Shown here piece after piece: positions 1 through 64,000 of a stretch of 64,000 nucleotides of DNA; position 1 is the stretch's first letter; every line of letters starts with the position of its first letter. The stretch is from Labia minor (Eukaryota > Arthropoda > Insecta > Dermaptera > Spongiphoridae). Below the pieces are notes generated by a model that was not told where the DNA came from, did not search any database, and saw only the letters and a program-made list of their open reading frames with translations. The DNA lies in NCBI GenBank assembly GCA_963082975.1, contig OY720344.1, positions 32,027,172 to 32,091,171 of the forward strand, written 5' to 3'. The translations under genes were made by a program, and so were the position numbers.

Positions 1-727
1 TTTAACTTAAATAATCTTGCATGTATAATAATTTCATAAGTTTCATAATAATTTTTCAAAAGTTTTGATTTTATCAATTTTGATAAATTCGCCACGAGAT
101 GGATTCAACAAAAATATTATATATAATACCTCTTCTTCTTAACAGCTCAATTTCATATAGGTATATAATTTATTGAATATATTATAATGCTCACACAGAC
201 ACACACAAAGACAATAAACACAAGCGAAGTACAGATGAAGTAATCTGTCAACGGAAGGATGACGGTTAGCGAAACAATGAGATTGGCAGAGATAACAATG
301 TGATCTAATAAATGCGGCCGGATAAGCATCAGTTGATTTACGGTTGCCATCTGCTCTGGACATTACTGCCCAGGCCGGCACGCGCGGGGTCACAGTTCAG
401 ATTTGCATCCTTTGCATCTATCTGCATTAGAAGATCAGTGGCATCTGCAATCTTAGAGGCACTCGTAACAATTCAACAAGTTATCTGTGAAATTAATGTA
501 GCAAGGAAAAGACATCAACTGAAAGAACAATAAAGTTGATGTCAATTTTAAATATTAATCATATGACCTCTGATAAATTTAGTGCATTTTTTTATTTTTA
601 AAAAATTAAAATATTTTCTTTTTTCAGAATATATATTTATATATATATATAGGTATATGCCATTTATATTTTGAGTATTATGATATTACTCTTACAATTT
701 CTTTAAAAAAAGATACATTTTTGTAAT
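1..727. other. AT-rich sequence with a GC-richer island
   Basis: No recognisable gene. About 313-530 is clearly more GC-rich than its surroundings and is open in short frames on both strands (up to 84 codons on the minus strand, 73 on the plus), but none shows a known domain. A CA-rich microsatellite lies at about 190-215. The island may be old unique host sequence; function unknown. Confidence 0.4.
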
Positions 728-742
728 AATAAATATAACAAT

Positions 743-1145
743 CTATCTATATTTATTTCTGTGGTCTACGGAAATAGAGAATTATTGCATCCACATCTAT
801 CTATATTTATTTCTGTGGTCTACGGAAATAGAGAATTATTGCATCCACATTTCTCCAAGTGCTCCTATCCTAAGTCACATCCATCCAATCTCTAACCTCT
901 CCTATCTCTCTCACGTCCCTTCCTACATTGTCCATCCACCGCGTCCTTGGTCTTCCAAGCGGATGTTTCCCAATCGGTCTCCCCACCAATCGCCATTTTT
1001 TTCATCTTCCATTCTAGCCACGTGTCCTGTCCATCGCAGACTTTTCAATTTTATAACCCTAACTTGGTCTGGAGATGCATAGAGGTCATGCAATTCCTCG
1101 TTATGCGCTCTCTCTGCCATTCCCCTCATCTTTCTTTATCCCATA
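743..1145 (-). mobile_element. RTE-like LINE, 3' tail only, with 15-bp TSD
   Basis: This is the 3' end of the LINE family that recurs at 3181, 8368, 51552, 55747 and 60130. On the minus strand it encodes the family's C-terminal tail: the run LKSLRWTGHVARM is visible in about 923-1129. Perfect 15-bp direct repeats AATAAATATAACAAT flank it at 728-742 and 1146-1160, so it is a 5'-truncated target-primed insertion. Its 3' terminus, including the ATCTATCTAT tail, is present twice in tandem as a unit of about 56 bp (about 742-797 and 797-852). The clade (RTE versus a relative) is inferred from the microsatellite tail and the protein tail. Confidence 0.8.
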
Positions 1146-1160
1146 AATAAATATAACAAT

Positions 1161-1958
1161 ATAACTTACAATTTTTAAATATTAATTAATATTTTTATAA
1201 TTGTTTATAATTTTTTTATTTCATAGTAACGTATCCAAATATCAGTAAATTGAAAACTAGAATACTTTATCAATTATAATTTATCTTCTTGCTAAGATAA
1301 TTAAATTTCAAGGAAGCATTTTTTTTTTATAACAAAGTTTTCATTGGAAAATAAATATAAGACTCGGAGCATATTTTGAAAAAAACATAAATCTCGTGGC
1401 AATTATCTCTCTGTGGACATTCCAAGTGGACAATAGAAAAGACAATGACCGACGGCCATTTGTCGATGAACAATGTCCGTTTGTAAGGAATGTTCCTAAT
1501 CTAGATCATACCTACACTTAGAGAGTGACGTTTGTCCGCCTAATCTGATAATGACCCTCAGTTGTTTTATTGTTATGATATCTGCGACCAACTCCACTCC
1601 CCCGAATAGAAGGAAATATGCGGTCGTTCCATCACTTCCCTTTTCCTAATGAGATTTATAATCTAAAAAATTATGTTAAGTCCATTATCAGAGAATGTGC
1701 GTGTCAATGTTCACACTATCGTTGTATTTGTTATCATTAAGAACTCCACTTGAGATTGATACCAGATGTAAATGTATATACATATATACATAGGACGTAG
1801 TATAAATTTATGATATCATTATAATAAGGCTGGTGTTTAATTTAAGATGGTTTTATCTTTATAAAAATTTCTTTTTAAATACCAATCATTATATCTTACT
1901 AGTAGTGGTAGTTTCTTAGGCCCTATTCATGGGAAATTAAATAAATGAATTTAATATA
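1161..1958. other. Non-coding; GC-richer island at 1400-1660
   Basis: AT-rich with a moderately GC-rich stretch at about 1400-1660. No repeat partner in this window and no convincing reading frame. It resembles other unique islands here (for example 28440-28700), which could be old host sequence or regulatory DNA. Confidence 0.3.
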
Positions 1959-1960
1959 TA

Positions 1961-2564
1961 CGAGGATCATTCATCAATAATAATTTTAAAACTATTCAAT
2001 GAATGTGTGTCTACAATCTTTTCAGGGGTGTTAGTTGGCAACTGATCAGCTGTTTCATAATTTGATGTCCAGTCTATTGCTATTTCCTTGAAGATCAGCG
2101 AACTATCAATAGCCAATACTACTCTGAGATGCTAGAACACAAGAATTGACCAGCTAACAGAAGAAAACGCCGTGGACACTTTTCAAAAGGAGTCATTCTT
2201 CAGCACGATAACGCCCGCTATCATAGGCCCAGCTGACCCGTGATAAACTTCAAAAATTGGGTTGGGAGGTCCCCTCATCCTGCCTACAGTCCCGACCTAG
2301 CCCCATCTCATTTTTATTTGTTTGGACCAATCAAAGACGCTCTACGTGGAAAAATATTTTATAACAAAGAGGAATTTAAGGAAGTGGTACAAAAGTGGCT
2401 TCGGGGTAAATCAAAAGAATACTTTGACAAGGAAATTAGGAAGCTGCAAGAAAGATGGGATAACTGCAAACTGTGGGGGTGATAAAATAGCCTGAATTTC
2501 GTAAGAATCAAATAAACCGTTTTGAATTTTAGCCATTTATCTCTTTACTTATTTAAGACCATCG
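1961..2564 (+). mobile_element. Internally deleted mariner element
   Basis: Ends resemble imperfect mariner inverted repeats: ACGAGGATCATT on the left, and ACGATGGTCTTA on the right read inward. TA dinucleotides flank it at 1959-1960 and 2565-2566, as expected for Tc1/mariner. The only coding remnant is the C-terminal third of the transposase, open over about 2240-2482. It shows the third catalytic Asp context AYSPDLAPSHFYLF (with H where the family usually has D after S) and the typical tail KLQERWDNC. Just upstream, ILQHDNARYH (the second catalytic Asp region) is readable in another frame. At 604 bp against roughly 1.3 kb for full elements, about half is missing. It cannot encode an active enzyme. 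Confidence 0.85.
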
Positions 2565-2960
2565 TATTTATAAATATATAAATTATACAATGCCATTATA
2601 TTCAGATACGACGAAAAAAATTAGAAATGAGTACTTAGGGAAGGGAATTAAAATATATATTTATGTTCATCAATATTATATTAGGTAGAGTTTATAGGTA
2701 TTTCTATACTACCAGTAACCTAATTTTATTTTTACATGCAAATTTATGAAAAAAATAAAATAAATATAAATAAAAAGAATATTCTAAAACTATTGGAGTA
2801 AAGGAACTTATATATCTAATTATAAAACAAATTAATATTGAGTATCTAAAAAATGATATTTATTTTAACTTTAATAAAAATTTAAATTTGTCAAAAGAGC
2901 GAACAGACAGACAGAGAGACAGACGCCAAGTGAAGTTGAGAAAAACGTTATAATAAAAAA

Positions 2961-3180
2961 CTAGCTGCTCCGAGCGCCTTCGGCGCTCTTCACACCTAGA
3001 CGGGGGCTCCGCCCCCTGTACCCCCGAGTGATTCATAGTATTTGGTTGAAAGTCTGTATGTAAAAGGTTTTCATCCATTTTGTTTCAATCAGTATAAGTA
3101 GATACGACATGTATTTGTTTTCTTGTAAAATATATTTTAATTTAATCAGTAAATTAATTATATATTATTATTGTATATGT
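2961..3180 (-). mobile_element. Helitron 3' end (copy 1)
   Basis: Read on the minus strand, this ends in GAGCAGCTAG followed by T, the CTAG terminus expected of Helitrons. Eight bases inside it is a perfect 7-bp stem with a 3-base loop (GAGCGCC/GGCGCTC, 2972-2988). A second hairpin (GGGGGC/GCCCCC) lies at about 3002-3016. The same tail recurs in the opposite direction at 9357-9590. Helitrons are rolling-circle transposons that end in CTRR after a hairpin and insert between A and T. No Rep/helicase coding is visible, so this is a non-autonomous or truncated copy. Confidence 0.8.
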
Positions 3181-4080
3181 TATATTTATCTAACTCTGTG
3201 TCTCTACAGTTTTCGAAAGTTCTTAGCCGCAGCATCCACATTTCTCTAAGCGTCCCTATCCTGAGCTACAACCAAATCCTACCCTGTCCCATCTCTCCCA
3301 TGTCCCTTCCTTCATTGTCCACCCACCTTGGTCCTTGGTCTTCCACCGGATGTTTCCCAATCGGTTTCTCCCAATTTCTAGTTTCTCCAATTCCAACCAC
3401 GTCCCCTTCCCATCCCAGCCTTCTTGATTTTATAACTTTAACTATATCTGGACATTATTTCTCGTTATGCCATCTCCGCCATCCCCCTGTGACCTCATCT
3501 TCTTTTGGCCTATAAATGCTGCAAACAATATTAATCTCACAAATACTCTAAATCTACTCTCATCTCCCAGAGTCATCGATAGGGTGACCAAACGTCCCGT
3601 CTTTAGGTGCTCTGTCCCAAAAATGTCTTCGGGACACCCTACTGTCCCGTTTTTTCAATATTCATGACATTTCGTAATTCTTTTTTCAAAATTTTTTCAA
3701 TTTAGTTCTAAAAAATACTGTTTGTCCCGGTTTGGTGTTTTCGAAATATGGTCACCCTAGTCATCGATCAACATGAAAAATAATTGTTTTATATATTTTA
3801 ATTTTGATCCTCTTTGATGAGATAAGCCCCTTTAATGCATAATAACAGGCATTGCTCAATTACAACGTCGATTTAAATTCTTCTCGAATATTATTATCTT
3901 TCGTGATTAGAGATCTTAAGTATTTAAATATTTATACTTTTTCAAATTCTACATTTTGTATGTTAATTGTATGTAAGTCGTATCCGTATCATAATTCTTG
4001 AATTTTTTTGTTTAATTACATTTCGGTTGATTTTTCCCCAATTTCTCTAATCACATGTCTCCTCTTCCAGTCCAATTCAT
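3181..4080 (-). mobile_element. RTE-like LINE fragment carried by Helitron copy 1
   Basis: Old copy of the RTE-like LINE on the minus strand. It aligns by eye over most of its length with the copies at 55747 and 60130. The fragment spans the 3' tail and part of the region after the RT domain, and fades out near 4080. It has many substitutions and no usable frame. Its 3' end joins the Helitron tail at the same point as in the copy at 8368-9356, which sets this pair apart from the other LINE copies in the window. A hAT MITE (3580-3759) has inserted within it. Confidence 0.75.
3580..3759. mobile_element. hAT MITE (TAGGGTGACCA ends) with 8-bp TSD
   Basis: A 180-bp element with perfect 11-bp terminal inverted repeats TAGGGTGACCA/TGGTCACCCTA. 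The 8-bp duplication GTCATCGA flanks it at 3572-3579 and 3760-3767. The 8-bp TSD and the ends fit the widespread hAT MITE class that starts TAGGGTGACCA. Inside lie several runs of the CCGTCCC/GGGAC type. The paralogous LINE at about 8976-8990 lacks the insert and so serves as an empty site. No coding capacity. Confidence 0.9.
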
Positions 4081-4178
4081 TTACCTATCAATGTTGCATA
4101 AAGAATTTAAATTTCTTAATTTGGCTAGAACACTTCATTTTTTAAAATTTTAAATAGAGGGAGAGAGAGAGGTTCTAG

Positions 4179-4224
<46 letters not shown>

Positions 4225-6185
4225 GTTTCTATGACAGCAAAAAAGTAAATAAATTACATTCATACAAACTCTTCTTTATATATATTTCTGGAAAATGGAA
4301 CACCCGCAGCTCAGCTCAGGAGTTACCTAAGATTCTAATTTCTTTTTTATTTTTCATCATTTGAGGTACCCTTCACCTCATAAAAATTTGGTTACCTTAC
4401 TCCTTGTAGTTTAGGCTCTGGAGTTTTTTGCGTACAGACGGACACTATCGTATTAAATATATAGATTAAAAATATTTAAAGCTATATATGTTTTAAAAGA
4501 AATTTTTTTTCTCTATGAATTCTGAGTACCTTTCTCATTCATATTTTTAATTTGTTTATTCATATTTTCTGAAAATATTATAATTTATAAAATGATTAAT
4601 TAGTTAAATATTTATACAATAATTAATTTAACTATATTATAGGAATGTAAAATATTCATGCAAAAAAGGAATTTCTTCGTCGCACTCTTCCACATAGCAC
4701 ATATTTATATAGAAAAAGCAAGAACATGATTTATACCACAATGAGTGAGTTTCTGATACAAACTCAGATAAAAAAAACACTCAACTGGGAACAGATGATC
4801 AGTAATTGACCTACTCCGGCTAAATTTGTCTCAAGTTGATAGATAAACTAATCCATGAGCGAGACGCGTGGAGACAGCAGAGGATAATAAATTGTCGAAA
4901 GGGACAAAACCAAAATTTATTTCACTAATAATAAAAATATATAAGAAATTAAGTGAGAAAGAGATAGAGTAAGAGATGACGCAAAAGAGAGAGAGGGGGT
5001 TGAAATGAATCATATACAAAAAATTGCGAATAAACCAATACTAAAATATGTATATACATTCGTTTACCATATAATTTTTTACATTTGGTAAAAATTAATT
5101 ATATATAATACTTTTCTAATTAATAGGACATGGTATTCAATTTTTATTATTCTTTACCGAAGTAGGGAAATAACCATGGAGGAAAAAACACATTTTTTTA
5201 AAATTTATTTTCTTTTTCTTTGCAATTATCATATGTTATACTATACTTATAAATATAATGAAGATAAAAAGTCATATATCCCATTAATATTAACAACATA
5301 TATATTTTTATATAAAAATTAATATTCTAAAGATTGACATCACATGTTTATTAATAAAACAGTGTTTTTTATTTTTCATTTTTTTATTTTATTAATTTAT
5401 TATATAAATATTATATATATTCATTACATTGTAAATATTTTTCACAATTACATTACAATTATTTTTAATTATTTCATAATAATCTAATATTTATTATATT
5501 TTTTAATTGATATTTTAGGTACATTGTCTTGGCAGTCATTTTAGAATTTTGTAATATAATAAATAATTCTAATTTTAACGATTTTATTATTATTTTATGT
5601 AGCTTCAGATGAGAATTGTTATTGAAATCCAATGTTTTTAATGTTTTCTTTTCGTGATTCTTTTTTAATTTAGACTTGGAGTAGATAAGAGTTCAAAATT
5701 TAGGATCCATTCTTAATAAGTCCCGAAAACTCGAATTATTAGAATACTTAAGCCCATTAACAAGAACGTAAATTTCCAATCACTGACCTGATAATTGTTA
5801 AGTATTTTTAATAAGAAGTGTTTTTTAGGTTTGTTATACGTTTCCATACAGTAGCTCGGATTGCGATCAAATTTGGAACATAGGTCAAACTCCCCGTAGT
5901 GCTTTAGTTTGCGCCCATTCTCCCATTACTGTACCCTAAATCTTAAATTGTTTTGGTTGATTTAATTTATATAGTTTTATAAATAATAGATGAATGAGAA
6001 AATAATAAAAAATTCTACGGCGACTTGTAGTTCCGATGCTCCTTTTTCTCACAAGTTCACCGTTCATAATTAAGTTTGCCACGAAAATCGACCGCCTGTC
6101 ATATCAAACAAATATTCCAACAAAATTTTTTTTCATAATTTTCCATTCACAGGCTAAAAGGTTATTTTTATTTTTAATAAAAGTT
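4081..6185. other. AT-rich non-coding; (TA)n microsatellite at 4180-4222
   Basis: Contains a perfect TA dinucleotide run of about 40 bp and a short GA run at about 4156-4172. I see no gene and no repeat shared with the rest of the window. The one open frame at 4831-5019 is of low complexity. Confidence 0.4.
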
Positions 6186-6189
6186 TTAA

Positions 6190-6510
6190 GAGAGTAACGC
6201 TTTTTATGGGCCGAAGAAGGATGAAATCATTGAAGAATAGTGAAGACAGTATGACACTGAATTGTATAACCTTTAAAGATAGAGTTATAAAATCGAAAAG
6301 GTTACGATGTGGGTAGAAATGGAGAGAAAAGTCAAGCTAGTAGAGGAACAATGGAGAAGCAAACAGTTAGTAGATCAAAGATGCGGTGAGCAAACAATAT
6401 AAAGGGAAACGTGAGGGAGTTAGGAGAGAATGGGAGTTTGATGGAGGTGGTTTAGAATATGGACGAGTAGATGATTATGGTTCCAGAGAGAGCATTCAAT
6501 GCAGAAAAAG
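6190..6510 (+). mobile_element. Strongly decayed RTE-like LINE tail
   Basis: Plus-strand remnant recognised from YGPKKDE at about 6205-6225 and the following GHVARM-like region at about 6285-6320, both diagnostic of the C-terminal tail of this LINE family. It also parallels the decayed copy at 32270-32600. Frames are broken throughout and no TSD is evident, so it looks older than the copies at 55747 and 60130. Confidence 0.5.
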
Positions 6511-6707
6511 CTTAAGGCCCATAGAACAAATAAATAAATTAATTAAATCAAAATTATTAAATGTTTATTTTTAAAATTTTATAAACCTTATAAATGTAAG
6601 TTTTAGTTTTAGAACAATGTTCAAGATATATTATCTATTTCTAAATTTCATTACAAACTTAAAAATGAAATGCAAATCAAGGAATATTGTATCCCTTTAT
6701 AACATCT

Positions 6708-6821
6708 TCTATATATATAAAAAAAGGTTTTTGTCTGCACATTGCTCAGAATTTAAAAATTTTTGCATATCTTCGCGTTTCATGACCTCTAGAATCCAAA
6801 AGTGACTTTAGAATTTTTCAC

Positions 6822-6856
<35 letters not shown>

Positions 6857-7010
6857 CGGAAAATTACTATTTTATAGACTCAGAATTGGCTGAACCGATT
6901 TCTTTGAAATTACATCACAATATTCTTATATACCTCTAGAGTAACATAGGCTATAAATTTTATTAATATCTTATCAATAACCGCAGAAATTAATTTTTTA
7001 AAGTTTATAT
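6708..7010 (+). mobile_element. Possible Helitron 5' region with (GTCT)n
   Basis: Starts TCTATATATATAAA, which fits a TC-initiated Helitron 5' terminus, and continues through a (GTCT)n tract at about 6823-6857 into a block resembling CTGAACCGATTTCTTTGAAATT. It could be the 5' end of the Helitron whose 3' end is at 9590, giving about 2.9 kb, but no second copy in this window confirms the boundary. It could equally be an unrelated repeat. Confidence 0.35.
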
Positions 7011-8367
7011 AATTCTCCGTGTTGTTCATTCAAGAGCAGCTCGCGGCTCACTGTCGGCCTAGCGGAATCATTTCAAACAATGAATTATCATAGAGATTCC
7101 CAATCGAAGAATTATTATAATATTTCCCTTTTTATTTTAAATTCTAATATACAAATATCAATTCAATTAAATAATTTATTCTAAAAGTTCTCAATTTAAT
7201 TAAAATATTTATTAGATCATATTTTTATCTTAAATTATTTTTTATTTAATTGAATATTTCTTCTTTTCTATAATATATATATAATAATATATAAATTTTA
7301 TCATTGAATAATAAAAAAAAATATTATTTAACCTGAATTAAAATGACTGAATTATATTATCTTTGTTTTTTATTTTAATTTAATTACTCTATTATTAATT
7401 ACTAAATATATATATATTATATAAAAATTAAAATATGATGATATAAAGTTGTTTTAAATTTTTGACATTTTTAAATTGGGTATATTTTTTAAATTTATTA
7501 AAATGTCTTTTTTATTTATTATGTTTAAAAGATTCATTTTTATTATGTGATATTAATAAAAAATAACGATGCTCTGTGCAAGTCGAATCATGTTGCACAT
7601 AATTAAATAACAATTGCCAAACAAAGAATATAATATTTTTTTAAATTCTTATATTTAAATATCATTTCAATTAAATAATTTATTCTAAAAGGTCTCATTT
7701 TAATGCAATTTATAATTTTCTTCTAAATCAGATTTAGGACAAATCGTACAACATTATATCAAATCTCGCTAAGAACATTCAATATTTTTGTACACAAATT
7801 ATTCAGAGTATTGGCTAAGCGTATCACTCACAATCAGTTTATATTGAAATTTATATAAATTAACAAAGTAAAAATTTTTATTTGTTTAAATTTTATTATA
7901 ATGAATCAAAAAAAATTAAATATATAGATCACATGATTAAGAGAAGCAAAAAACTTAACAGAAAATAACTGTTGGATGGAGGTCGGACATGACAGAAACT
8001 GTAAGCGAAATCTTCATATTGCGGCTAATAATTTTCAAATCCCCTAGCACCACAGAATTTAAGTTTCTTTTAAGGAAAATAACTATGATCTAAAAAAATT
8101 AATAAATGAACTTAATAATAAAAAAAACAAATAAATCAATTAATTTAAATTAATACTATTAATGAATGTATATATTGGTCATTTATCTATAGTTTTATAC
8201 CGTTAATTTTTATAAATTGTCTCAAGTCTCTATTTTTGCATTTTCTCAAGTTTCATTATAATTAAAAATATTCAATAATAATCTAGCAATGAAAATAAAA
8301 TACCAAAATGTAATGATCAAGAAATATTATACTCTATTATAACATATACAATACTTATAAACTATAG
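7011..8367. other. AT-rich non-coding
   Basis: Short GC-richer patches at about 7025-7075 and 7568-7600; otherwise featureless. If the Helitron runs from 6708 to 9590, this is its interior. No Rep or helicase coding is visible on either strand. Confidence 0.35.
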
Positions 8368-9356
8368 GCGGAGGAAATATTAGGAGATATCATTGCGGGT
8401 TCAGGCCAAATCGACCAACATTAATTAAGATATTTTCATTATGACAGATATTAGGAACAAAACCGCGATTTCAATATTTCTGTTCACTAATTATTTGTAG
8501 ACTTTAGTAAAACATACGCATAACTCAATAGATCCGGATAAACTTTTTCAAATTTTCAATCTTCAAATTTCTCTTGAAGGTAGTAAAGAAAGAATAAGAT
8601 GCGGAAATCAATTGTAAAATATTAGGTTACTCAGACGACTTAAATATAATAGGAGATTCGGCAATTGCAATTACAGATAGCGAGGAAAATTTAATGGAGG
8701 TTTGAAATTAATAGTGATAAGAAAAAATATTTAGTAACAAAGAGGAAGAGTATTAACATACAAAATCTTAAGATACAAAATGTAGAATTTGAATATGTAG
8801 AAAAATTGAATGTAATCACGAAGGATAATAATATTTGAGAAGAATTTAAATCGGGGTTGCAATCGGGAAACGCCTGTTATCTGCAATAAAGAGGCTTATC
8901 TCTTCAAAATTATTATCAAAGGGAATATATAAAAAGATTATTTTGCCTGTTGCATTATATGGGTGGGAGGCATGGTCTATGACCCTTGGAGATGAGAGTA
9001 GATTCAGAGTATTTGAGAATAGGATTCTTCCCTGCATTTATTGGCCAAAGAAAGATGAGGTCACCGGGTATGAGGGAGACTGTATAACAAGAAATTGCAT
9101 GGCCTCTCTGCATCTTCAGAAATAGTTAGGGTTATAAAAGGGAAAAAGCTGCGATAGGCAGGGCACATGGCAAGAATGGGAGAGGAAAAAGATATTGGTG
9201 GGAAGACCGATTGGAAAATGTCCGCTTGGAAAACCAATGACGCGTAGGAAGGGACTTAAGAGAGATGGAATAAGGGCTCAGGATAGGGACACTTGGAGAA
9301 ATGTGGTTGTTGCGGCTAAGAACTTTAGAGTATCTTTGAGCCACATAGGTAGATAG
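8368..9356 (+). mobile_element. RTE-like LINE fragment carried by Helitron copy 2
   Basis: Plus-strand LINE remnant that retains traces of the reverse transcriptase: CGFRPNRPT at about 8394, LFVDFSKTYA (RT palm motif with the first catalytic Asp) at about 8492-8520, and part of the ADD region near 8632. A block between these is missing relative to the copy at 60130. The post-RT region LPVALYGWEAWSMTLGDESR (8940-9003) is open. The element ends at GATAGATA (9350-9358), joined directly to the Helitron tail. Reading frames are interrupted many times, so it is inactive. Confidence 0.8.
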
Positions 9357-9590
9357 ATATAACATATACAATAATAATATATATAATTAATATAGTGATT
9401 AAATTAAAATATATTTTTTAAATAAGAACACAAAAAGAAATGAATGTTTTATGTAATATACTGATTGAAACAAAATGGATGAAAACCTTTTAATACTTTC
9501 AACCACCAAATACTATGTACAACTCGGGGGTACAGGGGGCGGAGCCCCCGTCTAGGTGTGAAGAGCGCCGAAGGCGCTCTGAGCAGCTAG
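9357..9590 (+). mobile_element. Helitron 3' end (copy 2)
   Basis: Ends GAGCAGCTAG at 9590, followed by T. The perfect 7-bp stem GAGCGCC/GGCGCTC (9563-9579) sits eight bases upstream, and a second hairpin formed by GGGGGC and GCCCCC lies at about 9534-9549. It is the inverted counterpart of 2961-3180 and aligns with it along its whole length, including the junction to the LINE fragment. Confidence 0.85.
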
Positions 9591-9730
9591 TATACAATAA
9601 AATATATAATGATTAAATTAAAGAAAAAAAGAAAAATGATTGTTTTAAAATAGTGATTGAAAAATATGTTACAATTTTTCAACAATCCGGGGTCACATGG
9701 GACAGCACTAAAGCCGGTCTGAGCAACTAG
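9591..9730 (+). mobile_element. Second, diverged Helitron 3' end in tandem
   Basis: Repeats the layout of the preceding tail in worn form: GATTAAATTAAA, then a GGGGTCACATG block, a degraded hairpin region, and GAGCAACTAG ending at 9730 before T. This makes two Helitron termini 140 bp apart in the same orientation. It is either an older copy against which the first one inserted, or a duplicated end. Confidence 0.6.
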
Positions 9731-12198
9731 TATATGTATAATAATAAAATTGGATGCTAACTGATCAATGACCAATTTCCGATTCTTATTTATTATATAG
9801 AATAAATTTTATTGAAAATAATATGCTTTACCTAGTTTAAGTTTAGAATATGGGTCGATTTAAATATATAAATATATACATATATAATTTGTATTCAAAA
9901 CAAAATAACTTTGAGTTTTTAACCCCAAAGTTTTTAATAAGATCCAAGAATTGTTATAAGGGATATATAAAATAACATCAAGGGCCGAATTCGCCTGCGG
10001 GCCTTATTTTACCCATTTTGACTTCATTAATGATAAAAACATCAGTTTGTTTTAAACAAAATTTTGAATTAATTATTTGTTAGATCCATAATACAACTTA
10101 ATATTAAAAATTTCTCATTTGGAAAACAATTTTTTTTTTGGGCGTCTCTATTAAATGAATGTTGCAATACAGCAATCGTTACTGATCTTTAATGAAATAT
10201 ATTTGCATTGGAAATTTTTATTAACACTGAGTGATGATAATCTAAACGGCATAAATCCTTTGCGAAAACAGGAAATCATTCTTTAGAGAACATTTTTCTC
10301 TTCAAATATTCTAAGAAATAAACACTTGGAAAGATATATTTTAAGAATCCTCACCGAAAAATCACTAAATGAAATGATCAATAAAAAAATTAAAAAAAAA
10401 AAAATTACGAATTTCACTCCGAGAGATTTTATATTTAATTCATGGATCAACTGGCGTCAAGTAATGGATACATTTTTCAATTTTATTTTCGTTTTTACGA
10501 GCCGTTTTACTTGCGCCTGCTGATTGAGAAGACGAACGAAGATAATTGGATGCAAAGGAATTGGGCTTGAACTGGAACCGCACAACACCCAACTTCCTTC
10601 AATCAGGGAAAAATCAATTCTTCTTGGCTCATATCCTGCTCATTTAGGATACAATGGCCTCATAATTAATTGGACGGTTTGGAAAGACAAGCTACAAAAG
10701 AAAAATCAATGTTTGCGTATTTTTTAACGTATCATGATTTAAATAATACTACTAACACTGTTGCTTAGGAATATACATATGAAACATAAATTTGTCACAA
10801 TTTTAATGATTTTTCCAATGAATTTAGTTTGATAAATTTGAAAAATAATAAACGTTGTTTGGAAATTCAATTAATAAATGTCTTCAATTAATTTAAATGT
10901 ATTAATTCGTATGTAAAAATTATGATTTGAAAGAAAATAATAAATTTGTCATGAAATTCGTTAAGGATTAACGGATTATTTTGCGTTTGATCTCAAATTT
11001 AATATTCTGTATTCTTGCTTAAAGATAATAAAAATATATATTGTATTATGTTCTTCATAATTCTAATTAGATATAAATTTTTTTAATTCGACAATTGGTA
11101 ATAAAAACTACACTTTATTAATAGAAAATAAACCAACTTTGATCGGTGTTTTAAGGTTATAATTATAGATGGAAATTTTTACTTATTTATTAGAAAAATT
11201 ATAAATTGTTAGCCGTGTTTCTCCATATTCACTTAGTTTACGAATTTACAATTTTTGCAATTTTTTACAATAAAATTACAATGACCATTTAAATAGTAAA
11301 ACAATCTCTCAGGGACTTTTGATTTTTGAGATTGCTTTTTTTTATTCGACCCTACCCCCAAAGGTTTTCTAATTAAAAATAAAATAAATTAAATTTCAAA
11401 GGGTGAATTATTAATCCTACAGAGTTGTTTTGACTTTCTATTACGATAACAAATCTATATACGACATCTGATCTTGTTATACAAACCAAAATTGTATGAA
11501 GATGTACATAAGTTTTGTTAATTTTGAAAATGGTTAACAGGTATGAAACTGAACTTTTGGCATACATAAATATTTTTAGAGAATAAATTTTTGATGATGA
11601 CGTAACTATCAAAATGATCCTAAAGTTGAATAAAAATGTATATATTGAAACTTAAAACCGTGTATTTTAATAACTTACCTTTAACATATTGAATTTATTA
11701 TTAATTTTCAGTCACATTTGTAAAAATAAAATTGTTAAAACCAAAAATTCAGGTTAAATAAAAGAGAATTTTGGTCAAACAATGTATTAAACAATTTGAT
11801 TAAATTCAAAATATATGTATATGCATATAAAATATATAAAAATATAAATATGCCTACAAGAAAACTTTTAGGAAAATAAATATGAGGTAAAATTAAAGTT
11901 ATTATAGAGCGATTATTATCAATTGTCTTTTGATAAATATTGTAAAAAGGTATATTATTTTATTTTAGTAGGAGAATTTTTTTTCAATATAATATTTGTA
12001 GTTGCTTATACCTACTAGAAAACTTATTATTAGTATTGATAAGTTATTTTGACCTGATATTGTTTAGTTAAGTATATATTAATTTTTTGTTTGCATTTGT
12101 AATATGAAAAACTATTCAATCAATTTCATTTAAAAAAAAAATCTTAAAACCATTTATTTTATTTAAAAAAAAAAGATTAAATTTTCTATTATTGAGAA
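9731..12198. other. AT-rich non-coding; hAT-like scrap at 9975-10010
   Basis: A short block reading AGGGCCGAATTCGCC then GCGGGCCTTATTTTA resembles the GC-rich subterminal part of hAT elements and matches a similar scrap at 41957-41995. The GC-richer patch at 10535-10715 has two short open frames without recognisable domains. The remainder shows nothing. Confidence 0.35.
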
Positions 12199-12200
12199 TA

Positions 12201-12338
12201 CAGTGGGTGATCGATTAACGAACATAATGCGTTCCAAGACTAGGTTCGCTCTCCGAATTGTTGGTTATCGATTTGCCATAGATTTTTATGTAAAATCGAT
12301 TAATTTGTTCTGGAGACCCTAAACATTAAATTAAATAA
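12201..12338 (+). mobile_element. Tigger/pogo-like terminal fragment
   Basis: Begins CAGTGGGTGATCGATTAACG directly after a TA (12199-12200) and continues with GAACATAATGCGTTCC and GTTCGCTCTCCGAATTG. This is the terminal style of Tigger/pogo elements, which insert at TA. The other end is missing, because a HINE-B begins at about 12342. It is a partial non-coding remnant. Confidence 0.55.
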
Positions 12339-12341
12339 GTT

Positions 12342-12842
12342 GGAGTGTCTCCACTCGACTATCTCGCAATCTGAATTGGATTAAATAACATATTTAATAT
12401 TTAAATTAAATTTAATTAATTATAAATTAAAATTAATAAATAATATTTATTAAACCAGCGCATGTTTGGCTCTTTGTTGATGGCACCATGTCAGGTGTGG
12501 GCGCGTGAGATTTGCAGTTAAAAAATTAATTCTGGTACTTTCAGCCATTCTATATATCGAAGTTTTATACAATCTCTAATCATGTATAAAAATATCAAAC
12601 ATATATCTTTATTTTTACGGTCACTTTAGAAGAAAAAAATCAAATCGTTGTAGGTAATGACTCTTCCGGTTTAGCTACATTTCTCAAAAGTTGATAGAAA
12701 CACACACACACAGGCATTTTTCTCAACCTTAGTGAAAATGACTCAGGGACCTTCAAAACGTATAAAAACATCAAAATCTCAACTTCGAAAATTTTCATGA
12801 CCACAATACTATCTCTGGCGAGATAGTAAAAAGGATGTATAT
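12342..12842 (-). mobile_element. HINE/DINE-1-like element, family B, copy 1
   Basis: Element on the minus strand. Its 5' end is at about 12842 and reads TTTTTACTATCTCGCCAGAG; the first bases after TTTTT form a perfect hairpin (ACTATCTC/GAGATAGT, loop GCCA). Near the other end lies the inverted copy GCGAGATAGT (about 12358-12367), followed by the 3' hairpin GAGTG-GAGA-CACTC (about 12344-12357). Asymmetric inverted repeats plus a 3' stem-loop, insertion in a T run and absence of coding fit Helentron-derived non-autonomous elements. A short CACACA tract and a block containing the family-B word CTCAAAAGTTGATAGAAA lie inside. Confidence 0.75.
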
Positions 12843-12941
12843 GTTTTCGGTTAATTTATTTCAAAAAATAAAACATACTTATAATTTTGCACTTTGTTTA
12901 TAAGGCGTTAAAAAATATATCTAACGTCGATTGCTTTTTTC

Positions 12942-13592
12942 TTTTTACCGACCGACGATAGTAAGGGAGGTATTGTTTTCACACCAAATTTCACATGTGG
13001 AGATTTTTACATATCTCCACGAATCATGCATTTTCTTAACAGAAAAAAGTATTTTTAGCATGATGTCTGTCCGTCCGTCCGTATAGATGTGTACAGCTTG
13101 AACGGCTCAACGGATTTTGATGAAATTTGGTATATTTACTTAATGCATCAGTATGATGAATTGATCAACTTTTGGTGCAAATCCGGAAACCGGAAGTGGT
13201 AGTATTAGCGATCGACGATAGGAAGGGAAGGGTTATTTTCACACCAAATTTCACATGAGATTTTTTATATATCTCCACGAATCGTGCACTTTGTATTGGT
13301 TTTAAACTCAGGAAAAATTATTTTCATTAGTTACAGACCGAAGATAGTAAGGAAGGTATTGTTTTTTCGGAATTTAAAATTATATGACATCTCTCCCAGC
13401 TCTTCATGACGTCACAGCCAGCACCTCCTTATATATTATAAATAAAATAAAATTAAAAATATTTATGTTAAATCCATATCCGTTTTTTATTGCATTAATA
13501 GATATATTAAAATTATTAGAAATTGTTTCTGTAGCTGGAAATTAATTTATTTCAAACCGTCGGTCGGTTCTGTGTCTGCACAGATTGACTTA
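12942..13592 (+). mobile_element. HINE/DINE-1-like element, family A, copy 1
   Basis: The 5' end TTTTTACCGACCGACG begins at 12942. The inverted copy CGTCGGTCGGT lies near 13558-13568. A 3' hairpin follows, here TCTGTG-TCTG-CACAGA. It contains a GTCCGTCC microsatellite, the conserved block AACGGCTCAACGGATTTTGA and a block ending AAACCGGAAGTGG. This copy is more diverged than those at 43211 and 48967: its 3' hairpin has a different sequence but the same fold. The CRE region (about 13389-13415) is partly worn, and only one intact GACGTCA is seen. Confidence 0.75.
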
Positions 13593-14972
13593 TTCTTTTT
13601 TTGAAGAATTATGGGTATTATAACGCAGGTATAATAATCCCAAAGATCGATGATTCAGCTCCATTAAAACTTCTGCAATTTTTAAGTATTTTTTTTTGAA
13701 ATAAAAAATTAAATAAAAAAAACACACTTATCGAATATAAAATAGAAGAAAAAAAATAACTATTAGTCTTTTGAAAGTAATTTTTTTCAAATAAAATATA
13801 AATTTATTTATCGAGTTCACTAAGATGACATTTAAAGGGTTAAAATTTCTTTGAAATTTTAGTGGGCATGATTTTGTTATTCAAGAATGAAATTAGAAAT
13901 CATGAATCACAATCCAAGTGTGACGCCATCAACAGCGAATCTAGATTAGTGCTGCCTGCCTGTCTCTCTTTTTTATTTGTCTTCATTCATTTCTTGACGT
14001 TTGACTGGGATTTAATTGATCTGTTCAAATTAATATATTGGAATCAATCAAAATTCTTTAAAATACTAAAAGGGATAAAAAATATATTAAAACAAATAAT
14101 TTTATAAAGTGAAATTAAACTTTAAAAAAATATATATATAAAGCTTGATAAAAATAATTTTTAATGAAAACACTGTAAAGTTAAATTATTTTTTTTCTTT
14201 AATTATTTAAGTTTAATTTTAGTAAGTAATATATATTAAATTTTTTAAACGAATGTCTAAAGTCGTAAATATACTAATTTTTTTTTTCTTTTATTGGTTT
14301 TAGGGATCGATATAGATATTATAGATAAATATAAATACATATATTTATTTTATTCCATCACATTAAATAATAATATAATATTTTAATTTTTTATGAGCTT
14401 TACGTTAATTTTCAAGTTTAATTATTCAGTGTTTTAACACATTAAATTTAATATAGATAGTGTAATTAAAATAGTCAAGGTAAAAATATAATAATATCAT
14501 GTATGCTTATATAACATTAGTTTTTATTGATGCCTGAGGCGCCATGATCAAGAATAATATAATAATAATAATAATATTAGTCAACAAATCGAAAGAACAT
14601 CTAATTTTAATCCGTATCCCGAAACGCAATAGGGCTCTGACATGAAAAACTGGGACACAGTTGGAGGATTTAGCACAAAATCTATCAAACTAAATGAGTG
14701 AGTCAAATAAGAAATGCACAAGCCATTGATCTATTTATAGAATAATATATTTCTATATCTATATATTTCAATATTAATAGAAATACATAGAAACAAGAAA
14801 AATATTTTCCTAAATAAAATTTGAATATTACAGAATTTTTATTTGCTCCGGTCATTGATATTAATTTAAATTGCAAGAATTATTATATATCAATTTTTTT
14901 TAATTAATTAATTCATTTTATTAAGAAAACATCTTCTTTTCTGTTAAGAAAGAGTATGTTAAAATTATAGCA
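13593..14972. other. AT-rich non-coding
   Basis: No gene or shared repeat recognised. An open frame at 13862-14107 is low-complexity and lysine/isoleucine-rich, as expected by chance in this composition. A short ATA/ATT repeat is at about 14550-14577. Confidence 0.4.
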
Positions 14973-15609
14973 GGAGTGTCTTCACTCGACTATCTCGTCA
15001 TTTGAATTGGATTAAATACCATAATATATTATATTTAAATTAATTAAATTAATTAATTAATTATAAATTAAAATTAATAAATAATATTTATTAAACCAGC
15101 GCATGTTTGGTTCTTTGTTGATGGCACCACGTTAGGTGCTGGCGCGTGATTTGCAGTCCTGTTAAAAAATTAATTTTGTACTTCAGCTATTCAATCAAGC
15201 TGAAATTCTATATATCGCAGTTTTATACAATCTCTAATCATGTATAAAAATATCAAACATATATCTTTATTTTTATGGTCACTTTAGAAGAAAAAAAATC
15301 AAAACGTTGTAGGTAATGACCCTCTTTCGGTTGAGCTACATTTCTCAAAAGTTGATAGAAAACTACGAATTTTGAATAATGTCTATGTACCAAATTTCAT
15401 GATTCTAGCTCAAACCGTTTTCGCGTAATCTTTTCTACATACATACACACACAGACACACACACACATATATATAAATATATATATACACACACACAGAG
15501 AAACAGATATTTTTCTCAACCTTAGTGAAAATGATTCAGGAACCTTCAAAACGTCTAAAAACATCAAAATCTCATCATCGAAAATTTTCTCTGGCGAGAT
15601 AGTAAAAAG
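14973..15609 (-). mobile_element. HINE/DINE-1-like element, family B, copy 2
   Basis: Same layout as the copy at 12342: the left side (its 3' end) has GGAGTGTCTTCACTCGACTA, and the right side (its 5' end) has CTCTGGCGAGATAGTAAAAA. It retains a longer interior than copy 1, including a CA/TA microsatellite at about 15438-15500 and the block CCAAATTTCATGATTCTAGC. It is non-coding; the minus-strand frame over 15397-15624 arises from the microsatellite. Confidence 0.8.
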
Positions 15610-16965
15610 GTGTGGAGATAACAAACCTAACTATAATGTTATAAAATGGCTAATAGGAGTTAAATTTATCTACACAAGTTCAGAAGGTATGGGTATATGT
15701 CGTTTATTATGGTACATGGATCTACTGTATGTATTTTTAGAATAATCCTTAATTTTAAAATTTTTAAATTTGATAATTATTGTTTAAATTCAACAATCAA
15801 TTTTGAATTATTTTATTTTTAATAATGAAATCCTACCATTGTTTTTCAAATTAGTAATTTTATAAATATATTTTCATGTTTCAAGAATTAATTTTCTGAT
15901 TTATTTAAAGCCTAATTAATCAAGCTTTAATTTAATACTAAATGCTAATATTTATGATAGACATAAAGATGAAAATACCATTACACAAATGACTGATTAA
16001 TTTTCAGCCTCATCCGGATAAAACTGAATTTAAAATAAATAATAGAATTATCATTTCTTATAAATATGATTTGAATGTAATATGGAATTCGTTAACTGGT
16101 TGGTTGGTGCAGAGTGAAATGAATTATAATAACTCCCGGCAGAGGATCAAAACAGTGAATAAATTACTAGAGAGGCGCTGTATCAATCGTTTGTCTGGAA
16201 TTTCCTGTTTTCTTCAATCCAAAATTGAAAAACAACAACCTAACGTTATCTTAGGAGGAGTTAAAATGGATTGACTATAATTTAATGAATCAAGTTATTG
16301 ATAATACAAATCGACTAACAACATTTAGTTACAACATGGAGAAAAGTTTAAAATGTTAAATGTATTTATAAATGCATCATTATTTATTAAAAACATGAAA
16401 AAAAATTTATTTTCATATCTTGAGAAATTTTCTTTTGAATAAAACATTTAAACGTCTAAACATCTGTTGGTTTTGCAGATTTCTATAATTATTTCATATC
16501 CAAATTTTCATTTTAGTAGAATAAAACAGAATAGAATTCAAACATTTTTACAATTTAAAAATATTTTTTTAACTTACATTTATTATAATTTATTAAACAT
16601 TTTAAATTTTCTCTTTTATGTTATTTTAAAATTCCAAATTAAGTTTCTTTCTCTTTGGATATTCTTGAATTTGGAATTTGAAATTGCATCTCTCTCTCTC
16701 TCTCTCTCTATCTTTCATAAAATAGAACCAGTTCTATTCCATAACTATGCCTATTTATTTATTTTTTTTTTAAATAGAAAATATGAACTTTTTAAAAAAA
16801 TATATATTTCGTTAAAATTAATTATAATTAAATAAATATTTGGTGTACAAATTAATTCATCCAGTTATTTTGTGTTCAAAAATATATTTATATCAAAATA
16901 AATTATGAATATAATCATATTAATTAATTAATTATGAATTAATATGTGTTTATATAAAAAATTCG
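15610..16965. other. AT-rich non-coding with a GC-richer patch
   Basis: About 16075-16270 is less AT-rich and open for 67 codons on the plus strand, without a recognisable domain. A (CT)n run lies at about 16687-16710. The longer plus frame 16467-16835 is hydrophobic low-complexity sequence spanning that microsatellite and is not convincing as a gene. Confidence 0.35.
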
Positions 16966-17568
16966 GGAGTGTCCTCTCCTAGACTTTCCCGCATATAAAT
17001 AGGTAATTAGGTTATTATTATTATGTTTTAACAACAATAAAAATAAACAAACTAATTAATTTAAATTATAAAGTAAAATGGTTTAACACTATTATATATA
17101 TTTATAATTTACACCTAACGCTACTTGTATAGGTAAAATGTCACTTCCGGTAGTTAGATCATGATGAAATTTGTTATCTGAATTTTTTTCATATTTTTAA
17201 ATCTATATAAAAAATAGGAAGCAAATATCTCGAAGCAAACTGGTACTTTACTTGAAAGGTAAACGCAACCAGTGTAGGTAAAGTACCACTTCCGGTTAAC
17301 CGATTTTGACGAAATTTTGATAGAAATCTACAAACTGTGAATAATATCGGTGTACCAAATTTCGAAGTCCTAGCTTGATTAGTTTTTGAGTAAATTTGCT
17401 CACAGACATTACATACATACATACATACACACACACAGACATAATTCGAAAAATGGTATTTTCCGACTCAGGGAGGTCTAAAACGTCAAGATCTATCGAA
17501 ATCTCGAAGTCGAAATTTTTGACGATTCCAATACTTCCCTTATACGAAGTATGCTGGAAAGTAAAAAA
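16966..17568 (-). mobile_element. HINE/DINE-1-like element, family C
   Basis: Single copy on the minus strand. Its 5' end (right side) reads TTTTTTACTTTCCAGCATAC and continues into GGGAAGTATTGGAATC. The inverted copy of the terminus, GGGAAAGT read on the minus strand, lies near 16982-16990, followed by the 3' stem-loop GGAG-AGGACA-CTCC. Inside are an ACAT/CA microsatellite (about 17408-17440), the block AACCGATTTTGACGAAATTT and CTTCCGGTTAACC. It shares the terminal plan and internal motif order with families A and B but little primary sequence otherwise. Confidence 0.65.
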
Positions 17569-18160
17569 ACATTTGTTAAAAATGATACTAGTTATCTAGT
17601 CTTTTAAATTTTACTTTTGATCATATTTCTTCTTTATTATTGCTATTAATAAGATTTTAAATACTTATTATTATTTTATTTAATTTTTATATTTAAATTA
17701 TTAATAAATATTTAAGTACTTTTTTTATTTTTGAAATATTGTACATGTATGTTAAAGAAAAATTATTTATATACTTATATATAATACATAAATACATTTT
17801 CATTCTTACCAAGAGGTTACAATATTATATTTAAAATATATTAAAATTATAATACATATTTTATCGAAAAAATTTAAATAAAAGAAAATTGTTTTTTTCC
17901 TGCCTTTATTAAATTGAATTCTATTCTATAAATTTGTTTTAATATTTAAAATTATATTACAGATTTTATTTATTATTCTAGAAAGGTGTAATTTAATTTT
18001 AAAAATTTTTAAAAGAAGATTTATAATATTTAAGAAAATTCGAACTGGAAATGGGGTTGAGGGTGGTGATGTCTAGCAACAGGTTGTTTGGGTGCCTGTT
18101 GCGTTTCCATCTTTTTTTGCATTTTTGTATGCTTTTTAGTATGGAGATTAATAAAAAATG
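17569..18160. other. AT-rich non-coding
   Basis: Nothing recognised apart from a less AT-rich patch at about 18045-18110. No repeats shared with the window. Confidence 0.35.
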
Positions 18161-18164
18161 AAGT

Positions 18165-18345
18165 GGCTCGGATGCGTGGTCACGAGTGACGTCACACGAC
18201 AGGCGCCCGAGGGACGGAGGCCGGGGCAGAGGCTGGGTCAAAGCCCTTAGCGCGTGCCTCGCGGTGGTCCATCTCTCCTATGAAACGACCCGAAATATAC
18301 GACCCAGTTCCGGGATAATCGCGAGCACAAGAAACAGAAACAAAA
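18165..18345. promoter_or_regulatory. CpG-rich GC island with a CRE octamer
   Basis: A sharply GC- and CpG-rich island of about 180 bp within very AT-rich DNA. It contains a palindromic TGACGTCA (about 18188-18195), the CREB/ATF site. Overlapping short frames on both strands look like a by-product of low stop-codon density. It may be a promoter, enhancer or conserved island, but no TATA/Initiator pair or linked long frame supports a specific gene. Confidence 0.4.
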
Positions 18346-19180
18346 AAATAGAAAAAAAAATAAATTTCATTCCTCATTAATTAATTGATGATGCTCGTAA
18401 GTAAATTATCCCTTGTGTCCTAATAAATCCTCCAAAATGCGAACTGCTCTTTCAACTTAACTAAAGTAGCCTCGTGGAAAGTGATTTACGGATAGACTGG
18501 ATACTCATTTAATTATCATTTGATTGAGAAAATAGAAAAATTCGAAAATATTCCGTATTATAATAATATAATGCTTTGCCATCCCTTTCAACTTAGATAT
18601 ACATAAAAAATAGATAAAAGGCACTATTAAATAGATTTCTTAAAAATATTATTTTTTATTACTATATAATTAATAAAATTGGCGTTGGAATTAAAGTCTA
18701 CTTAATTTAATCTTGATGAGGTTTATTTTTTATTTTTATACTTATGTGATATTTGAGATTTTCTCAATAAATTAAAAATAAACAAAAAGCGATATAAAAA
18801 AATAATTTTACTCTTGTTTACGCTCTTTGTTGCTTGAAATTGTTTCTTAATAAATATTTATTTATGTAAAAGATATACTAAAGTTAATAAATTATTAAAT
18901 TGAAAAATGACTTTTACATGGATAATCTAATGCACTTGAACTCTCTTTATCTATTCCTTCCCTAACATCGAATTTATCATTAATATCATCAAATGTTACG
19001 ATTTTATAAGTCTTATAATATTTAGATGAATGATTATCATATAATTCCTTGTTATCTGATTTTAAAAACATTATTGAACTAAATTTAATATAAAAAAATT
19101 TAATATAAAAAAAATATTTATATAATAATTTTTATAAGATTAATGAGAAGTAATAAATAGATTGTTTTTTCTTTTTGTTC
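18346..19180. other. AT-rich non-coding
   Basis: No gene or repeat recognised. Confidence 0.4.
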
Positions 19181-19181
19181 A

Positions 19182-19251
19182 TTTCGGTAGTTACACCATT
19201 ATCAGAACAAAATATGACATTAACTTACTGATGATAGTGTAATAACCGAAA
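19182..19251. repeat. Inverted pair of hammerhead-like motifs (Penelope-type scrap)
   Basis: Two 24-bp arms (19182-19205 and 19228-19251) form an inverted repeat with about four mismatches and a 22-bp spacer. Each arm, read outward, has the hammerhead core order: CTGATGA (right) or CTGATAA (left), a short loop-forming segment, then GAAA. Hammerhead ribozymes of this kind are known in Penelope-like retroelements of animals. No element coding is visible nearby, so this would be a fossil terminal fragment. Confidence 0.4.
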
Positions 19252-19259
19252 TAGGCATT

Positions 19260-22200
19260 TTAGAAAATCAAAAACAATCAACTTGAAACTTCACCGAGTG
19301 TTTTTATTAAAAATTATTATTATTATATATATATATAATATATATTAAAATGTTTCAACAAGTGTCTACAGGTGAATCTATTCATTTCATGTTTTAAAAA
19401 TATTACACTAGTAGAAAATAGGATTTTTTTATATTTTTTTTTAAGAATAATTATTTTAAATAAATACTTATTTATTATTTGAATAGAAAAATTTACCTTG
19501 ATTTCCAATTATCTTTTTACTTTGTATACAAATATAAAAGATGATTGGTGATGATATGATCGTATATATATGTATTATATAAAGTCAGGTTTAAATCAAT
19601 TTAATTATTTATTTACTGTTAGTTTAATGGTAAGGCAATCGTGTAAATTAAAATAGAATATGTTAATAGAATAGGTTGAAGAATGGCAAACAACTTCGGC
19701 GCATTTTAATTACATGCTATCAAATGAATGGTCGTCTTTAATCCTCTTTTTCCCAAGAGATAAGATTTGTGATCGTTTAAATCTTTAAATCTCTAATAAA
19801 GATAAGAAATAAAAATATGCAAAGTATTCTTATTCGTTAGATGTTTCGGACGTTCTTCTGTTTCCTTATTCTTTGAAAATGATGGGCTAGGCAGATCGCT
19901 AATTAGACACCCTGATAACTTGGCCCTGTTTTTCTAAGATATCGCTTCCAATGACGTCAAACACAGATTGAAGGAAAAATAGTGTTGTATTTGTATAGTT
20001 TGACGTCATTTACAAAAAAATTGGACTTTATCTATTTTCAAACCAAAAACAACATCAAAATTTGTATTTTTTTTTAGGTTAAATAAATTTTAATCCTTAC
20101 AACAAAATAAAAACAATTTAAATGACGGATGATTCAAGGGAAATTTATTTATACGTGATTATTACTTTGCTGTGTTTTATGTACTATATAAATGTTATTT
20201 AGAAAATTTTCCCAACCTCGGTTTTATTTTAAAAATAAATTTTTTAATTTATTTTCTTAATTATAAAAATTTTAGTTAAAGTTTTAAAAGTTAAAATCTT
20301 TTTTACACAAATCACTCGAATTTTTAATTTTTAAAAGCTGATTTATAATAATAATTAAAAATAAATATTTAATTTAATATTCATATTTACTTTTTAAATT
20401 AAACTGGCATTTTAATTGTTAATTTAATTAATTGTAAAAAGAAAGAGGCAATTTGATTTAAGTGTAGATGGTTGCATCTATCCCAGGGGCTTCTCATTTA
20501 CTTTCTATTATTATATTATTCATTTCAATATGCTATGCTATACAATACAAATTTAAAATTTAAATTAAATTAAAATAATAAATAAAAATTCAAATATTAT
20601 TAATTGGAATAAAAGAAAACTACTCATTTTTATATTTACAAAGAAATAATGAGTAGAATTTAATAATTCGATAGTAATAAAGAATTTGTAAGATCTTAAA
20701 TTATTTAAAATAACATTAAAATAACTTTTAGCGAAATATCTAATTGTAAATTTAACTTAATTTATTGTGGGGATTTTATAAAAAAAATTGAAAAATATTT
20801 TTGAAATTTTATATGTAATATAATTAATTAATTAGGAACAGAACAATTTTTTTTTAATTATTGACTTTATAATAAATCTTTTTTATTTAATCGAAAAATT
20901 TAGTATTTTGATTTTGAAAAATCAGATTTCGTAATATTTTGAAAGTTGTTTGACAAAAAAATAATTTTTCATTAAAAATGTTTGTGAATTTCTAGTATCA
21001 AAGTCTATTTACAATTTATTAAGTGAATATATGGAAAATAGTAATTCATAAATATTATTACTTGATTATGGCAAATTTTCAATTCAATGGAATGTGTTAA
21101 ATATTATTTTGTAAATTTTCAGTAGGAAGTTCAATAATCTCTCACTCCCTCACCCACCAACACCTTATGTTTCTATTATTTAAGAATTTTTTTGTTAAAG
21201 TTAATCAATTTTTAGAAACATCTCTTAATCGTTCAACCGTTTAAAAATCTTACAAGAAAAAAAAGTAGAAATCTGAATATCATTTTATATATCATATAAT
21301 ACATTCCATTATTTTTATTTAGATAAAAACCAATGGATTTATATAATAAGCGTAACGATTGATTTGATATTAAAATTTATTGAAAATTATTATGATATTA
21401 TTTTTTCATAATTTATTTATTTATTTTTTGTTATTTTTCTATTTCGGTTGAATAGATGTGGGCGTGCATTAACTTTACTTTCAACTTTTGATGAAATGTT
21501 AGACAATGTCATTTTTGAGATTGAATATGTTATCAATCTATGATAACAGATAATACAACTTTTCCCGAATGTTCTTAATTTATATATATATATATATATA
21601 TCAATCATCTCTGTTAAAAATCATTATTAAAAAAATTTTATTAAAACTTTCACTTTTTTGTCATGAATATGTTTAGGTAGAGTTAAAATGATTGAACTTT
21701 GATTTACATATCATATTATATTGTTTTTTTTCATTCCTTATTTATCTAATAAATTAATTGAATATATTTATGAATGATATTACTATACATATCAGGAATG
21801 TTAATTATATGTATTTTTTATTTTTGTGGTTACAATTAAACAAATTAGATTTTGAATAGATAATCACCGATAAATTATTCTATTGTGCCTTTTATATAAT
21901 ACTTTTAAAAACTTGTTACTCAAATATTATTAGTAAAATTATAGTAGAAGCGGCAGTAATTTTTTTTACTGTCATTTAGATTAATATTATTTATTTATTG
22001 ATCAAGACTGATACTCAATGATAAATAAATTGATGATTTAATAATTTTAAATTTAAAGGTTCTAACTTAATCAAGTTTACAAAAAAATTTAATATAATAT
22101 CTAAGTGATATATTATTATATAAATATGTAATAAAATTATTCTGATTTTCAGATGAATTTATTAATTATTATTTATTATTATGAATTTCTATAAATAGAT

Positions 22201-22320
22201 TTTTTTTTTATTTCTATAAAATAATAATAATAGAAATTAAGTATAAATTTATTCGTGAAATTGAAATTGTAGTATTTAATGAAAAAAAAAATTAATTGCT
22301 TTGACGGAATGTAAAGAGTG
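19260..22320. other. Long AT-rich non-coding stretch
   Basis: Contains TA-rich microsatellites (about 19322-19345, 21582-21602) and two half-related GACGTCA sites at about 19953 and 20002 facing each other. No coding region or shared transposon recognised. Confidence 0.4.
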
Positions 22321-22329
22321 ATGCTAGAA

Positions 22330-22720
22330 AATGCAGGTCATTTATTACATTGAACGTTATTCTTATTTGAGATTGGATAAGAAGCGTCACATCAAGGCAT
22401 GCAACCCTTGTCTCAGCGATGAGATGAAAGATCTTGTCAAGCGGTGACTTGCTATACAGCCGGGACTATAAATCGTTGAAGCTCATGAAAATTTGGAAAG
22501 AGTGCAGCCGGGAGGATTGCAAAGGTGGATTGCTAAAGGGCAGAGACCTCCCTTTGTGGTTATTTTTCGAGTAACGTACAATTTATCTGATTCCAGGATT
22601 GGGAAACGGCACGCGTCTTCCTTCTTCAAGGACCACCGAAAAGCCTCCGTGATGACAATAAGGAAGAACAAGTCAGGAACAACATTTTCGACACCAACCA
22701 CACAGATTTATACCAATTTT
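22330..22720. other. GC-richer unique island, possibly old coding sequence
   Basis: The composition shifts toward GC over about 400 bp. Both strands are open for 70-80 codons (plus 22493-22729, minus 22483-22701) without recognisable domains. A good-looking 3' splice-site string, TTATCTGATTCCAG, occurs at about 22584-22597 on the plus strand. No further exon structure can be supported, so I leave it uncalled. Confidence 0.3.
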
Positions 22721-23015
22721 TCTTTTTAGAATATTTCAAATTGCGAAAAAAAACAAATAAAAAAATACATTTAAATTGTAGATCTTTCAAGGTACATAAA
22801 TAATAAACAAAAGAAAAATGATTAATAAAATAGTTAAATTTCGTTTTCATACAGTATAAATAAGTCAAAATAATAATAGATTTCAATTATTTATTAAAAT
22901 AAAAATAAGCAAAAAAAGTATAAAATTTTGAAATTAGGATGAAATAATTTCTAATAATACTTAATTTTTTTTAATAAGAATCAAATTGTAAGCTCAATTT
23001 ACTCTTTTAAGGATT

Positions 23016-23095
23016 TATATGCTAACTATAATAGCTCTTCCCCCTGCGCCGTCTAGTGATACATAAGTATTTGGTTGAATGACTGTTTGTAAAAG
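23016..23095 (-). mobile_element. Helitron tail fragment
   Basis: A worn stretch similar to 3000-3070: it shares the run AGTATTTGGTTGAA followed by GACTGTTTGTAAAAG, and has the remnant CCCCCTGCGCCGTCTAG. This matches the sequence just inside the Helitron 3' end at 2961. The terminus itself is degraded. Confidence 0.5.
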
Positions 23096-23466
23096 TTAAA
23101 TTAATTTTATAAAATATATTTTATAGAAGGATTAAAAAAAGTTTATTGTTTGCTAGGATATATATCAAATATATTTTTTAATATTTAAAATTAATATTTT
23201 AATTATATATAAATTGTTTTTTTGATAAAGTTAAAATATCTAATAAGGTTGGGGAAAGGAATATAAGGAATTTTAATGAAAAATCAATCAAAAATTAATT
23301 TACTTATATACAAAAATATTTATTAAAATATAAAAAATAAATATTATTAAGAATACAATTATATTAATATAATATAATATTTACATACGATTGGAGAATA
23401 GTAATATTATATAGATTTTACATTATTTATAACAAAATAAAAATTAGATATTATATAAAAGAATAA

Positions 23467-23781
23467 TTAAATTCTTAAATTGTAATAGTAATTTCTTTTT
23501 CTATTGACTACATTACTTGTTAAGTCCAGATTTCTTCTCCTATTTCTTCGGCGATTAATCGGATGATTTATCACCGTCTCGATGTCATCCTCGTTCGGCG
23601 GAATATTTTCTTTATTTGCCATTATGTCTAAAAAATTGATTTCACCACCTACTAATCTTTCCGGGGTTTCAATTCTTATTGATTCATCGAGGAAAACATC
23701 GAAAGATGCTCTATGATGATAATAATTGAGTCCTTCTTCTATGATATTGTGAAGAACGTTCCACTCCTGTTTTAAATCCAT
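23467..23781 (-). CDS. Small KEN-box protein, intronless, family unknown
   Basis: A 104-residue minus-strand frame and the best host-gene candidate here. Unlike the chance frames around it, it is compositionally complex. The N-terminal half is acidic and hydrophobic (FDVFLDESIRIETPERLVGG, residues 27-46, including a TP site at 39-40). A KEN box sits at 57-59 in the favourable context NKENIPP, the degron type recognised by APC/C-Cdh1. A very basic stretch RRRNRRR (77-83), plus RKR at 94-96, looks like a bipartite nuclear localisation signal. RNLDL at 83-87 fits the cyclin-docking RxL consensus. The start has A at -3 and G at +4. A TATA box and Initiator lie about 160-200 bp upstream with no usable splice donor between, suggesting a single-exon gene with a short 5' UTR. 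Taken together the motifs hint at a cell-cycle regulator, but I do not recognise a family. Confidence 0.6.
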   Translation of the reverse strand: MDLKQEWNVLHNIIEEGLNYYHHRASFDVFLDESIRIETPERLVGGEINFLDIMANKENIPPNEDDIETVINHPINRRRNRRRNLDLTSNVVNRKRNYYYNLRI

Positions 23782-23939
23782 TCTGAAATCAAAAAAAAAA
23801 ACAAAAATAATTAATGATATATAATAAAATGAACAGGTCAGAAGAGGGAAGAAATATTGAAGATAGTTTGGTCTTCGGATCGTTTGGTTGTGTTGGTCAG
23901 AAAATTCTTTGAGAGCAACTGCTTGCTAAGAGAACTGAA

Positions 23940-23978
23940 CACTGAATGGCTCTTAACACACGTTTTCTGTATATATAC
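23940..23978 (-). promoter_or_regulatory. TATA box and Initiator of the KEN-box gene
   Basis: On the minus strand GTATATATAC (23969-23978) is followed about 30 bp later by TTCAGTG (23940-23946), which fits the arthropod Initiator TCAGT. A second TTCAGTT follows at 23933-23939. With A+1 near 23943 the 5' UTR would be about 160 nt. An octamer-like ATGCAAAT lies upstream at about 24017-24024. Spacing and strand agree with the frame at 23467-23781. Confidence 0.55.
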
Positions 23979-24417
23979 TCCCTTTTTAACAAAAGAATAC
24001 AATAATGGGATCCAATTTGCATGGGTCATTCAGGTACCTTTTATAGGTTTTTGTTTTGACCCTTTGAAAAGACAAAATTTGCAGGTAAATCTTTTCAATT
24101 CAAAATAAACAAAAATTTAAAAAAAAATACTTTTTTCCTTCATATAATTTCATAAATATAATTGAAAATATTTAGACAATTTTCAAATTTTGACATTTTT
24201 ACCTGTAATATTTATGACTGTTCAATTTTTTATCTATTGTATTATTTATTATTTTTCTATTACAAAGTGTATCTATCCTTTCTAACAAAATACAAATAAT
24301 TTAAAAAACTTAAATTCATTGTTAAATGAACAATCCAAAAGGAATTTCTTAATTAAAATAAAATTTTAAAAATTGACAATGATCTTCACAAAGCAATAAG
24401 TTTCTTTAAAAAAAAAA

Positions 24418-25030
24418 TCTGCGTGTCTCAAATCGACTATCTCACAAATTTGAATCGGATTAATTAACATATATTGTATTTAAATTAAATTAATTAAATT
24501 ATAAATTAAAATTAATAAATAATATTTATTAAACCAGTACGTGTTTGGCTCCTTGTTGATGACAGACACCAAGTTATGTGTGGCGCGTGTTTGGCCGTCA
24601 ACGTGTTGAAAAATTTAAAAAATTAATTCCGGTAATTTCAATCAAGGTGAAATTCTATATATAGCACTTTTATACAATTTTTAATCGTGTGAAAAAATAT
24701 CAAAGATATATCTTTATTTTTACGGTCAGTTTAGAGGAAATAAGCAAAATTGGATTAAATAACAAATACCCTATTTAAATTAAATTTAATAAATTATAAA
24801 TTATAAATTAAAATTAATAAATAATATTTATTAAACCAGCGCTTGTTCGGATCTTTGTTGTTGGCACCACGACACGTGCTGGCGAGATAGTAAAAAAATG
24901 AAAACCTTGTAGGAAATAGTCCTCTTCCGAATGAGCGTCATTTCTCAAAAATTGATAGAAAACTATGAATTTTCAATAGTGCCTGTGTGCCAAATTTCAC
25001 TATTCTAGCTCAAAACGTTTTTGCGTTTTT
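24418..25030 (-). mobile_element. HINE/DINE-1-like element, family B, copy 3 (5' truncated, internally duplicated)
   Basis: Its 3' side, with GTGTCTCAAATCGACTATCT, starts at about 24422. The family block TATTTATTAAACCAG occurs twice (about 24523 and 24823), and a fragment ending GCTGGCGAGATAGTAAAAA sits in the middle at about 24877-24897. So either a shortened family-B copy is nested in or fused to another, or there has been an internal duplication. The 5' terminus expected beyond 25030 is missing. Confidence 0.65.
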
Positions 25031-25569
25031 TTAGTTTAAAATGTGCTTATTAGCCAAATATATATATAAGTTTTAATATCCCTAAACCCATGTGGGATTC
25101 AATTTATACAATATGTACAATTTATAACAAAATTGTGCAATAAAGCACATTCGTTTTTAAGCTGAGATGTTACAATAAATGTATATAAAAATGAAATTTT
25201 TACATTGTTTCAATTGCATTCATAAATAAAATTTATTTTACAGCTAATGATATACTATATTAAATTTATTCAGAAAAAGGCATAGAGAAAAAAAAACCTG
25301 AAAATAATAGTTACAATAAAAAATTTTAAATTATTTACAATTTGATTTATATATTTTTTGTAATACCAACTAACAATACTCTTTGTTCTGGTTTAGGTCT
25401 TTGTCCCTATTTGACATTTCCAGAGTATACCTTCACAGCCTTTAAGGTCCTTTCCATCAAGGTAGTGATCATAAATTATTCTTTTGTCATTATTCTTCCG
25501 AAAAACATGGAAAATTATTGGGATGTTATTGCTAATCTGTAAATAACCATTTGCATCCAGATAAGGGAA

Positions 25570-27009
25570 TGCCTCGGGAGGATTGAAACCTATCAGAAAT
25601 GTGTTTTTATATGCCAGGTATGCAAGCTTTGCTAGCTATTGTCGGACAAGCATTTTTGCAATTTCGGATTATTTTGCTGCTGGAAAAATAATTTGACTTC
25701 TTCCCGCAAAGCGAATAGTCGGGTCAATATTTTGCCCTTCGACAGCCATCTCACCTCAGCATGACGAAAAAGATGAGTATACTCGGAATCGATTTCTTCG
25801 CAAAGTGCCTCAAATATTCGAGAATTGAGTGCTTTGGGTCTAATTTCCTTTATAATTTCAATGACATTTGATAATACTTCGTGTAATTCTGGGGACATTT
25901 TTTTCGCTGCAAGTTGTTCTCGATGTATAATGCAGTGTGTAGATAAAATGTCTGGGTGACCAACATTCTTCACCTTCCTGAAAGATGTCCAGTCATATTT
26001 GCGGCACCATCTGTGCAGATTCCAATACATTTTTTCCAATCAATTTCATGTTCCCGGAAATAACTATTAAGTGCTTTAAAAATCTCAGAGCTGCTAGAAC
26101 TTGTTCTACCCGGCAAATTAAGCGAAGAAAGTAGTTCTTTATGTAACTCTCCTTCACACTCAACCCTCACAAAACAAAGAAGAAGTGCTTTGTTTGTAAT
26201 GCCCGTAGATTCGCCAAGTTGGATTGAATAAAATAAATAATTTTTCACCATTTTTATTATCTAATTTTCAATGTCTTCGGTCATATCTTCGTTTCTGCGC
26301 TTGATAGTATTATCAGACATAGGAATTACTTTCAATTTCTGAACAGCCTGCATTCCCAAAATCTGTTCACAGGCTTTTAACATGCATAGCTTAATTAATT
26401 CTTCTCCAATCGTGTAGGCTTTATTCATTTCGCGATCTGATTTGCTATGAAATAGAAAGCCTTTAGTAATGATTTATCTTCCATGGTCATTTTTCTTAAA
26501 GCAATAACATGCTTTTGAATATTTTCATGCATTCTTTTAAAATATTCTAGCGGGTTTTTTTTTGCTAAATCCGGGTGTTTTGAATTCAAGTGTCTTTCAA
26601 GTTTTGAAGGTTTTAATGCATCGTTAGATAGGCTTTCAGAACGGCTGTGGTTCCAGTTCACTCTCAGGTTTTTCAATGAACACAAATTTTAAGTAGTAGA
26701 AATGATATTTTGTTGATAGTTTGTGTTTTTTCTTCTCTCCACCTTCCGTTCCAATAAATAAATATTATGAAGTGTGAAAATTGAGGTTATGTATTGACGT
26801 AACTGTGTAATTATTAAAATGAAAAGTTTGGTACTTACTTCTGGTGTTCTATTGTTTAATGTAGATAATATTAATATTAAAACTGACTCCAATAACTCAC
26901 ATTAAAAAACTTGAAACATTCAGCAGCAGTACGACTTATTTCCCGCGGCGTTATTCTACGCGCAGAAAGAGTACGATTCTCTCGCGGACCAACACTTTGG
27001 GAACCGCTG
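25570..27009 (-). pseudogene. Decayed ZBED5-like hAT transposon
   Basis: Three minus-strand frames encode consecutive parts of a ZBED5/SCAND3-like (Buster-type) hAT transposase. 26425-26685: the end of a BED zinc finger, with LKPSKLERHLNSKHP. 25970-26251: the RNase-H-like core, with IGICTDGAANMTG, where the Asp is catalytic. 25632-26039: CIIHREQLAAKKM and EVRWLSKGKILTR, the hAT core motifs. A KLAYLA remnant of the next motif follows just below 25632. Frames are broken between the parts, and the C-terminal dimerisation region is absent. The upstream terminus is recognisable: CAGCGGTTCCCAAAG read inward from 27009. No opposite terminus was found, so the element is truncated and inactive. It is a transposon fossil rather than a host ZBED gene, because its terminus is attached. 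Confidence 0.8.
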
Positions 27010-27349
27010 TACTAGATCATGCAACTATATTTTATTAGAGGCCTAATGAATAGTTGATAACTTAATAATTTCAATTTTGGATTTAGATGAGAGCAAAAGA
27101 ATACTATTTTGAGTCCCATGGTCTGGCTTTATTTAATTATATATCTACATGTTGATGAAATAATAGTCATTCATCAAGATGTAGTCGTAAGTATTTTACA
27201 ATTTTTTTATGGGGTATCATTTGATTTTGTACATTAATCTGAAAATCTTTCCAGTGTTTTTTTTTCAAATTGTTATTTCCCGCGTCCGAAATAGAATGGT
27301 TTCACATTTATCTAAATTTATTTTCAATTTTCAATTATAATAAAATGAG

Positions 27350-27535
27350 AAAATTTTGTTAACGAGTGATCATCCGCAAAAGGCAGACCGCCGCTACCTT
27401 GTGTTACATTAATGCCATAGGGTAGTAAGATATCATTTATAAAGAGATTAAATGCTTTCTTCACATCTATGAGGCAGGCTGCTACATATTGCCTCATTAA
27501 GGGCCCAACAAATGTCAGATGTCAGTTTGGTTATT
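27350..27535 (-). mobile_element. Non-LTR reverse transcriptase remnant
   Basis: On the minus strand a short frame reads ACLIDVKKAFN then INDILLPYGINV and GLPFADDHSL. The first and last resemble the RT palm motifs with catalytic Asp (D-x-x-K-A-F and F-A-D-D), brought unusually close together. This is therefore an internally deleted LINE scrap, different from the RTE-like family elsewhere. Clade not determined. Confidence 0.5.
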
Positions 27536-27547
27536 GTATGAATTGTT

Positions 27548-27700
27548 GAATGAAAACGTTTTTGCGTAATCTTGTCTACATACACATACACATGGCATTT
27601 TTCAACCTTAGTGAAAATGACTAAGGGTCCTTCAAAACGTGTAAAAACATCAAAATTTTGACATTGAAAATTTTGAAACTATTTTACGAGATGGTAAAAA
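27548..27700 (-). mobile_element. HINE family B, 5'-end fragment
   Basis: Matches the 5' third of family B: AAACGTTTTTGCGTAATCTT, a CA-rich tract, TCAACCTTAGTGAAAATGAC, and a worn terminus ACGAGATGGTAAAAA at 27700. The 3' part is absent. Confidence 0.65.
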
Positions 27701-28435
27701 TTGTTATTATTGATAATATATATTCAATAATTTCTTTATATTTAATAATTTTTAAACAGTCAAAGAAAAAGTCTTTGGTTATTTATTTTATTTTAATGTA
27801 ATAATAAAATTAATGATTTTTAAAATATATTTATTTATTTTATTTTCATAGCAAATAAACTAATGATTTTTCAGGGTTTTTTAAGAAAAATATAATATAA
27901 ATGTTTAAAAAAAATAAATAAATAAATCAACATATTTAATACCAAAACAAATCCGTAGCCAACAGCATGAAATGTCCTCAAATGTTAATCAGAAACCTGG
28001 TTGATCTATTGCTTAACTTCCGTAGTCTTATTGGATCTAGTGCATTCAAAGTCACCTACGACTGACATAGCCATGCCCTTTGATATGTCTATACTTCACT
28101 TCAATATAATAATAATATTAAATATTAGATTTATTCGTAGTTCATATAAAAATTAACAAAAAAGATTTTCATTTATTTTGTATTTTAAAAATAAAATATA
28201 TTTAAATAAAATGTAAATTCTAATTAAACTATTTGAAAATTTATTCACAATAATAATCTAAGATAAATTAAGACAAAAATTGTATGTGTTATTGGAATTT
28301 TAATAAAAAAAAAATTAAGAGGATAAATCTTTCATCTAAAAATGAGTCATCCAATGAATGTAAACAATATTCCCTCCTTTTTTTTATTAAATTATACTTA
28401 TACTTCAATTGAAAGTAAATTGAATATAAAAGTAT
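27701..28435. other. AT-rich non-coding
   Basis: Nothing recognised; a small GC-richer patch at about 27955-28095 has no repeat partner in the window. Confidence 0.35.
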
Positions 28436-28439
28436 AGTA

Positions 28440-28700
28440 TGATTTTACAAAGAGACGGTCATCGAGTGCCTTGACCTGTCTGCTGACTGTTCAGAAATCC
28501 TCCCTTCGTTTGTCATCAAGTATCCCCCGACGACACCTGGAAGTCATCTTGTTTTGCTGACAGAGGATTCCCCGGCCAATGCTCCCTCCCCCCACCCTCT
28601 CCTCACTTCCATACACATGTTCATTGCTATTCTCTCATCTCCGTCACCTATCTTGTCAATGACTTTGACATTATTTCATTTTGTCATGATAAGATCATGC
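28440..28700. other. GC-richer unique island
   Basis: About 250 bp of mixed-composition sequence without stop-free frames of note and without repeat partners here. Such islands recur at 1400, 18165, 44390, 50890, 53640 and 58120. Conserved non-coding DNA is possible, but only comparison with relatives could show it. Confidence 0.3.
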
Positions 28701-29594
28701 AATCACTCGTGATAATGATTTTTACAGACAACAAATCAGGTAGGGAACAAAAAAAACAAAAACATACAACATAGAACGTAGTTAGAACAATAAATGACAG
28801 TTATTTTGGTGAATTAACAGTCATCGTTCAAAAATCTTAATATATTCAGAAGTATAAATGAGATAAAATCTATGTATGATAAAGAAAGTCAAAAAGCTTC
28901 CAGCGTCAAAAAAGACCGACGATTCGAAAAGAATTTAACAAAAAAACTCCTCCAATCATCCCATGTTATATATCCTATAATATTAATTTTTGTTATTGTT
29001 TTATTTATTTATTAATTATAAGACACAAAGAATCACATTATTTGAAAATAGGATTATTGATTTTATCTATTCGAGGAGTTTTGCATTCATTTTATAATTT
29101 GTTTTTAATTCATGCTAATTTTATATATTTAGTAATAGAAAAATTTAATAATACAAAAAAACGTAAGTATAAATATTCAATTTTATTATTTATTATTATT
29201 AGTTATATAATTCATTTTTATAAGCTATTTTCATTAAAATTTATATATCTGTGACTATTCTCAAGGACAGGAATTCTGCTATCTTGAAGGAATTTAAAAA
29301 AGCGAATGATATCAGATCTAGAAACTGACTGTTCCTTTGGAATCACAAGATAAGATCCGAATAAACAATAAACTACATATTTGAAAATTAACTATATACA
29401 TGAAATATAAAAAAATATTTAATTTTCGATTAATCTTATTGAGAATTGAAAATGTTTCTCTAAAACTTGTAATTCGGATTTTAAATCATTAGAAATTTCA
29501 TTAAAATATGGATAATATCGATATATATGTATATATTCATAGTAATAATATATATATATATATATATAAATGTTTAAATCAATATTTGAGGATT
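28701..29594. other. AT-rich non-coding
   Basis: Plus-strand frame 29042-29254 is hydrophobic low-complexity and is not supported as a gene. A TA microsatellite is at about 29548-29570. Confidence 0.35.
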
Positions 29595-29602
29595 GACTAG
29601 TC

Positions 29603-29872
29603 CAGTGGTTTCCAAGCCATTTTGGCCAAGCGCGCCCTGAAAATTCACTTTTTTTAATTTTATTAACAAGTAAACTGAAAGTTAAATGTACCTATACGCA
29701 AAATATTATAAATAAAGGTGTAAATTAGAAACATTGAAGTTATGTATTTATTTATTGAACTCAGAAAAGAAAAGCAAGTTTTTTTCCCTAAATGCACCTG
29801 TGACCATCACCGCCCCCCTGGATCGCTGCAGCACCCACAAGGTGGCGGAAGCGCTCACTTTGGAAATCATTG
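29603..29872. mobile_element. hAT MITE with 8-bp TSD
   Basis: A 270-bp element with terminal inverted repeats CAGTGGTTTCCAAG and, read inward from the right, CAATGATTTCCAAAG. The flanks GACTAGTC (29595-29602) and GACTAATC (29873-29880) match at 7 of 8 positions, the expected hAT duplication. The right half contains CCCCCTGGATCGCTGCAG and CACAAGGTGGCGGAAGCG. The two frames crossing it (29734-29994, 29742-29960) are not genes. Confidence 0.85.
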
Positions 29873-30179
29873 GACTAATCTTATATTCAATCATGATTTT
29901 AAATTGCAAATTCTTCAGGATTTTAGGCTTACAAATTCAATTTTGTTCCTTAAACATTGAAGGTTTTTATAATTTCAAACTTTTTATTATATAATAATAA
30001 ATAATATCCTTACTTATATATACATATATAGTACATATTATATATATATATATACTTATATTAACTAATTAGATGCTCCTTTAAAGCCTCATGAGATGTT
30101 CAAACTTCTATATAAAATTATACTTACCACTAATATTTATTTTTCAACTCAAAAATTATTGGTTGCAGAAAATACCTTC

Positions 30180-30415
30180 CTCCTTAATCTTCCCCCAGGG
30201 GTCTATTTAACAACAGTAGGGGTCGAATGGGGATCGATTGGGACTCGAAGTAAAAACCATTCTTAATATACAAATCTCACATACCTAGTTGCGTATGAAA
30301 AATTTTAAATTTTTTATAATTGACTAAAAAGTTTGGCAACCCTTGTATTAATGCCTTTCATTTTAGACTACCAACCGATTGTTTCTCAATTGATCTCCCT
30401 ATAACGAAACTTATA
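30180..30415. mobile_element. Probable hAT end abutting a worn RTE scrap
   Basis: The string CAAGGGTTGCCAAACTTTTT, read on the minus strand from about 30352, looks like a hAT terminus. Just beyond it, about 30360-30410 on the minus strand resembles the RTE tail region (GGGAGATCAATTGAGAAAC). The opposite hAT end is not identified and no TSD is evident. Confidence 0.35.
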
Positions 30416-30419
30416 ACTT

Positions 30420-32265
30420 GCCTTGATAAGTAATAATAATAATAATGTTCCTCATACTATTGTACAAACATGTTTAAAATGAAAGAAGATAAAAACATAT
30501 ATATAAATATTTAAAAGTAAAATATTTAAAAGTAAAAATGAAATGAAATGATATAAAAGCGTAAGTATAAATAATAATTAATGCATTTATTGATTTTCAA
30601 ATATAGATGAATAAAATTAAAATTAAACTTTATATATATATATAATTTAAATTAATAATTAATAAATTATATTCTAGTATCTATGTAATATACTAATATA
30701 AAAACTAAATGATAAAAAGAGTATAAAATATATAATTTTATATAATAATCTAATATAATTGAATAAAATTTCAATTTTATCCATTTTGAAAGTATGTAAT
30801 AACTATTTATGGTTATATTCCATATACCTATTATATTAATTTATGAATATTCATATATATTTATCCAAATGAATTATATAAAATACAAATTAAAAGTATA
30901 AAATTATTTATTTATATGTATTACCATTACCACATTATACGAATAATATATATATTAATAATATATTTATGATCAAAATACTAAAAAAGTATTATTATTT
31001 GAAACGCATTTACCTCAAATGTCAATTGTTATTTTTATATCGTTCTCTTTTGAAATGATTTCGATCATTAAAATTAATGATGGAGTTAAAAATTGAAAAT
31101 TAATTTCCTAAAATTTAAAAATAAAATTAAACAATAATTAATGATTAAATTATTTCACTTTTCAAAGATGAATATATTATATATATGTTCATGTAAAATA
31201 ACCAGCATTAAAACAAAAAATATATATAATAAATATACATTATTACTAAAAATATTTTTAATGAAACCAACATTTTTTCACTAATTTTATAAAAAAATTT
31301 AAACTATAAAATAATCTAAATATATATATATTGTCAGTTTTTAAAAAATATCAAAAATTTTAAGTATATATATTATAAATTTAAAATTTATTCCTCTCGA
31401 TAAAGAAATTGATTTGAAATATATTTTCATTGAAAGTATTTTAAGATAATTTTTTTTTTATAGATAATGTTATACATATTATCTTTTCTAAGTTCCACAG
31501 AATTTCTTTTTCTTAATTTAATATTACCTTCCTATTAATAAATACCAGATTTCTTATAATAAATTAATTTCTATTTTTTTTTTTATTTTTTTTTTTATTT
31601 TTACAAGATCTTATCTCATCTTGTCAAAGGAATATTTTTTCTAAGAAAATGATCACTAAGAGAATTAATAATCAATTTTATCATTGACATTTTATCATGA
31701 TACGTGTTTTATAATGCGTAGTCATAGTCCAATTGGGTAGAGAAGGAGAGGTAGAGTGTAGGTGGAGGGAGAATTATTTTCTCCGTAGGTAATCAATCAA
31801 GTTTCACCTTCTTTCAATCAGGTTTTATTCGTTTCACTTCTTTCCGGTTCCTTACTCTCCAAAATTTGTCTATTTCCATTGGCGACGAGTAACTCGTCGC
31901 CCGCAAAAAGTCTTTGCACTTTTCCTCGTTGCCTTTCTAAATAGATTTTAATTGTTTCCATTACTGAATATACAATTTTACATAATCTTAAGCAGGCATC
32001 CCCCCACTTTTAGAATATATTTTAAAATAAATCGTAAAGTTTTAGTAAACATAAATAGATGATTGTTGATTAATTGTAAAGGTTAATGATACAATCCACA
32101 TAATTAATTATCATTTGGATTCAATCAAATCTGACAATTCATTTTCATTTTCATTTATTTTTTTGTTTTTTTCAACTTTAAAAGTGTTAACTGATAACAA
32201 CACTTAATTATTATATTATATTTGATTTGATTATAAGAAGAAATCTAAAGATTTCATTTTAAAAA
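30420..32265. other. Very AT-rich non-coding
   Basis: Mainly A/T runs. About 31715-31930 is less AT-rich, without recognisable features. Confidence 0.4.
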
Positions 32266-32269
32266 AGGG

Positions 32270-32600
32270 GTTATTGGTAACCGAAAAAGAATGAAATCAC
32301 AAACGAATGAAGAAGATTGCATAACAAGGCATAACATAATCTATATATATGTATCTTTACGTATAGTTAGAGTTATAAAATCATGGAGGTTAGTATGGGA
32401 GGAATAATTGATTGGAATAGTTGACGAAAAGCTTGTTTATGGGAAGATTAATCTGGAAGCGAACGGTTAACAGATCAAAGACCGCTGAATTGATAATATA
32501 ATATAAATTAGGATGTGAGAAAATTGATAGAGAATGTGAATTGAATGTAGGTGGATAAGGACGGTTGGAGGAATGTGGTCGCTGCATAAATTAACTTTTA
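32270..32600 (+). mobile_element. Strongly decayed RTE-like LINE tail
   Basis: Parallels 6190-6510: ACCGAAAAAGAATGAAATCA, a GATTGCATAAC block, TTAGAGTTATAAAATCATGG, and near the end GGTTGGAGGAATGTGGTCGC, which matches the TWRNVV region of the LINE tail. No intact frame. Confidence 0.5.
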
Positions 32601-33165
32601 ATTTCGGTATTGTTACTGAGAATGATAGATGAATTAATATTTTAAAAACAATGTGAAATTAAATAAATTAAATAAAGTATATATGTTTATAAATCGAGAC
32701 TGAAAAAAAAATTAATTTTCTTGAAAAATTAAATTTTATAAGGAAATATAAAAAAATTTTATTTAAATATTATTTTACTTTATTTATTATTTGATCTTCT
32801 ATTGAATACCACTTTCTTCATTAATTTTATAGTAATGCTTTAAAATAACTTATTTAAATAGAATGCCTTCTTTAAAGTTTCCTATATTTTTAATAAGCAT
32901 CTTTATTCATCATTTAAATTCATGATTTGATTTTATTCTTTGTTTTTCAATGTTCATTCCTTAATGCATAATCAATATAATTCAAAATAAAAAAGAATTA
33001 TAATAAATGTAAGTTTATAATCTTATAATATGTATTCTTATTCTGATTTTTCATTTTCATCATCTTCGTCTTATTTAGATTCTTTGGATTATCATCCCCA
33101 CTCTCCGTTTTCATGCCTTGTCTATTTAGGAAGGAGATTTTTGTTGGGAGTGACTCAGTGTAGCG
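32601..33165. other. AT-rich non-coding
   Basis: Nothing recognised. Confidence 0.35.
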
Positions 33166-33169
33166 AGCA

Positions 33170-33350
33170 GGAGGCGATTTTTTTTTCAGGAATGCCGTTC
33201 TAGAGCCTTGACGCCCAGGTGCCGTTTCTAGGCTACAGGTGTGAGATGAGGTGTGCTCATTGGTGCAAAGACACGATAAAGTGACACCCGCACTCGACAT
33301 TGGTCATTGGTCATGCTGCACCTGGATGCTGGCACAATCCGACTAGTAAA
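33170..33350. other. GC-richer island with a 100-codon minus frame
   Basis: The minus frame 32998-33300 starts in this island and runs into AT-rich sequence, where it becomes lysine/asparagine-rich. I see no domain, promoter or splice pattern. The N-terminal half is compositionally plausible as protein, but evidence is insufficient for a gene call. Confidence 0.25.
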
Positions 33351-35263
33351 ATCAATGCCATCCCAAAAGAAATCAATATTGCAGGTGGGAATTTCTCAAA
33401 AATTTAATAGAATTTCAATAAAATATGAATATTTATATATATTTAAAGATTATATAATGTTATATACGAGAATATAAATGTAATTTTATATATACCACTC
33501 TCTATATATAAACAATAATTTCTAATTAAAAAAAAGAAACAAGAGATTAAAAAATACCAAACAAGATAGATTTTATATTTACAATAGGTAATTTAAGTAT
33601 ATAATATAGAAATTAAACAAAAATTACATTTCATTATAATTTTAGTGTTACATTTACATTTTTAGTGTTATTTATTATTAGTATAGTATGGTTTATACAT
33701 ATAAATAAATATAGGTAGATAAATAAATTTGATTTGATAAAAAAAATAATTGAAACTTACAACCTGTTAAAAGGTCAAACGATATTTTATTGATATAAAC
33801 GTAACTTGTTTACCATATTAATGACACAGCTGACCAATTTACATTTTGTATTATGCTGTTTTTTTACACTTTATCTGAAATAATTATTTTTTATAATAAA
33901 TTTAATTCTTTTCCTCAAACATTTTTTTTAATTTATTAGTAGTAAATAAATTTTATTATATATTTAAGTGTTTTCTATTTGGATCAAATCATTTTAAGTA
34001 TGGAGGCTTAAAATCTTAGTATTAATAAATAGATGATTAATGGTAAAGGTAAATGATACAATAATTATCATTTATGTTAATAAAAACTGTTGATCCATTT
34101 TCAGTTTTATTTTTTTTTTTTCAATTTTATAAGGGATATATTATAATAAAACTTAATTATTATTATATTATTTTTAATTCAATTAGTATTATATATAATA
34201 GTTAAGCAGTGGCTTAAATATTTCGTTTTAAAGAATTTTAGATTAAATTACAAAAGAATGTAGGAGATTGCATAACATGATGATTGTATGATCTAAGTGC
34301 ATCTTACATGTAAAATAATTGTTTTCAAATTAAGGAGGTTATGACGATCAGTTTAAGTAATTTTATTATTTTAAATGATTAAAGCAAATCAAAAGAGGAA
34401 ATTATAGACTATTAGAATGGAATATTATCGCTTAATTAAATCTTTATTGATATCGTCTTTTAAAACAATTTTGTAAATTATTTATTTAAATTAATTTAAT
34501 AATAATTAGTAATATTAATAAGTAATATATATTTATAATTTTAATTTATTTTAGATTTTATTGTAAATGTTTTGATATTATATCTCACTTTTACGTTTCC
34601 CAATCGGGTTCCTTATAAACAAACTTCTGGCTAATATTTCTTCGCCAATTCAAGTCACATTTACCGTCTAATTTATTATAATTAATAACTTTCTTGAATT
34701 TATGTTTATAGATACAATCTCTCATCATTTTTTTAGAAAAAAATTCTACAAAGAATTTTCAAATATCCTTCACATACATTTTTATTTTTTTATACATTTT
34801 TAATTAATATTTTAACTTAATATTTAAAACAATTTGAAAAAAAAATGTTAAGTCAATGAAGGTTGATGATTAATAAATTATCAGAAATTAATAAAGAAAT
34901 GTTTAATCAATTCAAAAGAATCAGGTTCCTAATATCTTAAAGATTGTGTCGAGATATTTTTAAATTCCAAGTACAAAGAGAAGCAAATTTCATCCTAGAT
35001 TCAAAATGATAATAAAGGTGACGAGTATTTCCTTGAAATTATATCATTTTCTTTCCCAGGACGTTTTGTTTATTTTTTCATTTTGGAACATGATAATTAT
35101 TTAGACTTTTATTTAACTTAGAGTAATATTCAATCTTTTATATGTATATATAAGTTGCAGTTTAATAAAATATAACACAGCAAAAACATTTTACGTTTTT
35201 TTTTTTTTAAGAACCATATTGAAAAATAAATTCGCGCCGCCCCGGGTGCCTCGTCGGAACGGC

Positions 35264-35294
<31 letters not shown>

Positions 35295-36185
35295 CATTTA
35301 ATCATACAGTATAATGAAGAATATTTTTTTATTCGATTTAAAATATTATAAATTAGTTTAAAATCAAACTTTACTTTAATTTGTTATATTTTCTATCAAT
35401 GAACGTTTTAATCAAATTCAGTGGCATTTTTCAAAAGGCAAAAATGACTATTTATTTTTAAATTTATCCATTTTACTAACATATCAAAGGAGCCGCCTTT
35501 TAATCCAATAAAGCATCACCATCAGTGCCGATTCATTCAAGAAAGTGCATCTCACCTTGAGAATTCATTTCCATTCTATTGAAAATCCAATTGACTTTTT
35601 CATTTGGCTACTTTCGAAGTCAATCCTCGCAACTTTCAATCGAACGATAGTAACAAATGTCACTTCATTTTTTTATTAAATTTAATTTTATTTTAATTAA
35701 ATAAAATTAGAAATTAAATAAACCCATGATAATACTTTTGTTGATATATTAAAGAAGAAATTAAATAGATTGTTTTAAGAAAATTTTGTCTTCCTTTAAA
35801 TATTATAATACTATAAAATTTGAGTTGATTAATAATAATTACATCAATAATATATTTATATTTTAATTCATCTTAATCCATAAAATAATAATTAAAAATT
35901 TTTTAAAAATTATCTCATTTTAATTAATTTAATAAAATTATTATTTTAATATTTAAATACAAATAAAACATTAATAATAGTTCTTTTTAATTATGATTAG
36001 AATTAATTTATCTTTGAAAATCAATTAAAATTTTTAAAAATGGCACATTTATATATAGATTAAAAAAAAATTAAAATAAATTAATCTTAAGGATTATAGC
36101 AGTAGAATATATTTCTAGAAATAAGGAAATGGACAAGCAGTCAGGTAAAAATAAAATATTAATACATTTTATATTTGAATAGCCA
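33351..36185. other. AT-rich non-coding
   Basis: A short very GC-rich block (GCGCCGCCCCGGGTGCCTCG, about 35233-35252) precedes a TA run (about 35269-35294) and might be a transposon end, but no partner is found. A block at about 34250-34350 weakly echoes the decayed LINE at 32270. Confidence 0.35.
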
Positions 36186-36189
36186 GACA

Positions 36190-36226
36190 TTTCGAGTGCG
36201 AGCAGCACTCTTCTTCAAGGTATCAA
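36190..36226 (-). repeat. Hammerhead-like motif (Penelope-type scrap)
   Basis: On the minus strand CTTGAAGAAG is followed by a 6-bp stem (GAGTGC/GCACTC) and GAAA, the order of a hammerhead stem II between its two conserved strands. The first strand deviates from CTGATGA. Such GAAGA-stem-GAAATG strings are common at ends of Penelope-like elements in arthropods. Fossil fragment without coding sequence. Confidence 0.35.
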
Positions 36227-36229
36227 AAT

Positions 36230-38400
36230 TGACAAAATTATCCATGGATGTTATGGTATTTTAGTATTACTCCATGAATGTATAAACATATTGTCATTTG
36301 CATTCAATATCCATTTGTGCAAATAAAAACACACACAATATAAGAAACAAAAGATTTTGCTACAAAATTAAACAGTCAACAATTTAAATTACTAATTTTT
36401 TTTTTGTTATTATTCTAAATGTAATTTTTATCTTTATATAATACTTATTGAACTTAGAGAAATAATACATAAATATATATATAGATACTAATATATATAT
36501 ACTAAGATACTTTTATATATTTATACTAATATATAAAATATAGACGGGAGTTTCCGAAGAGGAAACAAAAAAATAGCTGATAATTTTTTTAAACTATGTC
36601 ATGAATCAATATTTCAATTCATATAATAACAAAAAGTCCAGACAATATGATTTTTATATATATACAAACAATTTTAGCTAGCATAATAAGATTAGATATT
36701 GAATTAATTTTGGAAAAGTTGTAGTTTTTATTATTCCTTTAGCTCAAAAATATTTAAATTACATCTTTTATGAATTTATTAAACAAATTTTCACAGGACC
36801 GCAAAGCAAAATAAAGTAAATTATCTTATAATGTTAAATTTAAAACATATAAACACACTAATGTTAATGTTAATTAATATTAACACGTACAAACATGAAA
36901 ATTATTAAAAAAATTTTAAATAACCAATAAATTATAATAAATTATTTTCTTTCTATTTTATATAATTTTTTAAGTTATGTTATATGGAATTTTTTTTACT
37001 TTTGGATAAAATAAAAGCTCACATCTCCCTACAAATGCCATTGAAATTTTCTTAAGATTTTTAAATTTAATTAATTATTTTAATAAAGTGATTTGTATAG
37101 AAATAATTAAATATTTTCGATAATTTAATTTCACTAAAAGAAAAATAAATAAATAAAGTTTGAATTTTTAAAATTAAAATTAAACTCATTCAACCCATTA
37201 AGCTTTAAATCTTGTTTGCATGTTTATAAAAAAATTAAGTACTTTTAGACATTTTCTAATTGAAAAACAGGATGAAATATTTATTATTTTATTAATAAAA
37301 TTTAATACTTAACAATGTATTCTGGCATCTACTTCGGTCTCATAAAATTTTTACTATCTGGGGACAATGTAATAAAATTGAATTTATTTTACAAAGAAAT
37401 TTTATATTTTTATTTATGTACAATAAAACCCCTAAAGTGATATTTTTAATTAAATAAAATGGACTTCACATTAATCCTTATGATAATGAGTCAGATGATT
37501 TGAAAATTTATTTAGAGACAATGATTTAAGTATTTTTTATTTCAGTGTAGATATTTGAAATTTCCGGTTCATAAATATTAAAAATATTTTCTAAGGCCTG
37601 AACACTTTGATTATAATGGATATATCTGCATTGATTAAATGCTTTCTTTATATATTATAAAAAATATTGTAAATTGTAATAAATAAATATTCATGCAATT
37701 GAAAGTTAAACTTAAAAAAAAAATTCTTTCTGTATTGAAAGGAGGAGATTCTTAAACTTATCTAATTCGAAAGAGAACACATTTTTGCATTCGGGGAAGC
37801 TTGCTGGTTGTAATATCAGAAGCAAAAACCTTTCCAACGAATGAATTCAAAATTTAAAATTAATCCTTAGGACGCTTCTAAAATATTTTCGAAAATATTT
37901 TTTTCTTTTTAATTTTTATGTAATAGTTTTTATTTAATCAGATTAATATATACTATATTGGGTGTTATTTTAAGTTGGATTTTTTATTTCATCAATATTA
38001 TTTCAAATAATCTACTGATAATATTAATGAATTTCATTTTATAATTAAATACCAATAATATTGCTAATTTAAAATTATTTTATGTTCAATTTCTATAGGC
38101 ATTGAATGGTTCTCCTAGAACAATTCTCCTGTGTGTAACTAAAATAAATATTTTTTTTTCAAAAAGCGATAAGCCAATTCTTGGTAAAAATAATAAAATA
38201 AAAATAAAAATAAAATATTTTTTTTAGTTTGCATCGAACTGTGAACATGACAACACACACGTTGGCTGTATGAGTGATGGTAAGTGATGAATAAATAATT
38301 TATTCTTTATTCTTTTTAATTATTTATTTATTTTAATTAATTTTAGTTATTTATCTTCTATACTTTAAATATATATATCATCTATGTATCATATATATAT
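36230..38400. other. AT-rich non-coding
   Basis: Nothing recognised beyond TA microsatellites (about 36472-36500, 38390-38405). Confidence 0.4.
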
Positions 38401-38407
38401 ATATAGA

Positions 38408-38535
38408 TCAGGGGTGTCTAAACTATGACCATTCGAGGGCCACATTGCAAAAAAATGGCCAGACACAGAACCGACCGACGGTTTGAAATAAATTAATTTC
38501 CAGCTACAGAAACAATTTCAAATGATTTTAATGTA
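38408..38535 (-). mobile_element. hAT-like end joined to a HINE-A 3' fragment
   Basis: CAGGGGTGTCTAAACTATGA followed by CGAGGGCCACATTGC is hAT-terminus-like (about 38409-38450). From about 38463, CAGACACAG then AACCGACCGACGGTTTGAAA is the 3' end of HINE family A on the minus strand, running about 70 bp before similarity stops. The flanking 38870-38950 copy shows the same sequence in full. Confidence 0.5.
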
Positions 38536-38623
38536 TCTACATATAATTATAGAACATATAATTTTTATATTCTGCTTTAATTACTTTAATAAACATCAGA
38601 ATAATACATTCTATATTATTATA

Positions 38624-39954
38624 CACCAACACCTCGCGTTTCGTCGTTTCGTTTTGCTTTTTTCGAAGTTGCGTCGCTGCTTAATTAGTAATAATATTCA
38701 CTGTGCGTCGTTAGATTTTGGAGATTTCGTTGTTTTGTCTTTAATTTTTTTATTTTTATTTTTTTTTTTAATTCTTTGAAATTTTCTTATTTCTCTCTGG
38801 AAAGATATCCCAGAATGTACATCAAGGTGGAAAATTAAATGGAATCTTAAGTGAATAAGTTGACCTGTGGCCAGGTCCGAACCGACCGACGGTTTGAAAT
38901 AAATTAATTTCCAGCTACAGAAACAATTTCAAATAATTTTAATATATCTATTAATGTAATAAAAAACAGATATGAATATAACATAAATATTTTTAATTTT
39001 ATTTTATTTATAATATATATGTAAGACCAGGCTGTGACGTCATGAATGGCTGGATGACGTCATATAATTTTAAATCAAGAAAAAACTAATAAATATGATT
39101 TTTCTCGAGGATAAAACCAATACAAAGTGCATGATTCGTGGTGATATATAAAAAAATCTCCTTTGGTGTGAAAATAACCCTTTCCTTCCTATCGTCGATC
39201 GCTAATACTACCACTTCCGGTTTCCGGAATTGCACCAAAAGTTGATCAATTCATCCCACTGATGCATTAAGTAAATATACCAAATTTCATCAAAATCGGT
39301 TGAGCCGTTCAGACTGTACACATCTATACGGACGGACGGACAGACGGACGGACAGACATCATGCTAAAAATACTTTTTTCTGTTTAGAAAATGCATGATT
39401 CGTGGAGATATGTAAAAATCTCCACATGTGAAATTTGGTGTGAAAACAATACCTCCCTTACTATCGTCGGTCGGTAAAAATTAAATACAATACAATACAA
39501 AATAATATTCTAAAAATTTGTTTTCTACTGAGATCATCGCAAATTTTGTAAATTGTGATTTTAATTTTATTTATTTATTATTATTTTTATTTTATTTATT
39601 AATTTTAATTTATTTTTAAATAGATATTAAATATATATTGAATTGAACCAATTTTTTGTGAAAAAAGCCGACTTAGAATAGCCACTATGAACTCATCAGA
39701 CAGTGATTAATTTCAATTATGTTTTTCATAAATTAATTGAATAGTTTATTTTGTTTTTAGTATGAATGTAATAAAATTTTATAAATGTTTACTTTGTTCA
39801 ATTTTCTTTTTAAAAAGTAGTATTTGCGTAACCCTGGAACCTATCTTCAATCTTTACATGGTTTGCTATATAAAATCTTAATTCATTTTGCGTAGTTTCA
39901 ATTTGCGTCGTGTTTAATTGGAACGTAACCCCCACGCAAAGTGAGGTATTGGTG
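38624..39954. mobile_element. Pogo-like MITE split by a HINE-A insertion
   Basis: Outer ends are inverted: CACCAACACCTCGCGTTTCG on the left and CACCAATACCTCACTTTGCG read inward from the right. TA flanks are at 38622-38623 and 39955-39956. The ACCTCG-type terminus and TA target fit Tigger/pogo non-autonomous elements. The host element is about 0.7 kb once the family-A HINE (38856-39480) is discounted. No transposase coding. Confidence 0.65.
38856..39480 (-). mobile_element. HINE/DINE-1-like element, family A, copy 2
   Basis: Complete on the minus strand: TTTTTACCGACCGACG at 39480 running down, a GTCC/GTCT microsatellite, the block AACGGCTCAACCGATTTTGA, paired TGACGTCA sites at about 39037-39063, the inverted subterminal CGTCGGTCGGT, and the 3' hairpin GACCTG-GCCA-CAGGTC at about 38861-38877. 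Inserted in the pogo-like MITE. Confidence 0.8.
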
Positions 39955-39956
39955 TA

Positions 39957-41940
39957 ATTACATTATTCTATGAAATTGAATAATAAAATAAATTTGAATC
40001 TTTGTTATGTCTAAAGTTATATTAAATTTAATCTAATTTAAGAAAATATATTATTTATTAAAAATCATGAAAAAAAATCATTCAAATCATCATTACTGAA
40101 TATTGTGAAATAAATAGTTATATGATGGTATTATATTTATATTTTTAGAACTTCTCTAATTAAGTATTAATAATGTGGGGTGAGATTCATATTCAAGTTT
40201 CATCAATTATTAGTATACACATAAAAAAAAACTGGATCTTGTCAAAAAAAAGTCTGTTTTTAATAAATTGTTATATTCGCTTTTTATTTTAAGGTTCATT
40301 TGTTCGTTTTATCATAGGTTGGCATCATTCTAATACGATTATATTATAATATATAAGTAATTACGCTCTTGAAAGTTACCAATTGCTTCAAGCATTAATA
40401 ATAATTCTTCCCTTTCACTTGTGCTTTATAATCTTTTGTTTTTTTTTTAATTTCTTATAAATTTTACCATTTTATTTCTTTCATTTTTGTTCTATTGTGT
40501 AAATCTTTTATTAATCAAAGCTGATGGAATTATATTTAATTTTTTTAATTACAAAAATATAATTTTTCATCTTTTATTTTGTTAATTTTAATTAAATTAT
40601 TTTGAAATATTGTTTTTTTTTTTGAAGAATTTATTTAATATTTCGAAAATTAATCTAATAAGAAAAAAATACATATAAAAAAAAAAAAAAAATAAATAAA
40701 TCATGTTTGATTTGATATTTATTTAATATCCATTCTTTTCACTTCTTTCCTCATTTAGTATTTGACATTTTCTATTATTAATGTCACTTCTCGAGACAAT
40801 TACTTGTGAATAAATATAATAGTTATTTTTATTCAAAAGTCAAAGTGATCTCTTCTATTCTCTTTTACACTATACTCAAATGTCTAAAATTTATACATAA
40901 ATCTTAATGATATAAGTAGTATTAAAATTAAATTTATATATTTTTTTAAATATTTAAAAATTGTTTTAAAATTATATAAAAAAAATTTTGATCGTGATAT
41001 GAATTTAAAAAAGGATGTTATAAAATATTTAGTTTGTCCTTTGTTCAATTATATTATTTATTATTTAAATGTTTATTTTTTAATTAATTTGCATTAAAAA
41101 TGATATATAAATATCGTGATTTGAAATTATACTTTTTTTTATTTTCAAAGTTGTAGTTAATGAAATTTGACTTTCGAATATAGCAAGTATAAATCGAGGA
41201 AGATATTTTCTTTGCCTAGAGAAATGCAACTAGGCTAGAGTAGAAGGGCCTGTCAATTGTCTTGTGACCCGAATTCATTGTGACAAAATGGAGAACCACT
41301 CCGAATCTTGATGAGTTAATCAAATTATACAAATGATCATTGGTATCTCAATTCCGCTAATCGAAATTTGTTAAACAACAAAGAAATTGTAATTTTGTTA
41401 AATGAATAAATTACATCAATGATATATATATAAAAATAAAGTTCGATCAGTTCTGAATGATATTCATTTTATTTTTTGCTAAAACTTTTTTTTAATTTAA
41501 TTTGAAAAAATTAAAAAATATAAATAAATAAATGAAGATTAAATATGGTTATTTTAAACAATAGTATTTGAAACAAATATATAATATTTCAAAAATATAA
41601 TTATAATTTATATTTTTTATTTTTCTCAATAAAGTATAAAATCTAACTAATAATTCTTGATTTATATGAAATAAAATGTCTTCTTTTATTGAAAACATTT
41701 ACCCAAATGATTAATAAATATTATAAATAATATCTATATAAAAATTAAATTAAAAAAATAATTAAATAGTAAAATTTCATCTATCAAGGATTTTAATTAA
41801 ATATTAAATCGTAAAAAATAAAAATTTGTTATTGTTTTTTTATATACTACCCAAGGCTAAGAATATATATTAATAATATATATAGATATACACTTATACA
41901 AGTAAAATATCTTTAAGTTTCTTCAATGTTTGTAAGAAGA
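39957..41940. other. AT-rich non-coding
   Basis: A less AT-rich patch at about 41205-41345 has no repeat partner. Nothing else recognised. Confidence 0.4.
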
Positions 41941-41956
41941 GCCTGGTAATATAACA

Positions 41957-41995
41957 TCGAGGGCCTTATTCGGCCCGCGGGCCGTATTTTGAAAT
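41957..41995. repeat. hAT-like GC-rich scrap
   Basis: CGAGGGCCTTATTCGGCCCG followed by CGGGCCGTATTTTG resembles the subterminal region of hAT (SPIN-like) elements and the scrap at 9975. No termini or TSD. Confidence 0.35.
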
Positions 41996-42126
41996 TATCT
42001 GTATTGTTAAATATAAATAAAATATTCAAATTCGTCGATCAACATTATAAACAACTGATAATCAAATCATCGATGGCGAGTTACTAGTAACAATAATGTT
42101 TCGATTGGTTAAAATCTACTCTTTCA

Positions 42127-42729
42127 TTGCCTTGGCTGGCTAGATGGAGAATGGCAGTTAACGAGACTAAATCAACTCACGTGACGTTCACTCTAAACAG
42201 ACAGACTTGCCCTCCAGTTAGACTAGACACCATAATTCCACAAAGAGACTTTGCCAAATACTTAGGTATATACCTAGACAGAAGACTGACTTGGAAGTAT
42301 CATATTTCATCAAAAAAAAAACAACTCTCGCTTAGGTTTAGTCAGCTCCGCTGGCTGCTTAGGCGGGAATCTCATCTTTCATATCAAAACAAAATCCTCA
42401 TTTACAAAACTATCATTCAGCCGATATGGACCTACGGATGTCAATTGTGGGGAACCTCAAAATCATCCAATCTTAATATCATTCAGAGGTTCCAGAACGC
42501 TGTCCTTAGGACCATAGTCGGCGCTCCCCGTTACTTTCCTGTTATCCATCTCCACAAAGAATTAAACATCCCCCTGGTCACCGAAGTCATTCATCATTAT
42601 AGCATTAAGTATCACAATCGTCTCATTAATCATCAAAACCAAAGCGCCAGACGACTTACTCGTACTGACAACTTGACAAGAAGACTTAAAAGACTTCAAC
42701 CTCAAGACTTATTGACAATTAGACCCTAG
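42127..42729 (+). pseudogene. Jockey LINE ORF2, C-terminal 200 residues
   Basis: Open over 200 codons. It starts in the region just after the RT catalytic YADD: WLARWRMAVNETKSTHVTF is the conserved 'WR..VNE.KS..V.FT' block of Jockey-clade polymerases. KYLGIYLDRRLTWKYHI follows, then the thumb/connection region with IQPIWTYGCQLWGTSKSSN. The stop is at 42727-42729, before a non-coding 3' UTR. The apparent ATG is an accident: its A and T belong to the target-site duplication and its G to the LINE. In the parent element this is an internal part of a protein of roughly 900 residues. No interruptions are seen. Confidence 0.9.
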
Positions 42730-43041
42730 CTATATCTCCATCAATGCTAGCAGACTGTCCCCTTCTCTCTCTTAATTTTATCCTTTTCCTTATTTCTTCT
42801 CTTGCCTCTCATCTCCCTTCTGCCCTTCCTAATTTCTTCTTTACTTTATTATTATTATTTTTTTTTTTTTTCTCTTTTTTCTTTGTTTTCTGTCCCTTCA
42901 AGTAATCCTATCCTGAACCAGTCTCACGTGTATATAATTTACTTTAATTTACTTTTGTATATTTTGAAATGTTTTATTATTGCCCTATTTGAGGGCAGAT
43001 GTAAAAATTTTTTGGAAAATAAAAAAAAAAAAAAAAAAAAA
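42129..43041 (+). mobile_element. 5'-truncated Jockey-type LINE with poly(A) and 18-bp TSD
   Basis: A 913-bp insertion bounded by the perfect 18-bp direct repeat AAAATCTACTCTTTCATT (42111-42128 and 43042-43059), ending in a pure poly(A) tract of about 22 bases. It contains the last part of ORF2 and a 3' UTR. The perfect TSD, clean poly(A) and intact partial frame point to a young insertion. It lacks the endonuclease and the catalytic RT core, so it is dead on arrival through 5' truncation. Confidence 0.95.
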
Positions 43042-43210
43042 AAAATCTACTCTTTCATTAACTACTTATTCGAACAATTCATTTTATTTCTTATGTAAAC
43101 ATATCAATTTAATTTTCTTTCTTTACAAAGTTTAATTAATTTCATATTTAATAAAAATCTAAATTTATTCGCAATAAATATATCAAAGATTTGTTTAAAT
43201 AATAGATACT

Positions 43211-43835
43211 TTTTTACCAACCGACGATAGTAAGGGAGGTATTGTTTTCATACCAAATTTCACATGTGGAGATTTTTACATCTCCACGAATCATGCATTT
43301 TCTTAACAGAAAAAAGTATTTTTAGCATGATGTCTGTCCGTCTGTCCGTCCGTATAGATGTGTACAGCCTGAACGGCTTAACCGATTGTGATGAAATTTG
43401 GTATATTTACTTAATGTATCAGTGGGATGAATTGATCAACTTTTGGTGCAAATCTGGAAACCGGAAGTGGTAGTATTAGCGATCGACGTTAGGAAGGGAA
43501 GGGTTATTTTCACACCAAATTTCACATAAGGAGATTTTTTTATATATCACCACGAATCATACACTTTGTATTGGTTTTATATTCGAGAAAGATCATATTT
43601 ATTAGTTTTTTCTTGATTTAAAATTATATGACGTCATCCAGCCATTCATGACGTCACAGCCTGGTCTTACATATATATTATAAATAAAATAAAATTAAAA
43701 ATATTTATGTTATATTCATATCTGTTTTTTATTACATTAATAGATATATTAAAATTATTTGAAATTGTTTCTGTAGCTGGAAATTAATTTTTCAAACCGT
43801 CGGTCGGTTCGGACCTGGCCACAGGTCAACTTATT
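43211..43835 (+). mobile_element. HINE/DINE-1-like element, family A, copy 3
   Basis: TTTTTACCAACCGACGATAG at the 5' end (one change from the family ACCGACCGACG), and CGTCGGTCGGT plus the hairpin GACCTG-GCCA-CAGGTC at the 3' end. Paired TGACGTCA octamers lie at about 43630-43656. Highly similar to the copies at 38856 and 48967. The small frame 43264-43473 is not a gene. Confidence 0.85.
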
Positions 43836-43878
43836 TTATTAACAGGATTGGATAGTAAAACGGTACAGTAGCTTAGAA

Positions 43879-44145
43879 CAGCGTTTCTCAACCTTTTTTG
43901 GCCCGCGGACTAGTAGATTTGTTTAAAAAAAATTGCGGACCATTGATATTTTCTTAACAACAAATTTTTACTAAGTATTTATAAAGAACTACTACGTAAG
44001 TTAATTGTAATATTTTTATTATCATTTGCCTACAGTAATATTTAAATGTAAAGATGTATAATAAAATATAAAAATAAGTAATTTTTTTCGTGGATAGGGG
44101 ACCAGTAAAATTTTTTCGCGGACCACTAATGGTTGAGAATAGCTG
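43879..44145. mobile_element. hAT MITE with perfect 8-bp TSD
   Basis: A 267-bp element with ends CAGCGTTTCTCAACC and, read inward from the right, CAGCTATTCTCAACC. The identical 8-bp flanks GCTTAGAA are at 43871-43878 and 44146-44153. The subterminal TTGGCCCGCGGAC resembles the terminus of the ZBED5-like hAT at 27009 (TTGGTCCGCGAGAG), so the MITE may have been moved by a related transposase. Confidence 0.9.
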
Positions 44146-44159
44146 GCTTAGAAGAACCC

Positions 44160-46200
44160 TACATTTGAACTGATTTGAAATGAATATCTACTCTTCTGAT
44201 TCAATTAATTTATGTTTAATAAATAACTCCAAATTATTTTTTTTATTTAAATTAATGATCAATCATGTGATGATATAATTACTTAATTACTCTTTAGAAA
44301 AATAATTATTTCTTTTTGTAAAAAAAAAAAATCTAACAGGTTCAGTGTTGTTTGTATGTATGATTCAATGACATATTTTTCATGTTTCTTATGGCGTGGT
44401 GTGGGGTGGGGGAGAGGTCACTTGACACCTGGGATGTTTCCCGGAACTCTCGAGTCCAATTAATTCCCAGAGAATTAAGTGCCATTTTAACTTTTAGGGG
44501 CTGAATGTTCTTCTGGTGATTGAATCGAATGATTCATTGAGATTGTTCAAGGACGAAAGGAGAAAGTGCTCTCCGGAGGTGGTTTCCCTTTCCATAAGCT
44601 TTGGATTTTTATTCCGAGCTTTTGTCTTTCAATACAGGATCAGGATCTTAAGGAATTTGTTTTTCTCTTATTTATACAAAATATTGTATAAATATAGGTA
44701 GATGTTACATATTTATATACATATACATATATTTATATTACTTACTTCCCATACCTAAAAGTTTCTTATATTGAATGAATTTAGAATGTTAATGGGAATA
44801 CTATTGTTTTGGAACATAGATTTTGATAATTTATTCCTTACAGCCATCGAAATTAGGAATTTTTATTAAGGAATTCAAAATAATTTAAAAAAAAATTCAA
44901 CGAATGTTTTGTTTTCTTATCTGAGTACCCTATTTTAAATGTTTTATAAATATAATATTTATTTTTGTGAATTATTTTTTTTTTTTAAAATAACATTTTT
45001 GAAAAAAATACTTATTTAATTTGTTAATATTTTACTTCACACACACTCAAAATATGAATTTATACTTTTCTATAATATTAATAAAATAAAATTATTTATT
45101 ATTGATTATTTTATAACCTAATAAATTATTAATGACATTTAATACTGATAAAAAAATTAATGAAAAAATATAATTTAAATCAATTTGAAGTTTCAATTGT
45201 TTTTTTTTTTTTTGAACTAGAAACTGAATCTTTTATTATTGACTTTTTCAAATTCTCTAAATTAAAAATTTATTCTCTTAAAGGAAGAGTACACATTCTA
45301 ACATTATATTTTATACTCTTCAATATCTGGAAATTGAAAGAGGATGGATGATAAGGAAAACTTGTAGAAATGGAATTGTAAAGACTGAGAAATTCGAAAA
45401 TGACAACGTAATAGATTAATAAATTGTTCTTTTGAATTAATACCATTTGGTCATTGCTAAAATAATTTAAAAAAAAAACAATCATATATATAAATTTTGA
45501 AGATACCAAAATAAAAATTGAAAGAATTTTATTCTTTAAAATAAAATATCTATTAAAATTTATTATTGATAATTTTTATTATTATTATTTTTCAATAAAT
45601 AACTGTAATATTAATGAGAAATTAAAATTTCTATTTACAGGTTTTTATATAAATTTATGTATACATTTATTATGTATACTTATTATTATAATAAGACGAA
45701 GATATAAAATAGACTTTTATAAGAAATCTTTTATATTTAAATACAATTTGTGTAGTAAAATGGACAAAGAAAAAAATATAATTTATTGTATACTTATACT
45801 TTGAAAAAATTCTATAGAACTAATACCCAATAGAAAATGAGCAAAATGATATTTAAATAATTCAAGGTCGATAAATCACGAAAAATATCAAATAGAAAAA
45901 TTCATGAGGAAATTAATAGTAAAAAAAATTCATTATTTTATAATATAGATAATTGATAAGAAAAATAATAAAAAGTGTTTTAGTGATAAATAACAAAGTA
46001 TATAATCAAGATGAATTCATTATCCGATATATAATATATATTTATTTAATCTTATCAATCAAATACTATCAATTATAAACTTCATTTTCCGCTATTTGAT
46101 ACGAACTTCAAATAATTAGGATTGCATTTGATTATCATTTTAACAAAAAAAAAACATTAATATTTATGAAACATTTGCTTGTTCTAGAATTCTAGAAAAA
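44160..46200. other. AT-rich non-coding; GC-richer island at 44390-44610
   Basis: The island has a 61-codon plus frame but no recognised domain. The remainder is AT-rich with low-complexity frames (for example 45160-45351 and 45270-45509 on opposite strands). Confidence 0.35.
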
Positions 46201-46214
46201 TATATATATATATA

Positions 46215-46714
46215 CGAGAGAAGGTCAATAAGTCCGTGAATTTTTGAATTTCACGTCTCTTAAATGAAATGGTAACACTGCTCCTGTCAGTAGGCAACTA
46301 TCAGCTGACGTCTCTCGAAATTTGAACCTGCTGGGTCTTTTAGTTTTTGTTTGACATCCATTAATGCAGACTACCTCGTGATTGGAGATGAAAATCGAAA
46401 AAAGTGAATTTCCATGAAAATTGGAATACGAATTGCTCTCTCATTCACCCTATTCTGCGGATTTAACCACAAGTGACTATTTCTTGTTTCCAAACCTGAA
46501 GAAATGTGTAGCTCGGCGAATCATCTCACAAACAAATACCTATTTGTTGTCCTCGACAATCTTATTTTTTGAAAGGGATAAAAAAAATTGGATAAATGTT
46601 GGACGAAGTGTATAAAGACTTCAAAGGAGACTTCGTTAAAAAAATAAAATATTTTTTTATCCAAAAACCTGACAGTTTCATTCAAAAAACCACGGACTTA
46701 TTGACCCCCCTTCG
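46215..46714 (+). mobile_element. Mariner deletion derivative, copy 1
   Basis: A 500-bp element with TA flanks (46213-46214 and 46715-46716). Inverted ends share GGTCAATAAGTCCGTG. The start of the transposase frame (AAAAAGTGAATTTC, the MEKSEF-type N-terminus) is joined at about 46420 directly to the C-terminal third: about 46421-46615 carries PYSADLTTSDYFLFPNLKK, the third catalytic Asp region. The same junction occurs at 53882 and 56565, so this copy descends from an already deleted element. Frames are also interrupted. Confidence 0.85.
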
Positions 46715-46719
46715 TATAT

Positions 46720-48900
46720 ATATTTCACAAATTTTAAAACATTTGAGCAATTTTAAGAATATAAGTAAATGTAGAAAGCTAAAGAAGATATTTACAAATA
46801 ATTAAATTAAATTAAAAACAAAATCAATTAATAATCAAATCAATAAAAACATATAACTGTATCAAAAAAGTTATTCAAAAGATAACACATGATCTAGAAT
46901 TACATTTCCAAAAATGCAAATTCTAAGCAAGTTATTTTTATATAAGACTTTTGATATGTAAATACTTTTAAGACATTTTAGAGCTAAACAGTATCTATTT
47001 TTAATCGTTCATTCTTTATTTATTAATTATTCATTATTAATTTTAAATTTAAGAACGTAGTGAGGTTTGAACTTGAATTTAAAGTGCCTTAATCAAATGA
47101 GTTACATTAACTTTAAACTTATCTAAACTCTCTAATTTTGTTTTCCTCTTCATACTTCTTTATCTGAGAAAAATACAATATTTTAAACAATACATTAAAA
47201 CATCTTTATCTTCAAATTATTTAAAAATACGTTTTATTTACAAATAAAATTATTTGATTTGATTTATTTTAAAATTCATATTATATATCTGTGTATTATC
47301 AAAAGTAAATACTTAACTAGATATAGATTATTATGAATAAAATTCCATTCACATTATTTTTAATATTAAACAAAAAAATTGACATTTTCTCTCATACTGG
47401 CTAATATGAAAAAGAATAAGTTAAATATTTATTTATTTTCTTTCTAATATATTGTTGTTTTAAGAAATGTATAGTAGTAATATTTGAAGATACCTAAACA
47501 TTTACTAGTACGTCTATGGATTAAGATTGTTAGTTTAGATCCTAATGAAGTCAAGGAAAAATTATATGCCGAAGAGGTCAAAAACTGTCACCCAATGATA
47601 CTGGACTGAGTTTAATCAACTCTTCTTATATTGGATGGAAAATATTTGAAAAATTTCCGTTGTCGTTTGAATCGTAGATCGAATGATGTAGGAAAATACC
47701 ACTACATAGCAATGTCTGAATGATAGTTTACATTGGAAGGGAGTGGATTTGGACGTCACTATTCGCAGAAGGGCTTGGCTTGTTTAAGATCCTGTTATCA
47801 AAACCGGACTCCCTAAAAAAAGACTTAATAATTTATAACTTCATTATAATAGAAGGTATATACTCAAATTAATAACTTTTAATGAATATTCTCTCATAGG
47901 AAAAAATATTATTAGTATATATTTGAAATAATAGTGGGCATCCTACAGTTACGCATCTCCAGACTTAGATTATACTTTTTAATTTTTTTTTTTCTTAAAT
48001 TTTATAATTCTAATGATTATCAGTCCCCTCCTCCTTACAGCCAAACTTTTATTTTTTTCCCAGAGTATCATCTAAAATCAATTAAATAATCCAAATCGTT
48101 AATTAATAAATGAAGATTGATAAAATTCAAATAAATTTTACTAGTACCTGATTATTATTTGTTTTTATTTCATATTTTTCTTTCTAATTTCAAATATAAA
48201 AACTTAAAGAAATATAAGTTTTAATCCTCTAATACTTGAGATATTCGGGATTCCAAAATAATTTTTTATTGATTTTTTGAGCTCAAAAATACTAATATTT
48301 TTTATAATCTGATATCTATGTTTAAGCTCCAATTAAAACTAGAAATAATTTTTAATTGTTATTCATTAATTATATTTATATTTAATAAATATATAATCAA
48401 TTTTAGAGATGTAGAATTATATACTCATTGTTTCTGTCATATTTGAACTATACTGAATTCTTCAACTTATTATTAATTTAAGAATATAGTAATCATTAAA
48501 ATATTTTATCTAATTTGAATAATAAGTAATGTTTAATTCTAAAATATAATTTCAGTGCATTTCTTCTTTCATTCGAAAATGTAACCTGAATATTTTTTTC
48601 GAGGTGTTGTCTTCTTGAAAAACAGAATATTAGAAAAAAAAGAAAAAAAACAAATTAGAAAAACCCAAACGAGAAAGTTTCTCGCATTACGATAATCTAA
48701 AGAAAGTAAAAAAAATATAATTTTGTATCTATTATAATATATCTTAGCACTTTTTAACCAATTTAAAATATTTGATTGATTAAATAAAACTATTTTTTTT
48801 TTTTGTAAAATTGACTTATTAGTAATTGACCAAGTTGAAACTCATTATTTCACAATATTAGTTGTTAAAAATATCAATATCAAATATTTAAAAGATGTAT
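46720..48900. other. AT-rich; possible decayed coding stretch at 47540-47820
   Basis: About 47540-47820 has balanced composition and short open pieces, but no domain I can name. The rest is AT-rich without repeats shared in this window. Confidence 0.3.
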
Positions 48901-48910
48901 AAATAGTGTA

Positions 48911-49994
48911 CGAGGGTGGGGTGAAAAGTTTCCGGCCTGACCAAGAAAAATGATGTTTTTAAATTCTTTTTACCGACCGACGATAGTAAGGGAGGTATTG
49001 TTTTCACACCAAATTTCACATGTGGAGATTTTTACATATCTCCACGAATCATGCATTTTCTAAACAGAAAAAAGTATTTTTAGCATGATGTCTGTCCGTC
49101 CGTCTGTCTGTCCGTCTGTCCGTCCGTATAGATGTGTACAGCCTGAACGGCTCAACCGATTTTGATGAAATTTGGTATATTTACTTAATGCCTCAGTGGG
49201 ATGAATTGATCAACTTTTGGTGCAAATCCGGAAACCGGAAGTGGTAGTATTAGCGATCGACGTTAGGAAGGGAAGGGTTATTTTCACACCAAATTTCACA
49301 TGAGGAGATTTTTTTATATATCGCCACGAATCATGCACTTTGTATTGGTTTTATCCTCGAGAAAAATCATATTTATTAGTTTTTTCTTGATTTAAAATTA
49401 TATGACGTCATCCAGCCATTCATGACGTCACAGCCTGGTCTTACATATATATTATAAATAAAATAAAATTAAAAATGTTTATATTTATTATTTATGTATT
49501 CATATCTGTTTTTTATTACATTAATAGATATATTAAAATTATTTGAAATTGTTTCTGTAGCTAGAAATTAATTTACTTCAAACCGTCGGTCGGTTCGGAC
49601 CTGGCCACAGGTCAACTTATTTTACTTTATTTTTCAACATTCAAGATAGGTGAGACCTGTACGATGTCAGCTGAACGTGTGCGAAATATTTTGCACAACC
49701 ATTTGAATATGGAAAGCTGTGTGCAACGTGGGTGCCGCGTTTGCTAACGTTAGACCAAAAACTGCTTCGAAAAACCATTTCTACCGTCAATTTGGCGCTG
49801 TAGGCGCAGTAATTCATAACTGTTGATGAGACTTAAATTAAATTAAATAATTAATTAAATTAAATAAATTAATTAGAAGACCGTTATGAGAAATATATCA
49901 GTGTTGATGGAGATTATGTTGAAAAATATAACAAAAAAAAATTTAAAAACATCGTTTTTCTTGGTCAGGCCGGAAACTTATCACCCCACCCTCG
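48911..49994 (+). mobile_element. Mariner element with about 55-bp inverted repeats, split by a HINE-A
   Basis: Ends CGAGGGTGGGGTGA match over about 55 bp with two mismatches, continuing through AGTTTCCGGCCTGACCAAG. TA is at 48909-48910 on the left; the right flank is AA. Without the HINE (48967-49621) the element is about 430 bp. Coding scraps: SAERVRNILHNHLNM (mariner DNA-binding region) at about 49665-49710, FITVDET (first catalytic Asp) near 49810-49831, and ISVDGDYVEK (C-terminus) at about 49898-49928. A large block between the last two is replaced by simple AT repeats. Not functional. Confidence 0.85.
48967..49621 (+). mobile_element. HINE/DINE-1-like element, family A, copy 4
   Basis: Complete copy inserted within the left inverted repeat of the mariner at 48911. 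5' TTTTTACCGACCGACG; extended GTCC/GTCT microsatellite (about 49090-49130); the block GCCTGAACGGCTCAACCGAT; paired TGACGTCA at about 49404-49430; subterminal CGTCGGTCGGT and hairpin GACCTG-GCCA-CAGGTC ending at about 49612. It lies in a T-rich site, as do the other copies. Confidence 0.9.
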
Positions 49995-50880
49995 AATGTA
50001 CTGAATTTCAGAATTATTTTTCTAGAATTATATTTATGGGAATTGAGATTGAGAGAGATGAAGGAATAGATTAGAAAATTCCATTAAAATTGAAAATGGA
50101 AATTGTTTATTTTATTTTTTTATAAATTGTTTAAGCACTTTTTCACCCAGGTACAAATATTTTACAATTTAAACATTTTAATAACATTCTATTTACTTTT
50201 ATTTTTATTTTTATCTTTTTATTTTATTAGATCTATTGAAATCTCAAGGATTTATCTGAAATTAACCGATTGAAATCATTTAGATTTATTTATTTAAGAC
50301 AAACTTAATATAAATACTTTCCTCTTACTCCATCCAAGCAATAATCATTTATTTATTTTATTTAATTAACTTTTTCTTTAGTGTCTTGACATAATCTTTC
50401 AGAAATCAATAAATTACCAAGCCAGCCATTTTCAATTGATTTCTTTAATCTTTCTAGAAAAGTTAAATTTAACTTTGTTGAAGTCTCTTCAAGAGGTTTT
50501 TTCGCATAAAACAACAGCCATCGTGATCTATTTAATTGGACTATTCACATTCCCCTTAACCCTTCCCTTTCAACTTGTCAAGTAACCGTGATCCATGGAC
50601 ACAAACACTCGGGAATCTTTATTTATCTTCATATCTAATGAAGGGGGGGAGGTTCGGGTCTTTGAAATTCGAGATGATTTAAAAAATAAACACTCGGTCT
50701 TTTAAAATTTAAAACATTTAAATGTTATATAAACTTCCAATATATCGCTAAAATTTAGTAAAAATAAACAAATTCTTTAAAAAATATTATTGTTTTTTTT
50801 TATTTTCTTTTAAATATATATAGTTTTTAAATTTTCATAAGTATTTTAGTTAATTTCAAGAGTTGGATATTTTGCAGAAG
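49995..50880. other. AT-rich non-coding
   Basis: Less AT-rich patch at about 50520-50680 without recognised features. Confidence 0.35.
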
Positions 50881-50889
50881 TAAAAAATG

Positions 50890-51180
50890 GTGTGAATAAA
50901 AAGAAGTTCTGGTGGGTGGGGTGGGAGTGCAACCTGAACGAGGAAGGAGGAACGACTCCCTGAAACAACAGGAAGCTATGCATTCTTCCCGAGGCAGAGC
51001 CCCCTTGGCTGCTGGAGCCGTGCATCAGGTCGATATTCGTAGTCCGCACGCGCAGCATTGCTGGGGGGGGGAGATACTGGGGACGGCCATGCAGGCCAAG
51101 GCCGGGGCCTTGCCAGGTGAACGAACCTCGCACACAACTTCCAACCGAAACCAGCCCTAGTCGACAGCCTCTTCAAGCCT
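50890..51180. other. GC-rich island
   Basis: The most GC-rich block of the window, with a G8 run at about 51063-51071 and open frames of 66-95 codons on both strands (50846-51133 and 50976-51176 minus, 50912-51160 plus). Mutual overlap and lack of domains suggest composition-driven frames. A donor-like CAGGTGAAC occurs at about 51114-51122 on the plus strand. It could be a promoter/first exon or a conserved island. Confidence 0.35.
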
Positions 51181-51551
51181 GTTTACAAATATTTTCCTCC
51201 CAGCCTATTTTAGAATCTTTAGAGTAGATCTTGACTACTACTGCCTTGCAGACTCCCCTTCTTTTTATTGTCCTCCTCTTCTCCCTCCCCGACACTTGTT
51301 TACTTGTGAACCAATTGATTACTTAAAACATTTAAAAAAAAAGAATGTCACCAATCTTTTACTTGATTGTATGTTTTCATATTTTTCTTACAAACAACCA
51401 CTCTTGGGATTTATCATTTTATTCAACGCGTACAAAATATTTACTTTTACTTATATTTATTCCGCCTGGCTAATGTAAGTAATAATAACTTTACATAATT
51501 AATTACTTAATTATTTTATTAAATTTTCAAAATAGACTATATATTTGAGAA

Positions 51552-51735
51552 AAATATATTTGTGGGGAGAGAGCGATTGGGAAACGTCCGCTTGGAAGAC
51601 CAAGGACGCGGAGGGTGGACGTGAGAGAGATGGGAGAGGGTAGGAATTGGATGGTTATTGCTCAGGTTAGGGGCACTTGGAGAAATGTGGTTGCTGCGGC
51701 TAAGAACTTTCGAGTTCCGTAGAGCCACAGCGATA
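51552..51735 (+). mobile_element. RTE-like LINE, short 3' tail
   Basis: Matches the last 180 bp of the LINE family: GGGAAACGTCCGCTTGGAAG, AGAGATGGGAGAGGG, then GCACTTGGAGAAATGTGGTT and the terminus GAGCCACAGCGATAG. 5' truncated; no clear TSD. Confidence 0.75.
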
Positions 51736-52070
51736 GTTAGAGATGTTATGGTAAAAGTAGATATTGCCGCAAATATACATATTTTCCGGAAAATGTGCAC
51801 ATTTGCCTCCTCGTTTGGGTAATGTGCATTCAACTAACATTTACAATTTCAAATAAGGGAAATGTACATTGAATTCACAATGACCATGTCGTTTTGGTAA
51901 ATATGAGCATACATTACAAATTAATGCCATAGTACTGAAGATTTCTGGCTATCATTTAAGATATTTAGAGAAATAAGACTCAGGCAAGTTAAAATTATCA
52001 TAATTATAGATTTAAAATTTTAATTTTTCTACAAAAAAAATTATTTTTTAGTTAGAATTTTTGAAAAACA

Positions 52071-52678
52071 ATGGAACAAAAAGAAAAATTTAAAAATCAA
52101 CTAGAACAGATTGTATCACAAAAAACAATAATAATATTTATTTAAACCAACATCAGTATGAGAAAATATTATTCAAATTAAAGGCAACAAAATTAAAAGA
52201 AAAGAATAAAAGTGATGTAGTTTTAAGTTAAATTCTGTTTTAAAAGAAAATTTTAATTGATAAGGCTCGAAAGAAAGTAAGGGAAAATTTAGAAAATCAA
52301 GCTATCAAAATGTGTAATCTTTCGAAAGAAAAATTTCCTGCTGCTGTGATTGGTGACTATGTTAGAGTTTCCATTTCAGACGTTAATCGTGGTAAAACGT
52401 TTCCAAAAAATTTAATTTTTCTTATTTTGTCTAGAGATGACGACAAAAATGTATATAAATTAGGAACTAAACATGGAGTTTTAAAACAATCTCATTCTAG
52501 GCATGAATTCGCCATTTGCGAACAAAAGTTTATATCATACGAAGATGTTTCTCAAGATGTTGAGAAATCGGTAAGAGAAATAATACGAATGCAGTCCTTT
52601 ACTGGTGGACAAGGTTTTAAAAGATGCATCTGTAAAGGAACTTGTTCCTCAAAAAAATGCAGTTGTAAAAATGCTTGA
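52071..52678 (+). pseudogene. KRBA2-like (integrase-derived, Ginger-type) remnant
   Basis: An open plus-strand stretch at 52310-52678 corresponds to the C-terminal tail of KRBA2/SCAND3-like integrase proteins. Diagnostic are GDYVRVSISDVNRGKTFPKN, the YKLGTKHGVLKQ block and the cysteine-rich end CICKGTCSSKKCSC. A segment resembling the family's N-terminus (MEQKEKFKNQLEQIV) begins at 52071. The family is known from arthropod genomes as multicopy transposon-related genes. This copy is shorter than the family norm and looks broken; no integrase catalytic core is recognised. I treat it as a fossil. Confidence 0.7.
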
Positions 52679-52771
52679 ATATTATGTAATTCCAAGTGCC
52701 ATAATAGAAATTCTTGATCAAATAATTAAAACTTTTTTCATTATGAAAAAATTTTAAAAATCAAAATAAGC

Positions 52772-53362
52772 TGGAGTGTCTCCACTCGACTATCTCGCAA
52801 ATTTGAATTGGATTAGTGAACATATATTATATTTAAATTAAATTAAATTAATTAAATTATAAATCAAAATTAATCAATAATATTTAATAAAACAGCGCGT
52901 GCTTGACTATTTCTTGATGGCACCAAGTCTCGTGCTGGCGCGTGATTTGCAATGTTAAAAAATTAATTCCGGTACTTTCAGCTGAATAGCTGATTGAATA
53001 ATCAAGCTGAAATTCTATATATAGCAGTTTTATACAATTTTTAATCAAGTGACAAACTATCAAAAATATATCTTTATTTTTACATTCAGTTTAGAAGAAA
53101 AATAATGAAAACGTGGTAGTTAATGGTCCTCTTCCGAATGAGCTACATTTCTAAAAATTTGATAGAAAACTACAAATTTCGAATAATGACAGTGCACCAA
53201 ATTCCATTATTCTAGCTCAATTCGTTTTTGCGTAATCTTGACTACATACACACACAGAGACATTTTTCTCAACCTTAGTGAAAATGACTCAGGGACCCCC
53301 AAAACGTAAAAAAACATCGAAATCTCGACATCGAAAATTTTCGTGATCGCAATATTATCTCT
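52772..53362 (-). mobile_element. HINE/DINE-1-like element, family B, copy 4
   Basis: Starts right after the KRBA2-like remnant with GGAGTGTCTCCACTCGACTA (its 3' hairpin and subterminal repeat) and carries the whole family interior. The 5' terminus is eroded: ATTATCTCTAAAAAG stands where CTATCTCTGGCGAGATAGT would be. Confidence 0.8.
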
Positions 53363-53878
53363 AAAAAGTATGTTATTATTATTATTTGTTTAATTTACAT
53401 CGTATTTTGGTGGTGAAAAACTAGGACGAAAATTGTATTTATGAATATTTGGATCATAACCTACGACGTACATGATATTTCTATTTATTTATTTATTTAT
53501 TTTTTAAATTTTAAATGATAAAAACGTCTTTGATAAATAATGGCATTAATTCATGGTAAACAAAATTATTTACATTTTTTTTAGTCATATATATATATAT
53601 ATATATTCAAAGATTAAGGGAGGAAGTATGTCTGTTATGAATGAATTGAGGCCATTTTGAATGGTTGGGGTGAACGTTCTCTCCTCCCCGTGGGCGACAA
53701 GCCCCACCATTCATGTTGCCGCCCTAGTCAAAACATTTGTAGCCCACTCCCTAATTTATTGTATCCTCGTAGATCTCTTCGCAAATTTAAACGCATCATT
53801 TTAAAATCCTCCTTTTTTTATTTAGAAATATCTATTAATTAGTTTAGATTAAAATAAATGCTTAATTTATATTGGTTT
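53363..53878. other. AT-rich; GC-richer island at 53640-53790
   Basis: The island is open for 61 codons on the plus strand but lacks recognisable features. A TA microsatellite is at about 53589-53608. Confidence 0.3.
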
Positions 53879-53881
53879 ATA

Positions 53882-54397
53882 CGAGGGGAGGTCAATAAGG
53901 ACGAGACTTTTTGAATGAAACGCAGGTTTTTGGATGAAAAAATATTTTATTTTTCAACATAGTCTCCTTTGAGCTAGATACACTTCGTACAACGTTTCTC
54001 CAATTTATCCCTTCCAAAAAATAAGATTTATCGAGGACATCAAAATAGGTATTTGTTTGTGAGATCACTTCATCGTTGGTGTCAAATCTTTTTCCACCGA
54101 GCCATTTCTTGAGGTTTCGAAACAAGAAATAGTCATTCGGGGCTAAATCTGAAGAATAGGTGGATAAGGGAGCAATTCGTATGATAAATTTTCATGGAAA
54201 TTCACTTTTTTCCATTTTACTCTATAATCACGAGCTAGTCTGCTATTAATGGGTGTCAAACTAAAACTAAAAGACCCATCTGGTTAAAATTTCGACAGAA
54301 GTCAGCTGATAGTTATCTGTTGACAGGAGCAGTGTTGCCATTTCATTTAAGAGACGGAAAATTCAAAAAGTTACGGACTCTTATTGACATGCCCTCG
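53882..54397 (-). mobile_element. Mariner deletion derivative, copy 2
   Basis: A 516-bp element with TA flanks (53880-53881 and 54398-54399). Best-preserved C-terminal transposase of the trio: minus frame 53892-54125 with KKWLGGKRFDTNDEV and LDKSYFLEGI, preceded by PNDYFLF (third catalytic Asp). The N-terminal start codon region is joined to the C-terminal third at about 54190, at the same point as in copies 1 and 3. Confidence 0.85.
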
Positions 54398-54399
54398 TA

Positions 54400-55730
54400 G
54401 ATACATTTAGAATAAGATGATGATCTTATGAGATTCACTAACAGCAACAATAACAACAACGACAACTATCCGACACATTGTTTATTCATTTAAAACATAT
54501 GATAATGTATTTGTAAAAAAAATTTTTATTCAATCAAATATATAAATAAATTAAAATACAATATATAAAATAGTACAAACGTTCAAGGACTTTGACAGAA
54601 TTGATTAAAAATAAAATATCCTTTCTAAAGAAAGAATAATTATAGTTTATCGGATTTTGAACTCAACTAACAAAATACATTTTAAGAAAATTATATATGT
54701 ATTTCTATCTTAAAAAAATTAAAAAGAGTCATTTCCAATCAATCCAAACATTTAATAAAGATAGCCAATTACCTAAGTGTGGAGAAATCTGATTTTATTT
54801 ATATTTTTTGAATAAAAGTGAATTTTATAAATAATGAGTTTATTTGATATAATAATATTTTATCTTAAAAATCATCATATCCATTAAATTAAAAATAAAT
54901 ATCTACATATTTGTTCATAATATCATCAATCTTTTCAAATTCTACTTTCATTAGAATTTATTTTTCATTTTTTTATTTTAAATTTTCAACTTTTTTTCCT
55001 CAAAGTTCTTGGTGTTATTCATAAGCTATTTAAGAGATATTCTTTATTAATTAATCTAAAATAAAACTTGAGTCATAAGAGGAAATATCCAAGAAGGCAA
55101 ATAACAAATCATATGATTTTGTACTTCTTTTATTACTTATATTATTAATATTATTATTAAATTCTAAATGGATAATTATGAAACATGGTTTTTGATGAAT
55201 ATTATTTGAATTTAAATTATTTAAGTGAAAATAACTTTCCTATAAAAGATTAAGTGTAATTTAGTTAGGCCCTTAGGCATAAGGATACTTTTCAATTTAT
55301 CTAAGTCACATTTTAAATAATACTAGATGAAAATTAAATGAATGATAGCTAAATAGCTAATAATTTTATTTACATTTTAATGAAAAATAACAAAATAATC
55401 AGCGTATCAAACAATTAAATAGATTTTGTTTGAATGGCATACAAAATATTACTACTATTAATGAATGATAGCTACTTGGAATAGGCATTCATAATTAATT
55501 ATTTATTTATTAAGATTACATTCCATGTGAGATCGCCGACAAACATAATTAATTATGAGTTTGACAAATTTACTACCCAAATCATTTATCATTTTAGATT
55601 TATCATTCTATTTAAAATACCAATCCAAATATTAAAATGACAGAAATTGAAAATATTGTTTTTTTTTATAAAAATGTTTTATATTGGGATGAGTGAACAT
55701 GATTTGTCTAATTTAATGAAAATTTAAATA
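54400..55730. other. AT-rich non-coding
   Basis: A short CAACAA run at about 54440-54465; nothing else recognised. Confidence 0.4.
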
Positions 55731-55746
55731 TTTCATATTTATTCTA

Positions 55747-56527
55747 TATCTATCTCTGTGACTCTACGGAACTCGAACCACACCCCTCCAAGTATTCCTA
55801 TTCTGAGCCACAACCTTCCAGTCTCTATCCTCTCCCATCTCTCTCACATCCTTTCCCACATTATCCACCCACCGTGTCCTTGGTCTTCCAAGTGGACGTT
55901 TTTCCCCCAATATATTTTTCGCCATTCTTTCCTCCCCCATTCTAGCCACGTGTCCTGCCCACCGCAGCCTTCTCGATTTTATAATTCTAACCATATCTGG
56001 AGATGGGAGGAAAGGTCATGCAATTCCTCGTTATGTAATCTTCGCCATTCCCCGGTGACCTCATCTTTCTTTGGCTCATAAATGCTTCGTAGAATCCTAT
56101 TCTCAAATACTCTAAATCTACTCTCGTCAACTAAGGTCATAGACCATGCCTCACATCCATATAATACAACCGGTAAAATAATTCTTTTATATATTTTAAC
56201 TTTTATCCCCTTTGATAATAATTTTGACGCGATAAACCCCTTTACGGCATGATAACAGGCGCTTCCCGATTGTAACCTCGCTTTAAACTCTTCTCGAATA
56301 TTATTATCTTTCGTTATTAGGGAACTTAAGTATTTAAATTTTTCTACATTTTCAAATTCTATATCTTGTATATTAGGACTTTGTGTGTTAATACTATTCC
56401 TCTCTGTTACTAAATACTTTGTCTTAGCATTATTAATTTCTAGTCCCCCCTCTTTTCTTACTTCAATTAATTTTTCTACACTATCTATAATTGCAATTGC
56501 CGAATCTCCTATTATATTTAAGTCGTC
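55747..56527 (-). mobile_element. RTE-like LINE, 5' truncated, with 15-bp TSD
   Basis: A 781-bp insertion between perfect repeats TTCATATTTATTCTA (55732-55746 and 56528-56542). On the minus strand the tail frame 55764-55994 shows KSRRLRWAGHVARMGEER and GRPRTRWVDNVGKDV, ending at the CTATATCTATCTCTGTGG tail. Upstream, the region after the RT (for example YGCEAWSMT, near 56140-56170 in a broken frame) is still recognisable. Very similar to the copy at 60130, hence probably recent. Confidence 0.9.
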
Positions 56528-56564
56528 TTCATATTTATTCTAGTTTAAAGATATTTAGATAAAA

Positions 56565-56750
56565 CGAGAGCAGGTCAATAAGTCGGTGACCTTTTGAATT
56601 TCGTGTCTTTTAATTGAAATGGGAACACTGTCAGAAGGCAATGATTTGAGAAGAAAATGGAAATAAGTGAATTTCCATGAAAATCCATAAATTAGGATAC
56701 GAATTGCTCCCTCATCAGCCTTATTCTCCGGATTTAGACCTGAGTGAAAT
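56565..56750 (+). mobile_element. Mariner deletion derivative, copy 3 (right side lost)
   Basis: Left end ACGAGAGCAGGTCAATAAGT, then the same early region and the same junction (about 56683) joining the transposase start to the C-terminal third, followed by GAATTGCTCCCTCATCAGCC and TATTCTCCGGATTTAGACC. It stops near 56750 without a right terminus. It lies directly beside the LINE at 55747. Confidence 0.75.
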
Positions 56751-56759
56751 TTGAAATTA

Positions 56760-58115
56760 TATATTTTATACAAAGAAATTTAAAAAATAATATTGATAAA
56801 ACGAATTGTTAGTTGTGCCTGTTCCAAAACATGTGACAGTAAGCTTTTGCACTTTTTATTTAGTGATTTTTCATTAGTTACTCGACATGATGCTCTATGA
56901 ATAAATTTGTCACCATTGTTATTTATCAATTCCGATGAAAAAAAATTTAATATTGATTATGATGATTTAAAATAAAATAATAAATATTTTTTTTTATTAA
57001 AAATTATTTCAATATATATAAATTATATAAATATTATATATAATATATAATATATATTATTATATTATTATATAATTTTTTTTTCTTAGTTTAAAATTAA
57101 TTATCAAATAGTTTTAAATTAATTATCAAATTATTATTTTCATATTTCTTAGAATTGTAATTTTATTATTCTTGGAAGGGCGTATCGGTATACCATGCCA
57201 TGAACGTCATTTACACTGTCAGTTCAAATCGTTATCTCATATTAACCAAGAATTTTTATATAAAAATTTATAAATACATAAATAACTAAAAAAATGCTAT
57301 TAGAGATGGTGTAAAAAGGAACATTCCGAACTTAAATTTAAAATAAATATTAAAAAAAAATTATATGGTTACATAGCAAACTAATGACGCTATTATTGGC
57401 ATTTTAATAAATTTTGTGAAATTCAAATTTTTAGTTATTTTTTTATTAAGTAAAACAATTGATGAGCAGGCTCATTGTGAGCATTATACAAAAGAGAGGG
57501 TATTTTTAAAAAATAATCGTGTAGAAGTGTCCCGCGCATTTTAAGGGGAACTTTGAATGAAATTAATCTTTATTTCTATACAAATTCAACCAATTCCTAT
57601 ATGAAAGTTAAAATCCAATCTCTCTTTGATTAATCTTATCAGTATTTGATTGGGTTGACTAAAAATTAAACTTAGCTAGATATCAATATTTAATTTCAAT
57701 ATCTTTTATGTTTTTCAAATAGATTCATCATGAATAACAACGAAATTAACTCCAGGTCTTTACACTTTACACACCCTCTTTCTTATTTATAATATATATT
57801 TATATATATATTGTCGTATATTGGAAGATAAGTATGGGTTGATTTATTAAAAAAAATTAATTTAACTGGTAGTGTTTATTATTAATAGAAAATATTTGGG
57901 TGATTCCTGCGAAGGTTGATTAGGAAAGAGGTAAATTGTAATTCATTCAGATTAAAATAAAATATTAAATTATAATAAAATTAATATTTAATGATGAAAG
58001 AATTTAATACAATTATAATAAATATCATGAGAAATTATAACTTAGAAATTAACTATAAAATAAAATTCATTTATTTTAATATTATTGATATAGCAAATTT
58101 TATATTTGTTTAGCA
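56760..58115. other. AT-rich non-coding
   Basis: A small less AT-rich patch at about 57180-57245. No recognised gene or repeat. Confidence 0.35.
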
Positions 58116-58119
58116 ATTG

Positions 58120-58510
58120 CAATTTATAAAGGGTCGACCGCTTAGCTGTTAATTGCTAATAGTATAGGGTTCAGGGCAAGGCGAGATATGTAATGATTCT
58201 CAGACGATTTCTTACAGACATTCAATGATAAATCTTCTCTGTTCCATTGTTGGCCTCGATGTATGATCCTGGCACTGTGGTATCACTTAGAGATGATGTC
58301 TCCTTATCGCTTCCAACCCAAAGAATGATTTACACTTTTATTTCTATCTAGCAGAATAATTCGTGCCTCTTCCTAGCAGCCCTTAGCTACTCTTTCAATA
58401 ACTCAATTAATTTATTAGTCTTGATAAGGTAGAATTTGACAATAGGTTCCATTCATCAATCGATTCTCCTTCACTTACATTGTTTTCTTTTTAGGTAAAC
58501 TGGATGTATG
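58120..58510. other. Unique, less AT-rich stretch
   Basis: About 390 bp of balanced composition, lacking long frames or repeat partners. Possible conserved non-coding DNA; no function assigned. Confidence 0.3.
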
Positions 58511-59955
58511 TGACGTTTTGAATATTTGTCTTAAATGTTTATTTATGGTGTCTTAATGACTTTTCCCTATTAAAAGACATTTTTATGATTATATACATTA
58601 TATTATATACACTTTATATATAATGTGTAAAAACTCTAAAGAAAAAGTGATTATTTTGGTAATAATTACATTAAAATAAATTTTAAATTTTAAAAAATCT
58701 TTATTTAATTTTAAGAAATAATTAAATCTTTGTATTTATATATACTATCCAATAATTATAAAAATTTACTAAATTAATAAATCTAAAAGAACAATCATTA
58801 AAAATATCTAATAAGTATGTACAAGATTTGATCTGCTTCATATAAAAGTCATATTTTTTTTTGTTGAATTTCTTTATTTATACTCAATCATCTATTTACA
58901 CAGATTTATTCTTTATGAAATTTATTTTAGTTTAAATAATCACACAGATAATTCAATTCACTTTACAAACAAAAAAAAATTATTTTTGTAATGTATACAA
59001 AAATTTATACTTCATTTTATATTAACCAGAAATTCATCCTTCGTTAATTTAAAATAATATTAAATAATATAATAATGAAATTATATGAATTACCTCTTGT
59101 ATAATATTAAACGAAAAGATTAGTCTTCAAATTCAAATGTGGTCTAAAATTTGAACAATAATAAAAAATTTTATATAGTCTATGTAAAAAGCAAAAAAAT
59201 TATAAAAAATTATTATTTAGAATTAGGAAAATATTAATATATATTTCGTCATATGATATTTGATTAGGAGAAACACTCTATTTACTTACAATCCTTTTCT
59301 TGTAAATTTAGAAGAAACATAAATCCGACAATTTTAGGACCAAGTGAAAGTAATAATGTTGTTAAAACATTTTATTTACTCTTATATCCAAAGAGTTTTC
59401 TATTATCATGATCTCTGTTAGGAAAACAATCAGGAAATCTCTTGAATATTTTATTAATTCCATATCTGGTTTCTTACTTTTCTATCATGTCCTATTTAAT
59501 TAGTGCAAGAAATTAACTTTGAAAAAATCATAGACACTCATACAACCCTTTATTATGTAAAAGGGTCAATTAACAAAATGAAAATAAAATACAGATATCA
59601 CTTATTGAGTGGAATATAAAAGGGATTTTTTACGAACATAAACCAAATATAGGAAGCGGATGGACCGGTCCAACGGAAAAAAAATCCTCCAGGCAGCCTC
59701 TGCTGTTAAATCGTCTTAGATGGCTAATAAACATGTATACTCTCTAACTATATAGGTAGAATTGAACTGGCATTTGAGTGGGTTGGACAAAAGCCACCCA
59801 CCCAATGATGAACGACGACATTTGCCAGGTCAATTTAACAAAAGAGAAACAATAATAAAAAGACAAAATTAATGCTACACGAAATTTAAATTTATATACT
59901 ATATTCTTTCTATATATATAAATTGAAAATGTATATAATATAATTAAATATACAA
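58511..59955. other. AT-rich non-coding
   Basis: GC-richer patch at about 59650-59725; otherwise nothing recognised. Confidence 0.35.
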
Positions 59956-59956
59956 T

Positions 59957-61569
59957 TGTTACTATCTTTTTAGAAATAGTATTGAGATCACTAAAATTAT
60001 CGATGTTACGTTTAGAAGGCTCCTGAGTCATTTTCACTATGGTTGAAAAAAATGTCTCTGTGGGTGTATGTGTGTATGTATACAAGATTACACAAAAACG
60101 GTTTGAGCTAGAATAATGAAATTTGGTATCTATCTATCTATCTCTGTGGCTCTACGGAACTCGGAAGTTCTTGGCCACAGCAACCATACTAATTCTGGGC
60201 CACAACCCTCCAATCCCTATCCTCTCCCATCTCTCACGTCCCTTCCTATATTATCCACCCACCGCGTCCTTGGTCTTCCAAGTGGACGTTTCCCACTCGG
60301 TCTCCCCCCAATATATTTTTCGCTATTCTTTCCTCCCCCATTCTAGCCACGTGTCCTGCCCACCGCAGCCTTCTCGATTTTATAATTCTAACCATATCTG
60401 GAGATGGGAGGAAAGGTCTTGCAATTCCTCGTTATGCAGTCTCCATCCTTCCCCGGTGACCTCATCTTTCTTTGGCCCATAAATACTTCGCAGAATCCTA
60501 TTCTCAAATACTCTAAATCTATTCTCGTCACCTAAGGTCATAGACCATGCCTCACATCCATATAATACAACCGGTAAATATATTTATTTATATATTTTAA
60601 CTTTAATCCCCTTTGGTAATAATTTTGACGCGATAAGCCCCTTTACGGCATGATAACAGGCGCTTCCCGATTGTAACCTCGCTTTAAACTCTTCCCGAAT
60701 ATTATTATCTTTCGTTATTACGGAACTTAAGTATTTAAATTTTTCTACATTTTCAAATTCTATATTTTGTATGTTAAGACTTTATGTGTTAATACTATTC
60801 CTCTCTGTTACTAAATACTTTGTCTTAGCAATATTTATTTCCAGCCCCACCTCTTTTCCTGCTTCGATTAATTTTTTTACGCTATCTTTAATTACAATTG
60901 CCGAATCTCCTATTATATTTAAGTCGTCTGCATAACCTAATACTTGAATTTTTTTGTTTAATTCTATTCCGTTTAATTTTTCCCCAATTTGTCTAATTAC
61001 ATATTCCAGAACTAAATTAAATAGAATTGGTGATAATGCGTCTCCTTGTTTTAACCCATTCCGAAATTTGAAATTTTCTGATAGTTGATTCCCGCATCTT
61101 ACTCTTCCTTTACTACCTACAAGACAAATTTGAATCATAAGTACTAAAATTTGGTATACGGGCACTATTCCCAATTCGTAGTTTTCTATCAAATTTTGAG
61201 AAATGTAGCTCATTCGGAAGAGGGCCATTACCTACCACGTTTTCATTATTTTTCTTCCAAACTGACCGTAAAAATAAAGATAGTTTTTCATATTATTAAT
61301 AATTGTATAACACTGCTATATATAGAATTTCAGCTTGATTGAATCGCTAAAAGTACCTGAATTAATTTTTTAAATTTTGACTTTAAAATTAAGGTAGAGG
61401 TTTTAAATTTAAATTTAATATATGATAAGTAATTAATTTCATTGGATAACAATACTATACCCTAAATTTAAATTTTATAATTAATTAATTAATCTAATTA
61501 TACTTGATTTATATTTTAATATAATATATGTTAATTAATTCAATTCAAATTTGCGAGATAATCGAGATT
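59957..61569 (+). mobile_element. HINE/DINE-1-like element, family B, copy 5, split by a LINE
   Basis: The only family-B copy here on the plus strand. Its 5' terminus near 59957 reads TTACTATCTTTTTAGAAATA (worn hairpin), then GTATTG. The microsatellite GTGTATGTGTGTATG and GGTTTGAGCTAGAATAATGA run up to the LINE at 60130. After the LINE it resumes at 61147 with ATTTGGTATACGG and continues through TTTCTATCAAATTTTGAGAA to TTGCGAGATAATCGAG at about 61569. Confidence 0.8.
60130..61146 (-). mobile_element. RTE-like LINE inserted in HINE-B, with 11-bp TSD
   Basis: A 1017-bp 5'-truncated LINE flanked by AAATTTGGTAT (60119-60129 and 61147-61157). It holds the best RT remnant of the family. Within the minus frame ending at 60782, NGLKQGDALSPILFNLVLE is the RT finger/palm block, LGYADDLNIIG holds the catalytic YADD box, and GLEINIAKTKYLV follows. 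Further 3' the frame is broken, but the tail matches the copy at 55747. The first 27 or so codons of the apparent 148-codon frame (61147-61228) come from the HINE, not from the LINE. The 3' end is the TATC repeat at 60128-60142. Confidence 0.9.
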
Positions 61570-63270
61570 TTTATTTATTAATAAACTTTTGAATGATTAA
61601 TTATAAAAAAGAGAATTCAAATTAATGGAAATCTTATAATTATATAGACAGAAACTAAAAAATAAATGAATTAATAATTATTCCCTATTTGCTGTAGTAT
61701 AGAATTTTTTTGAATAATATTAAATTCTTGTGAATTAATTTTATATTTTATTTTAGATATTTTTAACCAAACCCTAAAGAAAAATCTTATGATATTTTCG
61801 TGATATTCATAATAATAATTAATAAAAATTATAATTATTAGATAATTGTAACTATAAACAATAAGTTAATCCCAGATGAATAATATTATAAGTGATCAAT
61901 GTTACTCTTAATGTATAATTAAAAAAAAAAATATTTCTTGTCACTCATTAATCTGAGGTGGACATCATCCAAAAATAAAGATCGACCCAAATCATAGGTC
62001 GTAAAATACTTAACGTAGATTTATTACCAACCGGAAAATAAATAAAATTATTCATAATATTTGTTATAAATTATAATCTGGAATTTCAAATTACTAAATT
62101 AAAAAAAAATTGTTTATTCGAGTTTATTATATTTAAATTATTTATATAAAAACTTTACAAATTATTATTTTACAATGATAAAAAAAAAAAATTTGTATAT
62201 ATATATATATATATATAATATTATAATAATTAAGAAAAGAAGATAATTTTTTCATTCTTGTTTTGAAAAAATTGACTATTAAAAAGTTTAGCTAAAATCG
62301 ACTAAATATAATGCTAGAATTTCATTTTTCTTATCATATTAAAATAAAATCAATTAGAAAGAAAAACATATTCAAAAATCATTTGAATAAAGTCCATGAA
62401 TTTATCCGATTGGAATGAACTTAATTGCGCTTTTGTATTGCAAATATGAATTGTGAAGGTCATGGGATCCAATTGCAGCCGAGTTCGATTACAATCAATG
62501 CAGTTATTTACGAGAAATCCAACATACCAACCAATATATGGGCAGAAATAAAAGTTATTACTTTGTTCGATAATAATTTAAGACATAAAAGGAAAAAAAT
62601 GAATAAGAAAGAAAACACAGATGTACCTGGAAAAAAACAATTAATTTATGTATCCGCCATTGTAATTTCATTTATTAGATAAAATAAAATATCAATATCA
62701 ATTTACTTTCACACAAAATAAATATTCCACTTTAATTATCAAATAATTTAGTATATGAGTATATGTATTAATAAATTTACATATACTATTAATGTCGAAA
62801 TTATTTTACTAATTTTTTCTTATATCTGTTTTATTGTATGTCGGGTTTTCACTTCAAATATCCAGATATTTGAGAAATAAATACAACATAAAAAAATTCT
62901 TTACAACAAAATATTTATTTAATGAAAAAATTAATTTAATGAAATTCAATGAAATAATAATGAAATTATTTATAATTATAATAATAAAAATTTAAATGAT
63001 TGATGAGTTCGTAGTTAATTGAATTCTCGAAAGTGCATTGTGTTTAAGATGGATTCCCAACGGGGTCCAGATGTACCCCTTGGGGGTATAGAGCTTTAAA
63101 TAGGGTTAACAGAACCTGAAAGGGATATTAGACTCGCGTAATTGCCTCTTTCAATTACTATAAAAAAATTAATGATTTTTTTATTAAATAAAAATCTAAA
63201 TAAAAAAGTAAATTCAAACGATTGTCAATCAGTCCCCTTATAGTGGTTTTATTTATTATCTTATCTTATT
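61570..63270. other. AT-rich non-coding
   Basis: Plus frame 62425-62682 (85 codons) begins in a mildly GC-richer patch (about 62420-62560) and has no recognised domain. A TA microsatellite is at about 62195-62217. No shared repeat. Confidence 0.35.
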
Positions 63271-63329
63271 ATTCTAGCTAAAATTGTTTGTTTGTTTGGC
63301 CATGGGTTCTCAAAAACCGCTCTAACGAT

Positions 63330-63854
63330 TTTTTTGAAATTTACACTAGATATAGTATTTATAAAGAAAAATTAAGTTTTATTGATCACATCTCTAGAAA
63401 AATACATCTTCATTAGTTTTTTCTTAATTTAAATTTATATATGGATGAGGACACTATGTCATCCATATTAAAATTTGACTCCCGCCTTTTTTTAAAGGAT
63501 ATTGTATTAATATTTTTTTTATATTTAAAATATTTTAAAATTTTTTTATTTAATTTCGAAATAAAATTAAAAATATATATTTTAATAATATTTTATAGTT
63601 ATAAATTACGATATATATTTATCATTCTTCCAATAAAAAAAATATTCATGCAATTAGAAACATACCTAATAATACATATTCATTTTAATCAGATTGATGC
63701 AATGATGCAACATTTAATAATTGTAATAAATAATTAAAGAATTGTATATCAGCTCGGTGTCCCAAGTATTAATATTACCAGCCAAACCCAATAATAATGA
63801 ATTATTTTTTTTTTAACTTAATTACCGAGCCGAGGCTCGGGGTCCCGGTACTAG
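63330..63854 (+). mobile_element. Helitron-like 3' terminus within a partial tandem repeat
   Basis: ACCGAGCCGAGGCTCGG (about 63824-63840) forms a 7-bp hairpin. Ten bases later comes CTAG (63851-63854) followed by T, the layout of a Helitron end, but with a sequence unlike the 2961/9590 family. The segment TTTGAAATTTACACTAGATA and about 70 following bases occurs at about 63351 and again at about 63867, immediately beyond the terminus, giving a tandem offset of about 520 bp. Confidence 0.45.
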
Positions 63855-64000
63855 TTATTTTTGAAATTTACACTAGATATAGTATTTATAAAGAAAAATT
63901 AAGTTTTATTGATCACATCTCTGGAAAAATATTAAGTTTTATTGATCACATACTTTTATATTTTTTTATCTTAGATGTCCTATGATGATATAAATTAAAC

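Follow-up and report, generated by a model that had tools for sequence, protein, structure and literature searches.

Three families of short elements in the 64-kb window (the whole stretch of DNA analysed here), which we call A, B and C, are very probably HINEs, gene-less derivatives of Helentrons, the rolling-circle elements that encode a Rep/helicase protein, and we regard this as the best explanation of the data. The families share a common plan in which TTTTTAC is followed by a 13-nt subTIR, GTATTG, a microsatellite, a core of about 100 nt and, past an inverted subTIR, a 3′ hairpin. The assignment rests on these shared ends and the order of the parts, on roughly 60,000 genomic matches to the 5′ signature, on insertion into T runs without target-site duplication (TSD) and on one Helentron-type element that carries the ends of family B. 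The structural plan itself is already published (DINE-1, HINE-Mo and Cg_HINE). What a HINE family and a probable autonomous Helentron with matching ends provide is a way of making testable an old and open question, that of the cis signals of Helentrons, with the shared core and the common ends around family-specific stems as the frame.

Copies in the window and in the genome

The window holds four copies of family A, several of family B and one of family C (Table 1), and the internal order of microsatellite and core blocks that an earlier note on this DNA had described is the same in all three families. The B and C copies all lie on the minus strand, B5 excepted, and most B copies are damaged, in the core (B1), at GTATTG (B2), at the 5′ end (B3 and B4) or by splitting (B5). 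In the window's list of frames, none of at least 120 amino acids from stop to stop falls inside B1, C or any A copy; two such frames (121 and 129 amino acids) overlap B2 and B5 and extend beyond both copies.

Table 1 Elements, core blocks and signature positions in the window
Feature	Position	Strand	Description
Family A copy A1	12942..13594	+	TTTTTACC start, subTIR ACCGACCGACG, then GGTATTG; microsatellite of CTGT/CCGT, followed by the core and two incomplete repeats, inside the copy, of its 5′ end; closes with the inverted subTIR, the hairpin TCTGTG(TCTG)CACAGA and the end GACTTATT
Family A copy A2	38854..39480	-	Hairpin GACCTG(GCCA)CAGGTC, end AACTTATT
Second A1-type 3′-end fragment	38460..38539	-	Some 410 bp past the end of A2
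Family A copy A3	43211..43835	+	
Family A copy A4	48967..49621	+	
Family B copy B1	12334..12832	-	TTTTTACTATCTCGCCAGAGATAGTATTG ... GCGAGATAGTCGAGTGGAGACACTCCAACTTATT; both ends complete, core partly deleted
Family B copy B2	14963..15608	-	Core full; small deletion removed 5′ arm and GTATTG
Family B copy B3	24418..25026	-	5′-truncated, contains nested B derivative
Nested 159-nt B derivative in B3	24738..24896	-	TTTTTACTATCTCGCC ... GCTTATTT; lacks GTATTG, microsatellite, core, 3′ subTIR and hairpin
Family B copy B4	52765..53368	-	5′ tip degraded; end AGCTTATT
Family B copy B5	59957..61566	+	Split by retroelement, 3′ hairpin lost
Retroelement inside B5	about 60129-61146		11-bp repeat AAATTTGGTAT on either side
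Family B 5′ fragment B6	27541..27700	-	Overlooked in the earlier note
Family C copy	16956..17567	-	TTTTTACTTTCCAGCATAC..GGGAAGTATTG ... TATGCGGGAAAGTCTAGGAGAGGACACTCC
A1 core block	13120..13201	+	
Other A cores	39209-39308; 43372-43472; 49147-49246	-; +; +	
B2 core block	15290..15433	-	
Other B/C cores	B4 53097-53241; C 17256-17399; B3 24890-25032	-; -; -	
TTTTTAC..GTATTG	12942, 43211, 48967; 12832, 17567, 39480	+; -	

TTTTTAC followed by GTATTG at a spacing of 8–32 nt occurs six times in the window, each time at an element start, compared with a mean of 0.25 and a maximum of 2 in 100 shuffles; TTTTTAC alone is barely above chance (61 occurrences versus a shuffle mean of 47, a level reached in 3 of 100 shuffles). 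A scan for TTTTTAC, a 9-nt inverted subTIR and a hairpin returned five matches (A1, A2, A4, B1 and B2) and none in 60 shuffles, bearing out the claim of a TTTTTAC start, an inverted subterminal copy and a 3′ stem-loop. The paired subTIRs match at 11–12 of 13 nt in all seven window copies tested, and in A1, B1 and C, the three compared with shuffles, this level was reached by 0 of 2,000.

Across the 604-Mb genome, the pattern TTTTTACN{10,30}GTATTG has 60,361 matches, and reversing the pattern lowers the count to 1,821; about 100 signature matches per Mb make these elements a major shaper of the genome. The first 100 matches listed, which all come from the start of contig C1 and are not a random sample, comprise 48 A, 28 B-like and 3 C starts, 18 occurrences of an inner A site and 3 others. 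We also followed 43 different starts of A, B or C at loci other than that of the window, each with at least 750 nt of sequence following; these loci had been picked because they resemble A or carry the signature. An inverted subTIR matching at 11 or more of 13 positions lies downstream in 30 of the 43; in 23 it is followed by a hairpin of at least 5 bp (two of the 23 are inner matches) and in 7 it stands alone, and the 13 starts with neither part, owing to decay or truncation, speak against the assignment. The genome copies repeat the 5′ termini, subTIRs and hairpins found in the window.

The 3′ boundary drawn in the earlier note was too short, as the true ends of A and B lie 8–9 nt past the hairpin, at RCTWATT. 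With repeats removed, the A hairpin leads into AACTTATT in 18 of 19 copies, and in B 10 of 11 hairpins are followed by RCTWATT. The features of canonical Helitrons (5′ TC, 3′ CTRR and insertion between A and T) are absent, the ends here being TTTTTAC and RCTWATT. Insertion into T runs holds for the genome copies and for nested copies with identifiable empty sites. Two A-in-A insertions lie at TAC-TTTTTT-CTG, a site found empty in 11 A copies (with T6 in 7 of the 11), and the nested B insertion occupies a T-rich site at which B1, B2, B4 and B5 carry no insert, and shows no TSD. In seven copies, flanks of the same copy match over 3.0 nt, compared with 3.1 nt for mismatched flanks, and no TSD, which if consistent would have pointed to another kind of element, was seen in the copies examined.

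These data bear on whether the elements could instead belong to a cut-and-paste superfamily, as MITEs whose terminal inverted repeats are short. Such elements would likewise be short, gene-less and AT-rich, with inverted repeats near both ends. Here, however, the repeat spacing is asymmetric, 5 nt at the 5′ end and about 25–30 nt at the 3′ end, where a hairpin lies outside the repeat; this arrangement, the lack of a TSD in the copies examined and the Helentron-type Rep frame bounded by B ends make a MITE origin highly improbable.

A long element with family B ends

A long element with B ends lies on contig C1 (47862607-47874782, minus strand), its termini 12,176 bp apart; it is known from one copy, read at both ends, with all but about 5.7 kb of the middle covered. 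On its 5′ side it carries the B 5′ end with GTATTG, a microsatellite and the core. An open frame of 2,181 amino acids contains the Helentron-type Rep motif RGSPHEH in YERVEFQMRGSPHEH; the serine of RGSPH is given as a Helentron mark in the cited sections of Thomas et al. (PMC4067079). Its 3′ side has only the last ~44 nt of B, namely the subTIR, the hairpin and AGCTAATT. Because the element begins as B and ends with these last ~44 nt, B looks like its two ends joined, and family B is best read, from this comparison of sequences, as an internal-deletion derivative of it. Family B thus probably has an autonomous Helentron partner in this genome, a candidate drawn from one copy.

The same arrangement would arise by chance if a 3′-truncated B HINE lay upstream of an unrelated Helentron and a separate, 5′-truncated B end lay downstream. 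In favour of this, B HINEs abound in the genome, it is not unusual for a B copy to lack its 3′ end, and the C1 element also carries an A fragment without its 3′ end, so it is not a clean element. Against a chance assembly, the two B pieces are complementary (nt 11–418 and 467–510 of the B query), have the same orientation and flank a Helentron-type frame, with neither outer end damaged. Furthermore, a second locus with the same inner junction (C1:55785732) has a Rep match 3.3 kb downstream, at 55789425. We therefore consider a fortuitous arrangement improbable and retain the C1 element as the probable partner of B.

The earlier note had proposed looking for an autonomous Helentron with matching ends, and the search succeeded, with this one copy, for B; for A and C no partner was found at the two further Helentron-type loci inspected, another such frame of the same genome (L091) and the upstream side of C1:85855789 (L096), neither of which has TTTTTAC..GTATTG. 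Helentron-type Rep loci also lie at C2:66560054 and C1:44698381. The 1,785-aa frame of L091 contains PF05970 (PIF1) and no endonuclease family at E 0.01. A QSRGSLH string in the window was considered as a Rep motif and rejected, since by eye it lies in a transposase-like relic.

Known systems and a proposed mechanism

The closest likenesses are to published elements, as described in the papers cited. DINE-1/INE-1 of Drosophila (Yang and Barbash 2008, PMC2374699) shares 13-nt subTIRs, a partial inverted repeat by the 5′ subTIR, a microsatellite of (CCGT)n(CTGT)n type, a core conserved across species, a stem-loop past the 3′ subTIR, TT insertion and a lack of reading frames; its subTIRs, however, read ATACCC/TATACC/TACCCT, whereas ACC.. 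or ACT.. follows TTTTT here. An approximate DINE-1 core segment matched our core at 17.8 bits, largely over the microsatellite, a result that we treat as no more than a lead. In the mite (HINE-Mo/Helentron-Mo), Culex and Drosophila pairs (Thomas et al. 2014, PMC4067079), HINEs derive from Helentrons by deletion and share their ends, and the pairs have terminal T runs, no TSD and the RGSPH Rep signature; the mite subTIRs are palindromic, and its HINEs are described there as lacking the inverted repeat and core. Cg_HINE of the Pacific oyster (Vojvoda Zeljko et al. 2020, PMC7492417) likewise forms several families per genome, with a 5′ subTIR, a complementary inverted repeat, a microsatellite (several of GTCY type), a 3′ subTIR, a palindrome and oligo-T targets. 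It differs in its satellite-like central repeats, and the cited text ties no autonomous partner to it, whereas B probably has one here. Hel-2 of Lepidoptera (Coates 2015, PMC4344730) resembles our families in its 5′ inverted repeat, subterminal repeats, (CTGT)n microsatellite and 3′ hairpin but its description gives it the TC/CTRR termini of canonical Helitrons and flanking A/T.

By analogy with Helraiser (PMC4778049) and published HINEs, Rep would nick at TTTTT|AC and displace one strand. As Helitron and HINE work suggests, it would then stop at the 3′ subTIR and hairpin and cut after RCTWA beside a T, and the single strand would insert between Ts of a new site. Two stretches can pair with the 5′ subTIR, the 3′ subTIR and the arm whose end is GTATTG, and this choice may switch between initiation and termination.

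Sequence collections gave little to add. No match in viral_contigs was obtained with the exact 5′ ends of A and B, an A-core 20-mer, a DINE-like microsatellite pattern or a degenerate form of the B/C core; such zeros say little, because the collections hold no animal genomes as such. The one match of the degenerate B/C core in genome_contigs, in a Flavobacteriaceae MAG (L001), is attributed to chance, with only about 23–28 nt matched there, and the other matches to this MAG are short or AT-rich. A literature search with four sequence strings found no match in the papers covered.

The shared core and the terminal stems

The three families had been called unrelated-looking, a view that the alignments overturn. 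Ungapped identities of 86/121 (B2/C), 47/74 (A4/B2) and 30/38 (A4/C) each exceed 300 shuffles, while that of A4/B4 is not above shuffles. B and C align over most of their length, the A core matches both in the same register, and a profile that combines three B cores with that of C recovers all four A cores (E 0.006–0.018), so the core is common to all. It adjoins the 5′ end both in the HINEs and in the long C1 element, suggesting that it is probably an inherited 5′ regulatory or putative binding sequence.

Whether selection has kept the core as an enzyme-binding site, beyond mere common descent of 5′ regions, is a separate matter. No other block matches as well between A and B/C; the match is ungapped over 38–74 nt (121 nt between B and C), and Yang and Barbash, in the cited part of their study, argued for function of the DINE-1 core on similar grounds (PMC2374699). 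Against this, the mite HINEs are reported to do without it (PMC4067079), B1 lacks part of it, and the nested B derivative has both outer ends and no core, although its GTATTG and core may have been lost after insertion. Selection on the core is a tentative reading that we hold somewhat less probable than its absence, and shared inheritance remains our preferred account. A broader and rather unlikely proposal is that TTTTTAC, GTATTG, the ~100-nt core and RCTWATT might form one recognition code with interchangeable subTIR and hairpin stems between them, so that one Helentron enzyme could move A, B and C, the core being a cis-acting site conserved across insect orders.

Predicted DNA folds support the 5′ hairpin of the earlier note for B, in which the stem has 9 bp including TAC/GTA and 0 of 200 shuffles are as stable. 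In C the predicted fold differs from the hairpin described there, and the A 5′ end shows no support for one (z −0.19). Among genome copies, single changes in the B 5′ stem number 259 in the left arm (G-U kept) and 256 in the right (pair broken), with few double changes, 15 against about 8 expected when canonical B stems are scaled from 14 of the first 100 listed signature places to ~8,450 of 60,361. The doubles are a weak excess and make no case for constraint; single changes are equally common whether the pair is kept or broken, and with so few doubles the pattern looks like neutral decay of copies already inserted, not like constraint on them. The core is not supported overall as a conserved hairpin (z −1.05 for A, −2.48 for B and −0.33 for C), with 1 of 200 shuffles as stable as the B core fold. 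At the 3′ end, shuffles as stable number 1 of 200 for A1-type and 0 of 200 for A2-type hairpins, and 14 and 8 of 200 for B and C, whose hairpins are thus weak on energy alone; a C copy at another locus (L004) carries a perfect 3′ hairpin, GGGAG..CTCCC.

Architecture and kinship of the three families

The window, at C1:32027172–32091171, has a GC content of ~26%, contains retroelement fragments and yielded no tRNA genes. The three families of non-autonomous Helentrons (HINEs) described there, A (copies A1–A4), B (B1–B5) and C, were found where the earlier note had placed them, with the B and C copies on the minus strand except B5. TTTTTAC had been proposed as their common start. By itself this string barely exceeds chance in the window, whereas the pair TTTTTAC..GTATTG occurs six times, always at an element start (6/6); the signal is therefore carried by the two-part signature.

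Each element reads, from 5′ to 3′, TTTTTAC, a 13-nt subterminal repeat (subTIR) starting from AC, GTATTG, a block, a microsatellite, the core (a ~100-nt internal block common to the families), a variable, AT-rich region, then the subTIR in inverted form, a hairpin and finally a short tail. In A the microsatellite is of the CTGT/CCGT type; B and C have TG and TATG types. Partial copies of the element's own 5′ end occur further inside A. The parts of this plan are already published, for DINE-1 (PMC2374699), HINE-Mo (PMC4067079), Cg_HINE (PMC7492417) and Hel-2 (PMC4344730).

The 5′ hairpin proposed for B and C holds for B, in which the subTIR pairs with the GTATTG-ending segment over 9 bp (TACTATCTC/GAGATAGTA) and the predicted fold is more stable than 200 of 200 shuffles. 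In C, a stem in the same register (TACTTTCC/GGGAAGTA) can be drawn by eye, but the predicted fold is another one. The A stem is reduced to TACC/GGTA and is not significant.

The families had been called unrelated-looking, a description that their sequences contradict. B and C are alignable across most of their length, and their cores (B2 against C) share 86 of 121 positions without gaps. In the same register, the A4 core agrees with B2 at 47/74 positions and with C at 30/38, each beyond 300 shuffles; its comparison with B4 is not significant. A profile built from the cores of B2, B3, B4 and C alone ranked the four A cores next after the B/C pieces (E 0.006–0.018). A, B and C are therefore diverged relatives, at least in the core.

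Coordinates of features in the window and on contigs C1, C5 and C9 of the host genome
Feature	Location	Strand	Sequence
A1 3′ hairpin	window		TCTGTG(TCTG)CACAGA
A2, A3, A4 3′ hairpin	window		GACCTG(GCCA)CAGGTC
Nested B derivative in B3	window 24738–24896	minus
Second A-type 3′ end	window 38460–38539
Retroelement fragment in B5	window 60129–61146
Reverse transcriptase frame (PF00078) in B5	window 60782–61231
Direct repeat	window 63331–63404 and 63858–63931
Match to 5′ signature	C1:752674–752706		TTTTTACAAAAATCGTCCGGGATCCCGGTATTG
C1 partner of family B	C1:47862607–47874782	minus
Rep match in C1 partner	C1:47868109–47868492		YERVEFQMRGSPHEH
Recurrences of A-fragment junction	C1:55785732 and C5:80763951
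Row of Rep fragments	C5:46739897–46792979
L091/L092	C9:34492700–34507500		CAGTGGCGCAACCAGG

Genome-wide copies and the 3′ terminus

Across the genome (604,477,936 bases), TTTTTACN{10,30}GTATTG had 30,238 forward and 30,123 reverse matches, against 939 and 882 for the reversed pattern. The first 100 places listed all come from the beginning of contig C1; 79 of them begin an A, B-like or C element, 18 fall at an inner site of A and the remaining 3 are of another kind. The C1 match TTTTTACAAAAATCGTCCGGGATCCCGGTATTG fits the signature and none of the families; it is possibly a further HINE family, or chance. Family A gave 4,131 first-look candidates, 40 of which were scored.

An inverted subTIR followed by a 3′ stem-loop had been ascribed to all elements. 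Among 43 different element starts of A, B or C (loci L003–L059, each followed by 750 nt or more), both features were present in 23, the subTIR without the hairpin in 7, and neither in 13. The 3′ folds of B and C are weak on energy alone, with shuffles as stable in 14/200 (B) and 8/200 (C). Elements passing the subTIR and hairpin test (28 rows before 4 repeats and 2 inner matches were removed) comprised 15 A, 6 B and 1 C, the window's own A1 and B1 included; the GACCTG-type hairpin occurs in 14 of these 15 distinct A elements, with A1 the sole exception.

With repeats removed, the A hairpin is followed by AACTTATT in 18 of 19 distinct cases and the B hairpin by RCTWATT in 10 of 11. These strings place the element end 8–9 nt past the hairpin, where three of the four AACTTATTT strings in the window exactly lie. 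The real 3′ end of A and B lies beyond the hairpin at which it had been set.

A second A-type 3′ end lies ~410 bp past the A2 end, its left hairpin arm being of the other type; it would represent a second insertion that was truncated, or else point to bypass of the terminator.

Rep loci and a Helentron with family B ends

PF14214 gave 104 matches genome-wide. Of 30 such loci examined, 16 carry RGLPH (Helitron type) as Rep motif 2 and four (L085–L088) RGSPH, the Helentron mark in PMC4067079; the motif was not seen in the other 10, seven of which were searched on one strand only.

A probable autonomous Helentron with matching ends, as the earlier note had sought, was found for B on C1. This 12.2-kb stretch (termini 12,176 bp apart, read except for ~5.7 kb of its middle) has its Rep match in a 2,181-aa open frame with motif YERVEFQMRGSPHEH. 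Upstream lies the 5′ part of B, comprising TTTTTACTATCTCGCCAGAGATAGTATTG, the microsatellite and the core, up to about B position 418 and partly duplicated; downstream, B is represented only by its last 44–47 nt, which include subTIR, hairpin and AGCTAATT. The upstream and downstream pieces complement each other as portions of a single B element and, on the simplest reading of these sequences, B would therefore be an internally deleted derivative of this Helentron.

The C1 partner also contains the 5′ part of an A element that lacks its 3′ end. The junction of this fragment recurs on C1, with a Rep match 3.3 kb downstream, and on C5. Twelve other places match the Helentron side only, from query position 110–115, and one of them (L098, 500 bases) has no A sequence at that point; the A fragment therefore probably arrived later.

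L091, the frame of one of the four RGSPH loci, combines DUF6570, Rep and PIF1 in 1,785 aa, and no A, B or C ends were seen in its surroundings. The L091/L092 frame lies between 16–17-nt inverted repeats CAGTGGCGCAACCAGG, ~11.1 kb apart, with TTAATTA outside both; homology to a second locus, L094, ends at the downstream repeat. The inverted repeat may resemble a tRNA 3′ end. Separately, five Rep fragments of equal score stand in a row on C5 at ~5.7–9.8 kb spacing, with two more nearby, which suggests a tandem array.

Insertion sites and a proposed mechanism

Target-site duplications, named earlier as pointing to a cut-and-paste superfamily, did not rise above mismatched flanks in seven copies (own 5′/3′ flanks match 3.0 nt, versus 3.1 between different copies), and insertion is in T runs. 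Two A elements sit head-on inside another A at TAC-TTTTTT-CTG, with junctions TTTTT-[AC...CTTA]-TTT and TTTTT-[AC...CTTA]-TT, the latter with an extra A ahead of the Ts; the unfilled site was seen in 11 copies, with T6 in 7. The 159-nt B derivative occupies a T-rich position in B3, and the corresponding site is empty in B1, B2, B4 and B5. Both cases follow the T-rich insertion habit of Helentrons (Thomas et al., PMC4067079). The derivative lacks core, GTATTG and 3′ hairpin, which may reflect later deletion.

According to PMC4778049, Helraiser requires its left end, and its 3′ hairpin works as a bypassable terminator. By analogy, Rep would nick between TTTTT and AC at the 5′ end, and unwinding would then stop at the 3′ hairpin. 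In the B sequence, the 5′ subTIR visibly has two pairing options, the GTATTG arm and the 3′ subTIR, which might serve as a switch. Changes in the B stem (259 in the left arm, 256 in the right, 15 in both) resemble neutral decay after insertion.

B5 is interrupted within core motif GAAATTTGGTA by a non-LTR-type retroelement fragment with a reverse transcriptase match, flanked on both sides by an 11-bp repeat AAATTTGGTAT. Near the end of the window, a 74-nt direct repeat has two copies, 99% identical and 527 nt apart.
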